Position numbers and translations under genes: made by a program
In this document: piece after piece, positions 1 to 64,000 of the stretch
Layout: every line of letters begins with the position of its first letter
Position numbering within the stretch: position 1 is the first letter of the stretch
Source: Indioceanicola profundi
GTDB lineage: Bacteria; Pseudomonadota; Alphaproteobacteria; Azospirillales; Azospirillaceae
DNA: 64,000 bases
Assembly: GCF_003568845.1 (NCBI RefSeq)
Contig: NZ_CP030126.1
Span: forward strand, 1,639,001-1,703,000
Direction of reading: 5' to 3'
Notes under the pieces: model-generated
Databases searched by the model: none
The model's input: the letters and a program-made list of their open reading frames with translations, nothing else
What the model was told of the DNA's origin: nothing

Positions 1-1131
1 CAGCACCGGAACGAGGTTGCCGATATAGACCATCACGTCGGCCGCGACGATCAGGTCCCAGGCCTCCGGCCCGGCCTGGAACGTCGCCACCAAGTCGCCC
101 GCCGACAACTCGTCATAAATCCGGCGGGCACGCGCCTTCTCGACCATCCGGGGTGCCAGGTCCACCCCGGCCAGATGGCCGGCGAAGGGCCGCAGCTCAA
201 CGCCGGCCAGACCGGTTCCGCACCCGGCATCCAGAATGCGCAGCCCCGCCCCCGGCGTAAGCCCCAGCCGCTCCAGCGCCTGCCGCAGGGCCTGCGGCGC
301 GCCGTATTTGAGCTTGCCAACCAGATCGGCATCGAACCGGTCGGCATACCGGTCGAACAGGGCGCGGACGAAGGCCGGCGTCAGCTCGCCGTCCGCTTGC
401 GCCTCCAGCGCCTGGAGCATCGGGCCGGCGCCATAGGGGTCAGCCTCCTCATCCATCTCCAGCGCCGCACGGAAGGCGGTGCGGGCCTTCTCCGTTTCCG
501 CAAGGCTCATCCAGGCACGTCCAAGCGCAACCAGCCCCCTGCCCCGGTCCGGCGAGTCCGGCTCCACCCGACGGAGCGCCGGCTCCAACAGCTCGGCCAG
601 CGCCATCGGCTCACCGGCTGCGATGAAGACGTCCGCCAGCTCGACCAGGGCGGACAGGCTCGAATCCAGGAAGCGCGCTTCCCAGGCGTGCTCCAGCGCC
701 GACGCGACGTCGCCCGTGCGCGCCAGCAGACGGGCCAGACGGCGGTGCGTGACGGCGTCGTCCGGCCGCCGCTCCAGCAGGGTGCGCGCGGCGGCCGCCG
801 CCTCGGCAGTTCGTCCTGTGGCCTCCAGGCTGGCGGCAAGCCCGCGATGCCAGGCCACCCGTCCGGGATCGCCTTCGAGCGCACGGGCAAACCGCTCCGC
901 CGCCTCGTTGAACCGGGCTTCGGCCGCCAGTATCTCCGCCATGGCGCCGTTGGCTTCCGGAAAGGCCGGGTCGAGCGCCAGCGCCCGCTCAAGATGGCGC
1001 GCGGCCGCCCCGGCATCGTCCTGGTCCAGGCTGTCATAGGCAGCCGCAAGAGCCGCTTCCGCCTGGGCAAGAGCCGTGTTGGCCGAGCCAGCGGGCAGGA
1101 AAGCTGAAATGTCTGTCACGGTGGGGAGCAT
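1..1131 (-). CDS. TPR-repeat SAM-dependent methyltransferase (3' end outside window)
   Basis: The frame opens at ATG 1131 and runs off the left edge after 377 codons, so the C-terminus is missing. The N-terminal half is alanine-rich helical repeat sequence of TPR type (for example HLERALALDPAFPEAN near residue 50). It is followed by a class I methyltransferase domain with motif I ILDAGCGTG at residues 299-307, then GVDLAPRMVEKARAR and an acidic strand reading DLIVAADVMVYIG. The architecture matches the TPR-methyltransferases annotated in many alphaproteobacteria. The substrate is unknown. The plus-strand frame opposite it is a GC-rich shadow. Confidence 0.85.
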   Translation of the reverse strand, partial: MLPTVTDISAFLPAGSANTALAQAEAALAAAYDSLDQDDAGAAARHLERALALDPAFPEANGAMAEILAAEARFNEAAERFARALEGDPGRVAWHRGLAASLEATGRTAEAAAAARTLLERRPDDAVTHRRLARLLARTGDVASALEHAWEARFLDSSLSALVELADVFIAAGEPMALAELLEPALRRVEPDSPDRGRGLVALGRAWMSLAETEKARTAFRAALEMDEEADPYGAGPMLQALEAQADGELTPAFVRALFDRYADRFDADLVGKLKYGAPQALRQALERLGLTPGAGLRILDAGCGTGLAGVELRPFAGHLAGVDLAPRMVEKARARRIYDELSAGDLVATFQAGPEAWDLIVAADVMVYIGNLVPVL

Positions 1132-1445
1132 CCATGCCGAATCAGCCCCTCCGACAGGGCCGGATGCGCCATATGAGGCAGTCCGGGCTGCTTCACAACT
1201 GCTGAAAATGGGGGTGATCGCATCCGGCCATGCCAAAGGCGCGGAGCATGGTTTCCGGCTGATTAACGCCCCTGCGCCGAGCCTTTCCGCCCTGTTCCAG
1301 AGGCATGGATGGCCGCGACAAAGGGGGGATCACCGGTGCTCCTACCTCTTTATCCAAGAACCGGGTTGACTCCCGGACCCCAAATCGGGAAAGGCTATGC
1401 AGCCGGCACATGGGTCCGGTGCTGATTCGAGGGAGATGAAGGAGC
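1132..1445. other. Intergenic region with an inverted repeat
   Basis: No gene is supported here. The stretch separates divergent genes, so it must hold both promoters. An 11-bp perfect inverted repeat (GGCCGGATGCG at 1158-1168 and its complement at 1219-1229) with a 50-nt spacer is the only clear structure. Confidence 0.4.
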
Positions 1446-2144
1446 ATGACGCAGAAGCGCCGCGCGCCCCTGTTCTCCCGTCTGCTCGGCTCCGCACTTG
1501 CCGCGGCGACGGCCGTGAGCCTGTTCGCCCTCCCGGCCCAGGCCACCGCTCCCCAGAAGAAGCCGCGGCCCACCACTGTGCAGTCCGCCGCCGATGGCTG
1601 CCTGGACGCGATCCTGGCAGCGGAGAAGGAGCTGTCCATTCCCGCCGGCCTGCTGCTGAGCGTCTCGCTGGTGGAAAGCGGGCAGAATGGTACGCCCGCT
1701 CCCTACGCTGTGAATGTTCAGGGCCGCTCCCTCTTCCCGAAGACGGAGCGTGAAGCGGCCTCGCATCTGCGGGACGATAAGGGCAAGCTGCGCCGCAACG
1801 TCTATGCCGGCTGCATGCAGCTCTCGGTCGCCCACCACAAGAACAGCTTCCGCCCGGTCGAGAAGATCGTGAACCCGGCGGAGAATGTTCGCTATGCCGC
1901 CCGTTATCTGGTGCGCCTGCGCCAGGAGACCGGAAGCTGGGCGGCCGCCGTCGCGCGCTACAATGGCGGCACCGGAGATCGGCGGCAGCATTACCAGTGC
2001 CAGGTGCACCGCCAGCTCGCCGCGCTCGGCGCTCCGTCGGCGGATCTGATCGACGGCCGGCGCTGCAAGGCGGACAAGGTGGTGGAGATCGCCCCGAAGA
2101 CCCGCCGCGCCTTCCAGGTCGCCGCCGGCCTGCCGGTGAGCTGA
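1446..2144 (+). CDS. Lytic transglycosylase, SLT domain, secreted
   Basis: This is a 232-residue protein. It starts with a basic n-region and hydrophobic core ending ALPAQA (residues 1-33), a Sec signal peptide. The SLT-type domain follows: PAGLLLSVSLVESG places the likely catalytic Glu at residue 77, YAGCMQLSVAHH matches the G-x-MQ motif and AVARYNGG the C-terminal YNGG motif. It should cleave peptidoglycan glycan strands in the periplasm with formation of 1,6-anhydro-MurNAc. ATG 1446 is preceded by GGGAGATGAAGGAGC, a good ribosome site. The gene stands alone between divergent and downstream genes, so it may serve general wall turnover rather than a secretion machine. Confidence 0.88.
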   Translation: MTQKRRAPLFSRLLGSALAAATAVSLFALPAQATAPQKKPRPTTVQSAADGCLDAILAAEKELSIPAGLLLSVSLVESGQNGTPAPYAVNVQGRSLFPKTEREAASHLRDDKGKLRRNVYAGCMQLSVAHHKNSFRPVEKIVNPAENVRYAARYLVRLRQETGSWAAAVARYNGGTGDRRQHYQCQVHRQLAALGAPSADLIDGRRCKADKVVEIAPKTRRAFQVAAGLPVS

Positions 2145-2297
2145 GCCCCGTTTCCGGGCGGACGCCGTCCGAATCGTCTGATCCCTTTGATTTCGAATGC
2201 AGCCATGCCCGCGGAACCGTGGCGGTTCAGGACGGAATGGGCCAACTTGGCCGGCGATTGGCCTTCCGCCGCTGCCCGTTGCCCCAGGTTTCCGTAG

Positions 2298-3257
2298 ATG
2301 ACCGCATCGGCTTCCGCCGCCGACCAGCCGGCCCCCATCGGTCGCGCCATCATCAGCATGGCCACGGCGATCTTCCTGTTCGCCAGCATGAACGCGATGA
2401 TCAAGTCGCTGGGCGACACCTATCCGGTGAACCAGATCATCTTTTTCCGCTCCGTCTTTGCGCTGGTGGTGATCTGGCCACTGATCGTCCGGGCCGGCGG
2501 GTTGAAGAGCCTGAAGACCACCAGACTCTGGGGCCATGCCTGGCGTGCAGGGGCCGGGGCGCTCGCTATGAGTTGCGGCTTCACGGCGCTTTCGCTGATG
2601 CCGCTGGCCAACGCCGCCGCCTTCAGCTTCACAGCCCCCTTCTTCGTTACGATCCTGGGCGTGCTGCTGCTGGGCGAAAAGGTCCGCTGGCGGCGGACTG
2701 TGGCGCTGATCGTCGGCTTTGCCGGCGTGTTGATCATGTTGCGACCGGACCGGACCTTCGCCGCCGGCGTTGCCGCGCTGGATGACGGCATGGCGCTCGG
2801 TGCGATCCTGGCGCTGACCGGCGCGTTCTTTGCCGCTTTGGCCATGATCAGCATCCGCCGCCTCTCCTCGACGGAGCCGAACACGACCATCGTCTTCTAT
2901 TTCATGATGACGGCGGCAGTCGGCGGGGCCGCGTTCCTGCCCTACAACTTCGTCCTCCCTGTTTCCTGGACCGATCTGGCGCTGCTGATCTGCATCGGGC
3001 TGGTGGGCGGTCTGGCGCAGGTGCTGCTGACCAACGCCTACCGGAAGGCCCCCGTGGCGGTCGTGGCGCCTTTCGACTACACCGCCATGGTCTGGGCCAC
3101 CATTTACGGCTTCGTGCTGTGGGGCGAGGTTCCGGACATCATGGTGATCGGGGGCGCCCTGATCGTGATCGGCAGCGGCGTCTATATCACCCTGCGCGAG
3201 ATCAAGCTGGGCGGCGGACGTCCTGCACCAGTAAAGCTGCGGGCGGACCTGCCCTGA
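2298..3257 (+). CDS. DMT/EamA-family transporter
   Basis: This is a 319-residue integral membrane protein of about ten hydrophobic helices in two internally similar EamA halves, roughly residues 15-150 and 165-300. The first half ends LLLGEKVRWRR and the second FVLWGEVPD, the conserved G-E position of drug/metabolite transporters. The substrate cannot be told from sequence. The rlmJ start lies 16 bp after its stop, so the two are probably co-transcribed. Confidence 0.88.
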   Translation: MTASASAADQPAPIGRAIISMATAIFLFASMNAMIKSLGDTYPVNQIIFFRSVFALVVIWPLIVRAGGLKSLKTTRLWGHAWRAGAGALAMSCGFTALSLMPLANAAAFSFTAPFFVTILGVLLLGEKVRWRRTVALIVGFAGVLIMLRPDRTFAAGVAALDDGMALGAILALTGAFFAALAMISIRRLSSTEPNTTIVFYFMMTAAVGGAAFLPYNFVLPVSWTDLALLICIGLVGGLAQVLLTNAYRKAPVAVVAPFDYTAMVWATIYGFVLWGEVPDIMVIGGALIVIGSGVYITLREIKLGGGRPAPVKLRADLP

Positions 3258-3273
3258 ATCTGGAATTGAACCG

Positions 3274-4119
3274 ATGAATTACCGCCACGCCTACCACGCC
3301 GGGAATGCGGCGGACGTGATGAAGCATGTGGTGCTGACCCTGATCCTGGAGCGGTTGAACGCCAAACCTGCCCCCTACTGCGTCCTCGATACCCATGCCG
3401 GCATCGGCCGCTACGACCTGGAAGGGACGGAGGCGCGCAAGACGGGAGAAGCCGACGCCGGCATCCGCCGTCTGCTGTCGGCGACCAACCTGCCGGCCGA
3501 CCTCAAGGTCTATCTGGAAGCCGTGCGGCGCTGTCCCGACAACACGCCGGGCGAGCCGCTCCGCTGGTATCCCGGCTCCCCTCGACTGGCGCGCTCCATG
3601 ATGCGGGCGGACGACCGGCTCATCCTGGCCGAGCTGCATGCCGAGGACGTCAGGACGCTGAAGGCGGAGTTCAGGGATGATCCCCAGGCGCAGGTCCACC
3701 ACATGGATGGCTGGCTGGCGCTGAAGGCCCACCTGCCGCCGAAGCAGAAGCGCGGGCTGGTGCTGGTGGACCCGCCCTTCGAAGCGACCGATGAGTATGA
3801 GCGGCTGGTACAGGGGCTCCGCCTCGCCCATGGCCGCTGGTCAACCGGCATCTATGCCCTGTGGTATCCGATCAAGGACCGCGCTGCCGTCTGGAACCTG
3901 CATCAGGCACTGGAGAACAGCGGCCTTCCCCGCATCCTGGCTGCCGAGTACAGCTGGGCGGATGAGGACCGGGTTGAGCGGATGGTGGGCTGCGGGATGA
4001 TCGTAGTGAATCCGCCCTGGCAGCTCGACGACCGTCTGCGGACGGTGCTGCCGGCCCTTCAGAGCGCGATGAGCACCGGCAAGGGCGGCTGGCGGGTGGA
4101 ATGGATCGCCCCTGAATAG
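3274..4119 (+). CDS. rlmJ: 23S rRNA (adenine(2030)-N(6))-methyltransferase RlmJ
   Basis: The 281-residue product begins MNYRHAYHAGNAADVMKH, the highly conserved RlmJ N-terminus. It carries DTHAGIGRYDL (SAM site) and the VLVDPPFE motif typical of N6-adenine methyltransferases near residue 170. The length equals that of the E. coli enzyme (about 280). The family methylates A2030 of 23S rRNA. It lies directly downstream of the EamA transporter with a 16-bp gap and ends 58 bp before the convergent phasin gene. Confidence 0.95.
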   Translation: MNYRHAYHAGNAADVMKHVVLTLILERLNAKPAPYCVLDTHAGIGRYDLEGTEARKTGEADAGIRRLLSATNLPADLKVYLEAVRRCPDNTPGEPLRWYPGSPRLARSMMRADDRLILAELHAEDVRTLKAEFRDDPQAQVHHMDGWLALKAHLPPKQKRGLVLVDPPFEATDEYERLVQGLRLAHGRWSTGIYALWYPIKDRAAVWNLHQALENSGLPRILAAEYSWADEDRVERMVGCGMIVVNPPWQLDDRLRTVLPALQSAMSTGKGGWRVEWIAPE

Positions 4120-4177
4120 GGGGACGCCGCAAGGGCGGGACTTTGCTTCGTCCCGCCCCGGTGGCGCTTCACAGCCT

Positions 4178-4678
4178 TCAGGCGGCGGGGCGCTGCATCT
4201 CCGCCGAGTCCTGCACGGCGTCGGAAGCAACGGCGCTGCCGCGTTCGGTGATCCGGCGCATGGCGCTTCCGGCCGCCTTGGTCATCAGGTCCGATACGCG
4301 CATGGAATTCTGGAGCAGCTGGTCCATCTCCTCCCGCGCCGTGTCAATCTGCGACAGCATGATGTCCTGCGGGGAACGGATCTGCAGGGGAGTCTGCAGC
4401 TTTTCGGTCCAGCGCTGCATGGCGGACTGGCTGTAGCCCATCCATTCCTGCCAGGCGGTCCGCATGCCCTCGGCCATGATCGCCTGGGCCTGCAGGAAGG
4501 CCTCCATGTTGCCGGCGGTGGACGCGCTCAGCGAACGCGCGGAGTCGCTGCCCACCTTGGCCGCGGCTTCGGCTGCACCGGCTCCATCCGCCGTCCGGGC
4601 GATGCGGGCCAGCTCGGTGGCGGCCTGCTGAGTTGCAGTGCGGGAGTCGTTCTTCGTCGAAGTCGTCTCGGTCGCCAT
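4178..4678 (-). CDS. Phasin-family protein
   Basis: The 166-residue protein is almost entirely alpha-helical and rich in Ala, Met and Gln, with a central stretch ASTAGNMEAFLQAQAIMAEGM followed by WQEWMGYSQSAMQRWTEKLQ. This is the phasin_2 pattern. Phasins coat polyhydroxyalkanoate granules. ATG 4678 (MATETTST) is chosen over the ATG 15 bp upstream because AGGAGAGG lies directly before it. No PHA synthase gene is in the window, so the granule role rests on family membership alone. Confidence 0.85.
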   Translation of the reverse strand: MATETTSTKNDSRTATQQAATELARIARTADGAGAAEAAAKVGSDSARSLSASTAGNMEAFLQAQAIMAEGMRTAWQEWMGYSQSAMQRWTEKLQTPLQIRSPQDIMLSQIDTAREEMDQLLQNSMRVSDLMTKAAGSAMRRITERGSAVASDAVQDSAEMQRPAA

Positions 4679-4867
4679 GTCGCCTCTCCTCATAATTACA
4701 GCTGATCACGCCGCATTTTAAGTAATGACGTGTCGCTGATTGGGCCATCGCGGCGCGCTTTTGTTAGCATGTGCAGCGATGGCCTGGGAGGGATAAAGAC
4801 AAGACGGTTCCGCCGCCGACGCAGTTACTTAGAAGTACCGCATTAGGCTAGCAGCTATCCGAGTTCT

Positions 4868-5362
4868 TCACCTGTGTCCGACGCGGTCGCCCATGTAGGA
4901 CGGCGGATCGCTCGCCGGGAACGAGAGTTCGGAGGCTTGCTCCACATCATCCTCTTCCGGCACGTTTCCGCGCCCCTGCTGCGCCGACGGGTGCGGGCCG
5001 GAAAGGACTTCCGCCACATCCTCGCGGTTGCGCATGGAACCACCGCCCATTCGCCCGCCCAGCTCGGCGGTCGTGAAGTCGTCGCGCTCGAAATCCTCAT
5101 ACCGGCCGGGATCGAAGCGGCCGAACTCATCGTCGGCGTGGCCGCGCCCCATGGCCTGATAGGCCGGGCAATGACCGGTCACGGCGCGGGTCAGCAGGAC
5201 GCCGCCGGCCAGCGCCATGAGGGTTCCCGCTGCCCGTCCGCGGTCCAGCCCCAGCAGCAGCAGCGCACCGCCGATCCCCCCCGTGACGATTCTCTCCGTC
5301 GGCCCGACATTCACGGGACCGAAGGGCAGGGTCTGGCTGATCATTGATCGGGAGTCGCTCAC
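4868..5362 (-). CDS. DUF2892-type membrane protein with acidic tail
   Basis: From GTG 5362 (preceded by GGAGCAG at a good distance) the product is 164 residues. Two short hydrophobic helices (about residues 26-40 and 46-62) end in TGHCPAYQAMG, the DUF2892/YgaP-like signature. A polar, acidic, Arg/Asp-rich tail follows. A longer frame reaches back to 5419, but the candidate stress promoter at 5402-5427 would lie inside it, which argues for the shorter start. Function is unknown. It is divergent from cheZ. Confidence 0.75.
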   Translation of the reverse strand: MSDSRSMISQTLPFGPVNVGPTERIVTGGIGGALLLLGLDRGRAAGTLMALAGGVLLTRAVTGHCPAYQAMGRGHADDEFGRFDPGRYEDFERDDFTTAELGGRMGGGSMRNREDVAEVLSGPHPSAQQGRGNVPEEDDVEQASELSFPASDPPSYMGDRVGHR

Positions 5363-5401
5363 TTGGGTCTGCTCCGCTGACTGTTCATGTCCTGCCGGGA
5401 A

Positions 5402-5427
5402 AACAGGCCGGGCGCGCACACGGTTCC
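5402..5427 (-). promoter_or_regulatory. Candidate EcfG-type promoter of the DUF2892 gene
   Basis: On the minus strand GGAAC (5427-5423) is followed after 17 nt by TGTT (5405-5402). The alphaproteobacterial general-stress sigma EcfG recognises GGAAC-N16/17-CGTT, so one position differs. It lies 40 bp before the GTG start. Confidence 0.45.
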
Positions 5428-5550
5428 CGGCTCGCGATCCGCCCCGGCAACAGGACGGGGGCGCTTACAATTTTTATGAAACTCGATCATGCTATCCGAA
5501 AGAGTGGGCGGGCCGTCCTGGGCTGCCCGCATCGGCAAGGGGAGCAGAGG

Positions 5551-6282
5551 ATGCGTGGTCAACAGCGGCCGTTCATGGCGGAATTGCAGCGCGCGAACCG
5601 GGTCCAGGCCATACGGCCCGACGCGACCGCCGCCGCTACGGCCCTGCCCTCCACTCCCGTCCTGCCGGCGCCGGGTGCGGCGCCGGCCGACCAGGCCGCG
5701 GTCCTTCTCGCCATCGACGCGCTGGGCTCCAAGCTTGACCGGTTTCTCAGCCACGACAGAACCCAGATCGACCAGATTCAGGTGGAGATCGCCGACATCG
5801 CCGGCCGGATCAAGGCGACCAAGCTGGAAATGGCGCAGCTCCGCCATCCCCTGGCGCAGGACGATAAGTTCCTGGAAGCGAGCGAACAGCTCAACGCCGT
5901 GGTCCGCTCCACCGAGCAGGCCACGAACGTCATCATCAGCGCCGCCGAGGAAATCGAGGAGATCGTCAGCGAGGTACGGGCTCAGCTTCCCGAGGGCTAC
6001 CAGAATTCCCGCCTGAAGGACCTCAATGAAGTTACGCTGCGCATCTTCGAAGCCTGCAATTTCCAGGACCTGACCGGACAGCGCATCACCAAGGTGGTCC
6101 AGGCGCTCTCCTTCATCGAGGAGCGAGTGGAAGCCATGATGGGCGTCTGGAACAGGAAGGAGTTCGAGACCCTGCCCCTGCCCCCGACGACCGACCGTGT
6201 GGATGAGGGTCTTCAGCTCCACGGACCGGCAATGGCTGCCGACACAATCTCCCAGTCGGATATCGACGCCCTGTTCGACTAA
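5551..6282 (+). CDS. cheZ: CheZ-like protein phosphatase
   Basis: This is a 243-residue protein from ATG 5551, preceded by GGAGCAGAGG. Residues about 60-220 form a long helical hairpin (LRHPLAQDDKFLEASEQLN, then NEVTLRIFEACNFQDLTGQRITKVVQALSFIEERV). FQDLTGQ is the conserved CheZ catalytic segment. The C-terminus SQSDIDALFD is the CheY-binding tail. It should dephosphorylate a CheY-type regulator. No other chemotaxis gene is nearby, so this is an orphan copy, next to two LuxR-type receiver proteins. Confidence 0.88.
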   Translation: MRGQQRPFMAELQRANRVQAIRPDATAAATALPSTPVLPAPGAAPADQAAVLLAIDALGSKLDRFLSHDRTQIDQIQVEIADIAGRIKATKLEMAQLRHPLAQDDKFLEASEQLNAVVRSTEQATNVIISAAEEIEEIVSEVRAQLPEGYQNSRLKDLNEVTLRIFEACNFQDLTGQRITKVVQALSFIEERVEAMMGVWNRKEFETLPLPPTTDRVDEGLQLHGPAMAADTISQSDIDALFD

Positions 6283-6283
6283 A

Positions 6284-6386
6284 GCGGATTCCGATCAGGC
6301 TAACTTGCCTGATCGGATGAGGATTCGCCCCGACGCAAGAACGTCAGGCCGGTTTCCGGTTTCAGTTGATCGGAAGCCGGTCCGGG
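6284..6386. repeat. Two-hairpin dispersed element, copy 1
   Basis: The element lies immediately after the cheZ stop codon. Hairpin 1 is an 11-bp perfect stem (6290-6300 with 6307-6317, loop TAACT). Hairpin 2 pairs CCGGTTTCCG (6349-6358) with CGGAAGCCGG (6371-6380). The whole element aligns without gaps to 42124-42226, so it is a repeat rather than a simple terminator. Neither hairpin is followed by a T run. Confidence 0.7.
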
Positions 6387-6392
6387 AACTGT

Positions 6393-7148
6393 TCAGAGGT
6401 CAGGACGCAGACCGCTACGGGCGGCCATGACGGCGACCTGGGTCCGGTTCGCGGCACCCAGCTTCTGCATCATCGCCCGGACATGCACCTTCACGGTGCC
6501 CTCCAGCACGCCGATCTTCCGTGCGATCTCCTTGTTCGAACAGCCGGACAGGATCAGCGAGAATATCTCCCGCTGGCGCGCGGTCAGCCGATCCAGCGGG
6601 GCCACGGGGCAGGCTTCCTCCCGCGAAATCATCCGCCCCTTGCTGATCAGCCAGCTTGGCAGGGGCACATGATCTCCGCCGGACAGGATCAGCCCCACTG
6701 TGTGCTCCAGAACGGCGCCGGGATCGGTCTTCAGCAGAAAGGCCCTGGCGCCGGCAGAAAGGCAGGCGAGCGCAGCCGCCGGGTCCGCCGTGGAGCTTGT
6801 CACGATCACAGGCGCGGAAAATGCATCGTTGAGGCGGCGCACCGCCACATGCGCAGTGGCAGGGTACAGGTCGATGTCCAGGACGATCAGATCGACCTTC
6901 CCCGCACCATCGGCGAGGATAAGAGCTTCGTCCACCGTGGCTGCCTGATATGCCGAACCGCCTGGATGGCGCGACTGCAGGGACAATGCGAGGCCATGCC
7001 GAACCATGGCCTGCGGATCGACAATCAGGAAGCGTCGGCGGTTTGCCGCCCTGTCCTCCCCCGACCTGCCGACGACGCGCCCGCGGTCGATGACGGCCGG
7101 TCCCCACCCGGTGTCGAGCCGCAGCCCGGTCATTTGCATTGCCGTCAT
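6393..7148 (-). CDS. Response regulator, receiver + LuxR-type HTH
   Basis: From ATG 7148 (upstream GGAG) the product has 251 residues. The receiver domain contains RRFLIVDPQ, the phospho-acceptor strand DLIVLDIDL and the conserved Lys in FLLKTD. The usual double acidic pocket is reduced to a single Asp (VDPQ). The C-terminal LuxR/FixJ HTH is clear: LTARQREIFSLILSGCSNKEIA, then GTVKVHVRAMMQKLG. It acts as a DNA-binding regulator. No partner histidine kinase is visible. It is divergent from the similar gene at 7415. Confidence 0.85.
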   Translation of the reverse strand: MTAMQMTGLRLDTGWGPAVIDRGRVVGRSGEDRAANRRRFLIVDPQAMVRHGLALSLQSRHPGGSAYQAATVDEALILADGAGKVDLIVLDIDLYPATAHVAVRRLNDAFSAPVIVTSSTADPAAALACLSAGARAFLLKTDPGAVLEHTVGLILSGGDHVPLPSWLISKGRMISREEACPVAPLDRLTARQREIFSLILSGCSNKEIARKIGVLEGTVKVHVRAMMQKLGAANRTQVAVMAARSGLRPDL

Positions 7149-7414
7149 CCCGATATCTCCGAACAGGGGGAACCCCGGATGCGGGGTCGCGCAGAGGTTA
7201 CTTATTTCGCGCAGGCCCCAACGGATATATTCTGCGCACCAATGGAAATGATGGCAAGGCAATCCTGGCCGTGTGTTGAAATTTCGGGTAGGTTATCACT
7301 TGAACTCGCTCCTTTGATACTGGCATCCACAATTGTCAGAGCGGGGTTCCCGAAGCCGAGACACGCTCATTGTTTTCCGAATAATCGCGTAAAATTCTTT
7401 ATATTTGGACATCC

Positions 7415-8071
7415 ATGACCGCCCGATCCGTCATCATCATCGACCATGATCAACTCTTCACAGCAGCGCTGTCGGCCCTGCTGGAGCGGGACGGGTTCGT
7501 TGTCCAGGGTTCCTTTTCCGAAGAGGCTGCGGCCAGCGCCGCCATGGCGGCCGGATTGGAACCGCAGCTCCTGATTGTCGATCCGGCGGGAATGTCAGGA
7601 CGCGGCATGCAGATGGCGCCACGGACCGACATGCTGCGTCAGCTCCGCGCCATGGCACCGGAGAGTGCGCTGGTGGTGCTGTCGGAGGATGTGTCGGAAG
7701 AGGCTGTACGGGACAGCCTGGCCATGGAAGCCGACGGCCACCTCGGCAAGGGCATGGAACCCGCAGCGCTACGGCACGCGCTGAGCCTGATCTCTCTCGG
7801 CCAGTGCGTCTACCCGCCAAGCGCATTCGCCCTGCTTGGGGGCGGGCCCTCCGCCGTTCATGGAAGTCTCCAGGACATCTCGCCGCGGGAAAGGCAGATC
7901 CTGGCCTGCCTGCTCGCCGGCCTGTCCAACAAGGCCATTGCCATCCGGCTACAGGTCACGGAGTCGACCGTGAAAATGCATTTCAAGAATGTGCTTCGTA
8001 AAATTCGCGCCGCCAACCGGACGCAGGCGGCCGTCTGGGCCCTTGAACACGGCATCCGCCCGATGGGCTGA
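7415..8071 (+). CDS. Response regulator-like protein, degenerate receiver + LuxR-type HTH
   Basis: The 218-residue protein starts with SVIIIDHDQLF (acidic pocket), LLIVDPAG at the phospho-acceptor strand and GHLGKGMEP at the Lys position. The C-terminal HTH reads ISPRERQILACLLAGLSNKAIA, then STVKMHFKNVLRKI. Its last part (RAANRTQ) resembles the divergent neighbour (GAANRTQ), so the pair probably arose by duplication. The 266-bp region between them is AT-rich and should carry both promoters. The target genes are unknown. Confidence 0.82.
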   Translation: MTARSVIIIDHDQLFTAALSALLERDGFVVQGSFSEEAAASAAMAAGLEPQLLIVDPAGMSGRGMQMAPRTDMLRQLRAMAPESALVVLSEDVSEEAVRDSLAMEADGHLGKGMEPAALRHALSLISLGQCVYPPSAFALLGGGPSAVHGSLQDISPRERQILACLLAGLSNKAIAIRLQVTESTVKMHFKNVLRKIRAANRTQAAVWALEHGIRPMG

Positions 8072-8112
8072 GTTCGCTGTCCGTGCGCCCCTGTCCTTGG
8101 GGGCAAAGAAAA

Positions 8113-8140
8113 AAAGGGGCGCCGGTGACGGCGCCCCTTT
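8113..8140. terminator. Bidirectional intrinsic terminator
   Basis: A perfect 11-bp stem (AAAGGGGCGCC at 8113-8123, complement at 8130-8140) has a 6-nt loop. Read on the minus strand it is followed by a run of T residues, serving the OmpA-like gene. It also lies 42 bp after the stop of the plus-strand LuxR gene. Confidence 0.85.
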
Positions 8141-8158
8141 CCTGAGTCGATCTTCGCC

Positions 8159-9235
<1,077 letters not shown>

Positions 9236-9471
9236 CGTTTTAACCTTTCTCCTTATGGGCCCGAAGGCCGCTCCCGGTGATAACCGACCGTTTTCTGGTG
9301 CCGGCCCCTCCGGGGTTGGTCCCGGAGGTACACCGGCCGACGGTGTCGGCTCAGTTATAAGAAACGCTTGCCAAGGCAAGCTGGCAACTTTGTGGCACCA
9401 CGAAAGGATTTTAATCGGGACACAAGGCGCTGCCAGGGAAACGACAACATCACATAGGTGGGTTGCAGCCG

Positions 9472-9657
9472 TCAGGCCGCAAGTCGAAGAGCCTGCCGGG
9501 CTGCACGCACGGCATCGGTCGCATCCGGGAACAGACGCCCGTGAAGGCCGCCGAGCGAAGGATGGGCCGCGTGGAATACCATCCCGCCGTGCTCATCAAC
9601 GACGAGACCGACCGCCTCGTCCTCGATTTCGATGACGTAGCTGTCCTTACGCTGCAT
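9472..9657 (-). CDS. Small conserved-looking protein, 61 residues
   Basis: ATG 9657 is preceded by AAGGA at a proper distance. The product reads MQRKDSYVIEIEDEAVGLVV and continues with HAAHPSLGGLHGRLFPDATDAVRAARQAL, a compact alpha/beta pattern with balanced composition that looks like a real protein. Upstream at 9823-9847 is a candidate EcfG-type promoter. The family is not recognised. The longer upstream extension has an Arg-rich, non-coding look. Confidence 0.6.
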   Translation of the reverse strand: MQRKDSYVIEIEDEAVGLVVDEHGGMVFHAAHPSLGGLHGRLFPDATDAVRAARQALRLAA

Positions 9658-9822
9658 TCTATACATCCTTGGCAACAACGGAACGCGGCTGGGCCGCCGC
9701 AATGATCTCTGCACCGCAGGACTTTGCGTCCGCAGCCAGTGCCCATCTACATCCCGAGGCCGGCGGGAATCCATGCGCCTTAGGTCCACTTCCCCTCCGC
9801 ACTTAGCAATACGGATGTGCCG

Positions 9823-9847
9823 AACAGGGGAAGCGGGCTTGCGTTCC
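9823..9847 (-). promoter_or_regulatory. Candidate EcfG-type promoter
   Basis: On the minus strand GGAAC (9847-9843), 16 nt, then TGTT (9826-9823). It would drive the 61-residue protein at 9472-9657 with a leader of about 155 nt. There is one mismatch to the GGAAC-N16/17-CGTT consensus. Confidence 0.35.
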
Positions 9848-9927
9848 CCCTGCCATCCGGGGGATACGCGGACCGACCATCCTCGATGGCCCCCGTCTCC
9901 AGGTCACCGAACCCAGGATAGACCGTT

Positions 9928-10956
9928 TTGCCAGATACCCTGTCCCATCCCTACCCGCAGGCGCCGGCCGAGTCCCGGCTGTTGCAGGTCGCATCCGGCG
10001 TCTTTTGGATGCGCCAGCCCCTGCCTTTCGCGCTGAACCATGTAAATCTCTGGCTTCTGCGCGGCGATGATGGCTGGACGATCGTGGACACCGGCATCGC
10101 TGGAAGCCGCGGCCGCGCCCAGTGGGAGCATGTCTTCTCCACCGGACTGGACGGGCTGCCGGTCGAGCGGCTGGTCGTCACCCACTACCATCCGGACCAT
10201 GCCGGTCTGGCCGACTGGATCGTCCGCCGGTTCGATGTCCCGCTGCATATGACCCAGGCCGAATGGCTGATGGCGCGCCTGCTGCACCAGGACCGGACGT
10301 CCGATCTTGCCGCCGCCTTCGAGCGGTTCTACCGCAATGCGGGTCTGACCGGGGCTGAACTCACATCGATGCTGGAGCGGGGCAACGCCTACCCCCGCGG
10401 GGTTCCAGCGGTGCCGGCGGCCTATCACCGCATCCGCCATGGCGACCAGATGCGGATCGGCGGGCGAGACTGGCGGGTGATCGGCGGCGGCGGGCACTCG
10501 CCGGAGCATGCCGCCCTGTACTGTCCCGAGCTGGAGCTTCTGATTTCCGGCGATCAGGTGCTGCCCCGGATCAGCCCGAATGTCAGCGTGTGGCCATTGG
10601 AACCGGAAGCCGATCCGCTGTCCGACTTCCTCAACGGTCTGGATCGCCTACGCGGCCTGCCGGAAAGGACGCTGGTTCTCCCGTCCCACGGGTTGCCGTT
10701 CCACGGGCTGGAAAGCCGGTTGGACGCCCTGGCGGCGCACCATGCGGAACGGCTGGAGGAGACGGTGGGCCACTGTGCCGCACGGCCGCGGTCGGGAGCG
10801 GAGATCATGCACCTCCTGTTCCCCCGTGCCCTGGACACGCACCAGACGAGCTTCGCGCTGGGAGAGGCGCTGGCCCATCTGCATCATCTTGTCCGCCTGA
10901 GGCGCATGACCGTTGAAACGGCCGGGGATGGAATACACCGCTTCCGGGCGGGCTGA
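9928..10956 (+). CDS. Metallo-beta-lactamase-fold hydrolase
   Basis: This is a 342-residue protein starting at TTG 9928, with AGGA nine bases upstream; no in-frame ATG fits better. The metal-binding motifs are plain: THYHPDHAG (about residues 88-96), GGGHSPEH, LLISGDQVL and LPSHGLPFHG. They match the hydroxyacylglutathione-hydrolase-like MBL family. A C-terminal helical region with HLLFPRAL resembles the LACTB2/RNase-like extension found in thioesterase-type members. The substrate is unknown. Confidence 0.87.
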   Translation: MPDTLSHPYPQAPAESRLLQVASGVFWMRQPLPFALNHVNLWLLRGDDGWTIVDTGIAGSRGRAQWEHVFSTGLDGLPVERLVVTHYHPDHAGLADWIVRRFDVPLHMTQAEWLMARLLHQDRTSDLAAAFERFYRNAGLTGAELTSMLERGNAYPRGVPAVPAAYHRIRHGDQMRIGGRDWRVIGGGGHSPEHAALYCPELELLISGDQVLPRISPNVSVWPLEPEADPLSDFLNGLDRLRGLPERTLVLPSHGLPFHGLESRLDALAAHHAERLEETVGHCAARPRSGAEIMHLLFPRALDTHQTSFALGEALAHLHHLVRLRRMTVETAGDGIHRFRAG

Positions 10957-10968
10957 CGCCATCGGCCC

Positions 10969-11190
10969 TTATTCCTCCACCGGTTCCGGCTGGAACTCGC
11001 GGGCGTTGTACAGCATCGCCATGGCAATGGTCTTCTCTGTGTTGGGGTCCGCGACGCGGCGCAGGCGGACATGCTGGTGCCCCATCCCGTCCCGGCTCAT
11101 CCCGACGACTTCCCAGACTCCGGCGCCCGTTTTGCGGAACCGCTGCCCGATCCGGACATCCTGTCGGCCGTGTCTGCGCGTGACCTGCAT
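10969..11190 (-). CDS. Small basic protein, 73 residues, probable stress protein
   Basis: ATG 11190 is preceded by AGGGAAG. The product (MQVTRRHGRQDVRIGQRFRK, then a segment with VWEVVGMSRDGMGHQHVRLRRV) looks like a small beta-rich domain that ends QPEPVEE. No family is recognised. A candidate EcfG-type promoter lies at 11272-11297, so stress induction is plausible. Confidence 0.6.
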   Translation of the reverse strand: MQVTRRHGRQDVRIGQRFRKTGAGVWEVVGMSRDGMGHQHVRLRRVADPNTEKTIAMAMLYNAREFQPEPVEE

Positions 11191-11271
11191 CTGAATACTT
11201 CCCTGTCGGCGTAGTGCGACCATCCCGTTCGGAGATCGCTTTGGGAGAATGCCTCTGCTCCCTGCAAAAAG

Positions 11272-11297
11272 AACAACACCATTAGGAGGGGGGTTCC
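11272..11297 (-). promoter_or_regulatory. Candidate EcfG-type promoter, minus strand
   Basis: GGAAC (11297-11293), 17 nt, TGTT (11275-11272) on the minus strand, about 80 bp before the ATG of the 73-residue protein. Its -35 element is only 9 bp from that of the divergent promoter at 11307-11331. Confidence 0.5.
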
Positions 11298-11306
11298 GGC
11301 CGGTCG

Positions 11307-11331
11307 GGAACGCATGATGCTGCACTGCGTT
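11307..11331 (+). promoter_or_regulatory. Candidate EcfG-type promoter, plus strand, full consensus
   Basis: GGAAC (11307-11311), 16 nt, CGTT (11328-11331) matches the published EcfG consensus exactly. Transcription would start near 11338-11341, at or next to ATG 11341, which would make the downstream gene leaderless or nearly so. Confidence 0.55.
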
Positions 11332-11340
11332 ATTGCAGCT

Positions 11341-11592
11341 ATGAAACACAATCTGGATATCCTGGCAGTCGCCGTGCAGCTTGTCCGCGAGCTGGGTGAG
11401 GATGCCGTGACCCATTCCCGGAACCGGCTCGTGGAGCTGATTGCCGTCAACCATCACCGTGGCGCGACTTTCTGGCGTCAGGTCATGCAGGCCTGTGAAT
11501 CAGAACTGGCCCGAACGCGCGCCGTCATGCCGAACACGGCGGCGCTGGCCCGCGATCCGGGTGATCTTTCCCTTCCGCCGTCCGTCCGGTAG
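11341..11592 (+). CDS. Small helical protein, 83 residues
   Basis: The product reads MKHNLDILAVAVQLVRELGE and continues with a segment containing RNRLVELIAVNHHRGATFWRQVMQ, two or three amphipathic helices. The frame is open from ATG 11314, but that start would lie inside the candidate promoter at 11307-11331, so ATG 11341 is preferred. No Shine-Dalgarno precedes 11341. The family is not recognised. The divergent arrangement with the 73-residue gene suggests the two respond together. Confidence 0.5.
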   Translation: MKHNLDILAVAVQLVRELGEDAVTHSRNRLVELIAVNHHRGATFWRQVMQACESELARTRAVMPNTAALARDPGDLSLPPSVR

Positions 11593-11604
11593 CGGCGGCC
11601 CGGC

Positions 11605-12156
11605 TCAGCGGGCGGGGCCCGACTCCCCGGAACCGCTGGCGGCCACCTGCAACGTCTGCAGGGGCCGGTCGCACCGGGGCAGCGACGCAACCTGCACGCC
11701 CTGCTCCGGTGCTGAGAGCCTCTGGCCGAGTTCGGCCGAGGTCAGGGTCAGCGCCTTCTCTGCAAGCGGCACATAGGCCGCACAGAAGACCGGATTGCTG
11801 AGCGCGATGGCGCGGCGCGAGATTTCGTTCGCAAGGCTTGTGCGATAGCTGTCGAACAGCTTCGTGGCGCTGCCCTTGCCGACGCGCTTGAAATGCGCGA
11901 TCAGCGCCTTCTCCCAGGCGCGAATCGCCGTCTGGTGTTGATCGGTGAACTGACGGTAGCGGGCAAAGAGGGACAGCTGTCCCGCAGGCGCGCTTTCCTG
12001 GCAGGTCAGGCCGATCACCATGAGTTCGGTATGCAGTCGGATCGCCTCTTCGGCCTCGGCCTCGGCTTCCGTGAAGCAGACAGGCTTCGCCAGGGCCGGC
12101 GCGGCCAGCATCATCAGGCCAAGCAGTGGGAGGGCGGTCGCAAAGCGGCGGCGCAT
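11605..12156 (-). CDS. Periplasmic protein of unknown function
   Basis: From ATG 12156 (GGAG nine bases upstream) the product starts MRRRFATALPLLGLMMLAAP and has a signal peptide ending ALAKP. ATG 12174 would add six residues. The mature part is mostly helical, with two pairs of Cys (VCFTEAE, GLTCQES, FCAAY, LPRCDRP) that could form disulfides in the periplasm. No known domain is recognised. It is divergent from the ROK kinase gene. Confidence 0.7.
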   Translation of the reverse strand: MRRRFATALPLLGLMMLAAPALAKPVCFTEAEAEAEEAIRLHTELMVIGLTCQESAPAGQLSLFARYRQFTDQHQTAIRAWEKALIAHFKRVGKGSATKLFDSYRTSLANEISRRAIALSNPVFCAAYVPLAEKALTLTSAELGQRLSAPEQGVQVASLPRCDRPLQTLQVAASGSGESGPAR

Positions 12157-12341
12157 ACGAAGTGGCTCCGGCATAAAAGACGTATCGCTGAAATTTCGGT
12201 TAGTGTGCCCGAAGGACGGGTCGTTCCGCAATATGGCCCTGACGGTCGCGAGCTGTGACGATAATGTGTCAGAACGTGGCGCTGTTTGCTGCTCCGCAAA
12301 CGGCTGATATCCACGCCGTTCGAGCAGCAGGCGGGCAGAGC

Positions 12342-13244
12342 ATGGACCGGATCGGAATCGATTTGGGCGGAACCAAGATCGAAGGCGTCGTCCTGGACTC
12401 CGTTGGTACAGAAACGGCCCGCCGCCGTATCGCGACTCCCCGTGGCGACTATGCGGGCACCATCGCCGCCATCACCGATCTGGTCCGGACCCTCGAATCG
12501 GAAGCCGGGGCTGCCGGGGCGAGCGTCGGCATCGGCATGCCGGGCACTTTGTCTCCCCGCACCGGACTGGTGAAGAACGCCAATTCCACCTGGCTGAACG
12601 GCCGACCCCTGGACAAGGATCTGGAGCGGGCGCTGGACAGGCCGGTGCGGCTGCAGAACGACGCCAACTGCTTTGCCGTATCCGAGGCCACCGACGGCGC
12701 CGCAGCAGGGGCCGCCACTGTGTTCGGCGTCATCATCGGCACCGGCTGCGGCGGCGGCATCGTCGTGGACGGGAAAGTTCTTACCGGACGCAATGCCATC
12801 GCCGGCGAATGGGGCCACAATCCCCTCCCCTGGCCGGACGGATCGGAATGGCCCGGACCGGAATGCTATTGCGGCCGCCGCGGATGCATCGAACTGTGGG
12901 CGTCAGGTTCCGGATTTACTGCCGACCACGCCCGTAGAACCGGCCAGGAGCTTTCCAGCCCGGAGATCGTGGCCCTCGCGGCGGCGGGGGATGATGCCGC
13001 CGCGGCCAGTCTGGAGCTGTATGCGGACCGGCTGGCCCGCGGGCTGGCCGGAATCGTGAACGTGCTGGACCCCGACATCATCGTGCTGGGCGGCGGCATG
13101 TCCAATGTCGACCGTCTTTATGAACTTCTGCCGGAGCGCCTGTCGAACTGGTGTTTCTCCGATGGAGTCGACACGCCGATTCGCCGTGCGATGCATGGCG
13201 ACTCCAGCGGCGTACGCGGAGCCGCGTGGCTTTGGAACGACTAG
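12342..13244 (+). CDS. ROK-family sugar kinase (fructokinase / N-acetylglucosamine kinase type)
   Basis: The 300-residue protein begins MDRIGIDLGGTKIEGVVLD, the ATP-binding start of ROK kinases. It carries NDANCFAVSEA, IIGTGCGGGIVVDGK, EWGHNPLPWP and the zinc-binding Cys cluster CYCGRRGCIELWASG, all hallmarks of the family. The GHNPLPWP stretch is typical of the NagK/Mak group. ATG 12342 is chosen because the conserved N-terminus starts there; the open frame upstream has no conserved content. It phosphorylates a hexose with ATP, but the exact sugar is not determined. Confidence 0.9.
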   Translation: MDRIGIDLGGTKIEGVVLDSVGTETARRRIATPRGDYAGTIAAITDLVRTLESEAGAAGASVGIGMPGTLSPRTGLVKNANSTWLNGRPLDKDLERALDRPVRLQNDANCFAVSEATDGAAAGAATVFGVIIGTGCGGGIVVDGKVLTGRNAIAGEWGHNPLPWPDGSEWPGPECYCGRRGCIELWASGSGFTADHARRTGQELSSPEIVALAAAGDDAAAASLELYADRLARGLAGIVNVLDPDIIVLGGGMSNVDRLYELLPERLSNWCFSDGVDTPIRRAMHGDSSGVRGAAWLWND

Positions 13245-13646
13245 CCAGGACTGGGCGGCAGGCCTCAAGGCTAGCTCGAATGTTTTAAAATCGGCTCCAG
13301 AACTGGTGTTTCTTCGAAAAGCGCGCAGAAGCATCCTTTAAAAGACGCCTGCACTACTGCGAACGTCTGGAATCTAATCGCTGGCGCAGCGGTTTACACC
13401 TTGAGCGGAGCCTCCACCTATCCATTCGGCATAGACGTAATGGCTTAAAAATCACCGACTTAGCGGTCCTGTGCGCTTTTCAGGCGAATTTTTCCGTATA
13501 TCGCGATTCTTGCTCTGGCATTTCGGTCCGGTTTCGCCAATATGGGCGATGTAAACCCTGTCATCCCCCTCCGCAGTTCGTTGCGCCGCCGATGCGGCAA
13601 CCGCGCGCGCTGGATGAGGGTCTTTCAAAAACGGCGACCGCGCGTC
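13245..13646. other. Intergenic region without a recognisable gene
   Basis: About 400 bp, less GC-rich than the neighbours, with several A/T tracts (for example TTTTAAAA at 13282-13289 and TTAAAAATC near 13445). It should contain the promoter of the HTH protein. The open frame continues upstream of ATG 13647 to 13542, but that part is basic and unconserved in look. No RNA gene is recognised. Confidence 0.3.
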
Positions 13647-14648
13647 ATGACGCAAGAGCCTCTCTGGCAACCGAGTGACATCTTGACTGCTGAATCTGAA
13701 AACGAATCCGGTACGCCGAAGCGCCGGGGCCGCATTCCACAGTCCGCCTGGCCGCAGATTCTGGAGCGCTACAAGTCTGGCGCGACATTGTCTGCGATCG
13801 CACGCGAGTTCGATTGTACGCCAAGCGCGATCAGCTACATCGTGCGGAAGGCGGAAAAGAACGACGCCGCGCCGGAGGCCGATGCAGGCGAGACTTTGGA
13901 ACAGGCGCCGGTCGTGACGGCTCCCGCACCTGCAATCGCGCCGGTTGCCGAAGCTGCCGCACCCGTCGAAGCCCCCGCTTCCCCTGTTCCGGAGCAGGCC
14001 CGCGAGGGCCAGCCGCGCCGGGAAGGCCGGGAAGGCCGTAACCGCCTGGAGATCGGAGGACGTCCGCCGCGTCAGCCTGATGCCGGCGAGCAGCCCGAGG
14101 ATCGGCAGGAACGCGGCGACCGTCCGGAACGTGGCGACCGCCCCGATCGGAGTCCGCGGTTCGGTCAGGGCCGCCCCGAACGCGGGGATCGCAACAACCG
14201 CGACCGCGGCGGCATGGACCGTCCGGAGCGTCTCGGCGCCGACCGGCTCGGCATGGACCGTCCGGAGCGTCAGCCGATGCCGCCGCGCCAGGAGCGGACC
14301 GAGCGGTTCGAGACGTTCGAACAGCCGGATCGGTTCAGCGGGGAGCAGGCGTATCCCTATCACCGGCAGCGGACCAACGCCGCCCGGCAGGAAGCTCAGG
14401 AAACCCCGGCCCAGCCGGCGGATGAGCGGATGGAGGCTACTGCCAAGGTCTGTGCCGATCTGTACCGCGCCTGGCGCGCCGCTCCGGGTGAAGAGGGCAT
14501 GCAGGCTCTGGCCGATGCGCTGCACGAGATGCGCAAGGTCATCGCCCGTATGGAGATCGATATGTCGGCCAGCCGCAGGGATGAGCAGCGTCCGATTCCC
14601 GTGCAGCAGTACCGCAATCAGCGTCCGCCGCAACAGCCCCGCGGCTGA
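13647..14648 (+). CDS. HTH protein with long disordered Arg/Pro/Glu-rich region
   Basis: The 333-residue product has an N-terminal helix-turn-helix (RRGRIPQSAWPQILERYKSG, then LSAIAREFDCTPSAISYIVR, residues about 25-70) of the resolvase/Psq-like type. An Ala/Pro linker follows, then about 130 residues of degenerate RPERGD / MDRPERL repeats, and a C-terminal helical stretch (MEATAKVCADLYRAWRAAP to EIDMSASRR). It probably binds nucleic acid. The middle is predicted to be disordered by composition. Function is not known. Confidence 0.75.
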   Translation: MTQEPLWQPSDILTAESENESGTPKRRGRIPQSAWPQILERYKSGATLSAIAREFDCTPSAISYIVRKAEKNDAAPEADAGETLEQAPVVTAPAPAIAPVAEAAAPVEAPASPVPEQAREGQPRREGREGRNRLEIGGRPPRQPDAGEQPEDRQERGDRPERGDRPDRSPRFGQGRPERGDRNNRDRGGMDRPERLGADRLGMDRPERQPMPPRQERTERFETFEQPDRFSGEQAYPYHRQRTNAARQEAQETPAQPADERMEATAKVCADLYRAWRAAPGEEGMQALADALHEMRKVIARMEIDMSASRRDEQRPIPVQQYRNQRPPQQPRG

Positions 14649-14671
14649 TCGGTCCCGGACCCTGGTGAAGG

Positions 14672-14698
14672 ACGGCCCCGCCTGCTTGGCGGGGCCGT
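14672..14698 (+). terminator. Intrinsic terminator after the HTH gene
   Basis: An 11-bp stem (ACGGCCCCGCC at 14672-14682, complement at 14688-14698) with a 5-nt loop is followed by TT and CCATTT. It lies 23 bp after the stop codon. Confidence 0.75.
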
Positions 14699-14726
14699 TT
14701 CCATTTGAACGCCGGATAAGACGGGG

Positions 14727-15896
14727 TCAGTAGCGCAGCGTCGCCGCCATTGGCGAATCGGCCGGCATCTGCTCCGCCGGAAGCTCATAGACGCGGCCGT
14801 CGGTCGTGAACACCCGGCCAGCCGCAAACTCCATCATCTCCCGGTCGCCGTCCTGGCGGCCGTGATGGATGACGGCGCGGTTGGAATCCTCCAGCCAGCG
14901 TCCCCAGCATTCAGCCCCTTGCCGTAGGAACAGCCTGTCCACGCGACCGCTGAAGGCCGCTTCGATGATCTGCGCAGGTTCAGCAATTCCTCGGCCTGAG
15001 CCGTCGCCGGCCAGCATCCGATAGCGGTCCAGGCTGTCCGACCGTCCTTGCTCGAACATCGGGCGTACGCATTCATAGGCGACCTTGTGCAGCTCCTCCT
15101 CCGACATGCTGTCGGGGTGGGTCTGGATCACCGGCTGCACCAGATTGGGATAGCGGTTGGCCATCTTGTAGCGCCCGGCCACCCGCTCGTCGGCAGCCAC
15201 GACCAGCGGCGTTCCGCTGCCGCCCAGCCACTGGTCCATGGCGTGGGCGAGCTGGGTCGTATACTGCCCCAGCTCATCGTTGCTGACCTGTTGCTGGCTG
15301 CCGCTCTGCGCATAGGCCACGGTGTCGCTGGCATTGGCGGTGGTCGGCTTCTGAGTGGTGCCGTCGTCAGGCCGCGTGCCCGACTCGCCCATCCGGTCCA
15401 GGACCGTGAACAGATTCTCCGTCCCGCGCGGAAGCCGCTCGATCGGCACCTCCGTCATGCCGAACCGGCTGCCCTCGTAGAGCCGCGCCTGCTTCATGGT
15501 CACGGCCAGCAGCACGAAATGCCCGTCTGCGGCCAGAACCGGCAGCAGCGGCCGGACATGGAACCGGTCATCCACGAACAGCGCCTCGGGCACCTCGATC
15601 GGCACCTTGTGCACGATGGACCGGCGTGGGTTCAGGAAGACGGCAAGCCCGTGGGACTGGTGCCGCCAATAGGCGCCGTCATCCACGAGGTCGTAGCCGG
15701 GCTTCAGCATGTTCATCGCATCGGTGCTGCGCATGCCCTTCTGCTCAAGTTGGCCGCGGGCCTCGTTCAGCAGGTTGCGCAGGCGGGTCGAGTCCTGTGC
15801 GATCTCCCGCCCGGCCACATGGGTCGGCAGGAACGCGGACACGGCCGGCGTGGTCGTGTCCGCCAGGAGTGTGGTCAGGTCGTCGCGGGTGAGCAT
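14727..15896 (-). CDS. Bacterial archaeo-eukaryotic release factor-like (baeRF) protein
   Basis: From ATG 15896 (MLTRDDLTTLLADTTTP) the product has 389 residues. The sequence runs AVSAFLPTHVAGREIAQDSTRLRNL, then a VFLNPRRS segment, FVLLAVTMKQARLYEG and PLVVAADERVAGRYK. This order is seen in baeRF-family proteins (eRF1 domain 2/3-like fold), which are annotated in many proteobacteria near stress genes. Biochemical role unknown. A candidate EcfG-type promoter lies at 15952-15977, and the next genes upstream are small stress-type proteins. Confidence 0.7.
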   Translation of the reverse strand: MLTRDDLTTLLADTTTPAVSAFLPTHVAGREIAQDSTRLRNLLNEARGQLEQKGMRSTDAMNMLKPGYDLVDDGAYWRHQSHGLAVFLNPRRSIVHKVPIEVPEALFVDDRFHVRPLLPVLAADGHFVLLAVTMKQARLYEGSRFGMTEVPIERLPRGTENLFTVLDRMGESGTRPDDGTTQKPTTANASDTVAYAQSGSQQQVSNDELGQYTTQLAHAMDQWLGGSGTPLVVAADERVAGRYKMANRYPNLVQPVIQTHPDSMSEEELHKVAYECVRPMFEQGRSDSLDRYRMLAGDGSGRGIAEPAQIIEAAFSGRVDRLFLRQGAECWGRWLEDSNRAVIHHGRQDGDREMMEFAAGRVFTTDGRVYELPAEQMPADSPMAATLRY

Positions 15897-15951
15897 GGTT
15901 TTTATCGCCCGTGTTGGCTTGTGGGTCGCACCTGAAAGGTCGAACCCTGCC

Positions 15952-15977
15952 AACCGCACCATTCCCCGCCCGGTTCC
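15952..15977 (-). promoter_or_regulatory. Candidate EcfG-type promoter of the baeRF gene
   Basis: GGAAC (15977-15973), 17 nt, GGTT (15955-15952) on the minus strand, 56 bp before the ATG. One position differs from the EcfG consensus. Confidence 0.45.
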
Positions 15978-16001
15978 CACCGAGGCTGACGAAGACCCGG
16001 A

Positions 16002-16136
16002 TCAGGCGGTGATCGCCGCGCCGACGACGAACCAGGCGTACAGGGTGGTGAAGAGCCCCGTGATGGCAAGGAACTCGCTCAGCAAGACCCAGCGCTGGCG
16101 GGAGCGGCGGCGGGTACCGAGGGCAAGGTCGACCAT
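16002..16136 (-). CDS. 44-residue single-pass membrane protein
   Basis: ATG 16136 follows AGGAGGATGAC, an almost ideal ribosome-binding site, which is the main reason to call this gene. The product starts MVDLALGTRRRSRQRW and continues with one hydrophobic helix (about residues 17-41, including LLSEFLAITGLFTTLYAWF) ending GAAITA. The basic N-terminus predicts that it stays in the cytoplasm. It sits between the DUF892 and baeRF genes on the same strand. Function unknown. Confidence 0.65.
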   Translation of the reverse strand: MVDLALGTRRRSRQRWVLLSEFLAITGLFTTLYAWFVVGAAITA

Positions 16137-16184
16137 GTCATCCTCCTAGATGATGTTGCGCATCTGTTCTTCCAGGAGAATGTG

Positions 16185-16239
16185 GGAACGGAATGAGAAC
16201 GGCAAGTGCTTAGTTGCCGTTACGTTCTCGTCCGTTCCC
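16185..16239. repeat. Long interrupted palindrome upstream of the 44-residue gene
   Basis: GGGAACGGA and GAGAACGGCAA on the left are mirrored by TTGCCGTT, GTTCTC and TCCGTTCCC on the right, around the centre GTGCTTAG. The core AACGGCAA (16198-16205) pairs perfectly with TTGCCGTT (16214-16221). It could be a hairpin in RNA or an operator. Confidence 0.55.
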
Positions 16240-16328
16240 GCCGTGTTCTAGCCGCAACAGTCAGGTCGCGGTCATACAGGCAGCACAGCACGGGGCGGGG
16301 CCGGCTTGGCCCCGCCCTGTTCGGCCGG

Positions 16329-16844
16329 TCAGCGCTTGGCCGTCTGCTGCATGTGCGGGTTCTCGATACGGGACAGGAAGTCCTTCGTGATCACCCCGAT
16401 GTTCTGCTCGACCCAGGAGGCCATCTGCTCCTCTTCGCGCAGGCTCTCCTCGGCGAGGCGGGCGATTTCCATCTCGCCGGCGGTCTCGGCCGTGGCTTTC
16501 AGGATCTTGTAGTTCACGATCTCATAATGCTCGAACGTGTAGTTCGAGATCACGTCCTTGACCGCCTCGTCGCCGGCGAAGGTGTTCATCATCGCCTGGA
16601 GGTTGGAGGACAGCTTCGCCATCCCGGTCTTCAGAGAGGAGGTGTCGGTGCCCAGCCGCTGCAGGGCGGTCTCAATGCGCTCCGCCTGGCGCTCCGTCTC
16701 GGCGCGGTGGCTGCGCAGCCGGGCGGTCATCTCCGGATAGTTCTCAAGCCGCTCGATCTGGCGGTCCATGATGCTGATCGCCTGCTGCTCCATGGCATAG
16801 GCGTCGCGGAGATAGTCGATCAAGGTTTCTTGAACATTGGCCAT
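16329..16844 (-). CDS. Ferritin-like DUF892 protein (YciE/YciF family), copy 1
   Basis: The 171-residue helical protein starts at ATG 16844 behind GAAGGAGG. It contains the family pattern LIDYLRDAYAMEQQAISIMD, then SHRAETERQAERIETALQRLG, FEHYEIVNYKIL and LAEESLREEEQMASWVEQ. The spaced Glu/His residues match a ferritin-like four-helix di-metal site. Members are induced in general stress in several bacteria, but the biochemical role is unsettled. A second, divergent copy lies at 32329. Confidence 0.88.
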   Translation of the reverse strand: MANVQETLIDYLRDAYAMEQQAISIMDRQIERLENYPEMTARLRSHRAETERQAERIETALQRLGTDTSSLKTGMAKLSSNLQAMMNTFAGDEAVKDVISNYTFEHYEIVNYKILKATAETAGEMEIARLAEESLREEEQMASWVEQNIGVITKDFLSRIENPHMQQTAKR

Positions 16845-16970
16845 GGGGCCTGCCTCCTTCGCGTCGTTTGGAACCGGTGGCAATCAAGCCACCGTCCGCA
16901 CCGCAACATTTGGAAGCCAGGATCGTCCCGATGACGGTGTTGTGACGAAGTGAGTTGAGCGGAGGAATCT

Positions 16971-17741
16971 TCAGTCCCCCAGCCCCCTGCTCCAGCCGGC
17001 GGGGCGCCCGTACCGCCTGTCGATCCGGTCCGCCGTGCCGTCCGCGATCACGCTGTCCAGGGCCGCCTGCATGCGGGCCACCAGATCCCGGTCCATTTCC
17101 TTGTTGCAGGCCAGCCCGCCGGTCGAGGACCGCAGCCGGTAGACCATGCGCACGGGCACCCGCTCCTTGCGGGCATGGTAGGCGCCGGTCCAGATGCCGG
17201 CGGCATAGAGGTCGACCTCGCCCCGCGCCAGCCGTCCCAGGTTTCCAAAGCCTGCCTGGGTGTCCAGATCCAGGCCGCCGATCTGTTCGGATAGCTTTCT
17301 GAGATGGGCCTCGATCCCGCTGGATTGCTGGACCGTGATCCGCAACCCGCGCAGATCTTCAGGAGTCTCCACCTTGCCGGTCCAGTCGGCACGCGCGAAC
17401 AGGACCCATCCGCCCTCGGTCAATGGAGCGACCCATTGGAAGCCGGGCCGCCGCTCCTCCGTGATGTTCGTAAGATAGACGCAGGCCCGCGGATCGGTCT
17501 GTGCAAGCCCGAAGGCGTCCGTCCAGGGCAGGACCCGGACCTTATAGTCCAGCCCGGCCCGTTGCATCAAATGGACCACCTTCTCATGGGCCACGCCGAC
17601 GAACCTGCCCGTTTCCGGATCGGTGAAATTCGCCGGCGGGTTCTCCTCCGTCGCCAGGATCAGCCGCGGCGGCGCTTCCGCCAGCGCGTCGGCGCCGACG
17701 ATCCACAGGGCCAGGATGAGGAGCAACGGGGAGCAGCGCAT
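16971..17741 (-). CDS. Periplasmic solute-binding protein, SBP family 3 type
   Basis: The 256-residue protein has a signal peptide ending ADALAEA (about residue 22). The mature protein follows the bacterial extracellular solute-binding protein 3 pattern: LILATEENPPANFTDPETG, FVGVAHEKVVHLMQRAG, PWTDAFGLAQTD, TPEDLRGLRITVQQSSGIEA, and the C-terminal VIADGTADRIDRRYG. The second lobe keeps few of the amino-acid ligand residues. No ABC permease genes are nearby, so it may be an orphan sensor or binding protein. Confidence 0.83.
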   Translation of the reverse strand: MRCSPLLLILALWIVGADALAEAPPRLILATEENPPANFTDPETGRFVGVAHEKVVHLMQRAGLDYKVRVLPWTDAFGLAQTDPRACVYLTNITEERRPGFQWVAPLTEGGWVLFARADWTGKVETPEDLRGLRITVQQSSGIEAHLRKLSEQIGGLDLDTQAGFGNLGRLARGEVDLYAAGIWTGAYHARKERVPVRMVYRLRSSTGGLACNKEMDRDLVARMQAALDSVIADGTADRIDRRYGRPAGWSRGLGD

Positions 17742-17822
17742 CGCCTGTAACTCGAAAATGGCACACTATGGTATGTCAATGCGGCCGCGCTGTACAGCTA
17801 CTCCGGGCATGTCGGCTGCGCC

Positions 17823-19403
17823 TCACTCCCACTCGATGGTGCCGGGCGGCTTGCTGGTGATGTCGTAGGTGACCCGGTTGATGCCGCGCACCTCATTGAT
17901 GATGCGGGTGGCGACGCGGCCCAGGAAGCCGTGGTCGAACGGATAATAGTCCGCCGTCATCCCGTCCACGCTGGTCACGGCGCGCAGCGCGCAGGCGTAG
18001 TCATAGGTGCGGTGGTCGCCCATGACGCCCACGGTCCGCACCGGCAGCAGCACGGCGAAGGCCTGCCAGATGGCGTCGTACAGGCCGGCGGCACGGATCT
18101 CCTCCAGATAGATGCTGTCCGCCTTGCGTAGGATTTCCAGCTTCTCGCGCGTGATCTCGCCCGGCACGCGGATGGCGAGCCCCGGCCCTGGGAACGGGTG
18201 GCGGCCGACAAAGCTGTGCGGCAGGCCCAGCTCACGGCCCAGCGCCCGGACCTCGTCCTTGAACAGCTCGCGCAGCGGTTCCACCAGCTTCAGCTTCATC
18301 CGCTCCGGCAGGCCGCCGACATTGTGGTGCGACTTGATGGTGACGCTGGGGCCGCCGGTGAAGCTCACGCTCTCGATCACGTCGGGATAGAGCGTGCCCT
18401 GGGCCAGGAACCCGGCCCCGCCGACCTTCGCGGCCTCCTTGTCGAACACCTCGATGAACAGGCGGCCGATGATCTTGCGCTTCTGCTCCGGGTCCGACAC
18501 CCCCTCCAGCTCGCCCAGGAACAGGTCGGAGGCGTCCACATGCACCAGCGGGATGTTGTAATGGTCGCGGAACAGGGTCACCACCTGCTCCGCCTCGCCG
18601 GTCCGCATCAGCCCGGTATCGACGAAGATGCAGGTGAGCTGGTCGCCGATCGCCTCATGGATCAGCACGGCGGCGACGGAGCTGTCGACGCCGCCGGACA
18701 GGCCGCAGATCACCTTGGACTCGCCGACCTGCGCCCGGATGCGGTCCACCGCCTCCTGCCGGAAGGCCGCCATGGACCAGTCGCCCGCCAGCCCGGCCAC
18801 GCCGAACAGGAAATTGCGGATCAGCGCGTCGCCATGGGGCGTGTGCACGACTTCGGGATGGAACTGCACGCCGTAGAAGCGGCGGGTATCGTCGGCGATG
18901 ATGGCATAGGGGGCGCCTTCGCTCTGCGCCACGATGCGGAAGCCCTCGGGCAGCCTGGTGACCCGGTCGCCATGGGACATCCAGACCTGCTCGCGCGCCC
19001 CCACCTGCCAGATGCCCTCGAACAGGGCGCAGTCCTCTTTCACATCCACATAGGCCCGGCCGAATTCGCGGGTCTCGCCCGGCTCCACCTTGCCGCCGAG
19101 CTGCTCGCACATGGTCTGCTGGCCGTAGCAGATGCCCAGCACCGGCACGCCCAGCGTCCAGACGCTGTCATGCGCGCGGGGGGAACTCTCCTCCGTCACG
19201 CTGGCCGGCCCGCCGGACAGGATCACCGCCCGCGGCCCGAAGGCGCGGATACGGTCCTCATCGGCGTTGAAGGGATGGATTTCGCAATAGACCCCGGCCT
19301 CGCGCACCCGGCGGGCGATGAGCTGCGTGACCTGCGAACCGAAGTCCAGGATCAGGACGCGGTCATTATGGAGGGCGGCGGAGGCGGTGGTGGGAGCGGC
19401 CAT
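17823..19403 (-). CDS. guaA: GMP synthase (glutamine-hydrolysing)
   Basis: The 526-residue enzyme converts XMP, ATP and glutamine to GMP. The N-terminal class I amidotransferase has the nucleophile Cys in GICYGQQ and the catalytic His-x-Glu in FHPEVVH. The ATP-pyrophosphatase domain has the P-loop [12 protein letters not shown]. The C-terminal dimerisation domain ends [14 protein letters not shown], the invariant GuaA terminus. ATG 19403 gives the usual length (about 525); the open frame upstream to 19487 has no conserved content. The gene stands alone. Confidence 0.97.
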
Positions 19404-19526
19404 GGCGCACTGTTCCTGAGCGGGGTCGGAAAGTGCGCCGCAACCTAGCCCAGCCCCACGCCTGCGGCAAGCGCAAGGGCTCCCCATCCAGCGCGGGGCG
19501 GCCCAGCGCAGGGCGGCAACTCAGCC

Positions 19527-20186
19527 CTATTCCTTGGTGCTGATGACGGTATAGCGCGCCGGGTGCGACAGGCTGATGGTGGGATTTTCCCGCTCCAGCT
19601 TCTTGTCCTTGCGGATGTTGACCCGTCCGCGCTCATCCGCCTTGATCACCCGCTCTCCCGCCTTGGAGGCCAGCGTGGCCGTGCAGTCCGGTCCGCACTG
19701 GACCCGCAGGGTCTTGGCCGACGGCACGACGAAGGCGAAGACACCAGCCTCCTTCTCGATCACCCCGTCCACCTGTTTGAAGGCGGCGAGAACGTCGGAA
19801 TAGGCGAAGGCCTTGGGATCGGTCAGCTTCATGCCGACCTGGATGCGCATGTCGAATTCCTTCGGGTCCTGGTTCACCTGCACCACGGCCCGCTCATCCA
19901 CCCAGACAGGATTCATGGGCAGGACAAAGGCATTGTCCTCATCCACCGTGACCGCGACCGGCCCGTCGGCGGTGATGATGGTCATCTCCACCTTCTCCAG
20001 ATCCTCGTCCCGGTCCTTGGCGCGTAGGCTGGAGCGCAGGGCCAGCCGATCCGTATTCGGCCGCGCCTCATACTTCTTCAGCTCGTCGAAGAAGGTTTTG
20101 TACGGAACCTGATAGGTCTCGGCCGCCACTGGCCCGGCAAGGCCCAGCACGACGGCGGCAGTGAGGATGATGGCACGGAAGGACAT
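19527..20186 (-). CDS. Secreted protein of unknown function (DUF2987-like)
   Basis: The 219-residue protein begins with a signal peptide ending PVAAETY (residue 22). The mature part starts YQVPYKTFFDELKKYEA and contains FVLPMNPVWVDERAVVQVNQDPKEF, then MKLTDPKAFAYSDVLAAFKQVDG, which resembles DUF2987 proteins. That assignment is tentative and from memory of the family pattern. It has one Cys pair (VQCGPDCTA). Its neighbours guaA and thiC give no hint of function. Confidence 0.72.
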   Translation of the reverse strand: MSFRAIILTAAVVLGLAGPVAAETYQVPYKTFFDELKKYEARPNTDRLALRSSLRAKDRDEDLEKVEMTIITADGPVAVTVDEDNAFVLPMNPVWVDERAVVQVNQDPKEFDMRIQVGMKLTDPKAFAYSDVLAAFKQVDGVIEKEAGVFAFVVPSAKTLRVQCGPDCTATLASKAGERVIKADERGRVNIRKDKKLERENPTISLSHPARYTVISTKE

Positions 20187-20267
20187 GGAGCAACCCGGTA
20201 CAGCACGCGCAATGGGCGTACGTTACCAGATTCCACAAACCCTTCTGTGCGCCCCGTCACGCCGGCG

Positions 20268-20343
20268 GATGTCGGCCACGCCCACGGCATGACCGACCTA
20301 CTTCCGCCCACGTAGGTCGGACACGCAAAGCGTGGCCGACATC
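20268..20343. repeat. REP-like nested inverted repeat (GTAGGTCGG family)
   Basis: The outer 14-bp arms GATGTCGGCCACGC (20268-20281) and complement (20330-20343) enclose an inner pair CCGACCTAC (20293-20301) and GTAGGTCGG (20312-20320). The inner motif recurs at 40693-40841. Confidence 0.7.
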
Positions 20344-20360
20344 GCAGGATCACCTCTGGA

Positions 20361-22426
<2,066 letters not shown>

Positions 22427-22519
22427 GATGCGGCCATAAGGCCCTGGAACCGTTCGGCTGTCAACGGGTGGAAGGGTGCGGGAGCGGCAGGTTCCTTCCC
22501 GCCGCCCCTTACCCTGCCC

Positions 22520-23572
22520 TCAGCGCGACACCGGCTTCGGCGTCGTCGCCGTGCTGGCCGGCAGGATCGGCAGCTCCACCTTGGGCTGGGCACCGGTCAG
22601 GCTGTGCAGGAAGGCGGTGATGGCCTCCACCTCCGGCTCCGTCAGCTCGGTGCCGAGTTGGCTGGTGCCCATGATCGCCACCGCCTGGCGCAGATCCCAC
22701 ACCTTGCCGGAATGGAAATAGGGCGCCGTCAGTGCCACGTTCCGCAGGGTGGGGGAGCGGAAGACATAATCGTCATCCGCCGTCTGTGTGACCTGGAACC
22801 GCCCGCGGTCGGCGGCCGGCAGCACCTCCGCCCCCGGCTTCTCGACCACGCCGAACGGGAAGTAATCCTGCCCGCCCACATTGATCCCGTTGTGGCAGGC
22901 GGCGCAGCCCTTCTCCATGAACAGGGCCGCCCCCTGCTTCTGCTGGGCGGTCAGGGCGGAGTCCTTGCCCTTCAGCCACTGGTCGAAGGGGGCGTCTGGC
23001 GTCACCAGCGTCGCCTCGTACACCTCGATGGCGCGGGCCACATTGTCGAAGCTCACCGGGTCCTTTTCCTTCGGGAAGGCCTGGGCGAACTTCGCCTTGT
23101 ACTCCGGCATGCTGTTCAGCACGGCCAGAACCCGCTCCGGCGTGCTGTTCATCTCCACCGCCGCCTGGATCGGGCCCTTGGCCTGCGCCTTCAGGTCCAC
23201 GGCGCGCCCGTCCCAGAACTGGGCCACATTGTTGACGGCGTTCAGCACGGTCGGCGCGTTGCGCGGCCCCGCCGCCCAGCCATGCCCGATGGAGGTTTCC
23301 AGCCCGTCCACCCCGCCCGTCGCCACGTTGTGGCAGGAGTTGCAGGAGAACAGGTGGCTGGCGGACAGGCGCGGCTCGAAGAACAGCATCTTGCCGAGCT
23401 CGACCTTCTCCGCGGTCGCCGGGTTGTCCTTGATGGCCGGGGGCTTGGCGGCGATGGGCGCGAAGTGCTGCTTCGCCTCTTCCCGCAACGGATCGGCGGC
23501 GGCTCCGGCGGGGCCCGCCGGCCCGGCCAGAAGACCGATGAGCGCGGCTCCCAACAGCAGCGGCTTCAGCAT
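22520..23572 (-). CDS. Di-haem cytochrome c peroxidase
   Basis: From ATG 23572 (AAGGAA upstream) this is 350 residues, with a signal peptide ending AGAAADP. Two c-type haem sites are present: CNSCH near residue 77 and CAACH near residue 230. The family segments ELGKMLFFEPRLSAS, NAPTVLNAVNN, FWDGRA and FRSPTLRNVALTAPYFHSG are all there. It should reduce hydrogen peroxide in the periplasm using cytochrome c or a similar donor. The C-terminal tail (LPASTATTPKP) is unstructured. Confidence 0.93.
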   Translation of the reverse strand: MLKPLLLGAALIGLLAGPAGPAGAAADPLREEAKQHFAPIAAKPPAIKDNPATAEKVELGKMLFFEPRLSASHLFSCNSCHNVATGGVDGLETSIGHGWAAGPRNAPTVLNAVNNVAQFWDGRAVDLKAQAKGPIQAAVEMNSTPERVLAVLNSMPEYKAKFAQAFPKEKDPVSFDNVARAIEVYEATLVTPDAPFDQWLKGKDSALTAQQKQGAALFMEKGCAACHNGINVGGQDYFPFGVVEKPGAEVLPAADRGRFQVTQTADDDYVFRSPTLRNVALTAPYFHSGKVWDLRQAVAIMGTSQLGTELTEPEVEAITAFLHSLTGAQPKVELPILPASTATTPKPVSR

Positions 23573-23711
23573 GGTCGGATTCCTTTTCCAGTCCTGCCGC
23601 CGCACCGCCCGGAAGTGGTGCAGCGGCCTGGAATCCTTCTAATCCCCACGCCCGCCAGCGTCGTTGATCCACCTCAATCGGAGTGGCTAAGCAAGTCCGC
23701 GAGGGAAGCGG

Positions 23712-25085
23712 TTATCCTCGCTTCCAGCTCGTCCCCTGCGGTCCGTCCTCCAGGATGATGCCCTGGGCGGCCAGATCGTTTCGGATGCGATCCGCCTCGG
23801 CGAAGTTCTTCGCCTTGCGGGCATCCTTGCGGGCCTGGATGGCGGCTTCGATGGCGGCTTCGTCCAGCCCGCCGGCACCCGCCGTGGTCCAGCGGAACCA
23901 GGTCTCCGGCGGGTGCCCCAGGAACCCGAACAGCCCGCCAGCGGCCTTCAGCGCGGCGGCCGCCTCCAGCTTCTTCGCCGGGTCCTGCTCCCGGTGGAAG
24001 GCCCCCGCCAGCTCATGTATCTGGCTGATGGCCAGCGGTGTATTCAGGTCAGCCTCCAGCGCCGACAGAACCTCCGCCGGCACATCGGCCTCCTGCACCG
24101 TATCCAGCCCGCGCAGGACACCGTACCAGCGGTCCAGCGTCTGCTTCGCCTGGGCGATCTTCTCCTTGGTGAAGTCCAGCGGCTGGCGGTAATGGGCGCT
24201 CAGCAGGGCCAGCCTGATGGCCTCCCCCGGAAACTCCTCCAGCAGCTCCCGCACCGTGTAGAAGTTGCCCAGGCTCTTGGACATCTTGTCGCCGGCGATG
24301 GTCAGGAAGCCGGAATGCATCCAGTAGTTCGCCATCACCGCGGTGCCATGGGCGCACCGGCTCTGGGCGATCTCGTTCTCATGGTGCGGGAAGATCAGGT
24401 CCAGCCCGCCACCATGGATGTCGAACACCTGCCCCAGATGCTGCGCCGACATGGCGGAGCACTCGATATGCCAGCCTGGACGGCCGCGGCCCCAGGGGCT
24501 GTCCCAGCCGGGCTCCCCCTCCTTGGCCGGCTTCCACAGCACGAAGTCGGCCGGGCTGCGCTTGTAGGGCGCGACTTCCACCCGCGCGCCCGCGATCAGC
24601 TCGTCCTGACTGCGGCGCGACAGGCGGCCGTAATCCTGCATGGCCGGCACGTGGAACAGCACATGCCCCTCGGCGGCATAGGCGAAGCCCTTCTCCACCA
24701 GATTCCCGATCATCTCCACCATCTGCGGGATGTGGGTGGTGGCGCGGGGCTCGATATCCGGGCGCAGCAGGCCCAGATCGTCCATGTCGGCATGGAACTG
24801 GTCGGTGGTGCGGGCGGTGACGCCGTCGATCGGCTCCCCCGACTGCTTCGACCGCTCGATGATCTTGTCGTCCACATCCGTGATGTTCCGCGCATAGGTC
24901 ACGCGCGGATACAGATGCTTCAGCAGCCGGGCCAGCAGGTCGAAGGCGCTGAAGGTGCGGGCGTTGCCGATATGGGCATAGTCATAGACCGTGGGCCCGC
25001 AGACATACAGGCGCACATGCTCGGCATCGATGGGGGCGAACGCTTCCTCGGTGCGGGTCAGCGTGTTGTACAGCGTCAGCGCCAT
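23712..25085 (-). CDS. cysS: Cysteinyl-tRNA synthetase
   Basis: The 457-residue class I synthetase charges tRNA-Cys. It has [15 protein letters not shown] (zinc Cys plus the HIGH-type motif HIGN), the zinc ligands of HIECSAM and [11 protein letters not shown], and KMSKSLGN. The length is close to the usual 460. The C-terminal anticodon-binding domain ends [11 protein letters not shown]. It begins at ATG 25085 behind CCGGAG. A 30-codon open frame with three consecutive Cys codons lies 44 bp upstream and may regulate it. Confidence 0.97.
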
Positions 25086-25129
25086 GGAAAACTCCGGACG
25101 TCTCTGGCCTGGGAAAAGGGTGCAGCGGC

Positions 25130-25222
25130 TCAGGCGTGCGGACAACAACAGGGGGCATGGGTTCCCCCCTGCTCCCGGATATTCACCAGCCGAATGGCGG
25201 CGATGGCGTGCGCGACGGACAT
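25130..25222 (-). CDS. Putative cysteine leader peptide (30 residues) upstream of cysS
   Basis: ATG 25222 is preceded by AGAGAGAG. The peptide begins MSVAHAIAAIRLVNIREQGG and ends THAPCCCPHA, with three consecutive TGT codons just before its stop. A GC-rich hairpin (CAGGGGG paired with CCCCCTG, plus strand 25147-25169) sits directly before the Cys codons. It ends 44 bp upstream of the start of cysteinyl-tRNA synthetase. By analogy with known amino-acid attenuators and the polycysteine leader ORFs described in mycobacteria, it could sense charged tRNA-Cys. Expression is not shown by the sequence. Confidence 0.55.
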   Translation of the reverse strand: MSVAHAIAAIRLVNIREQGGTHAPCCCPHA

Positions 25223-25329
25223 TCGCTCTCTCTGAACCTGCGCGGTCTCGCCGGAGCGGCGTTCAACCGCCCCGGACCGGCTACTGGTAACAGGCTTTGC
25301 CGCTCCGGTCCACGGTCCAGGCTGCGCCC

Positions 25330-26505
25330 CTATATCTGCGGCGCGTACACCATCTCCGGCTTCGGCAGACCGCGCAGATCGAAGCTGCCCAGGCATTCGA
25401 AGCTGCGGCCGGAGCAGCCGGCGAAGGCCTGGCTCACAACCACTTGCCGCTCGAGCTGCTTGGCAAGATCGAGCATGCGGGCGGCCTGATTCACCGCCGG
25501 CCCGACCACGGTGAAGTCCAGTCGGCGCACCCCGCCGATGTTGCCGAAGGCGACATAGCCCAGATGCAGCGACAGCCCGTATTCCAGCGGAGGCACATCC
25601 GTCGGGCGGACCTCGTTCCAGGCATTCACCGATGCCTCCAGCGTCGCCGCCGCGGTCAGCGCGTGGCCGCAGGCCTCAGCCGGGTTCATCTCCTGCGCCG
25701 GGAAGATCGCCATCATGCCATCGCCCATGAACTTCAGCACCTCGCCCCCGCTCGCCTCCACGGCCGCGCAGGCATGGCCGAACCAGTCGTTCAGGCGCGC
25801 GATCACCGTCCTGGAGATGTTGGCCTGGGTGAAGGCCGTAAATCCGCGAAGGTCGCAGAACAGGATGGCGGCGAAGATGCTGGAATAGTCGCCGCGTCGG
25901 ATCTGCCCGTCGAAAACGCGCAGGCCCGGCTCCCGCCCCAGGTAAACCGACAGCAGGTCGGTGGCGATGATCCGCATCACGCGCGCCTCGACCAGCGGGC
26001 TCAGCGCACGGGCGACCAGCTCCAGCTCCTGCACATTCTCCGACGTGAAGCCGCCCGGCTGCCTTGTGGCGAAACTGATGGCGGCGGTGCGGTCGGCGTC
26101 CCGGAACGGCAGCGGCACGATCAGGTAATCGGTGAACCCTTCCGACCACAGCCGGCGCAGGATGCCCATCTCCATGTCGCCATCGGCGATGCCGGCGCGG
26201 AAAGACTGGCCGGTTTCATCCACCACGCGGACCGGGCTGTAGAGATAGTCCGGATTCTCCTCCATCCCGCGCGGCGCATGGGTCCGGCGCAGCTCCGCCC
26301 CGCGCCGCCATTCCATACCCTGCCCGCCCAACTCGGGATGGATCACCTCCAGATTCAAGGAGACCCGATCCAGCGGATAGGCGTCTGCCAGCTCCGCGCA
26401 GGCCGCCTCGAACAGCTCGGCCAGTTCCATGGCATGCGCACCGCCCAGCATCAGCCAGTCGGTGAAGCCGCGCAGGCGGTCGGTCAGTGGGGCAAGCGGG
26501 CTCAC
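25330..26505 (-). CDS. Class III adenylate/guanylate cyclase with N-terminal sensor region
   Basis: The 391-residue protein starts at GTG 26505 with GGAG upstream. Residues 1-175 form a GAF-like region (LSLNLEVIHPELGG-type strand, DYLIVPLPFRDADRTAAISFAT). Residues about 205-390 are the cyclase homology domain: ILFCDLRGFTAFTQ carries the first metal Asp, GEVLKFMGDGMMAIFP the second, and DFTVVGPAVNQAARM the ribose/transition-state Asn. It should make cyclic AMP (or GMP). It is soluble and stands alone. No effector gene is nearby. Confidence 0.9.
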   Translation of the reverse strand: MSPLAPLTDRLRGFTDWLMLGGAHAMELAELFEAACAELADAYPLDRVSLNLEVIHPELGGQGMEWRRGAELRRTHAPRGMEENPDYLYSPVRVVDETGQSFRAGIADGDMEMGILRRLWSEGFTDYLIVPLPFRDADRTAAISFATRQPGGFTSENVQELELVARALSPLVEARVMRIIATDLLSVYLGREPGLRVFDGQIRRGDYSSIFAAILFCDLRGFTAFTQANISRTVIARLNDWFGHACAAVEASGGEVLKFMGDGMMAIFPAQEMNPAEACGHALTAAATLEASVNAWNEVRPTDVPPLEYGLSLHLGYVAFGNIGGVRRLDFTVVGPAVNQAARMLDLAKQLERQVVVSQAFAGCSGRSFECLGSFDLRGLPKPEMVYAPQI

Positions 26506-26631
26506 GTCGCAGAACTCCGGGGTGATGGCGGCTGCCGGAAGCCGCCGCGATTTCGCAAATTACGCCCGATGGGCAGGAACACAAGCCGGGATGAAGTCGA
26601 CCCTGGCGGGTTGTCGCCGCATGAGCAGCAC

Positions 26632-26829
26632 ATGCCGGACCCGAAGATGAACCAGAACCGCGACGATGCCCGCCGCGAAAGCACCGCCCGCGCCGGCTGG
26701 AAAGGAGCTGTGTACCAGGTCCCTTCCGCCGGTCTGGGCAGCTCCTATCCCCCGATCGGGCGGCACATCCTCTATACGGCGATCACCATCGCCATAGCGG
26801 TGGTGCTCTTTCTGGTCTTCGCCGGATGA
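26632..26829 (+). CDS. Small single-pass membrane protein, 65 residues
   Basis: ATG 26632 (or ATG 26647) opens a frame with a polar, charged N-terminus, then GWKGAVYQVPSAGLGSSYPP and one C-terminal hydrophobic helix (about residues 46-63, AITIAIAVVLFLVFAG). This tail-anchored layout supports a real gene. It is divergent from the cyclase gene and lies 74 bp before the next plus-strand gene. No family is recognised. Confidence 0.6.
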   Translation: MPDPKMNQNRDDARRESTARAGWKGAVYQVPSAGLGSSYPPIGRHILYTAITIAIAVVLFLVFAG

Positions 26830-26903
26830 ACCACTGAACGGCGCGGCCCGGCCGCCTGTACGGTGCGTTGCCTTCCCCGTATCCGCCCGGAAGGGGAACC
26901 GAC

Positions 26904-27380
26904 GTGAAGAAGACAGCCGACTCCGTCCGCAGAATGATCGACCTGCTCGAGCTGACCGCCGAGCGGGAGATGCGGGTATGGGGCGTGCTGCTGCCGGGGC
27001 GGGACACATGGCGGCTCTTCGCCGAATACCGCGATTTCTGCACGGAGGAGCAGCGCTGCCTGATTTTCGTGCAGTCCGCCCGCAATCAGGTGGAGCGAAT
27101 GTCCGACCCGGCGCGGCGGGAGATGGTGGCGCGCATCGGCGAGGTGGAGCGCCGCATCCGTCTCGCCGCCGCCGCCGTCCACCGCCGCTATCTCGAAGCC
27201 CTGAGCGAACCCGGCGTTCCCCTGCCCGTGGGCAGCGCCGAATTCCTGCGGCAGCGTCTGGCCGTTCTGAACGGCCTTCCTGAGCGCATTGGCCAGGACT
27301 GGCGCCGGCCCCTGCGCGAGCTGGCGTCAAGCCTGGTCGCCCGTGCCCACGATCTGCGGGACTTCGGCGGCCAGGCCTGA
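26904..27380 (+). CDS. Helical protein of unknown function, 158 residues
   Basis: GTG 26904 with AAGGGGAA upstream is preferred over ATG 26868, whose extra residues look non-coding. The product (MKKTADSVRRMIDLLELTAE, then WGVLLPGRDTWRLFAEYRDFC) is almost all alpha-helix with regularly spaced charges. It has no membrane segment and no recognised motif. It converges on the acyl-CoA dehydrogenase gene. Confidence 0.65.
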   Translation: MKKTADSVRRMIDLLELTAEREMRVWGVLLPGRDTWRLFAEYRDFCTEEQRCLIFVQSARNQVERMSDPARREMVARIGEVERRIRLAAAAVHRRYLEALSEPGVPLPVGSAEFLRQRLAVLNGLPERIGQDWRRPLRELASSLVARAHDLRDFGGQA

Positions 27381-27389
27381 CCCGCTTCT

Positions 27390-28604
27390 TCAGCCGAAGG
27401 CCTGCAGGCCGGTCTGCGCCCGGCCCAGGATCAGGGCGTGCACGTCGTGCGTGCCCTCATAGGTGTTCACCGCCTCCAGGTTCAGGACATGGCGGATCAC
27501 CTGGTACTCGTCACTGATGCCGTTGCCGCCATGCATGTCGCGGGCGACGCGGGCGATATCCAGCGCCTTGCCGCAGTTGTTCCGCTTCAGCATGCTGATC
27601 ATCTCCGGCGTCCATGTGCCGTCGTCCATCATGCGGCCGAGACGCAGGGAGCCCTGCAGCCCCAGCGCGATCTCCGTCTGCATGTCGGCCAGCTTCTTCT
27701 GCATGAGCTGGGTGGCGGCCAGCGGGCGGCCGAACATCTTGCGGTCCAGCGTGTACTGGCGCGCCGCATGCCAGCAGGCTTCCGCAGCGCCCATCGCCCC
27801 CCAGGAGATGCCGTAGCGCGCCTTGTTCAGGCAGCCGAACGGCCCGCCCAGACCCTTGGCATTGGGCAGGTAGTGCTCCTCGGTGACGAACACCTCGTCC
27901 ATCATGATCATGCCGGTGATGGAGGCGCGCAGGCTGAACTTGCCCTCGATCTTCGGGGCGGACAGCCCCTCCATCCCCTTCTCCAGCACGAAGCCGCGGA
28001 TGACGCCCTCATCGTCCTTGGCCCAGACGACGAACACGTCGGAGATGGGGGAGTTGGTGATCCAGGTCTTGGAGCCGCTGATGCGCCAGCCGCCATCCAC
28101 CTTGCGCGCGCGGGTCTTCATGCTGGCCGGGTCGGAACCGGCATCCGGCTCGGTCAGGCCGAAGCAGCCCACATATTCGCCGGTGGCCAGCTTCGGCAGG
28201 TACTTCTGCCGCTGCTCCTCCGTGCCATAGGCATGGATCGGGTGCATGACGAGCGAGGACTGCACGGACATGGCCGAACGGTAGCCGGAATCCACTCGCT
28301 CCACCTCGCGCGCGACCAGCCCGTAGCAGACATGGTTCACGCCGGCGCAGCCGTAGCCATCGATGGTCATGCCCAGCAGGCCCAGCTCGCCCATCTCGGA
28401 CATGATCTCGCGGTGGAAAATCTCGTTCCGGAAGCCTTCCTGCACCCGCGCCATCAGCCTGTCCTGGCAGTAGTCGCGGGCGGTGTCGCGCACCATCCGC
28501 TCCTCCTCGGTCAGCTGGGCATCCAGGTGCAGCGGATCGTCCCACTGGAACGTGCCGCCCTTCGGGGACTTGGCCTTCGCGTCGAGTGCCGCGCTGTCGG
28601 ACAT
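27390..28604 (-). CDS. gcdH: Glutaryl-CoA dehydrogenase-type acyl-CoA dehydrogenase
   Basis: The 404-residue flavoenzyme starts at ATG 28604 after GGGAGAAACC. It shows [67 protein letters not shown] and the catalytic Glu in [17 protein letters not shown]. This combination matches glutaryl-CoA dehydrogenases (lysine/tryptophan breakdown: glutaryl-CoA to crotonyl-CoA and CO2). The substrate is assigned by family likeness. No neighbouring pathway gene confirms it. Confidence 0.88.
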
Positions 28605-28755
28605 GATGGTTTCTCCCGCCGGGCGGTCCTCAAAGCCTGCGCCGCCGCGCGGGACCGCCCTCGTATCGAAATGCGTTGCCGGGCAACATTCTGCCTTATG
28701 CAAGCCCTGTCAAGGCAAGCGGGGCCCATCCCGCGGCACCACCCCTTCCGGGCCC

Positions 28756-28995
28756 CTACTGGAGGCAGGAATGCTCAACCGAGCGGGCCGCAAGCTCCTG
28801 GAACTCCGAGGCATATTTGCCGCTGGTCAGAATGCCGGGATTGCGAATCATCTCCGCGTTCAGGGTCCGGAGGTCCGCATTGATCCGCTCGCACGGGCTG
28901 GCGCACGCGCTTAGCAGCAACACCCCTGCCAAGCCTGTGAGGAGAAGCATGCGGCTGCGTGTCGTGCGTCTGTGTGATCTGTCCGTTGGACGCAT
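28756..28995 (-). CDS. Small lipoprotein, 79 residues
   Basis: From ATG 28995 (AAGGA upstream) the product has an unusually long, Arg-rich n-region (MRPTDRSHRRTTRSRM) followed by LLLTGLAGVLLLSAC, a clear lipobox with the lipidated Cys. The mature part is about 48 residues with two more Cys (PCERINADLRTLNAEM to EHSCLQ). ATG 28950 is another possible start. Function unknown. Confidence 0.7.
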   Translation of the reverse strand: MRPTDRSHRRTTRSRMLLLTGLAGVLLLSACASPCERINADLRTLNAEMIRNPGILTSGKYASEFQELAARSVEHSCLQ

Positions 28996-29101
28996 GGCGT
29001 CTCGATCCTTGGTGCCGGGTTCCATCCTGGCACGGGACAGTGACGGCGGGGGCGGGCGAAAATTGGGCAGGCCGGCGGCGGCCCTGCGGCACGGCGCCGG
29101 A

Positions 29102-29956
29102 TCAGAGCACCGGCCCCCGCAACGGTCGGAAGTACTTCAGCAGCTGCTGCAACTCCCCGCGGAGCTGCTCATCGTCCCGCAGGCGGGACTGGAGCGCCAT
29201 GTCGCGCTTGGCCAGGAAGACCACATGCTCCTTCGGCGGCAGCGCGCGGTAGGACGGCTTGGGCGCGATGGTGCCGTCGTCGCGGATGGTGGACAGGAAG
29301 AACATCGCGCGCATGAATTTGGAGAACAGCCTGTTCCCGCTCTCCGGCGGTTCGCGGCAGATGATGGAATAGATGTAGTTGGCCTTGAAGGCATAGTAGC
29401 TGTTGTAGATGCGCTGCACGGCCTGGAACTGCTCTGCCGGCGCGCTCATGCGGGAGACGAGCTGCTGTTCCTTGAAGCCGGTCATGAAATGGCTGCCGGC
29501 CTCCTTGGCGAACAGCATCGGCCGTTCACGGACTTGGCTGATGCGCTTGCGGTACTCGATCAGGGCGCGGCCCACGAGGACGTGGATCATCCGCCGCTCG
29601 ACATCCAGCTCGGCCGGAAGGCCCATCATGAACTCGATGGCGGGCATGAGCTGCAGCGGATGGGTGATCGGCTGACGCCGCCCCCGCCCCCGGCCCAGCA
29701 GCGATCCCTGCAGCCAGTCGATCACGCCGTGCGCCTGCCAGCGCAGGCGCGTGGTCGCTGGGATCGTGGACAGCCCGCTGGCCTGGAGAAACAGAGCCAT
29801 CTGGTCGCGCCAGGACTTCCGCGGCAGCTGCACCAGCTCGACATCCGTCAGCCGTATGGGGCTGCCCAGCGCCTCCGCCGCCGGCGGAAGCGGCTTGTAG
29901 TCGAGGCTGCGTCCATAGACGACGCCCCGGGTCCTGGTTTCGGCAGCGAGTGACAT
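29102..29956 (-). CDS. Conserved-looking protein of unknown function, 284 residues
   Basis: This is a well-behaved coding frame with normal composition (MSLAAETRTRGVVYGRSLDY, then VELVQLPRKSWRDQMALFLQ and HPLQLMPAIEFMMGLPAELD). It has no signal peptide or clear membrane helix. Aromatic-rich segments IYNSYYAFKANYIYSIICR and RAMFFLSTI suggest a globular helical protein. No domain is recognised. It is divergent from the EF-hand/ECF operon. Confidence 0.65.
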   Translation of the reverse strand: MSLAAETRTRGVVYGRSLDYKPLPPAAEALGSPIRLTDVELVQLPRKSWRDQMALFLQASGLSTIPATTRLRWQAHGVIDWLQGSLLGRGRGRRQPITHPLQLMPAIEFMMGLPAELDVERRMIHVLVGRALIEYRKRISQVRERPMLFAKEAGSHFMTGFKEQQLVSRMSAPAEQFQAVQRIYNSYYAFKANYIYSIICREPPESGNRLFSKFMRAMFFLSTIRDDGTIAPKPSYRALPPKEHVVFLAKRDMALQSRLRDDEQLRGELQQLLKYFRPLRGPVL

Positions 29957-30165
29957 GCCCGGCTTCGCTGTGGATTCGGCGCTACCTCCGAGGTCGTATG
30001 ACCCCCTTCCGGAAAACCAATAGCACGTCCAAGGACCGCGCGCACATGGCTTCGAAAGCGGGCTGAAAATACCGCGCAGGGTTTTCGCCGCCCCTCCGTA
30101 TCAGGAACATGCACGGGCTTCCCGTCCGGGCATCGCACCGATCAAGTACCCGAGAGAGGACCGAG

Positions 30166-30660
30166 ATGATCCGCATTCTGACCGCCGGCCTGCTGCTGAG
30201 CACCCTCGCCGCCGGCTCCGCCCTGGCCCAGCCCGCCGGTGGCGACCAGGAGCATCATGGAGAGCATGGCCGCCACCACGGCGCCGCGATGATGGAGAAG
30301 CTGGACACGAACAAGGACGGAAGCATCGACGCCGCCGAGTTCGAGGCCGCCGCTGCAACGCGCTTCTCCGAGATCGACGCCAATGGCGATGGCAGCGTTA
30401 CAAAGGAGGAGGCGACGGCCCACGCCGTGAAGGCCGCCACCGAGCGCGCCACGGAGCGGGCGGGCAAGATGTTCGAGCGGCTGGACGCCGACAAGGACGG
30501 CACGGTCACCCAGGCCGAGTTCACCCAGGCCCGCGGCCGCATGTTCGAGCACATGGACCGCAACGACGACGGCACGCTGTCCCGTGACGACCGTCCGAAG
30601 CGCAAGCACCATGGCGACCACAGGCACGAGGGCGGCAAGCCCGAACGCGACAATCGCTGA
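30166..30660 (+). CDS. Periplasmic EF-hand protein
   Basis: The 164-residue protein starts at ATG 30166 behind GAGAGAGGA. A signal peptide ends GSALAQP (residue 22), followed by a His-rich stretch (HHGEHGRHH). Four EF-hand loops are visible at residues 47-58, 71-82, 107-118 and 131-142, all with the D-x-[NDK]-x-DG pattern (DTNKDGSIDAAEF, DANGDGSVTKEE, DADKDGTVTQAEF, DRNDDGTLSRDD). It should bind calcium in the periplasm. It is the first gene of a stress-type operon with an ECF sigma factor 62 bp downstream. Confidence 0.88.
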   Translation: MIRILTAGLLLSTLAAGSALAQPAGGDQEHHGEHGRHHGAAMMEKLDTNKDGSIDAAEFEAAAATRFSEIDANGDGSVTKEEATAHAVKAATERATERAGKMFERLDADKDGTVTQAEFTQARGRMFEHMDRNDDGTLSRDDRPKRKHHGDHRHEGGKPERDNR

Positions 30661-30722
30661 TCCGGCGGAACCGGTGATAGGTTGACGCCATGACGGGACA
30701 CGCGCTCCGCCGGGAGCAACCC

Positions 30723-31358
30723 ATGCCGAGGACGGCGCGCGTGTCCCCATCCGCGGAGACATGGTTGCCCGACCACAGCGCCGATACGGATGAGCAGAGC
30801 GACGAGGCGCTGGTGGCACGCGTGGCCGCCGGCGACCGCAGGGCCTATGCCGCACTGGTGGACCGCCACCTCGACCGTACCGTCGCGGTTGCCCGCCGCG
30901 TCCTCGGGAACACGGCGGAAGCGGAGGATGTGGCGCAGGAGGCCTTTCTCCGGCTCTGGCGCAACGCCGACCGGTTCCGGCCGGAGGCGGCGAAATTCTC
31001 CACCTGGTTCTATCGGATCACGATGAATCTCTGCCTGGACCTGCGCCGCCGTCCGGCACATGAGAATCTTGAGGCGGCGGGCGATCCCGCCGATCCCGCC
31101 GACGATCCCGCCCGGGCCGCCGAGAGGAACGAGACCGCCGCGGCCGTGAACCGGGCCCTGGCCGATCTTCCGGAACGGCAGCGCGCCGCGGTGAGCCTGA
31201 CCTACAGCGCAGGCATGAGCAATGCGGAGGCCGCCGCCGCCATGCAGGTCAGCGTGAAGGCATTGGAAACATTGTTGGTTCGGGCGCGGCGTGCGCTGCG
31301 CACCGGATTGGCCGAATGGGGGCGCATGCCGCCCAGGGGCGATGGAGGCGAAGGATGA
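30723..31358 (+). CDS. ECF-family RNA polymerase sigma factor
   Basis: From ATG 30723 (GGGAGC upstream) this is 211 residues. Region 2 is seen in ALVARVAAGDRRAYAALVDR, then NTAEAEDVAQEAFLRLWRN and FSTWFYRITMNLCLDLRRR. Region 4 is seen in ALADLPERQRAAVSLTYSAG, then MSNAEAAAAMQVSVKALETL. It directs polymerase to envelope-stress promoters. The stop overlaps the start of the next gene (ATGA), the usual sign of coupling to an anti-sigma factor. Confidence 0.93.
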   Translation: MPRTARVSPSAETWLPDHSADTDEQSDEALVARVAAGDRRAYAALVDRHLDRTVAVARRVLGNTAEAEDVAQEAFLRLWRNADRFRPEAAKFSTWFYRITMNLCLDLRRRPAHENLEAAGDPADPADDPARAAERNETAAAVNRALADLPERQRAAVSLTYSAGMSNAEAAAAMQVSVKALETLLVRARRALRTGLAEWGRMPPRGDGGEG

Positions 31359-31837
31359 GCGCCGGGCTGGATATGGAACGGTTCGAGGAACTGCTGGACC
31401 GGTTGGGCCCGGACATCGACATGTGGCCGGGGGCCGACCGGCAGGCCGCACGGGCGCTTCTGGCACGGTCGATCCCGGCCCGGCATGCGCTGGACGCCGC
31501 CCGCCTCGTCGAGTCGGTTCTTGCGGAACCGGCGGTGCCTGCAAGCGTCCGGCTGCGGCAGGCGGTGCTGGACATTCCGCTTGCCGAACCGCGGCAGGCC
31601 CGCGCCCCCGGATTGCTGGACCGGCTTGCCGCCATGCTGGGCGAGAGCTGGCGGATGGCGACGGCGGGCGCCGGCATGGCCATGGCCACCGGCCTGCTCG
31701 GCTTCGTGCTGGGCTACGGCCAGTGGGTTCAGCTCCCCGGCCTTACGGCGACGGATACGGTGACGGCGGCAGCCACGCCCGAGCAGGAGCTGGCCCTGTT
31801 GCTGGATGGATTGTACGAGTTGGAGGAAGTGCAGTGA
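31355..31837 (+). CDS. Putative membrane-anchored anti-sigma factor
   Basis: The 160-residue product overlaps the sigma gene by four bases and the next gene by four. The N-terminal cytoplasmic part (MERFEELLDRLGPDIDMWPG, then RALLARSIPARHALDAARLV) is helical. A single hydrophobic segment lies at about residues 101-120, followed by a short outer tail. It has no zinc-finger HxxxCxxC motif. The anti-sigma role is inferred from position and topology only. Confidence 0.65.
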   Translation: MSAGLDMERFEELLDRLGPDIDMWPGADRQAARALLARSIPARHALDAARLVESVLAEPAVPASVRLRQAVLDIPLAEPRQARAPGLLDRLAAMLGESWRMATAGAGMAMATGLLGFVLGYGQWVQLPGLTATDTVTAAATPEQELALLLDGLYELEEVQ

Positions 31838-32289
31838 GGCGGACCACCCTAATCCTGTCCTTGGCGCTGGCCGTGTCGGTGGCCGTCAACATGCTGCTCG
31901 GCGGCCTGATCGCGGGTCATCACTGGGGCGACCCGCCCCGCCATCGTTCCGGCGATTTTCTCTTCGACCGGGCGTTCAGCGCCGTACCGGAGGAATTAAG
32001 AGGCCCGATCCGCGAGCGGCTCCGGCCCGAGGGATCTGACCTGCGCATGGATATGCGGGAAATGCGCGATGCGCGGCGGGCGGTGGATACGGCCCTGCGG
32101 GCCCGTCCCTTCGATCCCGCGGCGGCTGATGCGGCCCTGGCGGCCCTGCGCGCCAAGGTCGGGGAGACGCAAAGCTCCCTGCATGCCACGGTCGTCGGCG
32201 TCATGGCCGAGGCCCAGGCCAACGGCACCCTCCCGCCCCCGCCGGAGCCGAAGCGACGGGACCCGCGGGAGCGGGAGCGTAACCCTTGA
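31834..32289 (+). CDS. Periplasmic heavy-metal-sensor-like protein (CnrX/Spy type)
   Basis: GTG 31834 with GGAGGAA upstream gives 151 residues, with an N-terminal membrane anchor (LILSLALAVSVAVNMLLGGLI) and a helical periplasmic part. The pattern LRGPIRERLRPEGSDLRMDM, then REMRDARRAVDTALRARPFDP, matches the heavy-metal resistance / LTXXQ-like family. It ends in a Pro/Arg-rich tail. It probably senses envelope conditions and signals to the anti-sigma protein; that part is inference. Confidence 0.75.
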   Translation: MRRTTLILSLALAVSVAVNMLLGGLIAGHHWGDPPRHRSGDFLFDRAFSAVPEELRGPIRERLRPEGSDLRMDMREMRDARRAVDTALRARPFDPAAADAALAALRAKVGETQSSLHATVVGVMAEAQANGTLPPPPEPKRRDPRERERNP

Positions 32290-32328
32290 ATATGGGGAGC
32301 GCCGGGCGCTCCCCACTTCACTTGCCGA

Positions 32329-32829
32329 TCAGGCGGCGGCCTGCATGGCCTTCTTGTTGACCTCGCCGACGGCGATCTTGTTCAGAAGCTCGTCCGTCTT
32401 CTTCTCTTCGTTCAGCGTCTGCTCCAGCAGCTTCGCCACTTCCTGGTTGCCGATGGCCTCGGCATAGGCATGGACGGTGCCGTAGGAGGCGATCTCATAA
32501 TGCTCGATCTTCTGGATGGCCGCGATGATGGCCGCGTCCAGGACTTCGGGCTCCAGCCCCTCCTCCAGGATTTCCTGGGCTTCCGAGACCAGGCCTTCCA
32601 TGGCGTCGCAGTGCTTGCCGCGCGGACGCTGGTCCAGCAGCTCGAACACCTGCTTCAGCCGCTCGACCTGCTGCTCGGTCTCCTCCTTATGGTTGCTCAG
32701 CGCTTCCTTCAGCTTCTCGTTCGTGACCTTGCGGGCAACCTTGTTCATGCCCCGCAGGCCCTGCTTCTCCGCGTCATAGATGTCGCGGAGCTCCATGATC
32801 AGCAGGTCCTTCATCGTCTTCGACGCCAT
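32329..32829 (-). CDS. Ferritin-like DUF892 protein, copy 2
   Basis: This 166-residue protein starts at ATG 32829 after GAGGGAA. It carries LLIMELRDIYDAEKQGLRGM, then SNHKEETEQQVERLKQVFEL, KIEHYEIASYGTV and LEQTLNEEKKTDELLNKIA, the canonical YciF/DUF892 pattern. It is clearly diverged from the copy at 16329 and is the more typical family member. It converges with the ECF operon and is divergent from the nicotinate phosphoribosyltransferase gene. Confidence 0.9.
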   Translation of the reverse strand: MASKTMKDLLIMELRDIYDAEKQGLRGMNKVARKVTNEKLKEALSNHKEETEQQVERLKQVFELLDQRPRGKHCDAMEGLVSEAQEILEEGLEPEVLDAAIIAAIQKIEHYEIASYGTVHAYAEAIGNQEVAKLLEQTLNEEKKTDELLNKIAVGEVNKKAMQAAA

Positions 32830-32993
32830 GGTCGCATTCCCTCTTGTGCCGTTTGGACAGGTGCGATCCGGTAACCGAACCGCTCCCTCGCCAGAACAGT
32901 CCAACCGGCGGAGCGTCGCGTGACTCTTTCATGTTGTTCTGTGACCTCGCTATGATCCGCCCCCGGATCGCCGCACAGATCGAGCCACGCGCC

Positions 32994-34172
32994 ATGACCC
33001 AGGACCACAACGCCGCTTCTTCCGCCCAGGCCACCGGCACGCCGGCCTCCACGCTGGTGCCTCCGCCCGAAGCGGTGCAGCGCTGGACCGACGTTTATTT
33101 CAAGCGCACCCGCCAGATCGTGGAGCGGTTCGGGGACGTGCCGGTCACCTATGCGATCTTCATGCGCCGGCCGGTGGTCTTCGCCCCCCGGCTGGCGCTG
33201 GATTGGCTGCGCGGCATCTGTGCGGCCCGCGGGTTCGAGCCGGTGATCGAGCAGAACTATGCGGAGGGCAAGTGGGTGGGCGCCGGCGAGCCGATGCTGT
33301 GGATCACCGGCCCCTTCTCCGGCATGGCGGAGCTGGAAACCATTTTCCTGATGAAGCTCGGCCCCGCCTGCGTGGCGGCCTACAACGCCTATTCCATGGC
33401 GGCCGAGCTTCCGAACGTCGCCTTCATCGCCATGGACGCCCGCCACTGCGCCGGGACGGAGATGGCGGAGATCATGGCCTACGCCTCTTCGGTCGGCTCT
33501 GCGCGGGCGAGGCGCAAGGTCGGGGCCAAGGGCTTCATCGGCAACGCCACCGACGCCACCGCCCACATGTTCGGCATGCAGGTCGGCATGGGCACCATGC
33601 CCCACGCCCTGATCGGCTATGCCGGCAGCACCGTGCGCGCGGCGGAGATGTACCGGGAGACCTTCCCGGACGAGCCCATGACCGTGCTGGTCGATTATTT
33701 CGGCCAGGAGGTGTCGGACGCGCTGGAGGTCTGCCGCCGCTTCCCCGAACTGGCCGCCTCCGGCCAGCTCTCGGTGCGTCTCGACACGCCGGGCGGCCGC
33801 TTCGTGGAAGGGCTGGACCCGCCGCAGAGCTATGCCGTGCTGGACCGCCGCGCCCCGGAAAGCATCCGCGGCTACCGGAACGAGACGGAGCTGCGCTACC
33901 TGATCGGCGCCGGCGTCTCCGCCGCCGCCGTCCACTGGGTGCGCGAGAAGCTGGACGATGCCGGATTCGACAAGGTGAGGATCGTCGGCTCCTCCGGCTT
34001 CAGCCCGGAGAAGTGCCGCATCATGGCGGATGCCAATGCCCCGCTGGACGTGGTCGGCACCGGCTCCTACCTGCCTGAGAAGTGGGGCGAAACCTACGCG
34101 ACCGCCGACATCGTCGCCTATGACGGCGTGCCCAGGGTCAAGGTCGGCCGCGAGTTCCTGCTGAAGCGCTAG
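32994..34172 (+). CDS. pncB: Nicotinate phosphoribosyltransferase
   Basis: The 392-residue protein from ATG 32994 contains WTDVYFKRTRQIVERFGD, AAYNAYSMAAEL, FIAMDARHCAGTEMAEIMA, the dihydropyrimidine-type RLDTPGGRFVEGLDPP, VRIVGSSGFSPEKCR and VVGTGSYLPEKWGET. These match the type II nicotinate phosphoribosyltransferase group, which makes nicotinate mononucleotide from nicotinate and PRPP in NAD salvage. A start further upstream (32931) is possible but adds a poorly conserved extension. No partner NAD genes are nearby. Confidence 0.87.
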   Translation: MTQDHNAASSAQATGTPASTLVPPPEAVQRWTDVYFKRTRQIVERFGDVPVTYAIFMRRPVVFAPRLALDWLRGICAARGFEPVIEQNYAEGKWVGAGEPMLWITGPFSGMAELETIFLMKLGPACVAAYNAYSMAAELPNVAFIAMDARHCAGTEMAEIMAYASSVGSARARRKVGAKGFIGNATDATAHMFGMQVGMGTMPHALIGYAGSTVRAAEMYRETFPDEPMTVLVDYFGQEVSDALEVCRRFPELAASGQLSVRLDTPGGRFVEGLDPPQSYAVLDRRAPESIRGYRNETELRYLIGAGVSAAAVHWVREKLDDAGFDKVRIVGSSGFSPEKCRIMADANAPLDVVGTGSYLPEKWGETYATADIVAYDGVPRVKVGREFLLKR

Positions 34173-34536
34173 CCCGTCCCCGGAGCGGCCTCTTCGGAAC
34201 CCCCAGCGAAGGCCCCCCTCTCCCATCCTCTCCCCGGCGGGGAGAGGAGACCACTTCCAACACCGCCCCACTACCCCGCCGCCTTTCCCTGCGGCAAAGG
34301 AAATCCACTCCAACACCGCCAGCGCCGTCCCGCCCCTCTCCCCCGCGGGGAGAGGGGGCGGGAGAGGGGGCCGCCTTCTCCGACCCGCCGAAAAGCCTTG
34401 AAATCCCCGCTCCCGACAAAGGAGAGGAACACCCCGACCAACCTCCGTCATCCCGGCGAAAGCCGGGACCCAGGGGCCGCCCTCTCCGCCCCCGCCAAGA
34501 GACCCTCCCCCGAAGGGCCACCCCCGCCGAAACGCC
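34173..34536. repeat. Intergenic repeat cluster between pncB and mutL
   Basis: The stretch has no gene. It contains two imperfect palindromes built of CCTCTCCC / GGGAGAGG (about 34218-34251 and 34333-34373) and one copy of the GTCATCCCGGCGAAAGCCGG element (34449-34473). These are the short GC-rich repeats common between genes of alphaproteobacteria. They may stop transcription or bind protein. Confidence 0.65.
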
Positions 34537-36435
34537 CTACCGCCGCCCGAACAGCCGCTCGATATCCGCCAGCTTCAGCTCCACATAGGTGGGCCGGCCG
34601 TGGTTGCACTGGCCGCTGTGCGGCGTCGCCTCCATCTGGCGGAGCAGCGCGTTCATCTCCTCCACATTCATCGGCCGCCCGGCCCGGACGGAGCCGTGGC
34701 AGGCCATGGAGGAGCAGACGGCGTCCAGCCGCTCCTTCAGCGCGTGGGTATCGCCCAGCTCCGCCAGCTCGTCCGCCAGATCCTGGACCAGCGCCTTGAC
34801 GTTGGCGCGCCCGCCCAGCAGGGCCGGCACCTCCCGTACCACGACGCAGCCATTGCCGAACGGCTCCAGCGCCAGCCCCAGCTCGGCCAGCTCCCCGGCC
34901 CGCTCCACCAGCCGCTCGGCATCCGCCGGGTCCAGCTCCACCACCTCGGGGATCAGCAGCCCCTGGCGCTTCACCCCGCCCTCGACCAGGTCGCACTTGA
35001 TCCGCTCATAGACCAGCCGCTCATGGGCGGCGTGCTGGTCCACGATGACGATCCCGGTCTCCGTCTGGGCGACGATGTAGGTGCCATGCACCTGCGCCCG
35101 CGCCGCCCCCAGCGGGAACTGCTGGGACGGAGCCTCCGACGCCCCTGCCGCCGGCATCTCCGCGCGGGCGGAGGGCTCGAAGGCGGCGATGGGGGCCGGC
35201 GGCTCCTCCCGGCGGGGGCCCAGCGGCGCCTGGAAGGCCATGGCGATCTCCGCCATCTCCCGGCTCACTGTGCCGCCGCCATAGCCGCCCTGCCCGCCGT
35301 AGCCGCCGGGCAATCCACCACCAGATAGCCCGCCGCCGGAATTCTGCCGCGGCTGCCATTGGAAGCTGGATTGCGGAACGGCATGGGGCTGGAAGCTGCC
35401 CAGCGCCCCCATGGCGACGGTGGTGCTGGCCCTGTGGCCGGCCTGTGCCAGGGCGTGCTTCAGCGATCCCACGATCAGCCCGCGCACCAGCCCCTGGTCG
35501 CGGAACCGCACCTCCGTCTTGGCGGGATGCACGTTCACATCCACCTCGACCGGATCGATCTCCAGGAACAGGGCCAGCACCGGATGCCGGTCGCGTGCCA
35601 GGAAATCGACATAGGCTCCCCGCACCGCCCCCACCAGCAGCTTGTCCCTCACCGGCCGCCCGTTCACGAACAGATACTGGCTGGCGGAGGTCGGCCTGTT
35701 GAAGGTGGGCACGCCGATATGGCCGGTCAGCCGCACGCCCTGCCGCTCCGCCTCCAACGGCAGCGCGTTCTCCTCGAACTCGCGCCCCAGCACGGCCCCC
35801 AGCCGGGACAGCCGCACGCCCAGTAGGTCCCCGGTTCCGGCGGTGAGCCGCACCGGCGTCCGCCCGTCGTCGGTCAGGGTGAAGGCCACGTCCGGATGCG
35901 CCATGGCAAGGCGGTGGACGATATCCACCGCATGGTCGCTTTCCGTCCGGCTGCGCTTCAGGAATTTCAGCCGCGCCGGCGTGGCGTAGAACAGGTCCCG
36001 CACCTCCACCCGCGTGCCGAACCCGCCCGCCGCCGGCGCCGGCGCCATCTTCGCCCCGCCCTCCACGCTGATGGCGAAGGCGCTGTCCTGCCCCTTGGGG
36101 CGGGAAGTGATGGTCAGCCGGCTCACCGCCCCGATGCTGGGCAGCGCCTCCCCCCGGAAGCCCAGGGTGCGGATATGGGTGAGGTCGTCGTCCGGAAGCT
36201 TGCTGGTGGCATGCCGCTCCACCGCCACGGCCAGCGCCTCCGGCTCCATGCCGCAGCCATCGTCCGCCACGGCAATCAGCGCCTTGCCGCCGTCGCGCAG
36301 GGTCACGTCGATGCGCGTCGCCCCGGCGTCGAGCGCATTCTCCACCAACTCCTTCACCGCAGCCGCCGGCCTCTCCACCACCTCACCGGCGGCGATCTGG
36401 TTGACGAGCGTATCGGGCAGTCGGCGGATATCCAT
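34537..36435 (-). CDS. mutL: DNA mismatch repair endonuclease MutL
   Basis: The 632-residue protein has an N-terminal GHKL ATPase ([32 protein letters not shown]), a flexible Gly-rich linker near residues 360-400, and a C-terminal dimerisation domain. The metal-binding endonuclease motif DQHA-x2-E-x4-E is present ([12 protein letters not shown]), with [10 protein letters not shown] and GQCNHGRPT. So this is the nicking type of MutL used in bacteria without MutH. mutS is not in the window. Confidence 0.97.
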
Positions 36436-36540
36436 AGCCGCCTGGATAGCAGATGTTGCGCCGGGCCGGAAGCGGGCGGACTAGGTATGGGGGCGCATCG
36501 CTGCCACTTCATACATGGCACGACCGCAATTCCCGACATT

Positions 36541-36624
36541 CCGTCATCCCGGCGAAAGCCGGGACCCAGAGCCACCCACACCGCCCTTGGGACTCCTGGG
36601 TCCCGGCTTTCGCCGGGATGACGG
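36541..36624. repeat. Paired inverted copies of the GTCATCCCGGCGAAAGCCGG repeat
   Basis: One copy starts at 36542 and an inverted copy ends near 36622 (GGGTCCCGGCTTTCGCCGGG). Together they can form a long hairpin between mutL and mtnN. A third copy is at 34449. Confidence 0.75.
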
Positions 36625-36679
36625 CTGGAGAGGGGATGATGGCTGGAGAAGGTACCGCAAATCCCGCCAGACCGCCCCC

Positions 36680-37468
36680 TCACACCACCCGCACCAACCT
36701 CCGCACCAGCTCCGCCGCCCCGGCCGCGGCGGCCTCGACGAATGCGTAAAAATCCATATGGCTGTCATGCCCGGCCAGGTCGGACAGCGACCGCACCACC
36801 AGGCAGGGCACGCCGTAGCGCTCGGCCACCTGCGCGATGGCGGCACCCTCCATCTCCACCGCCTTGGCCTGGAAGCCGGTGTGGAGCCGGGCGCGCATGG
36901 CCTCGCAATTCACATACTGGTCGCCGGTCAGCACCGTGCCGAACCCGATATGCGGCATCCGCACCACCCCGCCCGTGGCTGCCGCCGGCATGGCGGGCAG
37001 CTCCACCCCCGCCGCCACCGCCCGCACCCGCCGCTCCAGCTCGGGTTCCAGGCGGTAGCCATGCTCCTGCGCGAACTGCGGCATGGGCGGCACGCCGGGC
37101 TGGTAGACCTTCACCGCGCCCTGGAAGACGGAACCGTAATCATGCTGGATCAGGGTGGTTGCGATCACCACGTCTCCGATGCCGAGCGCCGGGTCCAGCC
37201 CGCCGGCAACGCCGGAGAAGACCAGCGCCCGGCAGCCGAACCGTTCCAGCAGCAGGGTGGCGACCACGGCGGCGTTGACCTTGCCGATCCCGGCCTCCAC
37301 CACCACCGTCTCCACCCCGTCCAGCGCGCCGGCGCGGAAGGTGAAGCCGGCCAGTGTCTCCGCCGTCCGTTCCGCGAAGTGCGCGCCGAAATGCCCGATC
37401 TCCTCCGGGATGGCGCAGATCAGGCCGATGGGACCGGAGGCCTGTTCCGGAGTGCTGTGCTGCGCCAT
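36680..37468 (-). CDS. mtnN: 5'-methylthioadenosine/S-adenosylhomocysteine nucleosidase
   Basis: The 262-residue enzyme cleaves MTA and SAH to free adenine. It shows the N-terminal GLICAIPEEIGHFG (the catalytic Glu), FSGVAGGLDPALGIGDVVIA, the AVEMEGAAIAQVA motif and SLSDLAGHDS with the proton-donating Asp. The length is a little above the usual 230-250 because of an internal loop. It is divergent from the helicase gene, with 52 bp between starts. Confidence 0.9.
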   Translation of the reverse strand: MAQHSTPEQASGPIGLICAIPEEIGHFGAHFAERTAETLAGFTFRAGALDGVETVVVEAGIGKVNAAVVATLLLERFGCRALVFSGVAGGLDPALGIGDVVIATTLIQHDYGSVFQGAVKVYQPGVPPMPQFAQEHGYRLEPELERRVRAVAAGVELPAMPAAATGGVVRMPHIGFGTVLTGDQYVNCEAMRARLHTGFQAKAVEMEGAAIAQVAERYGVPCLVVRSLSDLAGHDSHMDFYAFVEAAAAGAAELVRRLVRVV

Positions 37469-37520
37469 CTTGTACTCGCGATTTTGATTCCGGGCGGATC
37501 AGCCTCATATATCGGTCACG

Positions 37521-40025
37521 ATGCCTGCTGTCCTCCCCGATCATACGGATTCCCTGCTGCCGCCCGCCATCGCCGGATGGTTCCGCTCGCGCGGCTGGCA
37601 CCCCCATGCCCACCAGCTCGAGATGGTGGAGGCGGCCGGGGCCGGGGAGAACGCGCTGCTGATCGCCCCGACCGGCGGCGGCAAGACCCTGGCCGGCTTC
37701 CTGCCCAGCCTGATCGAACTGTCGGAGCGCCCGCGGGAGGGGCTGCACACCCTCTACATCTCGCCGCTGAAGGCGCTGGCGGTGGACATCCAGCGCAATC
37801 TGGAAACCCCCATCGCCGAGCTGCGCCTGCCGATCCGGGCGGAGACCCGAACCGGCGATACGCCGGAGGCCAAGCGCAAGCGCCAGCGCACCCACCCGCC
37901 GCACATCCTGATGACGACGGTGGAGAGCCTGGCGCTGATGCTGTCCTACCGGGAGGCTCCGGACATGTTCCGAAGCCTGCGCTGCGTCATCGTGGATGAG
38001 CTGCATGCGCTGGCCGGCACCAAGCGCGGCGACCTGCTGGCCCTGGCCCTGGCCCGCCTCTCCGCCCTCGCGCCGGGCGTGTGCCGCGTCGGCCTGTCCG
38101 CCACCGTGGCCCATCCCGACGATCTTGTGGCCTGGCTCTCCCCCACCGGCCGGCTGCACGACGATGCCGGCAAGCTGGCCCCGGTGCGCACCGTTCTGGG
38201 CCGCGCCGGCGCGAGGGCGGAGGTGGAGATACTGGCGACGAAGGAGCGCCTGCCCTGGTCCGGCCACATGGCCCTGCACGCCCTGGCGGAGGTGTATGAG
38301 CGCATCCGCAGGACCGGAACCACCCTGGTCTTCGTCAACACCCGCGCCCAGGCGGAGCTGGTGTTCCAGGAGCTGTGGCGCCTGAACGAGGACAATTTGC
38401 CCATCGCCCTCCACCATGGCAGTCTCGCCGTGGAGCAGCGCCGGAAGGTGGAGGCGGCGATGGCGAAGGGCGGCCTGCGCGCCGTGGTCGCCACCTCCTC
38501 CCTCGACCTCGGCATCGACTGGGCCGCCGTGGACTTGGTGGTGCAGGTCGGCGCGCCGAAGGGCGTGTCGCGCCTGCTCCAGCGCATCGGCCGCGCCAAC
38601 CACCGGCTGGACGAGCCCTCCCGCGCCCTGCTGGTCCCCGCCAACCGGTTCGAGGTGCTGGAGTGCGAGGCCGCCATCGAGGCCATCGCGGAGCATACGC
38701 TGGACGGCGACCGACTCCGCCCCGGCGCGATGGACGTGCTGGCCCAGCACATCGCCGGCACCGCCTGCGCCGCCCCCTTCTCCGCCGACGCGCTCTATGC
38801 CGAGCTGGTGCGCGCCGCCCCCTATGCCGATCTCACCCGCGACGAGTTCGACGACGTCTTCGACTTCGTGGCGACCGGCGGCTACGCGCTGGGCGCTTAT
38901 GAGCGGTTCCACAAGCTGATGCAGGACCCGGACACCGGCCTCTGGTCCATCGCCTCCCCCGCCTTCGCCCGGCAGTACCGGATGAATGTCGGCACCATCG
39001 TGGAGGCGACGGTGCTGCGTGTCCGCATGAACCGCGGCCAGGTGCTGGGGGAGGTGGAGGAGTATTTCGTCAACGGCCTCACACCCGGCGACACCTTCGT
39101 CTTCGCCGGCCAGCTTCTGAAGTTCCTGGGCGTGCGGGACATGGAGGTGCAAGTGGCCAAGGGCGGCAGCGGGGAGCCCAAGGTCCCCGCCTATGCCAGC
39201 GGCCGCCTGCCGCTCTCCTCCCACCTCGCCGACCGGGTCCGCGCCATGCTGGAGAGCCCCGCCCGCTGGTGTCAACTGCCGGAGCCGGTGCAGGAATGGC
39301 TGCGGCTCCAGCGCTACCGCTCCGTCCTGCCGGACCGGCACGGCCTGCTGGTGGAGACCTTCCCGCGCGGGAACCGCCAATACCTGGTCGCCTACTGCTT
39401 TGAGGGGCGGAACGCGCACCAGACGCTGGGCATGCTGCTGACCCGCCGGATGGAGCGCATGGGCCTGCAGCCGCTGGGCTTCGTCGCCACCGACTATGTG
39501 CTGGCGACCTGGCAGTTGAAGGAGCCCGCCCCGGACGAGCTGGACGCCCTGTTCGACCAGGACATGCTGGGCGACGATCTGGAAGCCTGGATGGACGAAT
39601 CCAGCATGCTGAAGCGCACCTTCCGCAATGTCGCCGTCATCGCCGGCCTGATCGAGCGCAAGCATCCCGGCCTCCAGAAGAACACCCGTCAGGTCACCTT
39701 CAGCAGCGACCTGATCTACGACGTGCTGCGTAAGCATGAGCCCGGACATGTGCTGCTGCGCGCCACCCGCGCGGACGCCGCCTCCGGCCTCACCGACATC
39801 CGCCGCCTGTCGGACATGCTGGCCCGCATCAAGGGCCGCATCGTCCACCGCGCCCTGGACCGGGTCAGCCCGCTGGCCGTCCCCGTGCTGCTGGAGGTCG
39901 GCAGGGAAAGCGTCTACGGCAGCGCCACCGACGCCCTTCTGGAGGAGGCCGCCGGCGACCTGCTGGAGGAGGCCGTGCCCGAACTCCTCCCCCGCAGCAG
40001 CCATCAAGGGAGGCTGGCGTTGTAG
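37521..40025 (+). CDS. Lhr-type (ligase-associated) DEXH-box DNA helicase
   Basis: The 834-residue SF2 helicase has the Q-motif HQLEMVEAA, Walker [10 protein letters not shown], Walker B VDELHAL, motif [14 protein letters not shown], and motifs [15 protein letters not shown] and [15 protein letters not shown] winged-helix region and the Lhr-core C-terminal domain follow (about residues 430-820). In many alphaproteobacteria this family sits with an ATP-dependent DNA ligase, a nuclease and a phosphoesterase in a DNA-damage cluster. Those partners are not in this window. The large minus-strand frame opposite it is a shadow. Confidence 0.93.
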
Positions 40026-40198
40026 GCGGCACGCGTCGCATCGGCGGAAACGCCAGTTTAGAAACATTCCAGATAGATAGCTTGAAGCCCGAAGCACCCG
40101 GTCCTACGCTGAATGCCGCACCTGTTTCATCTCCCATTGCGGCGCCGGGCCGCTTCCGGCCAGATATCGTCCGAGCCCTAGAGAGGAGGAGAGTTCAA

Positions 40199-40687
40199 AT
40201 GGCCAAACCAGCCAAATCCGTCATGATCGACATCGGAATCGACGAGAAGGACCGCGCCGCCATCGCCGACGGCCTGTCGCGCCTGCTGGCCGACACCTTC
40301 GGCCTGTACCAGAAGACGCACAGCTTCCACTGGAACGTCACCGGCCCGATGTTCAACACGCTCCACGCCATGTTCATGGAGCAGTATACCGAGCTGTGGA
40401 ACGCGCTGGATGAGATCGCGGAGCGCATCCGTGCGCTGGGCTTCCCCGCCCCCGGCAGCTCTGGCCAGTACGCCAAGCTGACCACCATCAAGGAGGAGCA
40501 GGGCGTTCCCCCGGCCATGGACATGATCCGCCAGCTCGTGGAAGGGCACGAGGCCGTGGCCCGCACCGCCCGCAAGGTCTTCGCCGCCGCCGAGAAGGGC
40601 GGGGACGAGCCCACCGCAGACCTGCTGACCCAGCGTCTCCAGATCCACGAGAAGACCGCCTGGATGCTCCGCTCCATGCTGGAATAG
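40199..40687 (+). CDS. dps: Dps-type DNA-binding ferritin
   Basis: The 162-residue protein starts at ATG 40199 after GAGAGGAGGAGAG. The ferroxidase site is complete: [14 protein letters not shown] gives the His, and [26 protein letters not shown] gives the Asp and Glu. It has [17 protein letters not shown] and a short Lys-poor N-terminus. It should form a dodecamer that stores iron and protects DNA from peroxide. It follows the helicase gene at 173 bp and likely has its own promoter. Confidence 0.93.
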
Positions 40688-40692
40688 CATCC

Positions 40693-40841
40693 GCAGGTCG
40701 GATCGAGCCCGATGGGCGATGATCCGACACGGTGGTGACGGTTCCGCACCGCCGTGTCGGATCGGCGCTCCGCTTGATCCGACCTACGGCATCCACGCCG
40801 GACCCGTAGGTCGGATTAGCGGCCCCGCCGCGTAATCCGAC
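40693..40841. repeat. GTAGGTCGGAT-family repeats between dps and the next gene
   Basis: Four related motifs, two in each orientation, occur here: GCAGGTCGGATC (40693), GATCCGACCTAC (40776-40787), GTAGGTCGGATTA (40806) and TAATCCGAC (40833-40841). They can fold as nested hairpins. The same core is at 20293-20320. Confidence 0.7.
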
Positions 40842-40875
40842 GTGCCGCCCCTGCCGTCGAACAAGGATACCGCCC

Positions 40876-42123
40876 ATGGCGCGGAAGCGCCGGTTCGCCC
40901 TCTGGCTGCTGATGGCAACCATCATCTCCCCCATGCCCGGCCAAGCCTCCCCCGCCCAAGATCTCGCGGCCGGAACCTGCTCCGCCCTCGCCGCCAGGGT
41001 GGACGAAATCCCCGGCTCCGCACCCGTCTTCCTCCGCAGCTATGACGGGGCTTCCGGACAGGGGCCGGAAACGGAGCCGGCGCTCCAGAACGCCGCCTTC
41101 ACCTATGACAACGCCCTGGCCGCCATCGCCCTGACCGCCTGCGGCCGGCATGAACAGGCCCTGCGCATCGGCGAAGCGCTGCTCTCCGCCGCCAGGCTGG
41201 ACCGGCTCGGCCCCGCTGGCCGGCTGCGCAACGCCTACCGGGCCGGGCCGCAGGCGGAACGGCCGATCCCGCCCATGGGCTGGTGGGACCCGGCGCAGAA
41301 CCGCTGGCTGGAGGATGCCTATCAGGTCGGCACCGCCACCGGCAATGTGGCCTGGGCCGCCCTGGCCCTGCTGACCCTGCATGAGCAGACGGGGGAGCGT
41401 CGCTTCCTGGACGGCGCAACGCGGCTGGCCGACTGGGTGGCGGAGAATACGCAGGACCGGCAGGGGCCCGGCGGCTTCACCGGCGGCATCCACGGCTTCG
41501 ACGATGCCCCTCGCCCCCTCACCTGGAAATCCACGGAGCACAACACCGACCTCGTGGCCCTGTTCGGCTGGCTGGCCCGTACGGATGCGGAGGGCGACTG
41601 GAGGGCCGCGGCACGGCATGCGCGCGGCTTCCTGGACGCCATGTGGGACGCGGGCCGGGACCATTTCCCGACCGGCACCGCGCCGGACGGAATCACCGTG
41701 AACCACGCCACCTCCGGCCTAGACGCCCAGCTCTGGCCGCTGCTGCTGCGCGATTCGCCGGACGGGTGGCGGGCGGCCCTCGCCTATGCGGAGCGCGCCC
41801 ACGGCGTGGAGGGCGGGTTCGACTTCAACGACGATCGCGACGGCCTCTGGGTCGAGGGCACGGCGCAGGCCGCCCTGGTCTACCGCGTCCTCGGCCAGGA
41901 TGGGGAGGCCGACCGCCTGCTCGCCGGCATTGCCGGGCAGGTCAGCCCCGGCGGCTATCTCTGGGCCACGCGAGAGCTCAGCATCAGCACCGGCCTCGCC
42001 ATCGGTCCGGACAGCGTAACCGACGATTTCCGCTATTACCGCCGCCCCCATCTGGGCGCCACGGCATGGACGGCGTTGGCGGCGCTGGGCTGGAACCCCT
42101 TCACGGGACAGCGGGTGGATTGA
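40876..42123 (+). CDS. Secreted six-hairpin glycosidase-like protein
   Basis: The 415-residue protein has a signal peptide (MARKRRFALWLLMATIISPM, to about residue 26). The mature part resembles (alpha/alpha)6-barrel glycoside hydrolases: AFTYDNALAAIALTACG, GMGWWDPAQ-like loop GWWDPAQNRWLEDAYQVGTA, TWKSTEHNTDLVALFGWLA and WVEGTAQAALVYRVLG. The WKSTEHNTD segment with several acidic residues could be catalytic. The substrate and exact family are not known. Confidence 0.72.
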   Translation: MARKRRFALWLLMATIISPMPGQASPAQDLAAGTCSALAARVDEIPGSAPVFLRSYDGASGQGPETEPALQNAAFTYDNALAAIALTACGRHEQALRIGEALLSAARLDRLGPAGRLRNAYRAGPQAERPIPPMGWWDPAQNRWLEDAYQVGTATGNVAWAALALLTLHEQTGERRFLDGATRLADWVAENTQDRQGPGGFTGGIHGFDDAPRPLTWKSTEHNTDLVALFGWLARTDAEGDWRAAARHARGFLDAMWDAGRDHFPTGTAPDGITVNHATSGLDAQLWPLLLRDSPDGWRAALAYAERAHGVEGGFDFNDDRDGLWVEGTAQAALVYRVLGQDGEADRLLAGIAGQVSPGGYLWATRELSISTGLAIGPDSVTDDFRYYRRPHLGATAWTALAALGWNPFTGQRVD

Positions 42124-42226
42124 AGCGTCACCCGATCAAGCTGGCTTGCCGGATCGGGTGAATATCCACGCCATCCCAGGAAGGCTGGACCGGTTTCCGA
42201 TCCCGGTTGGATGGAGACCGATCCGA
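42124..42226. repeat. Two-hairpin dispersed element, copy 2
   Basis: It begins right after the preceding stop codon and aligns base for base with 6284-6386. Hairpin 1 pairs CACCCGATC (42129-42137) with GATCGGGTG (42152-42160). Hairpin 2 is built from CCGGTTTCC and GGAGACCG. Several differences keep the pairing, which suggests the structure matters. Confidence 0.7.
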
Positions 42227-42543
42227 TGCTCCCGCCGCACTCCCCAATCCGAAATAACCTCGACAAAGGCGGATCACGGGGACGCTCTTCCAGCACTGCA
42301 TAGGGTTGCCGTGCCCATCTCGGTCTAATGCCCTTGGCCGGATATTCTGCCCAATCGGGAAGCTGGCGTGCAACAAATCCGCCCCCATATCGTCATATTC
42401 CCGAACCGACGCACGAATGCGCCGAGGTATCTGTCTCCCGGCCATCTTCCGCGGAGCCATCGGTTCACCCACGACGGGAACATGCGGCAAGGCGGTCGAG
42501 CCGAAGCAGCGCCCCGGTGCACTTGGATTGGATGGAACGAGGC

Positions 42544-43479
42544 ATGAACTACCGATCGTTGGCTGACTTGGCGCGTACCGTGAGGGTGAATCTGCACAAG
42601 ATCCCTCGCGACATCGATCTTGTCGTCGGTGTTCCGCGCAGTGGCCTGCTGGTCGCAAATTTCATCGCCTTGGCTCTGAACGTCTGCCTGACCGACATAG
42701 ACGGCCTTCTTGAGAATCGCAGATTGAACGGCGGACAGCGCAAGCGGCGGCGGAACATCAGCTTCCCCCATGACGCGCTTCACATACTGGTCGTCGATGA
42801 TTCCGTAATGTCCGGATATGCCATTGAGCGGGCGAAGAAGCTGGTTGCCGATGCCGGCCTGCCGCATCGGATCACCTATCTTGCCGCCTACGCCGCGCCG
42901 CAGAGCACGCGCATGGTCGATATCTTCCTGGAAGAGGTGCCGATCCCCCGCTTCTTCGAATGGAACGTCATGAACCATCCGCATCTGGAAAGCTGCTGCA
43001 TGGAAATCGACGGCGTTCTATGCAGCGATCTGGAGGATCACGGTCCCGAAGATGCGGTGGCGGTGAAAAGGGCGCAGCCGCTGTTCATGACCGAGTACGA
43101 GATCGGCCATCTCGTCACCGGCCGACCTGAAAGCTTGCGCCGCGAAACCGAAGAGTGGCTGAAGCAACACAAGGTGCGTTACCGCCACCTTCACATGCTC
43201 GGTGAGGCCTCCCCCGGAACGCACCAGCCGGCCGGCAGCCAGACAAGGTTCAAGGCGACAACCTACCGCGACTGCACAGATGCGGAGCTTTTCATCGAAG
43301 GCTGCCCGGATCAGGCCGCAGAAATCAGCAATATTTCAGGAAAGCCGGTGCTCTGCCTGCGGACGGGCGAACTCTACAGGCCCGGAATGTCCATCGCCAG
43401 GGTGCAGGCCCAGTACCATACCCTGGCCCGCAGGCTCTACTGGCGGACCCGCCACGCCTTGTTCGGCAACGCCGCCTGA
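42544..43479 (+). CDS. Phosphoribosyltransferase - HAD-like fusion protein
   Basis: From ATG 42544 the product has 311 residues. Residues 1-145 are a type I phosphoribosyltransferase (VVGVPRSGLL; PRPP loop VVDDSVMSG at 83-91). Residues 150-290 resemble a HAD phosphatase: EIDGVLC at 154-160 in place of D-x-D-G, LVTGRP (191-195), the Lys in RFKATTY, and FIEGCPDQAAEIS. The canonical nucleophile Asp is Glu154 here. Such fusions occur in polysaccharide or nucleotide-sugar clusters of other bacteria, but the neighbours give no such context. Residues upstream of 42544 look unconserved. Confidence 0.75.
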   Translation: MNYRSLADLARTVRVNLHKIPRDIDLVVGVPRSGLLVANFIALALNVCLTDIDGLLENRRLNGGQRKRRRNISFPHDALHILVVDDSVMSGYAIERAKKLVADAGLPHRITYLAAYAAPQSTRMVDIFLEEVPIPRFFEWNVMNHPHLESCCMEIDGVLCSDLEDHGPEDAVAVKRAQPLFMTEYEIGHLVTGRPESLRRETEEWLKQHKVRYRHLHMLGEASPGTHQPAGSQTRFKATTYRDCTDAELFIEGCPDQAAEISNISGKPVLCLRTGELYRPGMSIARVQAQYHTLARRLYWRTRHALFGNAA

Positions 43480-43525
43480 ACCCCGTAGCGGGGAGTGGCC
43501 CCACGGCACATCGACCGGTTCGCCT

Positions 43526-44089
43526 CTAATCCGACGGCTCCAGCTCCGCCCGCGTGACCACATGCGGCAGGCCGGCATAGATGGCGCCGCCCACCTGCCG
43601 GAAGCCCAACCGGCGCATCAGCCCGCGGCTGGCCCGGTTTGTCCACAGCGTCCAGGCCCAGACCTCAGTGATCTCCAGCCGCTCCCGCCCATCCTTCAGC
43701 GCCGCCTCGGCCATCTCCATGCCGAATCCGCCGCGCCAGAAAAGCGGGCGGATGCCATACATCAGCTCCCAGAGTTCCCCTTCCCCGCGCAGGGGATCGT
43801 CGGCGCGGCGGATGCCGGCATAGCCGACCCAGTCGCCGGCCCGCGCCACCGCGACCCCGTCCCGCAGCAGATCGGTGCGGAGCCGGAACGACCACGGGCC
43901 GATGTTGTCCAGCAGCCAGCGATCCTCCATCCGCTGCAAGGCGGCCCGGGTGCGCTGCTCCGGCAGGGGTCGCCCGTCGGGCGACAGGGTAGCCGATGCC
44001 GTGGGATCGGCATGCAGGGACCGCACCGCCTCGTAATCCCCCGGCCCGAGGGGGAGAGCATCGAGCCGCGCGGTGGACAGCGTCAGCAT
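43526..44089 (-). CDS. GNAT-family N-acetyltransferase
   Basis: The 187-residue protein begins MLTLSTARLDALPLGPGD, a RimJ/RimL-like start. It has GYAGIRRADDPLRGEGELWE, then MYGIRPLFWRGGFGMEMAEA (acetyl-CoA loop) and TNRASRGLMRRLGFRQVGG. It should transfer an acetyl group to an amine. The substrate is unknown. It lies 25 bp downstream of the aminotransferase gene on the same strand, so read-through is likely. Confidence 0.87.
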   Translation of the reverse strand: MLTLSTARLDALPLGPGDYEAVRSLHADPTASATLSPDGRPLPEQRTRAALQRMEDRWLLDNIGPWSFRLRTDLLRDGVAVARAGDWVGYAGIRRADDPLRGEGELWELMYGIRPLFWRGGFGMEMAEAALKDGRERLEITEVWAWTLWTNRASRGLMRRLGFRQVGGAIYAGLPHVVTRAELEPSD

Positions 44090-44114
44090 GGGATGCGGCT
44101 CCCGGCCGGCCCTG

Positions 44115-45377
<1,263 letters not shown>

Positions 45378-46469
45378 TTAGCCCAGAAGTCCGCGCTTGG
45401 ACATGGGCAAGGCCGACCGGTTCAGCATTTCGATCAGGTGGTAGGCGAAGCTGGGCATCCGGTTGCGCGCGGTCAGGCGGAAATCGCCCTGCCCGCCCCC
45501 GGCCGCCAGCCCCACCCCGGCCCAGGCGGACCCGTCGGCGCAGAAGGCATCGACCTCGCGGTTGCCGACGCGCAGATCCGTCCGCCCCTCCTCCACCGCC
45601 ACCGGCACGCCGTCGAAGGTGGAGATCAGGGCGCAGACCGTGTCGGGCAGCGCACGCTGGGCCGCAACGGCGGGGGCCACCACGTCGGGCGCGCGCCGGA
45701 CCACATCCAGGATCACCCTGGGCTGCCCGCCCGCACCGGCCAGCCCCTCCAGGGCCGGAACCAGCCCGTCCGCCCCGTCGACCCGCACCAGCAGCGGGTT
45801 CTGGACGGAGCGGAGGAAATCCTTCAGCGCCGCATTGTCGCGCAACGCGGCCAGATCGGCGGTCAGCACATGGGCGGCGTGGGTGGTAGTGTCGGCATGG
45901 GCCGGGTCGATGGCCATCGCCGCCTCCGCCGACAGGGCGAAGAAGGCTTCGGCATTGGCGATATGCTCGATGGCCCCGGTGCCGCCCAGGCAGGCCGCGA
46001 TGAAGTCCAGCGTGTCCTGGATGCGCAGCACGATCTCACCCAGATCGCGCCCCTCGGCGGAGGTGGCGTCCAGCTCGGGAATCCAGCGGCGGATATTGTT
46101 CAGATCGGCGAAGCCGCCGCGGGTATAGGCGCGCAGCAGGTTGGCCCGCTTCGCCACCGTTTCCCGCAGCTCCTGCCGGTGGGCGTCGGGCGGGGTCACC
46201 AGATTGATGATCTTCACCACCGGCAGCGCCGACTTGTACAGCAGGATGGCGGTCAGCAGCAGGAAGTAGCGCAGCCGCTGCTCGAACTCCTCCAGGTCCC
46301 ACTCGCTGTCGTCCGGGAAGATGTCGGCATAGAGCACGGTCGCGCGACGGTCCTTCAGCCGGGCGAGCTGGCCCAGCAGAGAATCCACCTCCATCCCCAG
46401 CACGATGGGCGTGTCCGGGCGGGTGGGCTTGCCGGCGGCGGGGGCGGTCTCGGAAGTCACGGAATCCAT
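45378..46469 (-). CDS. Protein of unknown function translated with pheA, 363 residues
   Basis: This is a clear coding frame with normal composition. It has a hydrophobic stretch RYFLLLTAILLYKSALPVV near residue 75, a middle with many Ala/Leu helices, and an alpha/beta C-terminal half (PRVILDVVRRAPDVVAP to LPMSKRGLLG). No domain is recognised. Its start overlaps the end of pheA by 13 bp, so the two are very likely co-translated. That ties it to aromatic amino acid synthesis by position only. Confidence 0.7.
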   Translation of the reverse strand: MDSVTSETAPAAGKPTRPDTPIVLGMEVDSLLGQLARLKDRRATVLYADIFPDDSEWDLEEFEQRLRYFLLLTAILLYKSALPVVKIINLVTPPDAHRQELRETVAKRANLLRAYTRGGFADLNNIRRWIPELDATSAEGRDLGEIVLRIQDTLDFIAACLGGTGAIEHIANAEAFFALSAEAAMAIDPAHADTTTHAAHVLTADLAALRDNAALKDFLRSVQNPLLVRVDGADGLVPALEGLAGAGGQPRVILDVVRRAPDVVAPAVAAQRALPDTVCALISTFDGVPVAVEEGRTDLRVGNREVDAFCADGSAWAGVGLAAGGGQGDFRLTARNRMPSFAYHLIEMLNRSALPMSKRGLLG

Positions 46470-47353
46470 CCTCTCAACAGAATCTCAGCCCTTGGGGGCA
46501 ATCTCACGGCCGAATGGGCATAGGCGCCCAGGAAGATCAGGCCCGGCACGCCGGCCAGCGGTGCGGCCGCCCGGCTGGCGCCGGGCCCGTGCAGCTCCAG
46601 CACGTAGCGGTAGCCGCCGAAGGCCGGCCCCTGCTTGGCGGGGGCGACGGCGGGGATCAGCCCGTCCTGCGCCGCGCGCGCCAGCGCCGGGGCCAGCGCC
46701 GCCGGGTCCTTGGCCAGGAAGGCCACATAGCCCTCCGCCGTCTCCTCCGCCCGCCCGGCCGGGCCGCGGCCGATGCACAGGAAGCGGGTGGCGTTGACCG
46801 ACGGGCCTTGCAGGTCCGTCTCCAACTCCTCCAGCCCGTAAAGATCGCCGATGCCGGGGGCCGCCACCGCCCCCATGCCCGCCGTCCGCTCCCGCGCCAG
46901 CAGCTCCAGCGCGGCGGAGGTGCTGGGCGTCTCCAGCTCCTTCAGCGGCCGGGCGGAGCTCCAGCCCTTCACCTGCGCCAGCCCGAAGGGATGGCTGGCG
47001 ATGGTGTGCAGCGTGCCGCGGTCGCCCGGCAGCCGGTACAGGGAGAAGGTGACCGGCACCTCGGCGCTGGCCAGCACGGCAAGCTCGGCACCGCGGGCGG
47101 TCATCTGCTCCACCGTGTCGCCGACATAGCCCTTGGCCCCGTTCTCCACCGGCACCACGATCCGTCCGCAGCGCCCATGGGCCAGCGCGTCGAAGCAGGC
47201 GGCGACGCTGGCCCCCGGCTGAAGCTCCAGGCCGGAGCCGGCGGGGAACAGGTGGCGCACGGCGATATGGGTGAAGGTGCCCTCCGGCCCCAGATAGACC
47301 ACCCGGCGCTCAGCCTCCGCGCCTGCGTCGGCAATGGCGGCGTCTGTGGTCAT
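46457..47353 (-). CDS. pheA: Prephenate dehydratase
   Basis: The 298-residue protein starts at ATG 47353 (GAGGA upstream). It begins RVVYLGPEGTFTHIAVRHLF, continues with VPVENGAKGYVGDTVEQM, GTLHTIASHPFGLAQV and the diagnostic TRF motif in VNATRFLCIG. A C-terminal ACT-like region (GYRYVLELHGPGA) may bind phenylalanine. It turns prephenate into phenylpyruvate. The chorismate mutase part found in E. coli PheA is absent, as is normal in this class. Confidence 0.85.
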   Translation of the reverse strand: MTTDAAIADAGAEAERRVVYLGPEGTFTHIAVRHLFPAGSGLELQPGASVAACFDALAHGRCGRIVVPVENGAKGYVGDTVEQMTARGAELAVLASAEVPVTFSLYRLPGDRGTLHTIASHPFGLAQVKGWSSARPLKELETPSTSAALELLARERTAGMGAVAAPGIGDLYGLEELETDLQGPSVNATRFLCIGRGPAGRAEETAEGYVAFLAKDPAALAPALARAAQDGLIPAVAPAKQGPAFGGYRYVLELHGPGASRAAAPLAGVPGLIFLGAYAHSAVRLPPRAEILLRGWIP

Positions 47354-47545
47354 GGGGCGGAATCCTCGGGGTTCGGCGGGTCGTCGGGCGTAAAATCGGT
47401 CCGAAACTATCCGACAGCGCCGCGGCACCGCAACATCATTGCCCGCGCGCCCGCTTCTGGCACCCCTTCGCCGAACGCATGGACAGCCCCGCCCCCACAA
47501 CCCGCCCCGGTGACAAGCCTCCGCCGGATGGGGTAGTCATTCCCC

Positions 47546-48232
47546 ATGCCGGACGCCAGCCTCCTGCCCATCGACCCTGCCGACGCGGTCCTGATCGGGA
47601 CCGCCGCCGTGATCCTGCTCATCCTGCTGATGACGGTCCTGCGCGCCGCCCGGCCCAAGGTGCGGAAGCTCAACGCCCGCCAGTACAATGCCGAACTCTT
47701 CAAGCGCCGCCTCGCCTTGGACGAGCTCGGCTTCGAGGCCCTGCATAATATCCCGCTGAAGACCTCCAAGCACCGCACCGCCGCCATTGACCATGTGGTG
47801 CGGCTGCCGGACTCCATCCTGCTGATCGTGTCCGCCCCCGCCGCCGCCTCGGGCCGGGTGCGCGCCAACCCGTCGGCGGGGCAGTGGCGCTATGCGGCGC
47901 CGGACCACAAGGTCGCCACCATGCTGAACCCCGTGATCCAGCTCCATCCCCTGATCAGCGCCATCCGCGCCCGCTTCCCCCTGGTCCGGGTGCGGGTGCT
48001 GGCGGTCTTCCCGAACAGCGCCGATTTCGGCGGCCCGCCCCCGAAAAGCTGCTGCCGCAGCGCCGACCTCGCCGACGCGGTCCGCGCCTACGCCCGCGAG
48101 GACGGCCCGCCCAGCCACACGGTGGAGACCGCGTGGGAACCGCTGTGCCACGCCCTGCAGCACGCCGCTGGCGGGCGCGCGAACAAAGCGGGATCACCCC
48201 CTGGAACAAGGCGCGCCCGCACCGTATCTTAG
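47546..48232 (+). CDS. Membrane-anchored NERD-like (nuclease-related) protein
   Basis: The 228-residue protein has one N-terminal membrane helix (about residues 15-35, [20 protein letters not shown]). It is followed by [20 protein letters not shown], then [18 protein letters not shown] and GQWRY, which resembles the NERD fold of restriction-endonuclease-like proteins (iDHvv...W). The usual Lys after the third strand is replaced by Ser-Ala, so activity is doubtful. The uvrB start lies 4 bp after its stop. Confidence 0.6.
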
Positions 48233-48236
48233 CCCC

Positions 48237-50546
<2,310 letters not shown>

Positions 50547-50731
50547 GCTAGGTTCGAACTCCTACCCCGCTCGGCAAAGGCCACCCCGCAGACCTGCGAG
50601 GCCAACATCAAAACTCGACCACACTATGGCAATCCAACTACCTTCGTTGGAAACCGGTCGGCCGCGAAGAACCCTCATCCAAACAGGTCCATCAACCCGG
50701 TCAGCATCCGCCGAACTTCCAGTACTCGCAT

Positions 50732-52051
50732 TCATTTCTGGCTTCCACTTAAAAACGAAATCTCGCCATTTATCCAAGCCTTTATGACTTCACAATCAGC
50801 CGCAGCAAGAATCTTACCTTTCTCGAGCAACGGAGACAATTTTCTCGCAAGAGGAGAGAGACTTCTCGAAACATGAGAACATCTAGAAATTTCCTCAAAC
50901 TCGTGCAGCAATAATCCGCAGGCAAAAACAACCCGCGCCCTTGATGAATCCTTCTTGATTGCGCTCGACATCCTATTTCCGACAACATTCGAAGGCGCAA
51001 TTCTATCAACAGCTACCTTGCTTATGTCGATCTTAATGGGCGGCCTTCTTTGAAACACAAGATCCACGATCCAAGGCCCAATACCATTCGCTAAGTTCTC
51101 CGAATGCGGGGGCCCGGATAGAATGGTCAAAAGCATCCCAACACCACGTGCTTGAGCTTCGTGATGATCATCAGCAAGAACCAACGCCAATCCGTAATTT
51201 CTAAAATCTTCGTTATCGTAAAGATCATACCATTCCCACTTCAATCGCGCCGCAAATAGGTTTTTACTCGCCGATAGAAATATTTGATCTTTAACTCCTT
51301 CCAAAATTTGATCTCGTAAACTTCTATTCACCCACCGCCGCCCAGGCCCCCAAGGCCCCCTGAATCCGTAAGTGCCTTGGTCCACGATAGACACTGCCAA
51401 ACTCATTCTTGTTGGATGGCATTCGATTATATCACGCATTAACAGACGCATCACGCTGTCAACCACAACGCCCCGCCTCTCACTAAGACATTTAAGCATG
51501 TCACTAATTATCTGCCCACCCTCGAAAAAATTCTTTTCCATTATTACAAATACTGCCTCATATAGACGCCCAACAAAAAATCTTACTTCCGCCTCAGGAC
51601 CAGCAAGATAGTGAAGAGCTTTCGCACAGAAACCCAATTGCGCGATCTTTGACTTGCTTGTAGCTACTTTTATCAGGCACCTTTCACTGAGCTCCGCTAG
51701 GGCTTCCGACATTCTTCTAGTGTTACGAAACGTCTTTAGCTGCAAACACAAGTGAGAAACAACCTCCCATTCTGAACGCGACACATGGGGAAGTACATGT
51801 TTCACGACTTGTGAGACTGTGTCATAACGTTCATCTATGCTCCTCGCGTAAAAGTACTCGAGGAAGGTCCGATGGGTGAATTTATATATGCCCAAACCCG
51901 CATCAAACATCACCCATGATCTACCCGTTACAAAACTTACCAAGTTCTTGCTTGCTTCAATTGAACGAGCTCTATCCTCGTATAGGCTTGCAAAGTACGC
52001 TTCAATTTCCTTTTTCAGCCACTCCGATGACACCCCCTCTTCCAATTCGAC
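50732..52051 (-). pseudogene. NACHT NTPase, 3' part (downstream of the in-frame stop)
   Basis: This part is in the same frame as the middle part and separated from it only by TAA at 52054-52052. It begins VELEEGVSSEWLKKEIEAYF and includes FTHRTFLEYFYARSI, the winged-helix/HRTFxEYF segment that follows NACHT modules. A C-terminal helical, repeat-like region of about 350 residues follows, which in related STAND proteins is the sensor. Codon use is AT-rich, unlike the neighbours. If it is translated alone, it would need a TTG start at 52045. Confidence 0.85.
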
Positions 52052-52719
52052 TTAACAGTATACCAACATTGCTAGATGGCTGAACAGATTTAGTAAGTCG
52101 AAGTCTGCTGGAATCTCTGCTTTTATACCTCTGTTCTGATCCCAATTTTCAAACATTAGCAGAGAACATTCCTTATATATTTCTGGCCTGTTAGCTGGAA
52201 CGTCACCCTGCACATGGAAAAGCCAAGCCATGAGCCCTAGCATCAAAGGATTTTGTGCTAAGTCGTATGCATGAGCCCTTACTTGCTCAACAAACCTATT
52301 AGCCATACGGCTCGCTTCATCAGCATCAACCTGGAAGACGTTCACAAAATACTTGATCAGGTATTCACCTATCTGCTTTGTACCGAATCGCGCTATTGTG
52401 AGCTCTTCAAAATCCCGTGTAAGAGGCGCTTCTTCATACCCAACTTCCCGAGAGGTAACCACAATAGTACTTAAAGGGTATCGGTTGGTAAAATTCAGAA
52501 CGTCATCAATGAACTCTCGGCGCCTTGATGGGTCCAGTATCTCGTCCAACCCATCAAATACGACCAACGCTCTACCTGTACTGACAGCATAGTGAATCAC
52601 CGGAGTAACGACTTCTATCGGCTCCCCTGCCTTGTCTGATATATCACGGCACATGAAATCCAATAGAGAGAGCTGCGGGTCCGCTCCTTTCGCGCGCTCG
52701 AAACTTCTAATAATGACTC
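52052..52719 (-). pseudogene. NACHT NTPase, middle part (Walker B region), ends at in-frame TAA
   Basis: This part lies between the IS and the TAA at 52054-52052. After the IS junction it reads VIIRSFERAKGADPQLSLLD, then GRALVVFDGLDEIL (Walker B with the NACHT-type D-G-L-D-E) and STIVVTSREVGYEEAPL (sensor 1). A helical segment ends FSHLAMLVYC before the stop. Deleting the IS and one TTA joins it in frame to the 5' part, giving GRLP-IRVIIRSF across the junction. Confidence 0.88.
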
Positions 52720-52722
52720 TTA

Positions 52723-53627
52723 GAACCTATTTCAGTAGGCAGACGAACTCCCAGACGGTGATGGCGCAGACGAAGTGGAGCATGGCTTCATAGGTGTCGG
52801 CGCGCTTTTCCCATCGGACGAGGATGCGGCGGTATCGGTTCAGCCAGGAATGTGCCCGCTCGATCATCCAGCGGCGGGGTTGGTGCGGGTGGGCGGGCGT
52901 TGCCGTGCGATCCTCACCCCTGCGGCGGATGTGGGTCGTGAGCCTGTAATCATACCCAAGCTGCCGCGGCCCGTCATAGTCGTAGCCCTTATCGAGGCAG
53001 AGATGCTGAGGATGCGCTGGGGTGGGCTCAGGCCGCGGCACGACAACAGCCTCAAGCGTCTGCTCCAGCAGCTTGAAGTCGATCACGTTGGCGCCAGCGA
53101 CCGCGAGGCCGAGGGGGAGGCCGCGTCCATCGGTCAGCAGGGACCGCTTGGTGCCCAGCTTGGAGCGGTCGGTCGGGTTGGGGCCGACTTTTTTCCCCGC
53201 CCAACGGTGCCTTGGTCATTGCTCCGTCTGCCGACATCCAACTCCAATCAATCCCGACCAGGCCGTCATAGGCCAGCAGCCCCTCACGCCAGAAGGCCTC
53301 GAACACACCGGCCTCGGTCCATTCGCGAAAACGGCGGTAGGCGGAAGATGGCGAACAGATGCCGGTGGCTTTGAGCGCCTGCCACTGACTACCCGTGCGC
53401 AGGACAAAGAAGATCGCGTCCATCGCGGCGCGATCTGGAACCCGCGGATTATGGCAGCCCAGCGGATGCGCTGGACGCTCCGGCAGCAGCGGCTCCATGC
53501 GCCACCAGAGCTCATCCGGCAACCGCCAGCCATCGTCCTGGACCAATCTCCCCATCGTGACCTCCACCCGTTGAAGAGCAAAAGTCCAACAGCCCAGATA
53601 CGGCAAGCTCCCTACTGGAATAGGCTC
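52723..53627 (-). mobile_element. IS5-family (IS427-type) insertion sequence, 905 bp
   Basis: The terminal inverted repeats are GAACCTATTTCAGTAGGCAG (left, 52723) and GAGCCTATTCCAGTAGGGAG (right end, read inward from 53627), 17 of 20 matching. The element is flanked by TTA on both sides (52720-52722 and 53628-53630), the TNA-type target duplication of the IS427 group. It interrupts codon 300 of the NACHT gene. The ends and duplication are intact, so the insertion is probably recent. Confidence 0.93.
52727..53555 (-). CDS. IS427-type transposase in two frames (frameshift at an A6 tract)
   Basis: ORF A starts at ATG 53555 behind GGAGG and covers MGRLVQDDGWRLPDELWWRM to the AWGID-like first catalytic site GIDWSWMSADG. 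ORF B continues with CLDKGYDYDGPRQLG (second Asp) and RWMIERAHSWLNRYRRILVR (the catalytic Glu). The two frames join by a net +1 shift at six A residues (53194-53189). Several IS427 elements make transposase by slippage at such tracts. It could also be a disabling mutation. The stop codon TAG lies inside the left inverted repeat. Confidence 0.85.
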
Positions 53628-53630
53628 TTA

Positions 53631-54528
53631 TGGGAAGTCTACCATTTTGCCTGACCGATCTCGACTGTGTGCTTGCTGCTGCCTTCGCAACCTTATAGCA
53701 AAGGTACTGGCAAAGTGTTGATTTTCCGCCTCCCGGATCTCCCAGAACCACGATCCGCCGAGCAGAATTAGCTACTTCTTTGTAAGTAAGAGCGAGTAGA
53801 GACTCATCTCCGAGATCGTCAACTGAATGACGCCGAGATATTTCGAGCATTCGAACGCCAGCTGGATTCGGCCTACGCAACGACAGGTGTGGCTCTAGGT
53901 ACAATCGGCTAAGATCCACTATCCTAGCCCCTCTATTTGTTTCAATTCTTATCGACTTAAAACTCGGTACAAGGTGTTTAGCTAAGTTTTGTATTTTCTT
54001 CTGAAAATTTTGTTTTGACGTTGCTTGAGAATTGGAGGGAACTAGCTTAAGCGCAATTTTGGAACGAAGCTTCTGAATTTCTGTCGAGATGGCGCGGAGA
54101 TAGACATGAAGGGCATCGTCTTTAAGCAATACGCGCACGGTTGCACGAAAGGTATTAACAAGGGCGAGAAAAAGCTCATCGGCCCTGTCAGCTCCACAGG
54201 TTTCTGCACATATCGCGGAAAATGCGTACTTTAAGGACTCGCTAGGTACTCCAATTAGGCACTCGTCCATCAACTCAGACAGCAGCGTAGTCTTCATTAG
54301 CTCAGAGATAAATGCCTCTACGTCCTGCGTGTAAGAGCTTTCCCCTCGCAGTAGCGCCTTGCGAAAATGATCGAGCGCCTCCACCAATACGGGGTCATGG
54401 GCAGCCCCATTACGGATCATTTGCTCTACTTTATTTACTTTGACAAACTTCTGAAATGTTACGGATCCGATTTTTTGAATAGACGCACTAATCAGATTTA
54501 TTCCGACTCCTGCGGTAATTGCATCCAT
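53631..54528 (-). pseudogene. NACHT NTPase, 5' part (N-terminal domain and Walker A)
   Basis: ATG 54528 opens 299 codons up to the IS. Residues 1-255 are a helical N-terminal domain (MDAITAGVGINLISASIQKI to DDLGDESLLALTYKE). They are followed by IVVLGDPGGGKSTLCQYLCY, the Walker A motif at residues 263-270. The gene then runs 39 codons into the IS and stops at 53512. With the IS removed the gene would have 963 codons, counting the TAA. NACHT proteins of this size act in bacterial anti-phage defence. Here that is inference from the family. Confidence 0.88.
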
Positions 54529-55106
54529 AGCTACCCTCTTCTTCCTCTTTCGAAAATGCCGTTTTACTACTTAAGGTTACCACTTTCGTGCAGAAGCGCA
54601 AGCTCCGCAATAGCTTTTCCAAGGCAGCGACGTACCGTAGAGTTTATTTTCCTGCGTTCAGATAAATACAGTTTTTTTGCCCATATACAAATGCATAGGT
54701 TTTCAGATATTCAGGCCATAACATGGCGGGCCTGAAGATTGTCATCCCACTCCGTATGCGAATCAGTCCTGTAAATCGACTAATACATTCTGACACTGAA
54801 CTCAGCTTGTCGCATTTTCATTACGCTGAGGTTTTCTCTACCCATGCGGCAGCGGAAGATGCATTTTGAACCAGGATAGTAACGCCTGAATGTTCCGCTT
54901 GGATGTATCTGTGCCGTGGGAATGAGAGGCTACTGCGAACTGCCCCGGATGCATACCTGTACCAGCTACGGCGGGCGCGGCGTGAGTACGCGTGGCGCCT
55001 CGGCAGTCTTCTGGAGAGTTCTGTCTCGTAAATGAAGTCACCAGATGGATGCCGATCCTTGAAGATTATTAAATCCCCTATTGTATCAGCCCGCTCCCCG
55101 CCCCGC
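54529..55106. other. AT-rich upstream region of the NACHT gene, no gene supported
   Basis: The first 200 bp (54529-54740) is AT-rich and should hold the NACHT promoter. From 54740 to 55106 the base composition rises. Short open frames on the minus strand (up to 124 codons at 54821-55195) overlap the next gene and have no recognisable content. No direct repeat or tRNA fragment marking an island end was found. Confidence 0.4.
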
Positions 55107-55541
55107 TCAGCCCTTCGCCAGCTTGGAGAACAGAAGCTGCGCCGGCTGGTCGTAGGCGGCCCAGAGGATGGCGTACTGGCCGAACATCTCGGCAAGGGCC
55201 AGGGCGTCGGCCGGGGGCAGGTCCAGGATCAGGAAGCTCTTCTCCACCGGCCAGTCGCTTTCCTTCGGCGCGCGGTGCTCGGCGGGAAGGAAGTCCAGGT
55301 CCTCCTCCTCCAATATCTCGCGCAGCCGCTTGTTGGCCGCCTGGTTCTCCGCCTCCCCCTTGCGGGCGTTCTCGGGGTTGTAGGCGGTCATGAACACGGC
55401 CTCCGCCGCACCCTTGGCCTCCAGCAGCTTGTCCAGGGCCGGATGCGGGGCGTTGGCGCGCACCGCCACCTCCTTGCCGCGGTCCAGCGCCACATATGTG
55501 GCCGATTCGTAGGAGACGCGGAGGTCCTTGATGCTGGTCAT
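55107..55541 (-). CDS. DUF3293-domain protein
   Basis: The 144-residue protein starts at ATG 55541, overlapping the thiD stop by four bases (ATGA), so it is co-translated with thiD. It includes AEAVFMTAYNPENARKGEAE, then NQAANKRLREILEEEDLDFL, and ends AILWAAYDQPAQLLFS, the DUF3293 pattern. Function is unknown. The tight coupling to thiD may be only operon packing. Confidence 0.82.
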   Translation of the reverse strand: MTSIKDLRVSYESATYVALDRGKEVAVRANAPHPALDKLLEAKGAAEAVFMTAYNPENARKGEAENQAANKRLREILEEEDLDFLPAEHRAPKESDWPVEKSFLILDLPPADALALAEMFGQYAILWAAYDQPAQLLFSKLAKG

Positions 55542-56338
55542 GCGAAGGGCTTCACGGTGTGGCTGTGGTTCAGGGGGCCGTGCCCGTGGCCAAGGCCCGG
55601 CGCGGTGCGGATGGCGATCTCCACATACCGCCGCGCCCGCCCCACCGCCTCCGCCGTGTCCAGCCCCTGGGCCAAGCCGCAGGCGATGGCGCTGGCCAGG
55701 GTGCAGCCGGTGCCGTGGGTATGGGGCGTGTCGATGCGCTCCCCGGCGAAGCAGGTCTCGCCCTCGGCGGTCAGCAGCAGGTCGGTCACCACCGGTCCCT
55801 CCAGATGCCCCCCCTTCATCAGCACGGCCTTCGGCCCGCGGGCCATCAGCGCCTCGCCGGCGCGACGCATATCGTCCACCGTGCGGATCTCATGCCCCAC
55901 CAGCACCTCCGCCTCCGGCGCGTTGGGGGTCAGCACCGCGGCCAGGGGAAGCAGGGCCGACAGCACGGCGGAGGTGGCGCCCTGGTCCAGCAGCCGGTGC
56001 CCGCCCTTGGCCACCATCACCGGATCGATCACCGCCGGCACGCCGGGGGCTATCTGGTACAGCGTCTCCGCCACCGCCTCGATCACCTCCACGGTGGCCA
56101 GCATGCCGGTCTTGACCGCATCCGCCCCGATATCCTCCAGGCAGAGCCGCATCTGCTGCACGATGAAGGGCGCCGGGACCGGGTGGATGCCGTGGACGCC
56201 GCGCGTATCCTGGGCGGTCAGGGCGGCGATGGCGGTCATGGCGTACCCGTCCAGCGCGGTCACCGCCTTGATATCCGCCTGTATCCCCGCCCCGCCCCCG
56301 GAGTCCGACCCCGCGATGATGAGGACGCGTCCCTTCAT
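55538..56338 (-). CDS. thiD: Hydroxymethylpyrimidine/phosphomethylpyrimidine kinase
   Basis: The 266-residue ribokinase-fold enzyme phosphorylates HMP and HMP-P in thiamine synthesis, using the product of ThiC. Motifs: IIAGSDSGGGAGIQADIKAV at the start, DPVMVAKGGHRLL, KGGHLEGPVVTDLL and HTHGTGCTLASAIAC, the anion hole near the C-terminus. It lies downstream of glmM on the same strand, behind a repeat cluster. It is not next to thiC, which is 33 kb away. Confidence 0.96.
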   Translation of the reverse strand: MKGRVLIIAGSDSGGGAGIQADIKAVTALDGYAMTAIAALTAQDTRGVHGIHPVPAPFIVQQMRLCLEDIGADAVKTGMLATVEVIEAVAETLYQIAPGVPAVIDPVMVAKGGHRLLDQGATSAVLSALLPLAAVLTPNAPEAEVLVGHEIRTVDDMRRAGEALMARGPKAVLMKGGHLEGPVVTDLLLTAEGETCFAGERIDTPHTHGTGCTLASAIACGLAQGLDTAEAVGRARRYVEIAIRTAPGLGHGHGPLNHSHTVKPFA

Positions 56339-56374
56339 ATCACTCTCCTGCTCGCCCCCAACCGTCCGCGAGGC

Positions 56375-56529
56375 CACCCTTCGACAGGCTCAGGGTGAGG
56401 ATAGTGGCGTGGGGGAGGCCCCCCAACAAAAGGCCCCGCAACACCCCTCACCCTGAGCCCGTCGAAGGGCCCCCGCAAGCTCCCACGAAAGGACCCCACA
56501 ACACCCCTCGCCCTGAGCCTGTCGAAGGG
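56375..56529. repeat. Three copies of the CCTTCGACAGGCTCAGGG repeat
   Basis: One copy (56375-56400) is in one orientation and two (56446-56469 and 56506-56529) in the other. They share CACCCTGAGC-type and GTCGAAGGG halves and can pair with each other. They fill the gap between glmM and thiD and may form a processing or attenuation structure. Confidence 0.8.
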
Positions 56530-56540
56530 CCTCGCAACGC

Positions 56541-57905
56541 CTACTCCGCAGCCCGGGACACGGCGGCCCGTTCCACCGCCGCGACGATGCTGTCCACCAC
56601 CTGCGCCACCTCCTCGTCCGTCGGCCCCTCCGCCATGACCCGGATCAGTGGCTCGGTGCCGGACTTGCGGATCAGCACGCGGCCCCGGCCGTTCAGCCGG
56701 TCCTCGCCCGCCCGGATGGCGTCCTTCACCTCCGCCGCCTCCAGCGGCGCGGTGCCGGCGGCGAAGCGCACATTCTTCAAGAGCTGCGGCAGCGGCTCGA
56801 ACACCTTCAACACCTCCGAAGCCGGCCGTTCCCACTCCTTCAGGCAGGCCAGCACCTGGAGTGCGGCCAGCAGCCCGTCGCCGGTGGTGGCGAAGTCGGA
56901 CAGGACCAGATGGCCGGACTGCTCGCCGCCCAGGTTGAAGCCATGCTCCCGCATGTGCTCCACCACATACCGGTCGCCCACCGGCGTGCGCGCCAGGCTC
57001 AGCCCCTGCCCCTTCAGCAGCAGCTCCAGCCCCATGTTGGACATCACCGTGGCGACGATCCCGCCGCCCTTCAGCTTGCCGCGCGCCGCCCAGTCGGTGC
57101 CGATCAGGGCCATGATCTGGTCGCCATCGATGCGGTTGCCGTGCTCGTCCGCCAGGAACAGCCGGTCGGCGTCGCCATCCAGCGCGATGCCCAGATCGGC
57201 CTCGTGCTCCACCACCGCCTTCTGCAGGGCGGCCGGGGCTGTGGCGCCGACACGGTCGTTGATGTTGAAGCCGTCCGGCTTGTCGCCGATGGCGATGACC
57301 TCCGCCCCCAGCTCCCACAGCACGCGAGGGGCCACCTTGTAGGCGGCGCCATGGGCGCAGTCGATCACGATGCGCATGCCGTCTAGCCGCAGCCCGCGCG
57401 GGAAGCTGGCCTTCACCTGCTCGATGTAGCGGCCGGAGGCATCCTCCATCCGCTGCGCCCGGCCGAGCTCCCGCTCGCCGGCCAGATCGGGGGCGAAGGG
57501 CCGGCCCATCCGCGCCTCGATCTCCGCCTCCACCTCGTCCGACAGCTTGTACCCGTCCGGCCCGAACAGCTTGATGCCGTTGTCATGGAACGGGTTGTGC
57601 GAGGCGGAAATCATGACGCCGAGGTCGGCGCGCATGGAGCGGGTCAGCATGGCCACCGCCGGCGTCGGCATCGGCCCGACCAGGATCACATCCATGCCCA
57701 TGCTGGTGAAGCCCGCCGTCAGCGCCGGCTCCAGCATGTAGCCCGACAGGCGGGTATCCTTGGCGATGATGACGGTGTGGCGGTGGTCGCCCCGGCGGAA
57801 CTGGAGTGCGGCCGCCATGGCGGCCTTCAGCGCCGTCTCCGCCGTCATCGGCTCCGTATTCGCCTTGCCCCGGATGCCGTCCGTGCCGAACAGCTTGCGC
57901 GTCAT
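56541..57905 (-). CDS. glmM: Phosphoglucosamine mutase
   Basis: The 454-residue enzyme converts glucosamine-6-phosphate to glucosamine-1-phosphate for cell-wall UDP-GlcNAc. It begins [19 protein letters not shown], has the phosphoserine loop [17 protein letters not shown], the metal loop [13 protein letters not shown], the sugar loop [13 protein letters not shown] and the phosphate-binding [18 protein letters not shown] 57905 is used; ATG 57908 is equally possible. It follows folP on the same strand. Confidence 0.96.
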
Positions 57906-58000
57906 CATACCCTCGGAAATTCGGTCTAGCCGCCGCGCGGCCATGGCGGGCGGTTATACCGGAGCGTGCGGCCCCATGCCAGCCCGCGCAGCCATCTGCC

Positions 58001-59104
58001 CTACCCGTGCAGCGCCGCCCACATGGCAACCGCCTGCGCCGTCTCCGCCACGTCATGCACCCGCAGGATCTGCGCCCCCTGGTCCAGCGCCGCCAGCCCG
58101 GCCGCCAGCGACCCGCCCAGCCGCTGCTTCGGCGGCTCGTTCCGCGACAGGCCGGCGATGAAGCGCTTGCGGCTCACCCCGACCAGGATCGGCGCTCCCA
58201 GCGCGTGGAACTGACCGGTATGGCGCAGCAGGTGCAGGTTATGCTCCGCATTCTTGCCGAAGCCGATGCCGGGATCGATGGCGATGGCCTCCCGCGCGAT
58301 GCCGAACGCCTCGGCCGCCTCCACCCGCTCCGTCAGTATGTCGAACACGTCCAGCGTGGGATCGCGGTAGCCGGGGCTGGCCTGCATGGTCTGCGGCTCC
58401 CCCTGCATATGCATCAGGACGACCGGGCACCCGGCCTCCGCCACCACCCGCATGCTCTCCGCATCGCCGCTCAGTGCTGTGATGTCATTGACGATGCGCG
58501 CCCCGGCCGCCAGCGCCCCCCTCATCACCGCGGCATGGCGGGTATCGACGCTGATCACGGCACCTTCCGCCGCCAGCGCCTGGATCACCGGCAGCACCCG
58601 CGCCAGCTCCTCCTCCGGGGCCACGGGCGCCGCCCCCGGCCGGGTGCTCTCCCCGCCGATATCCAGGATGTCGGCTCCCGCCTCCAGCAGCGCCCTGCCA
58701 TGGGCGATGGCGTTCTCCGCTCCCGCAAAGTCGCCGCCGTCGGAGAAGCTGTCCGGCGTCACGTTGACGATGCCCATGACCAGCGGCCGGTCCAGCCGCA
58801 GCCCCGCCCACAGTTTCTGCGGCTGGGCCAGCGCCGCGAGTTGGATCTTCGCCCGCCAAGCGAAAGCCTCCGGCAGCCCTGCGGCCCAGTCCAGCACGGG
58901 CTGGAGCGGCGCCACCGCCCGCAAGGCCCCATCCCCGTGCCGGACCGCCACCTCCGCCATGCCGAAGGCGAAGCGCCCCCCCGCCAGCCGCACCGCCAGT
59001 TCGCTCGCCACAGCACTCCGCGCCACCTCGCCGGTCAGCAGCCCGGCGGGGCGGATGTACAGCTCGGCGGGCGAGGACGGCAGGGGCAGGTCGCGCAGCG
59101 GCAT
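58001..59104 (-). CDS. folP: Dihydropteroate synthase with N-terminal extension
   Basis: This is a 367-residue protein. The core (from about residue 105) has MGIVNVTPDSFSDGGDF, ILDIGGESTRPGA, ISVDTRHAAVM, VNDITAL, VLMHMQGEPQTMQ, AIDPGIGFGKNAEHN and the C-terminal LRVHDVAET. It joins p-aminobenzoate to the pterin in folate synthesis and is the sulfonamide target. The first 100 residues (LTGEVARSAVASELAVRLAG) are an extension found in alphaproteobacterial FolP; its role is not clear. It lies between ftsH and glmM. Confidence 0.95.
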   Translation of the reverse strand: MPLRDLPLPSSPAELYIRPAGLLTGEVARSAVASELAVRLAGGRFAFGMAEVAVRHGDGALRAVAPLQPVLDWAAGLPEAFAWRAKIQLAALAQPQKLWAGLRLDRPLVMGIVNVTPDSFSDGGDFAGAENAIAHGRALLEAGADILDIGGESTRPGAAPVAPEEELARVLPVIQALAAEGAVISVDTRHAAVMRGALAAGARIVNDITALSGDAESMRVVAEAGCPVVLMHMQGEPQTMQASPGYRDPTLDVFDILTERVEAAEAFGIAREAIAIDPGIGFGKNAEHNLHLLRHTGQFHALGAPILVGVSRKRFIAGLSRNEPPKQRLGGSLAAGLAALDQGAQILRVHDVAETAQAVAMWAALHG

Positions 59105-59201
59105 GGCATCGGACTTGTGCAGTAAGGGAAGAGATCAGGTTAACGGCCCGGACCGGGCCGGCATACCCCCGATTTCGGGAAGCACGCCGGCAACCAAAGG
59201 A

Positions 59202-59231
59202 AAAGGCCCCCGGATCGCTCCGGGGGCCTTT
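59202..59231 (-). terminator. Intrinsic terminator between ftsH and folP
   Basis: A perfect 12-bp stem (AAAGGCCCCCGG at 59202-59213, complement at 59220-59231) with a 6-nt loop. On the minus strand it is followed by TCC and TTT. It lies 25 bp after the ftsH stop, so folP probably has its own promoter. Confidence 0.8.
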
Positions 59232-59255
59232 CCATGGTTCGGCGGTTCGCCGTCG

Positions 59256-61193
59256 TCACACGCCCGGCTGCGGCTCCGGCTCGAAACCGCCGGTGTCCTT
59301 TCCGGTGGTCGGAACGGAACCGCGGCGGCCACCCTTCGGCGGCTCGGCCTTCACGGCCGGCGGAGCCTGGGGCGGCTCGGTCCGGACGATGGACTCGCCG
59401 CGGATCAGAGCCTTCACGTCCTCGCCCGACAGCGTCTCGTACTCGAGCAGCGCCAGGGAAATTTTGTGCAGCTCGTCGATATGCTCCGTCAGGATGCGGC
59501 GGGCATGGCCTTCCGCCTCCTCGATGATGCGACGGACCTCCTGGTCGATCAGGTTGGCCGTACCCTCGGACATGTTCTGCTGCTGGGTCACGCTGTGGCC
59601 CAGGAACACCTCCTGCTCGTTGGCGGAGTAGCGCACCCGGCCCAGCTTGTCGGACATGCCGAACTCGGTGACCATGCGGCGGGACATGTTGGTGGCCTGC
59701 TGGATGTCGTTGCCGGCACCCGTGGTCACATATTCCGGCCCGAAGATCAGCTCCTCCGCCACGCGGCCGCCGAACATCATGGCGAGACGGCTTTCCAGCT
59801 CCAGCTTGGAGTAGGTCCACTTGTCCCGCTCCGGCAGGTTCATGGTCACGCCCAGCGCACGGCCGCGCGGGATGATCGTCACCTTATGCAGCGGGTCGCT
59901 GGCCGGCATGTAGAGGCCCACCAGCGCGTGGCCGGCCTCGTGATAGGCGGTCAGCTTCTTCTCCTGCTCGGTCATGACCATGGAGCGGCGCTCCGCACCC
60001 ATCATGACCTTGTCCTTGGCGTTCTCGAAGTCCGCCATGCCGACCACGCGCTTGCCGGCGCGGGCCGCCAGCAGCGCCGCCTCGTTCACCAGGTTCGCCA
60101 GATCGGCACCGGAGAAGCCGGGGGTACCGCGGGCGATCACCTTTGGCTCCACATCCGGCGCCAGCGGCACCTTGCGCATATGGACCTTCAGGATCTTCTC
60201 GCGGCCCAGCACGTCCGGGTTCGGCACCACCACCTGCCGGTCGAAGCGGCCCGGGCGCAGCAGCGCCGGGTCCAGCACGTCCGGACGGTTGGTGGCGGCG
60301 ATCAGGATGACGCCCTCGTTCGCCTCGAACCCGTCCATCTCCACCAGGAGCTGGTTCAGGGTCTGCTCACGCTCGTCGTTGCCGCCGCCGAGACCTGCGC
60401 CACGATGCCGGCCAACAGCGTCGATCTCGTCGATGAAGATGATGCAGGGGGCGTTCTTCTTGCCCTGCTCGAACATATCGCGGACGCGGGACGCGCCGAC
60501 GCCCACGAACATCTCCACGAAGTCGGAGCCGGAGATGGTGAAGAAGGGCACGTTGGCCTCACCCGCCACGGCGCGGGCGGTCAGCGTCTTACCGGTACCC
60601 GGCGGTCCCACCAGCAGCACGCCCTTCGGGATCTTGCCGCCCAGGCGCTGGAACTTCTGCGGGTCCTTCAGGAACTCGACGACCTCTTCCAGCTCCTGCT
60701 TGGCCTCGTCGATGCCGGCGACATCGTCGAAGGTCACGCGGCCGACCTTTTCCGTCAGCAGTCGGGCGCGGCTCTTGCCGAAGCCCATGGCCTTGCCGCC
60801 GCCGCCCTGCATCTGGCGCATGAAGAAGATCCAGACGCCGATCAGCAGCAGCATGGGGAACCAGGACAGCAGGATGCTGACCAGGGTGTTCGGCCCCTCT
60901 TCCGGTACGGAGCTGACGCGGACATTCCGCTCGGCCAGCCGGTCGCCGATGTTGGAGTTGGGCGGCACATAGGTGCTGAAGCTGCGCCCGTCGCTATAGT
61001 GACCAGTGACCTGGTCTCCTTTGATGGTGACGTCGGCAACCGCGCCGCGCTCCGCATCTTCCAGGAGCTGGCTATAGGGGATCACACCCGGCTGGGAGAC
61101 CCGGGTTGACGACGTCTGGAACAAGTTGAACAGGGCCACCAGCAGCAGCCCGATAATGATCCAGAGCGCCAGGTTCTTGCCGAAATTATTCAC
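59256..61193 (-). CDS. ftsH: ATP-dependent zinc metalloprotease FtsH
   Basis: The 645-residue inner-membrane protease degrades unstable membrane proteins and regulators. Two membrane helices (residues about 8-25 and 105-124) flank a periplasmic domain. The AAA module has [30 protein letters not shown] and the second region of homology [20 protein letters not shown]. The zinc site is [12 protein letters not shown] (HExxH). The C-terminus is acidic and Pro-rich. It is placed downstream of tilS, as in many proteobacteria. Confidence 0.98.
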
Positions 61194-61283
61194 GTCACGA
61201 GCCTTTCGTCGACCGCCCCGCGGGTTCTGCCCCCCGGGTGCGGTGCCGTCGCCGGAAACAGATCCCTCGCGGGAAGCTTCCCA

Positions 61284-62627
61284 TTAGATAATCTCCCTGG
61301 CAGGCATGACAACAGAGAACCTCGCACCTGCCGCGGGCACCGGCGCCTCCGGCCCCAATCTGTAGCCTAAGCAACCCGATCCGAGACGCACATAGTTCAG
61401 ATGGGGTACGAGGAGCAGGGTTTGCCCCCCCCTGATCGCCGGAAGCGTGCGACGGACCGACGCGGGCAGTACCCGACCTACCCGAACGATCGGGTCAGAG
61501 GATATCTTTGCCCATCCCTCGGCTTCCAATGCACCCAATGTCACCGTCCGGCTGCCATTCCACTCCAGACGAAACCGCCGGTCCCATACTGCGGTTCCGC
61601 CCGGCGCGACGACAATCGGAGCTTCGACCGATGCCGGCTCTCTTACGATGCGGAGAACCGCGCCAGCTCGGCTGAACAGGCATCCTCCCAGGCTGCCGCC
61701 GCTGAACTCGCCCGCGCCTTCGCGCAGACGGGTCAGAAGCCGCTCCATCCTCTCCCCCCGCGGCGGATAGGGTCTGCCGCCGACAGCTCCGGTCAGCCGC
61801 GACAGGAGGCCGAGGCTGTCCTCGTCGTCCAGGACTCTGAAAACCGCTGCATCCAGTTCAATCCATCCCTCGGGATGAAAGGCCCCATGCCGGGCCAGCA
61901 TCTGCGCCAGCAGATCATCGCGGTCTGCACGGCGACAGCCGGCCTGCCGTGCCGCTTCGGCCAGGGCGGGGACCGGATCCACAGGCTCCGTCGCACGCAG
62001 GCGTCCGCGGGCGAACCGCGTATCGCGATTGGATGGATCGCGGATAAAGGGCTGCCCCCTGACGTCACAGGTCGCCTCCAGCCGTGCACGGAGAACGCCC
62101 AGCACGGGACGGATCAGCCGTAGTCCGGGGCGCTCGCGGATGGACGGCATGGCGGCAAGCCCGTCGGGTCCGCTACGCATGCCCCGCCGGATCAGTACGG
62201 TTTCCGCCTGATCCTCCTGCTGGTGGCCCAATGCCAGATGAAGAATGCCTCTTTCGCGACATTCCTGCTCGAGCAGGTCGTATCGGGCCCCACGTGCCGC
62301 TTCTTGCAGGCCGGTGACGGGCTTGGCTCCTTCCCAGCGGCGAATGACGTGAAGTATGCCGTGAAACCCCATCCACGCGGCAACCTGCTCTGCTTCGGCT
62401 CCGCTGGCCTGCCGCAGACCATGATCCACGGTGATGGCCAACAGACTGCCGCCACGCCGCTGTGCCCAGTCGTGGAGCAGCAAGGCCAAGGCCATGCTGT
62501 CCGGCCCGCCGGAGAGGCCAACCGCCACATGCGGTGCAGCCTCGAACGGCCCTAGCGGCGCCATCAGCCGTTCAAACTCCGCGGAGCTTATCGGCTCGGC
62601 GGGCGGAATGCTGCGGTGTTCAGCCAC
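61284..62627 (-). CDS. tilS: tRNA(Ile)-lysidine synthase
   Basis: The 447-residue enzyme modifies C34 of the AUA-reading tRNA-Ile with lysine. The PP-loop is VGLSGGPDSMALALLLHDWA, then ITVDHGLRQAS and LALGHQQEDQAETVLIRRGM, all diagnostic. The C-terminal half is the less conserved tRNA-binding region. GTG 62627 is used, because it overlaps the cpoB stop by eight bases and no in-frame ATG fits the conserved start. It is an essential gene in most bacteria. Confidence 0.95.
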   Translation of the reverse strand: MAEHRSIPPAEPISSAEFERLMAPLGPFEAAPHVAVGLSGGPDSMALALLLHDWAQRRGGSLLAITVDHGLRQASGAEAEQVAAWMGFHGILHVIRRWEGAKPVTGLQEAARGARYDLLEQECRERGILHLALGHQQEDQAETVLIRRGMRSGPDGLAAMPSIRERPGLRLIRPVLGVLRARLEATCDVRGQPFIRDPSNRDTRFARGRLRATEPVDPVPALAEAARQAGCRRADRDDLLAQMLARHGAFHPEGWIELDAAVFRVLDDEDSLGLLSRLTGAVGGRPYPPRGERMERLLTRLREGAGEFSGGSLGGCLFSRAGAVLRIVREPASVEAPIVVAPGGTAVWDRRFRLEWNGSRTVTLGALEAEGWAKISSDPIVRVGRVLPASVRRTLPAIRGGQTLLLVPHLNYVRLGSGCLGYRLGPEAPVPAAGARFSVVMPAREII

Positions 62628-63543
62628 ACCGCAGCCGGTTCTTCTCCTGCTCGGCACGGCGGCGGATCGTGGTCGGTGCATCCTTGTATTCGCCCGCCAA
62701 CTGCTGGAGCGCCAGGCAGGCGTCTTCCTTCTGGTTGATGGCGCCGAGCGACATGGCGAGCTTCAGCAGGTTGTCCGGCGCCTTGCTGCTCTTCGGATAG
62801 GATTGGTAGCCCTCCGCGAAAGCAACGGCCGCTTCCTTGAACATGCTGCGGACATACAGCGTCTCTCCCAGCCAGTACTGGGCATTGGCTGAGAGTTGGT
62901 GGCCCGGATTGTCCGTCAGGAACTGCTGGAAGGCGGCATGGGCAGCCGCATAGTTCTGCTGCCGCAACAGGCCGAAGGCGTAATCATACTGCTGCTGCGG
63001 CCCGCCGGAGGGCAGGTCCGCCGGTGCGGCGGCTCCGCCCGAGGGTGCAGCTGCCATCGGCGGCAGCGCTTCCCCTGTGGGTTCCGCAGATGGGGATGCC
63101 GGCTGCTGGGCGGAGCCGCCGCCAACAGGCGCTGCCTGTGCGCCGCCGCGACCCTGCTCAAGCTGGGTCAGACGGTATTCCATGTCTGTTGCCAACCGCT
63201 CCAGCTGCTCACGGAGCTGCCCGATCTGGAAGGTAGCTTCCTCATACCGGCCGGTCATGGTCCGGACATCGGTTTCCAGCCGCTGCAGGCGGACTTCGAA
63301 ATCACCAGCGACGCTCGGGGCGATCTGCGCGCCGCCGCTCCCGCCGCCGCCCTGACGGGTCCCGCCCCCGCGGTAGACCTCGCGGCTGAGGGTCTGGACT
63401 TCGGTTTCCAGCCGGTTGAGACGATTCAGCAATTCGCGCATGTCGCCGCTCTGCGCCTGGGCGGCGGGAGCGAGCAACGCAATGGCCAGCAGGGGAGCCG
63501 CGAGGGCGACGCCGGCAAGGCGGGAACGGGTCTTGATCTTCAT
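62620..63543 (-). CDS. cpoB: Tol-Pal system protein CpoB (YbgF)
   Basis: From ATG 63543 the product has 307 residues. A signal peptide ends APAAQAQSG. Then comes a coiled coil (MRELLNRLNRLETEVQTLSR, and MEYRLTQLEQ), a Pro/Ala/Gly linker, and C-terminal TPR repeats (DYAFGLLRQQNYAAAHAAFQ, YWLGETLYVRSMFKEAAVAF, DNLLKLAMSLG). It couples peptidoglycan synthesis to outer-membrane constriction through TolA. It lies between pal and tilS in the standard order. Confidence 0.95.
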   Translation of the reverse strand: MKIKTRSRLAGVALAAPLLAIALLAPAAQAQSGDMRELLNRLNRLETEVQTLSREVYRGGGTRQGGGGSGGAQIAPSVAGDFEVRLQRLETDVRTMTGRYEEATFQIGQLREQLERLATDMEYRLTQLEQGRGGAQAAPVGGGSAQQPASPSAEPTGEALPPMAAAPSGGAAAPADLPSGGPQQQYDYAFGLLRQQNYAAAHAAFQQFLTDNPGHQLSANAQYWLGETLYVRSMFKEAAVAFAEGYQSYPKSSKAPDNLLKLAMSLGAINQKEDACLALQQLAGEYKDAPTTIRRRAEQEKNRLRCG

Positions 63544-63696
63544 GATCGTCTGCATGCCCGGAAGTGACTGGACCGGCCGGAAGCGTAGCGTCCGCCGGTA
63601 AACAGAGGAAGACTAACGCCCCGAAAGGGACAGATTATGGCATTTACGCCACAGAAACGGCCCCGCAGGCATTTCGGCCATCCTGAAACCAAAGAA

Positions 63697-63722
63697 GCGC
63701 CGCCCGGTTTCCCGGACGGCGC
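63697..63722 (-). terminator. Hairpin between pal and cpoB
   Basis: An 11-bp stem with one G-T wobble (63697-63707 with 63712-63722) and a GAAA tetraloop on the minus strand, followed by TTCTTT. It could be a partial terminator or attenuate cpoB after pal. Confidence 0.7.
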
Positions 63723-63782
63723 CTCCCTGATCATGACGCGGCGTTCGTACGCTGCGGCACCGAGTGACTGATCCAGTACGGA

Positions 63783-64000
63783 TCAGTTCACCACGGTCAC
63801 GCCGCGACGGTTCTGCGCCCAGGCGGACTCGTTGGAGCCGAGCACCGCCGGACGCTCCTTGCCGTAGCTGATGGTCTGCACGCGGCCAGCATCGACGCCC
63901 AGGGCGACGAGGTAGTTCTTCACGGCCGAGGCGCGGCGGTCACCCAGGGCGAGGTTGTACTCGCGGGTGCCGCGCTCGTCGGCATGACCCTCGACGGTCA
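63783..64000 (-). CDS. pal: Peptidoglycan-associated lipoprotein Pal (C-terminal part)
   Basis: Only the last 72 codons are in the window; the 5' end lies to the right. The visible part is the OmpA-like peptidoglycan-binding domain: [20 protein letters not shown] (the DERG loop binds diaminopimelate), [13 protein letters not shown] and [13 protein letters not shown], ending [10 protein letters not shown]. It is part of the Tol-Pal system with cpoB downstream; tolQRAB presumably lie further right. Confidence 0.95.

Follow-up and report, generated by a model that had tools for sequence, protein, structure and literature searches.

Upstream of the cysteinyl-tRNA synthetase gene cysS of Indioceanicola profundi lies a small open reading frame with three consecutive Cys codons, and the question that this locus raises is whether that frame encodes a leader peptide through which the charging of tRNA-Cys could be sensed. 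The features considered below are collected in Table 1; "the window" is the whole stretch of DNA that was analysed, which is 64,000 nucleotides long. The synthetase gene scores 507.9 bits against TIGR00435 (cut-off 340), and 244 nt separate it from the next gene upstream, which encodes a cyclase domain and lies on the same, minus strand. In most Azospirillaceae the place 5' of cysS is held by gltX; here it is held by the cyclase-domain gene.

Reading the frames of the window, we found in this gap the 30-amino-acid ORF MSVAHAIAAIRLVNIREQGGTHAPCCCPHA, which matches exactly the frame described in the initial annotation: it ends APCCCPHA, and its stop lies 44 nt 5' of the cysS ATG at 25085, on the minus strand. 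The Cys codons occupy positions 25–27 of the ORF, ∼60 nt 5' of the cysS start. The locus thus has the coding feature of Cys-codon leaders in general, a Cys run in a short ORF that lies on the same strand as, and upstream of, a Cys-related gene. Several in-frame starts are available, the ATG at 25222 among them, and the frame remains open upstream as far as an ATG at 25396, within the upstream cyclase gene, and over 181 codons in all. As for the ribosome site that the initial annotation had called plausible, the motif AGAGAG is indeed there, but this putative site is weak (−4.4 kcal/mol versus a regional mean of −3.6). A scan for the sigma-70 consensus gave no promoter match upstream of the leader.

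Table 1. Position of cysS, its upstream neighbour and the candidate leader elements (window coordinates)
Feature	Positions	Strand	Basis
cysS, cysteinyl-tRNA synthetase, presumed regulated gene	23712..25085	-	TIGR00435 equivalog, PF01406
Upstream gene with adenylate/guanylate cyclase domain, outside the leader	25330..26505	-	PF00211
Leader ORF, 30 codons, MSVAHAIAAIRLVNIREQGGTHAPCCCPHA	25130..25222	-	Reading frame; start, frame and end kept in the nearest relative (G002)
TGT TGT TGT, consecutive Cys codons	25142..25150	-	Codon reading, chance tests
Hairpin CAGGGGG...CCCCCTG, 3' arm overlapping the first Cys codon	25149..25171	-	Terminator scan (Cys codons as tail); role unsupported
Third Cys codon to cysS; candidate bulged helix UCCGCACGCCUGAGCC / GGCCAGAGACGUCCGGA over the cysS ribosome site CCGGAG	25086..25145	-	Hypothetical

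Runs of Cys codons can arise by chance, and their expected frequency was estimated by shuffling. When the 244-nt gap was dinucleotide-shuffled 3000 times, an ORF running from any start to a stop and containing three consecutive Cys codons appeared in 0.07% (0.0007) of the shuffles, and no shuffle out of the 3000 gave such an ORF when only ATG was accepted as the start. The choice of codon is also unusual, because the five neighbouring genes use TGC 27 times and TGT twice. Further, the genome (5,374,982 bases) contains the run TGTTGTTGT 27 times; 20 of these sites were read, and only the one before cysS resembled a plausible leader. Each of the other sites read fell within a long frame, ran antisense to a gene or had no leader-like setting, and TGTTGTTGT runs were therefore rejected as a general feature of the genome.

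Among relatives, cysS is most similar in G002 (86%), a genome with a leader ORF of 31 amino acids, MTVFTPADPAATRAARSGEGRGAGPCRCPHG, which ends GPCRCPHG and has its stop at −61. Compared with the window leader, the ATG, the frame, the end and the stop are kept and the length is nearly equal, whereas the middle of the ORF has diverged with insertions and deletions. Cys codons 1 and 3 are also kept, and codon 2 is CGC (Arg), giving C-R-C; the chance of two of three Cys was 0.002 in the corresponding shuffles. The initial annotation had named loss of the Cys run between preserved flanks as an observation that would speak against a leader, and such a loss has occurred in part, in that the middle Cys is replaced by Arg while Cys 1 and 3 remain. 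The gene upstream of cysS in this relative is gltX, not the cyclase gene, and no leader ribosome site is recognisable in it. A DNA search with the whole leader in 82 genomes of the family gave no homologue beyond this one, which itself fell below the noise of short matches.

Two other relatives have a Cys-run ORF in a long gltX–cysS gap, neither of which can be aligned with the window leader: MLSMGFQAVHSCCR, ending HSCCR, in G027, and MVRPLPRCCCR in G032. The corresponding shuffles gave a chance of 0.14 for two of three Cys in the former (0.038 with ATG only) and of 0.0027 for three of three Cys in the latter. In 40/64 of the Azospirillaceae loci scanned, the gltX–cysS spacing is <60 nt, and these loci therefore have no room for such a leader. 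The remaining 24 Azospirillaceae loci have 60 nt or more, and there, ATG-initiated ORFs in which two or more of three successive codons specify Cys were found 5 times on the forward strand and 0 times on the reverse. Conservation of the leader among relatives thus amounts to one homologue (C-R-C) and two analogous ORFs in a small sample. Three genomes of the family (G022, G100 and G102; loci L005, L032 and L033) also have a well-conserved 13-codon ORF before cysS, MS(T/A)xRCRPxSSRL, which contains a single Cys.

A wider survey took in the sequence upstream of cysS at 202 loci, mostly from Alphaproteobacteria, each region being 60 nt or longer. Three consecutive Cys codons in an ATG ORF were found 37 times on the forward strand versus 0 times on the reverse, counts that are not independent, the regions within one family being related, and that include all 28 readable Hyphomonadaceae loci as well as two loci judged artefacts (L132 and L263). 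When the family sets of the Hyphomonadaceae and Rhodobacteraceae were left aside, 8 forward and 0 reverse cases were counted in 144 regions. In our judgement both artefacts (..CCCW..) are the wrong frame of a different upstream gene. Likewise, out-of-frame reading of gltX (LLPLI) yields false ORFs ending CCR, and MAPKCVCCCR at L145 was rejected as a leader because it is gltX out of frame; L068 looks like a metallothionein and not like a leader.

In the Hyphomonadaceae, now placed in an order of their own, a Cys-run leader precedes cysS in 28/28 readable loci (L179–L209), for example MSSAAFAYSCCRPCCC, and a conserved element, CAACGSGCCATTAGGGCTG, lies 3' of the stop. These leaders are possibly leaderless, because the ATG often lies ∼10 nt 3' of a TGATAC-like box. 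The Rhodobacteraceae, our positive control with respect to the published motif, have two or more Cys within three codons at 22/30 loci, and a further family, f102, has paired-Cys leaders before cysS at 14/20 loci. The f102 leaders (L331–L341, L344 and L349) share the conserved end RCC..RI(T/I), as RCC..RITG/A, with the stop 60–65 nt before cysS, and their end, ATTACCGGCTGA, is similar to that of the Rhodobacteraceae leaders. Further possible Cys leaders before cysS were noted at L303 (G317; ..VDVLCCCA) and L279 (G223; MTCRCCRKNTTESPA). Separately, a Roseovarius locus (L103, 935–1034, minus strand) matched Rfam RF02510 (PYLIS_3, the pyrrolysine insertion sequence of mttB) at 44.3 bits (cut-off 38), which probably reflects an mttB-like gene rather than a true pyrrolysine insertion.

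At the level of RNA, the stable hairpin CAGGGGG / CCCCCTG that the initial annotation had placed before the TGT codons is present, but folds of the leader RNA are no more stable than those of shuffled sequences, and the hairpin sequence is altered in G002. In a terminator scan of 25000–25500, the only terminator-like site was this hairpin, the Cys codons forming its tail, and no terminator with a T run was found between the Cys codons and cysS. We rejected the hairpin as an attenuator element: it is unconserved, and its geometry is awkward, with RNA polymerase still on the Cys codons when the terminator forms. The candidate bulged helix would pair UCCGCACGCCUGAGCC, whose first base is the last one of the third Cys codon, with GGCCAGAGACGUCCGGA, which includes the cysS ribosome site; both segments are among the best conserved blocks between the window and G002. 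The arms of this candidate masking helix, UCCGCACG / CGUCCGGA, show almost no covariation, as judged from only two sequences, and its energy is not better than that of shuffles (P 0.07–0.22 in the window and 0.76–0.89 in G002). An Rfam 15 search of this region and of four loci where a cysS leader is known or likely gave no leader family, and neither the window nor the Rhodobacterales loci had a family match at the leader. A covariance model built from 16 Hyphomonadaceae leaders (R1) matched Hyphomonadaceae only, and not the window, other Azospirillaceae or the Rhodobacteraceae. The role for the hairpin and the RNA refolding switch envisaged in the initial annotation are thus unsupported.

That the ORF is spurious, an open frame in a G+C-rich gap that holds TGTTGTTGT by chance and resembles G002 through ordinary DNA conservation beside a conserved gene, is in our judgement unlikely. 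An open frame of 181 codons is common in G+C-rich DNA, the ribosome site is weak, the leader has no promoter match upstream, the single homologue has lost one Cys, and the gltX ORFs ending CCR demonstrate that false positives of this type exist. However, the shuffling value of 0.0007, the independent Cys-run ORFs in two more relatives and the 37 forward versus 0 reverse cases in the 202 regions argue against a chance frame, and G002 keeps the start, the stop and Cys codons 1 and 3 although the middle of its ORF has diverged. We regard it as improbable that the hairpin and GTTGTTGTCC are a weak intrinsic terminator of the upstream cyclase gene, the Cys codons being merely its T-rich tail, even though no other terminator-like site was detected in 25000–25500 and this one lies ∼160 nt past the cyclase stop at 25330. 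The equivalent tail in G002, GTCGCTGTCC, is too poor (3/8 T), yet Cys codons 1 and 3 and the frame are kept there, and the gene upstream of it is gltX. Such a terminator would, moreover, halt transcription just before cysS unless cysS had its own promoter further down.

A third possibility is suggested by the motif uORFC-8-2 (Brewer et al. 2021, RNA Biol, PMC8632094), for which 145 examples were reported in Rhodobacterales, every one of them before cysS. Besides tandem Cys codons, usually at positions 14–15, its members have two stems and end in a U run; ribosome-mediated attenuation responding to charged tRNA-Cys has been proposed for them (PMC8632094). The tandem Cys codons, the gene and their position before it would fit genuine membership of this motif here as well, with transcription attenuated at an intrinsic terminator. 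We nevertheless consider such membership very improbable, because there is no T-run terminator between the Cys codons and cysS, the Cys codons are at positions 25–27 and not at about 14–15, and the Hyphomonadaceae leader model has no match in the window.

Overall, the ORF is probably a cysteine-sensing leader peptide gene of cysS, at whose TGT codons ribosome pausing would raise cysS expression. This reading is drawn from the ORF itself, its position, its low probability by chance, its conservation in G002 and the Cys-run ORFs at the same place elsewhere. The central proposal of the initial annotation, a Cys-codon leader ORF before cysS, is supported by the likeness of APCCCPHA to GPCRCPHG and by the recurrence of Cys-run ORFs in other alphaproteobacterial lineages. 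Support for the leader is good at the coding level and lacking at the RNA level. In the scheme that we propose, the leader peptide gene within the cysS mRNA would report on the charging of tRNA-Cys: a shortage of Cys-tRNA(Cys) would make a ribosome pause on the three TGT codons, ∼60 nt 5' of the cysS ATG, and this pause would increase cysS expression, which is the weakest step. Translation of the leader, pausing and the rise in cysS are all steps that we infer. In the most economical, translational version, a ribosome held on the Cys codons would cover UCCGCACGCC and so block its pairing with the cysS ribosome site, GACGUCCGGAG; the helix UCCGCACGCC / GACGUCCGGAG masking that site is purely hypothetical.

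To our knowledge, control of a tRNA synthetase through the charging of its own tRNA and a leader peptide is unusual in Proteobacteria, and a Cys-codon leader before cysS has been described from one order. The present case, together with the Hyphomonadaceae, family f102 and some Azospirillaceae, suggests that tuning of cysteine charging in this manner is widespread in Alphaproteobacteria. More speculatively, Cys leaders of cysS may have arisen or been reworked repeatedly in this class, with a translational output (unmasking of the ribosome site) in the lineage of the window, unlike the transcription termination proposed for Rhodobacterales; we offer this broader scenario as a tentative one that is possible but doubtful.

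Among known systems are the trp, his and leu leader attenuators of Proteobacteria, in which codons for the amino acid under control follow one another towards the end of the leader ORF and of which a terminator/antiterminator pair is the defining part. The window ORF shares the codon run near its end, but no terminator/antiterminator pair was found at this locus, and here a tRNA synthetase is the target. In mycobacteria, polycysteine leaders attenuate genes (PMC9031893); Canestrari et al. (2020, Mol Microbiol; cited in PMC9031893) reportedly described leaderless short polycysteine ORFs that act in cysteine-responsive attenuation. Like the window ORF, these are small upstream ORFs with Cys codons in a row; the mycobacterial ORFs, however, are leaderless and precede other operons, whereas the window ORF precedes cysS.

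The Hyphomonadaceae leaders are likewise Cys-run ORFs before cysS, with the stop 75–86 nt upstream (for example MFVPASVLCRPCCCCR at L185), but they are shorter, mostly of 16 codons, have strongly conserved RNA (CAACGSGCCATTAGGGCTG) past the stop, and gave a covariance model that misses the window; the set of Brewer et al. may already include Hyphomonadaceae. Like the uORFC-8-2 examples, the present ORF is a short uORF that starts with ATG, contains tandem Cys codons and immediately precedes cysS; it differs in its 30 codons with Cys at 25–27, in having no terminator between the ORF and cysS, in the absence of alignable sequence and in belonging to another order. The hint at novelty in the initial annotation is partly mistaken: tandem-Cys uORFs before cysS were published in 2021 for Rhodobacterales (PMC8632094), whereas our literature search found no report of a Cys leader of cysS in Azospirillaceae. 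The window leader thus probably represents a known type of cysteine-sensing leader in a family, the Azospirillaceae, that is new for it.
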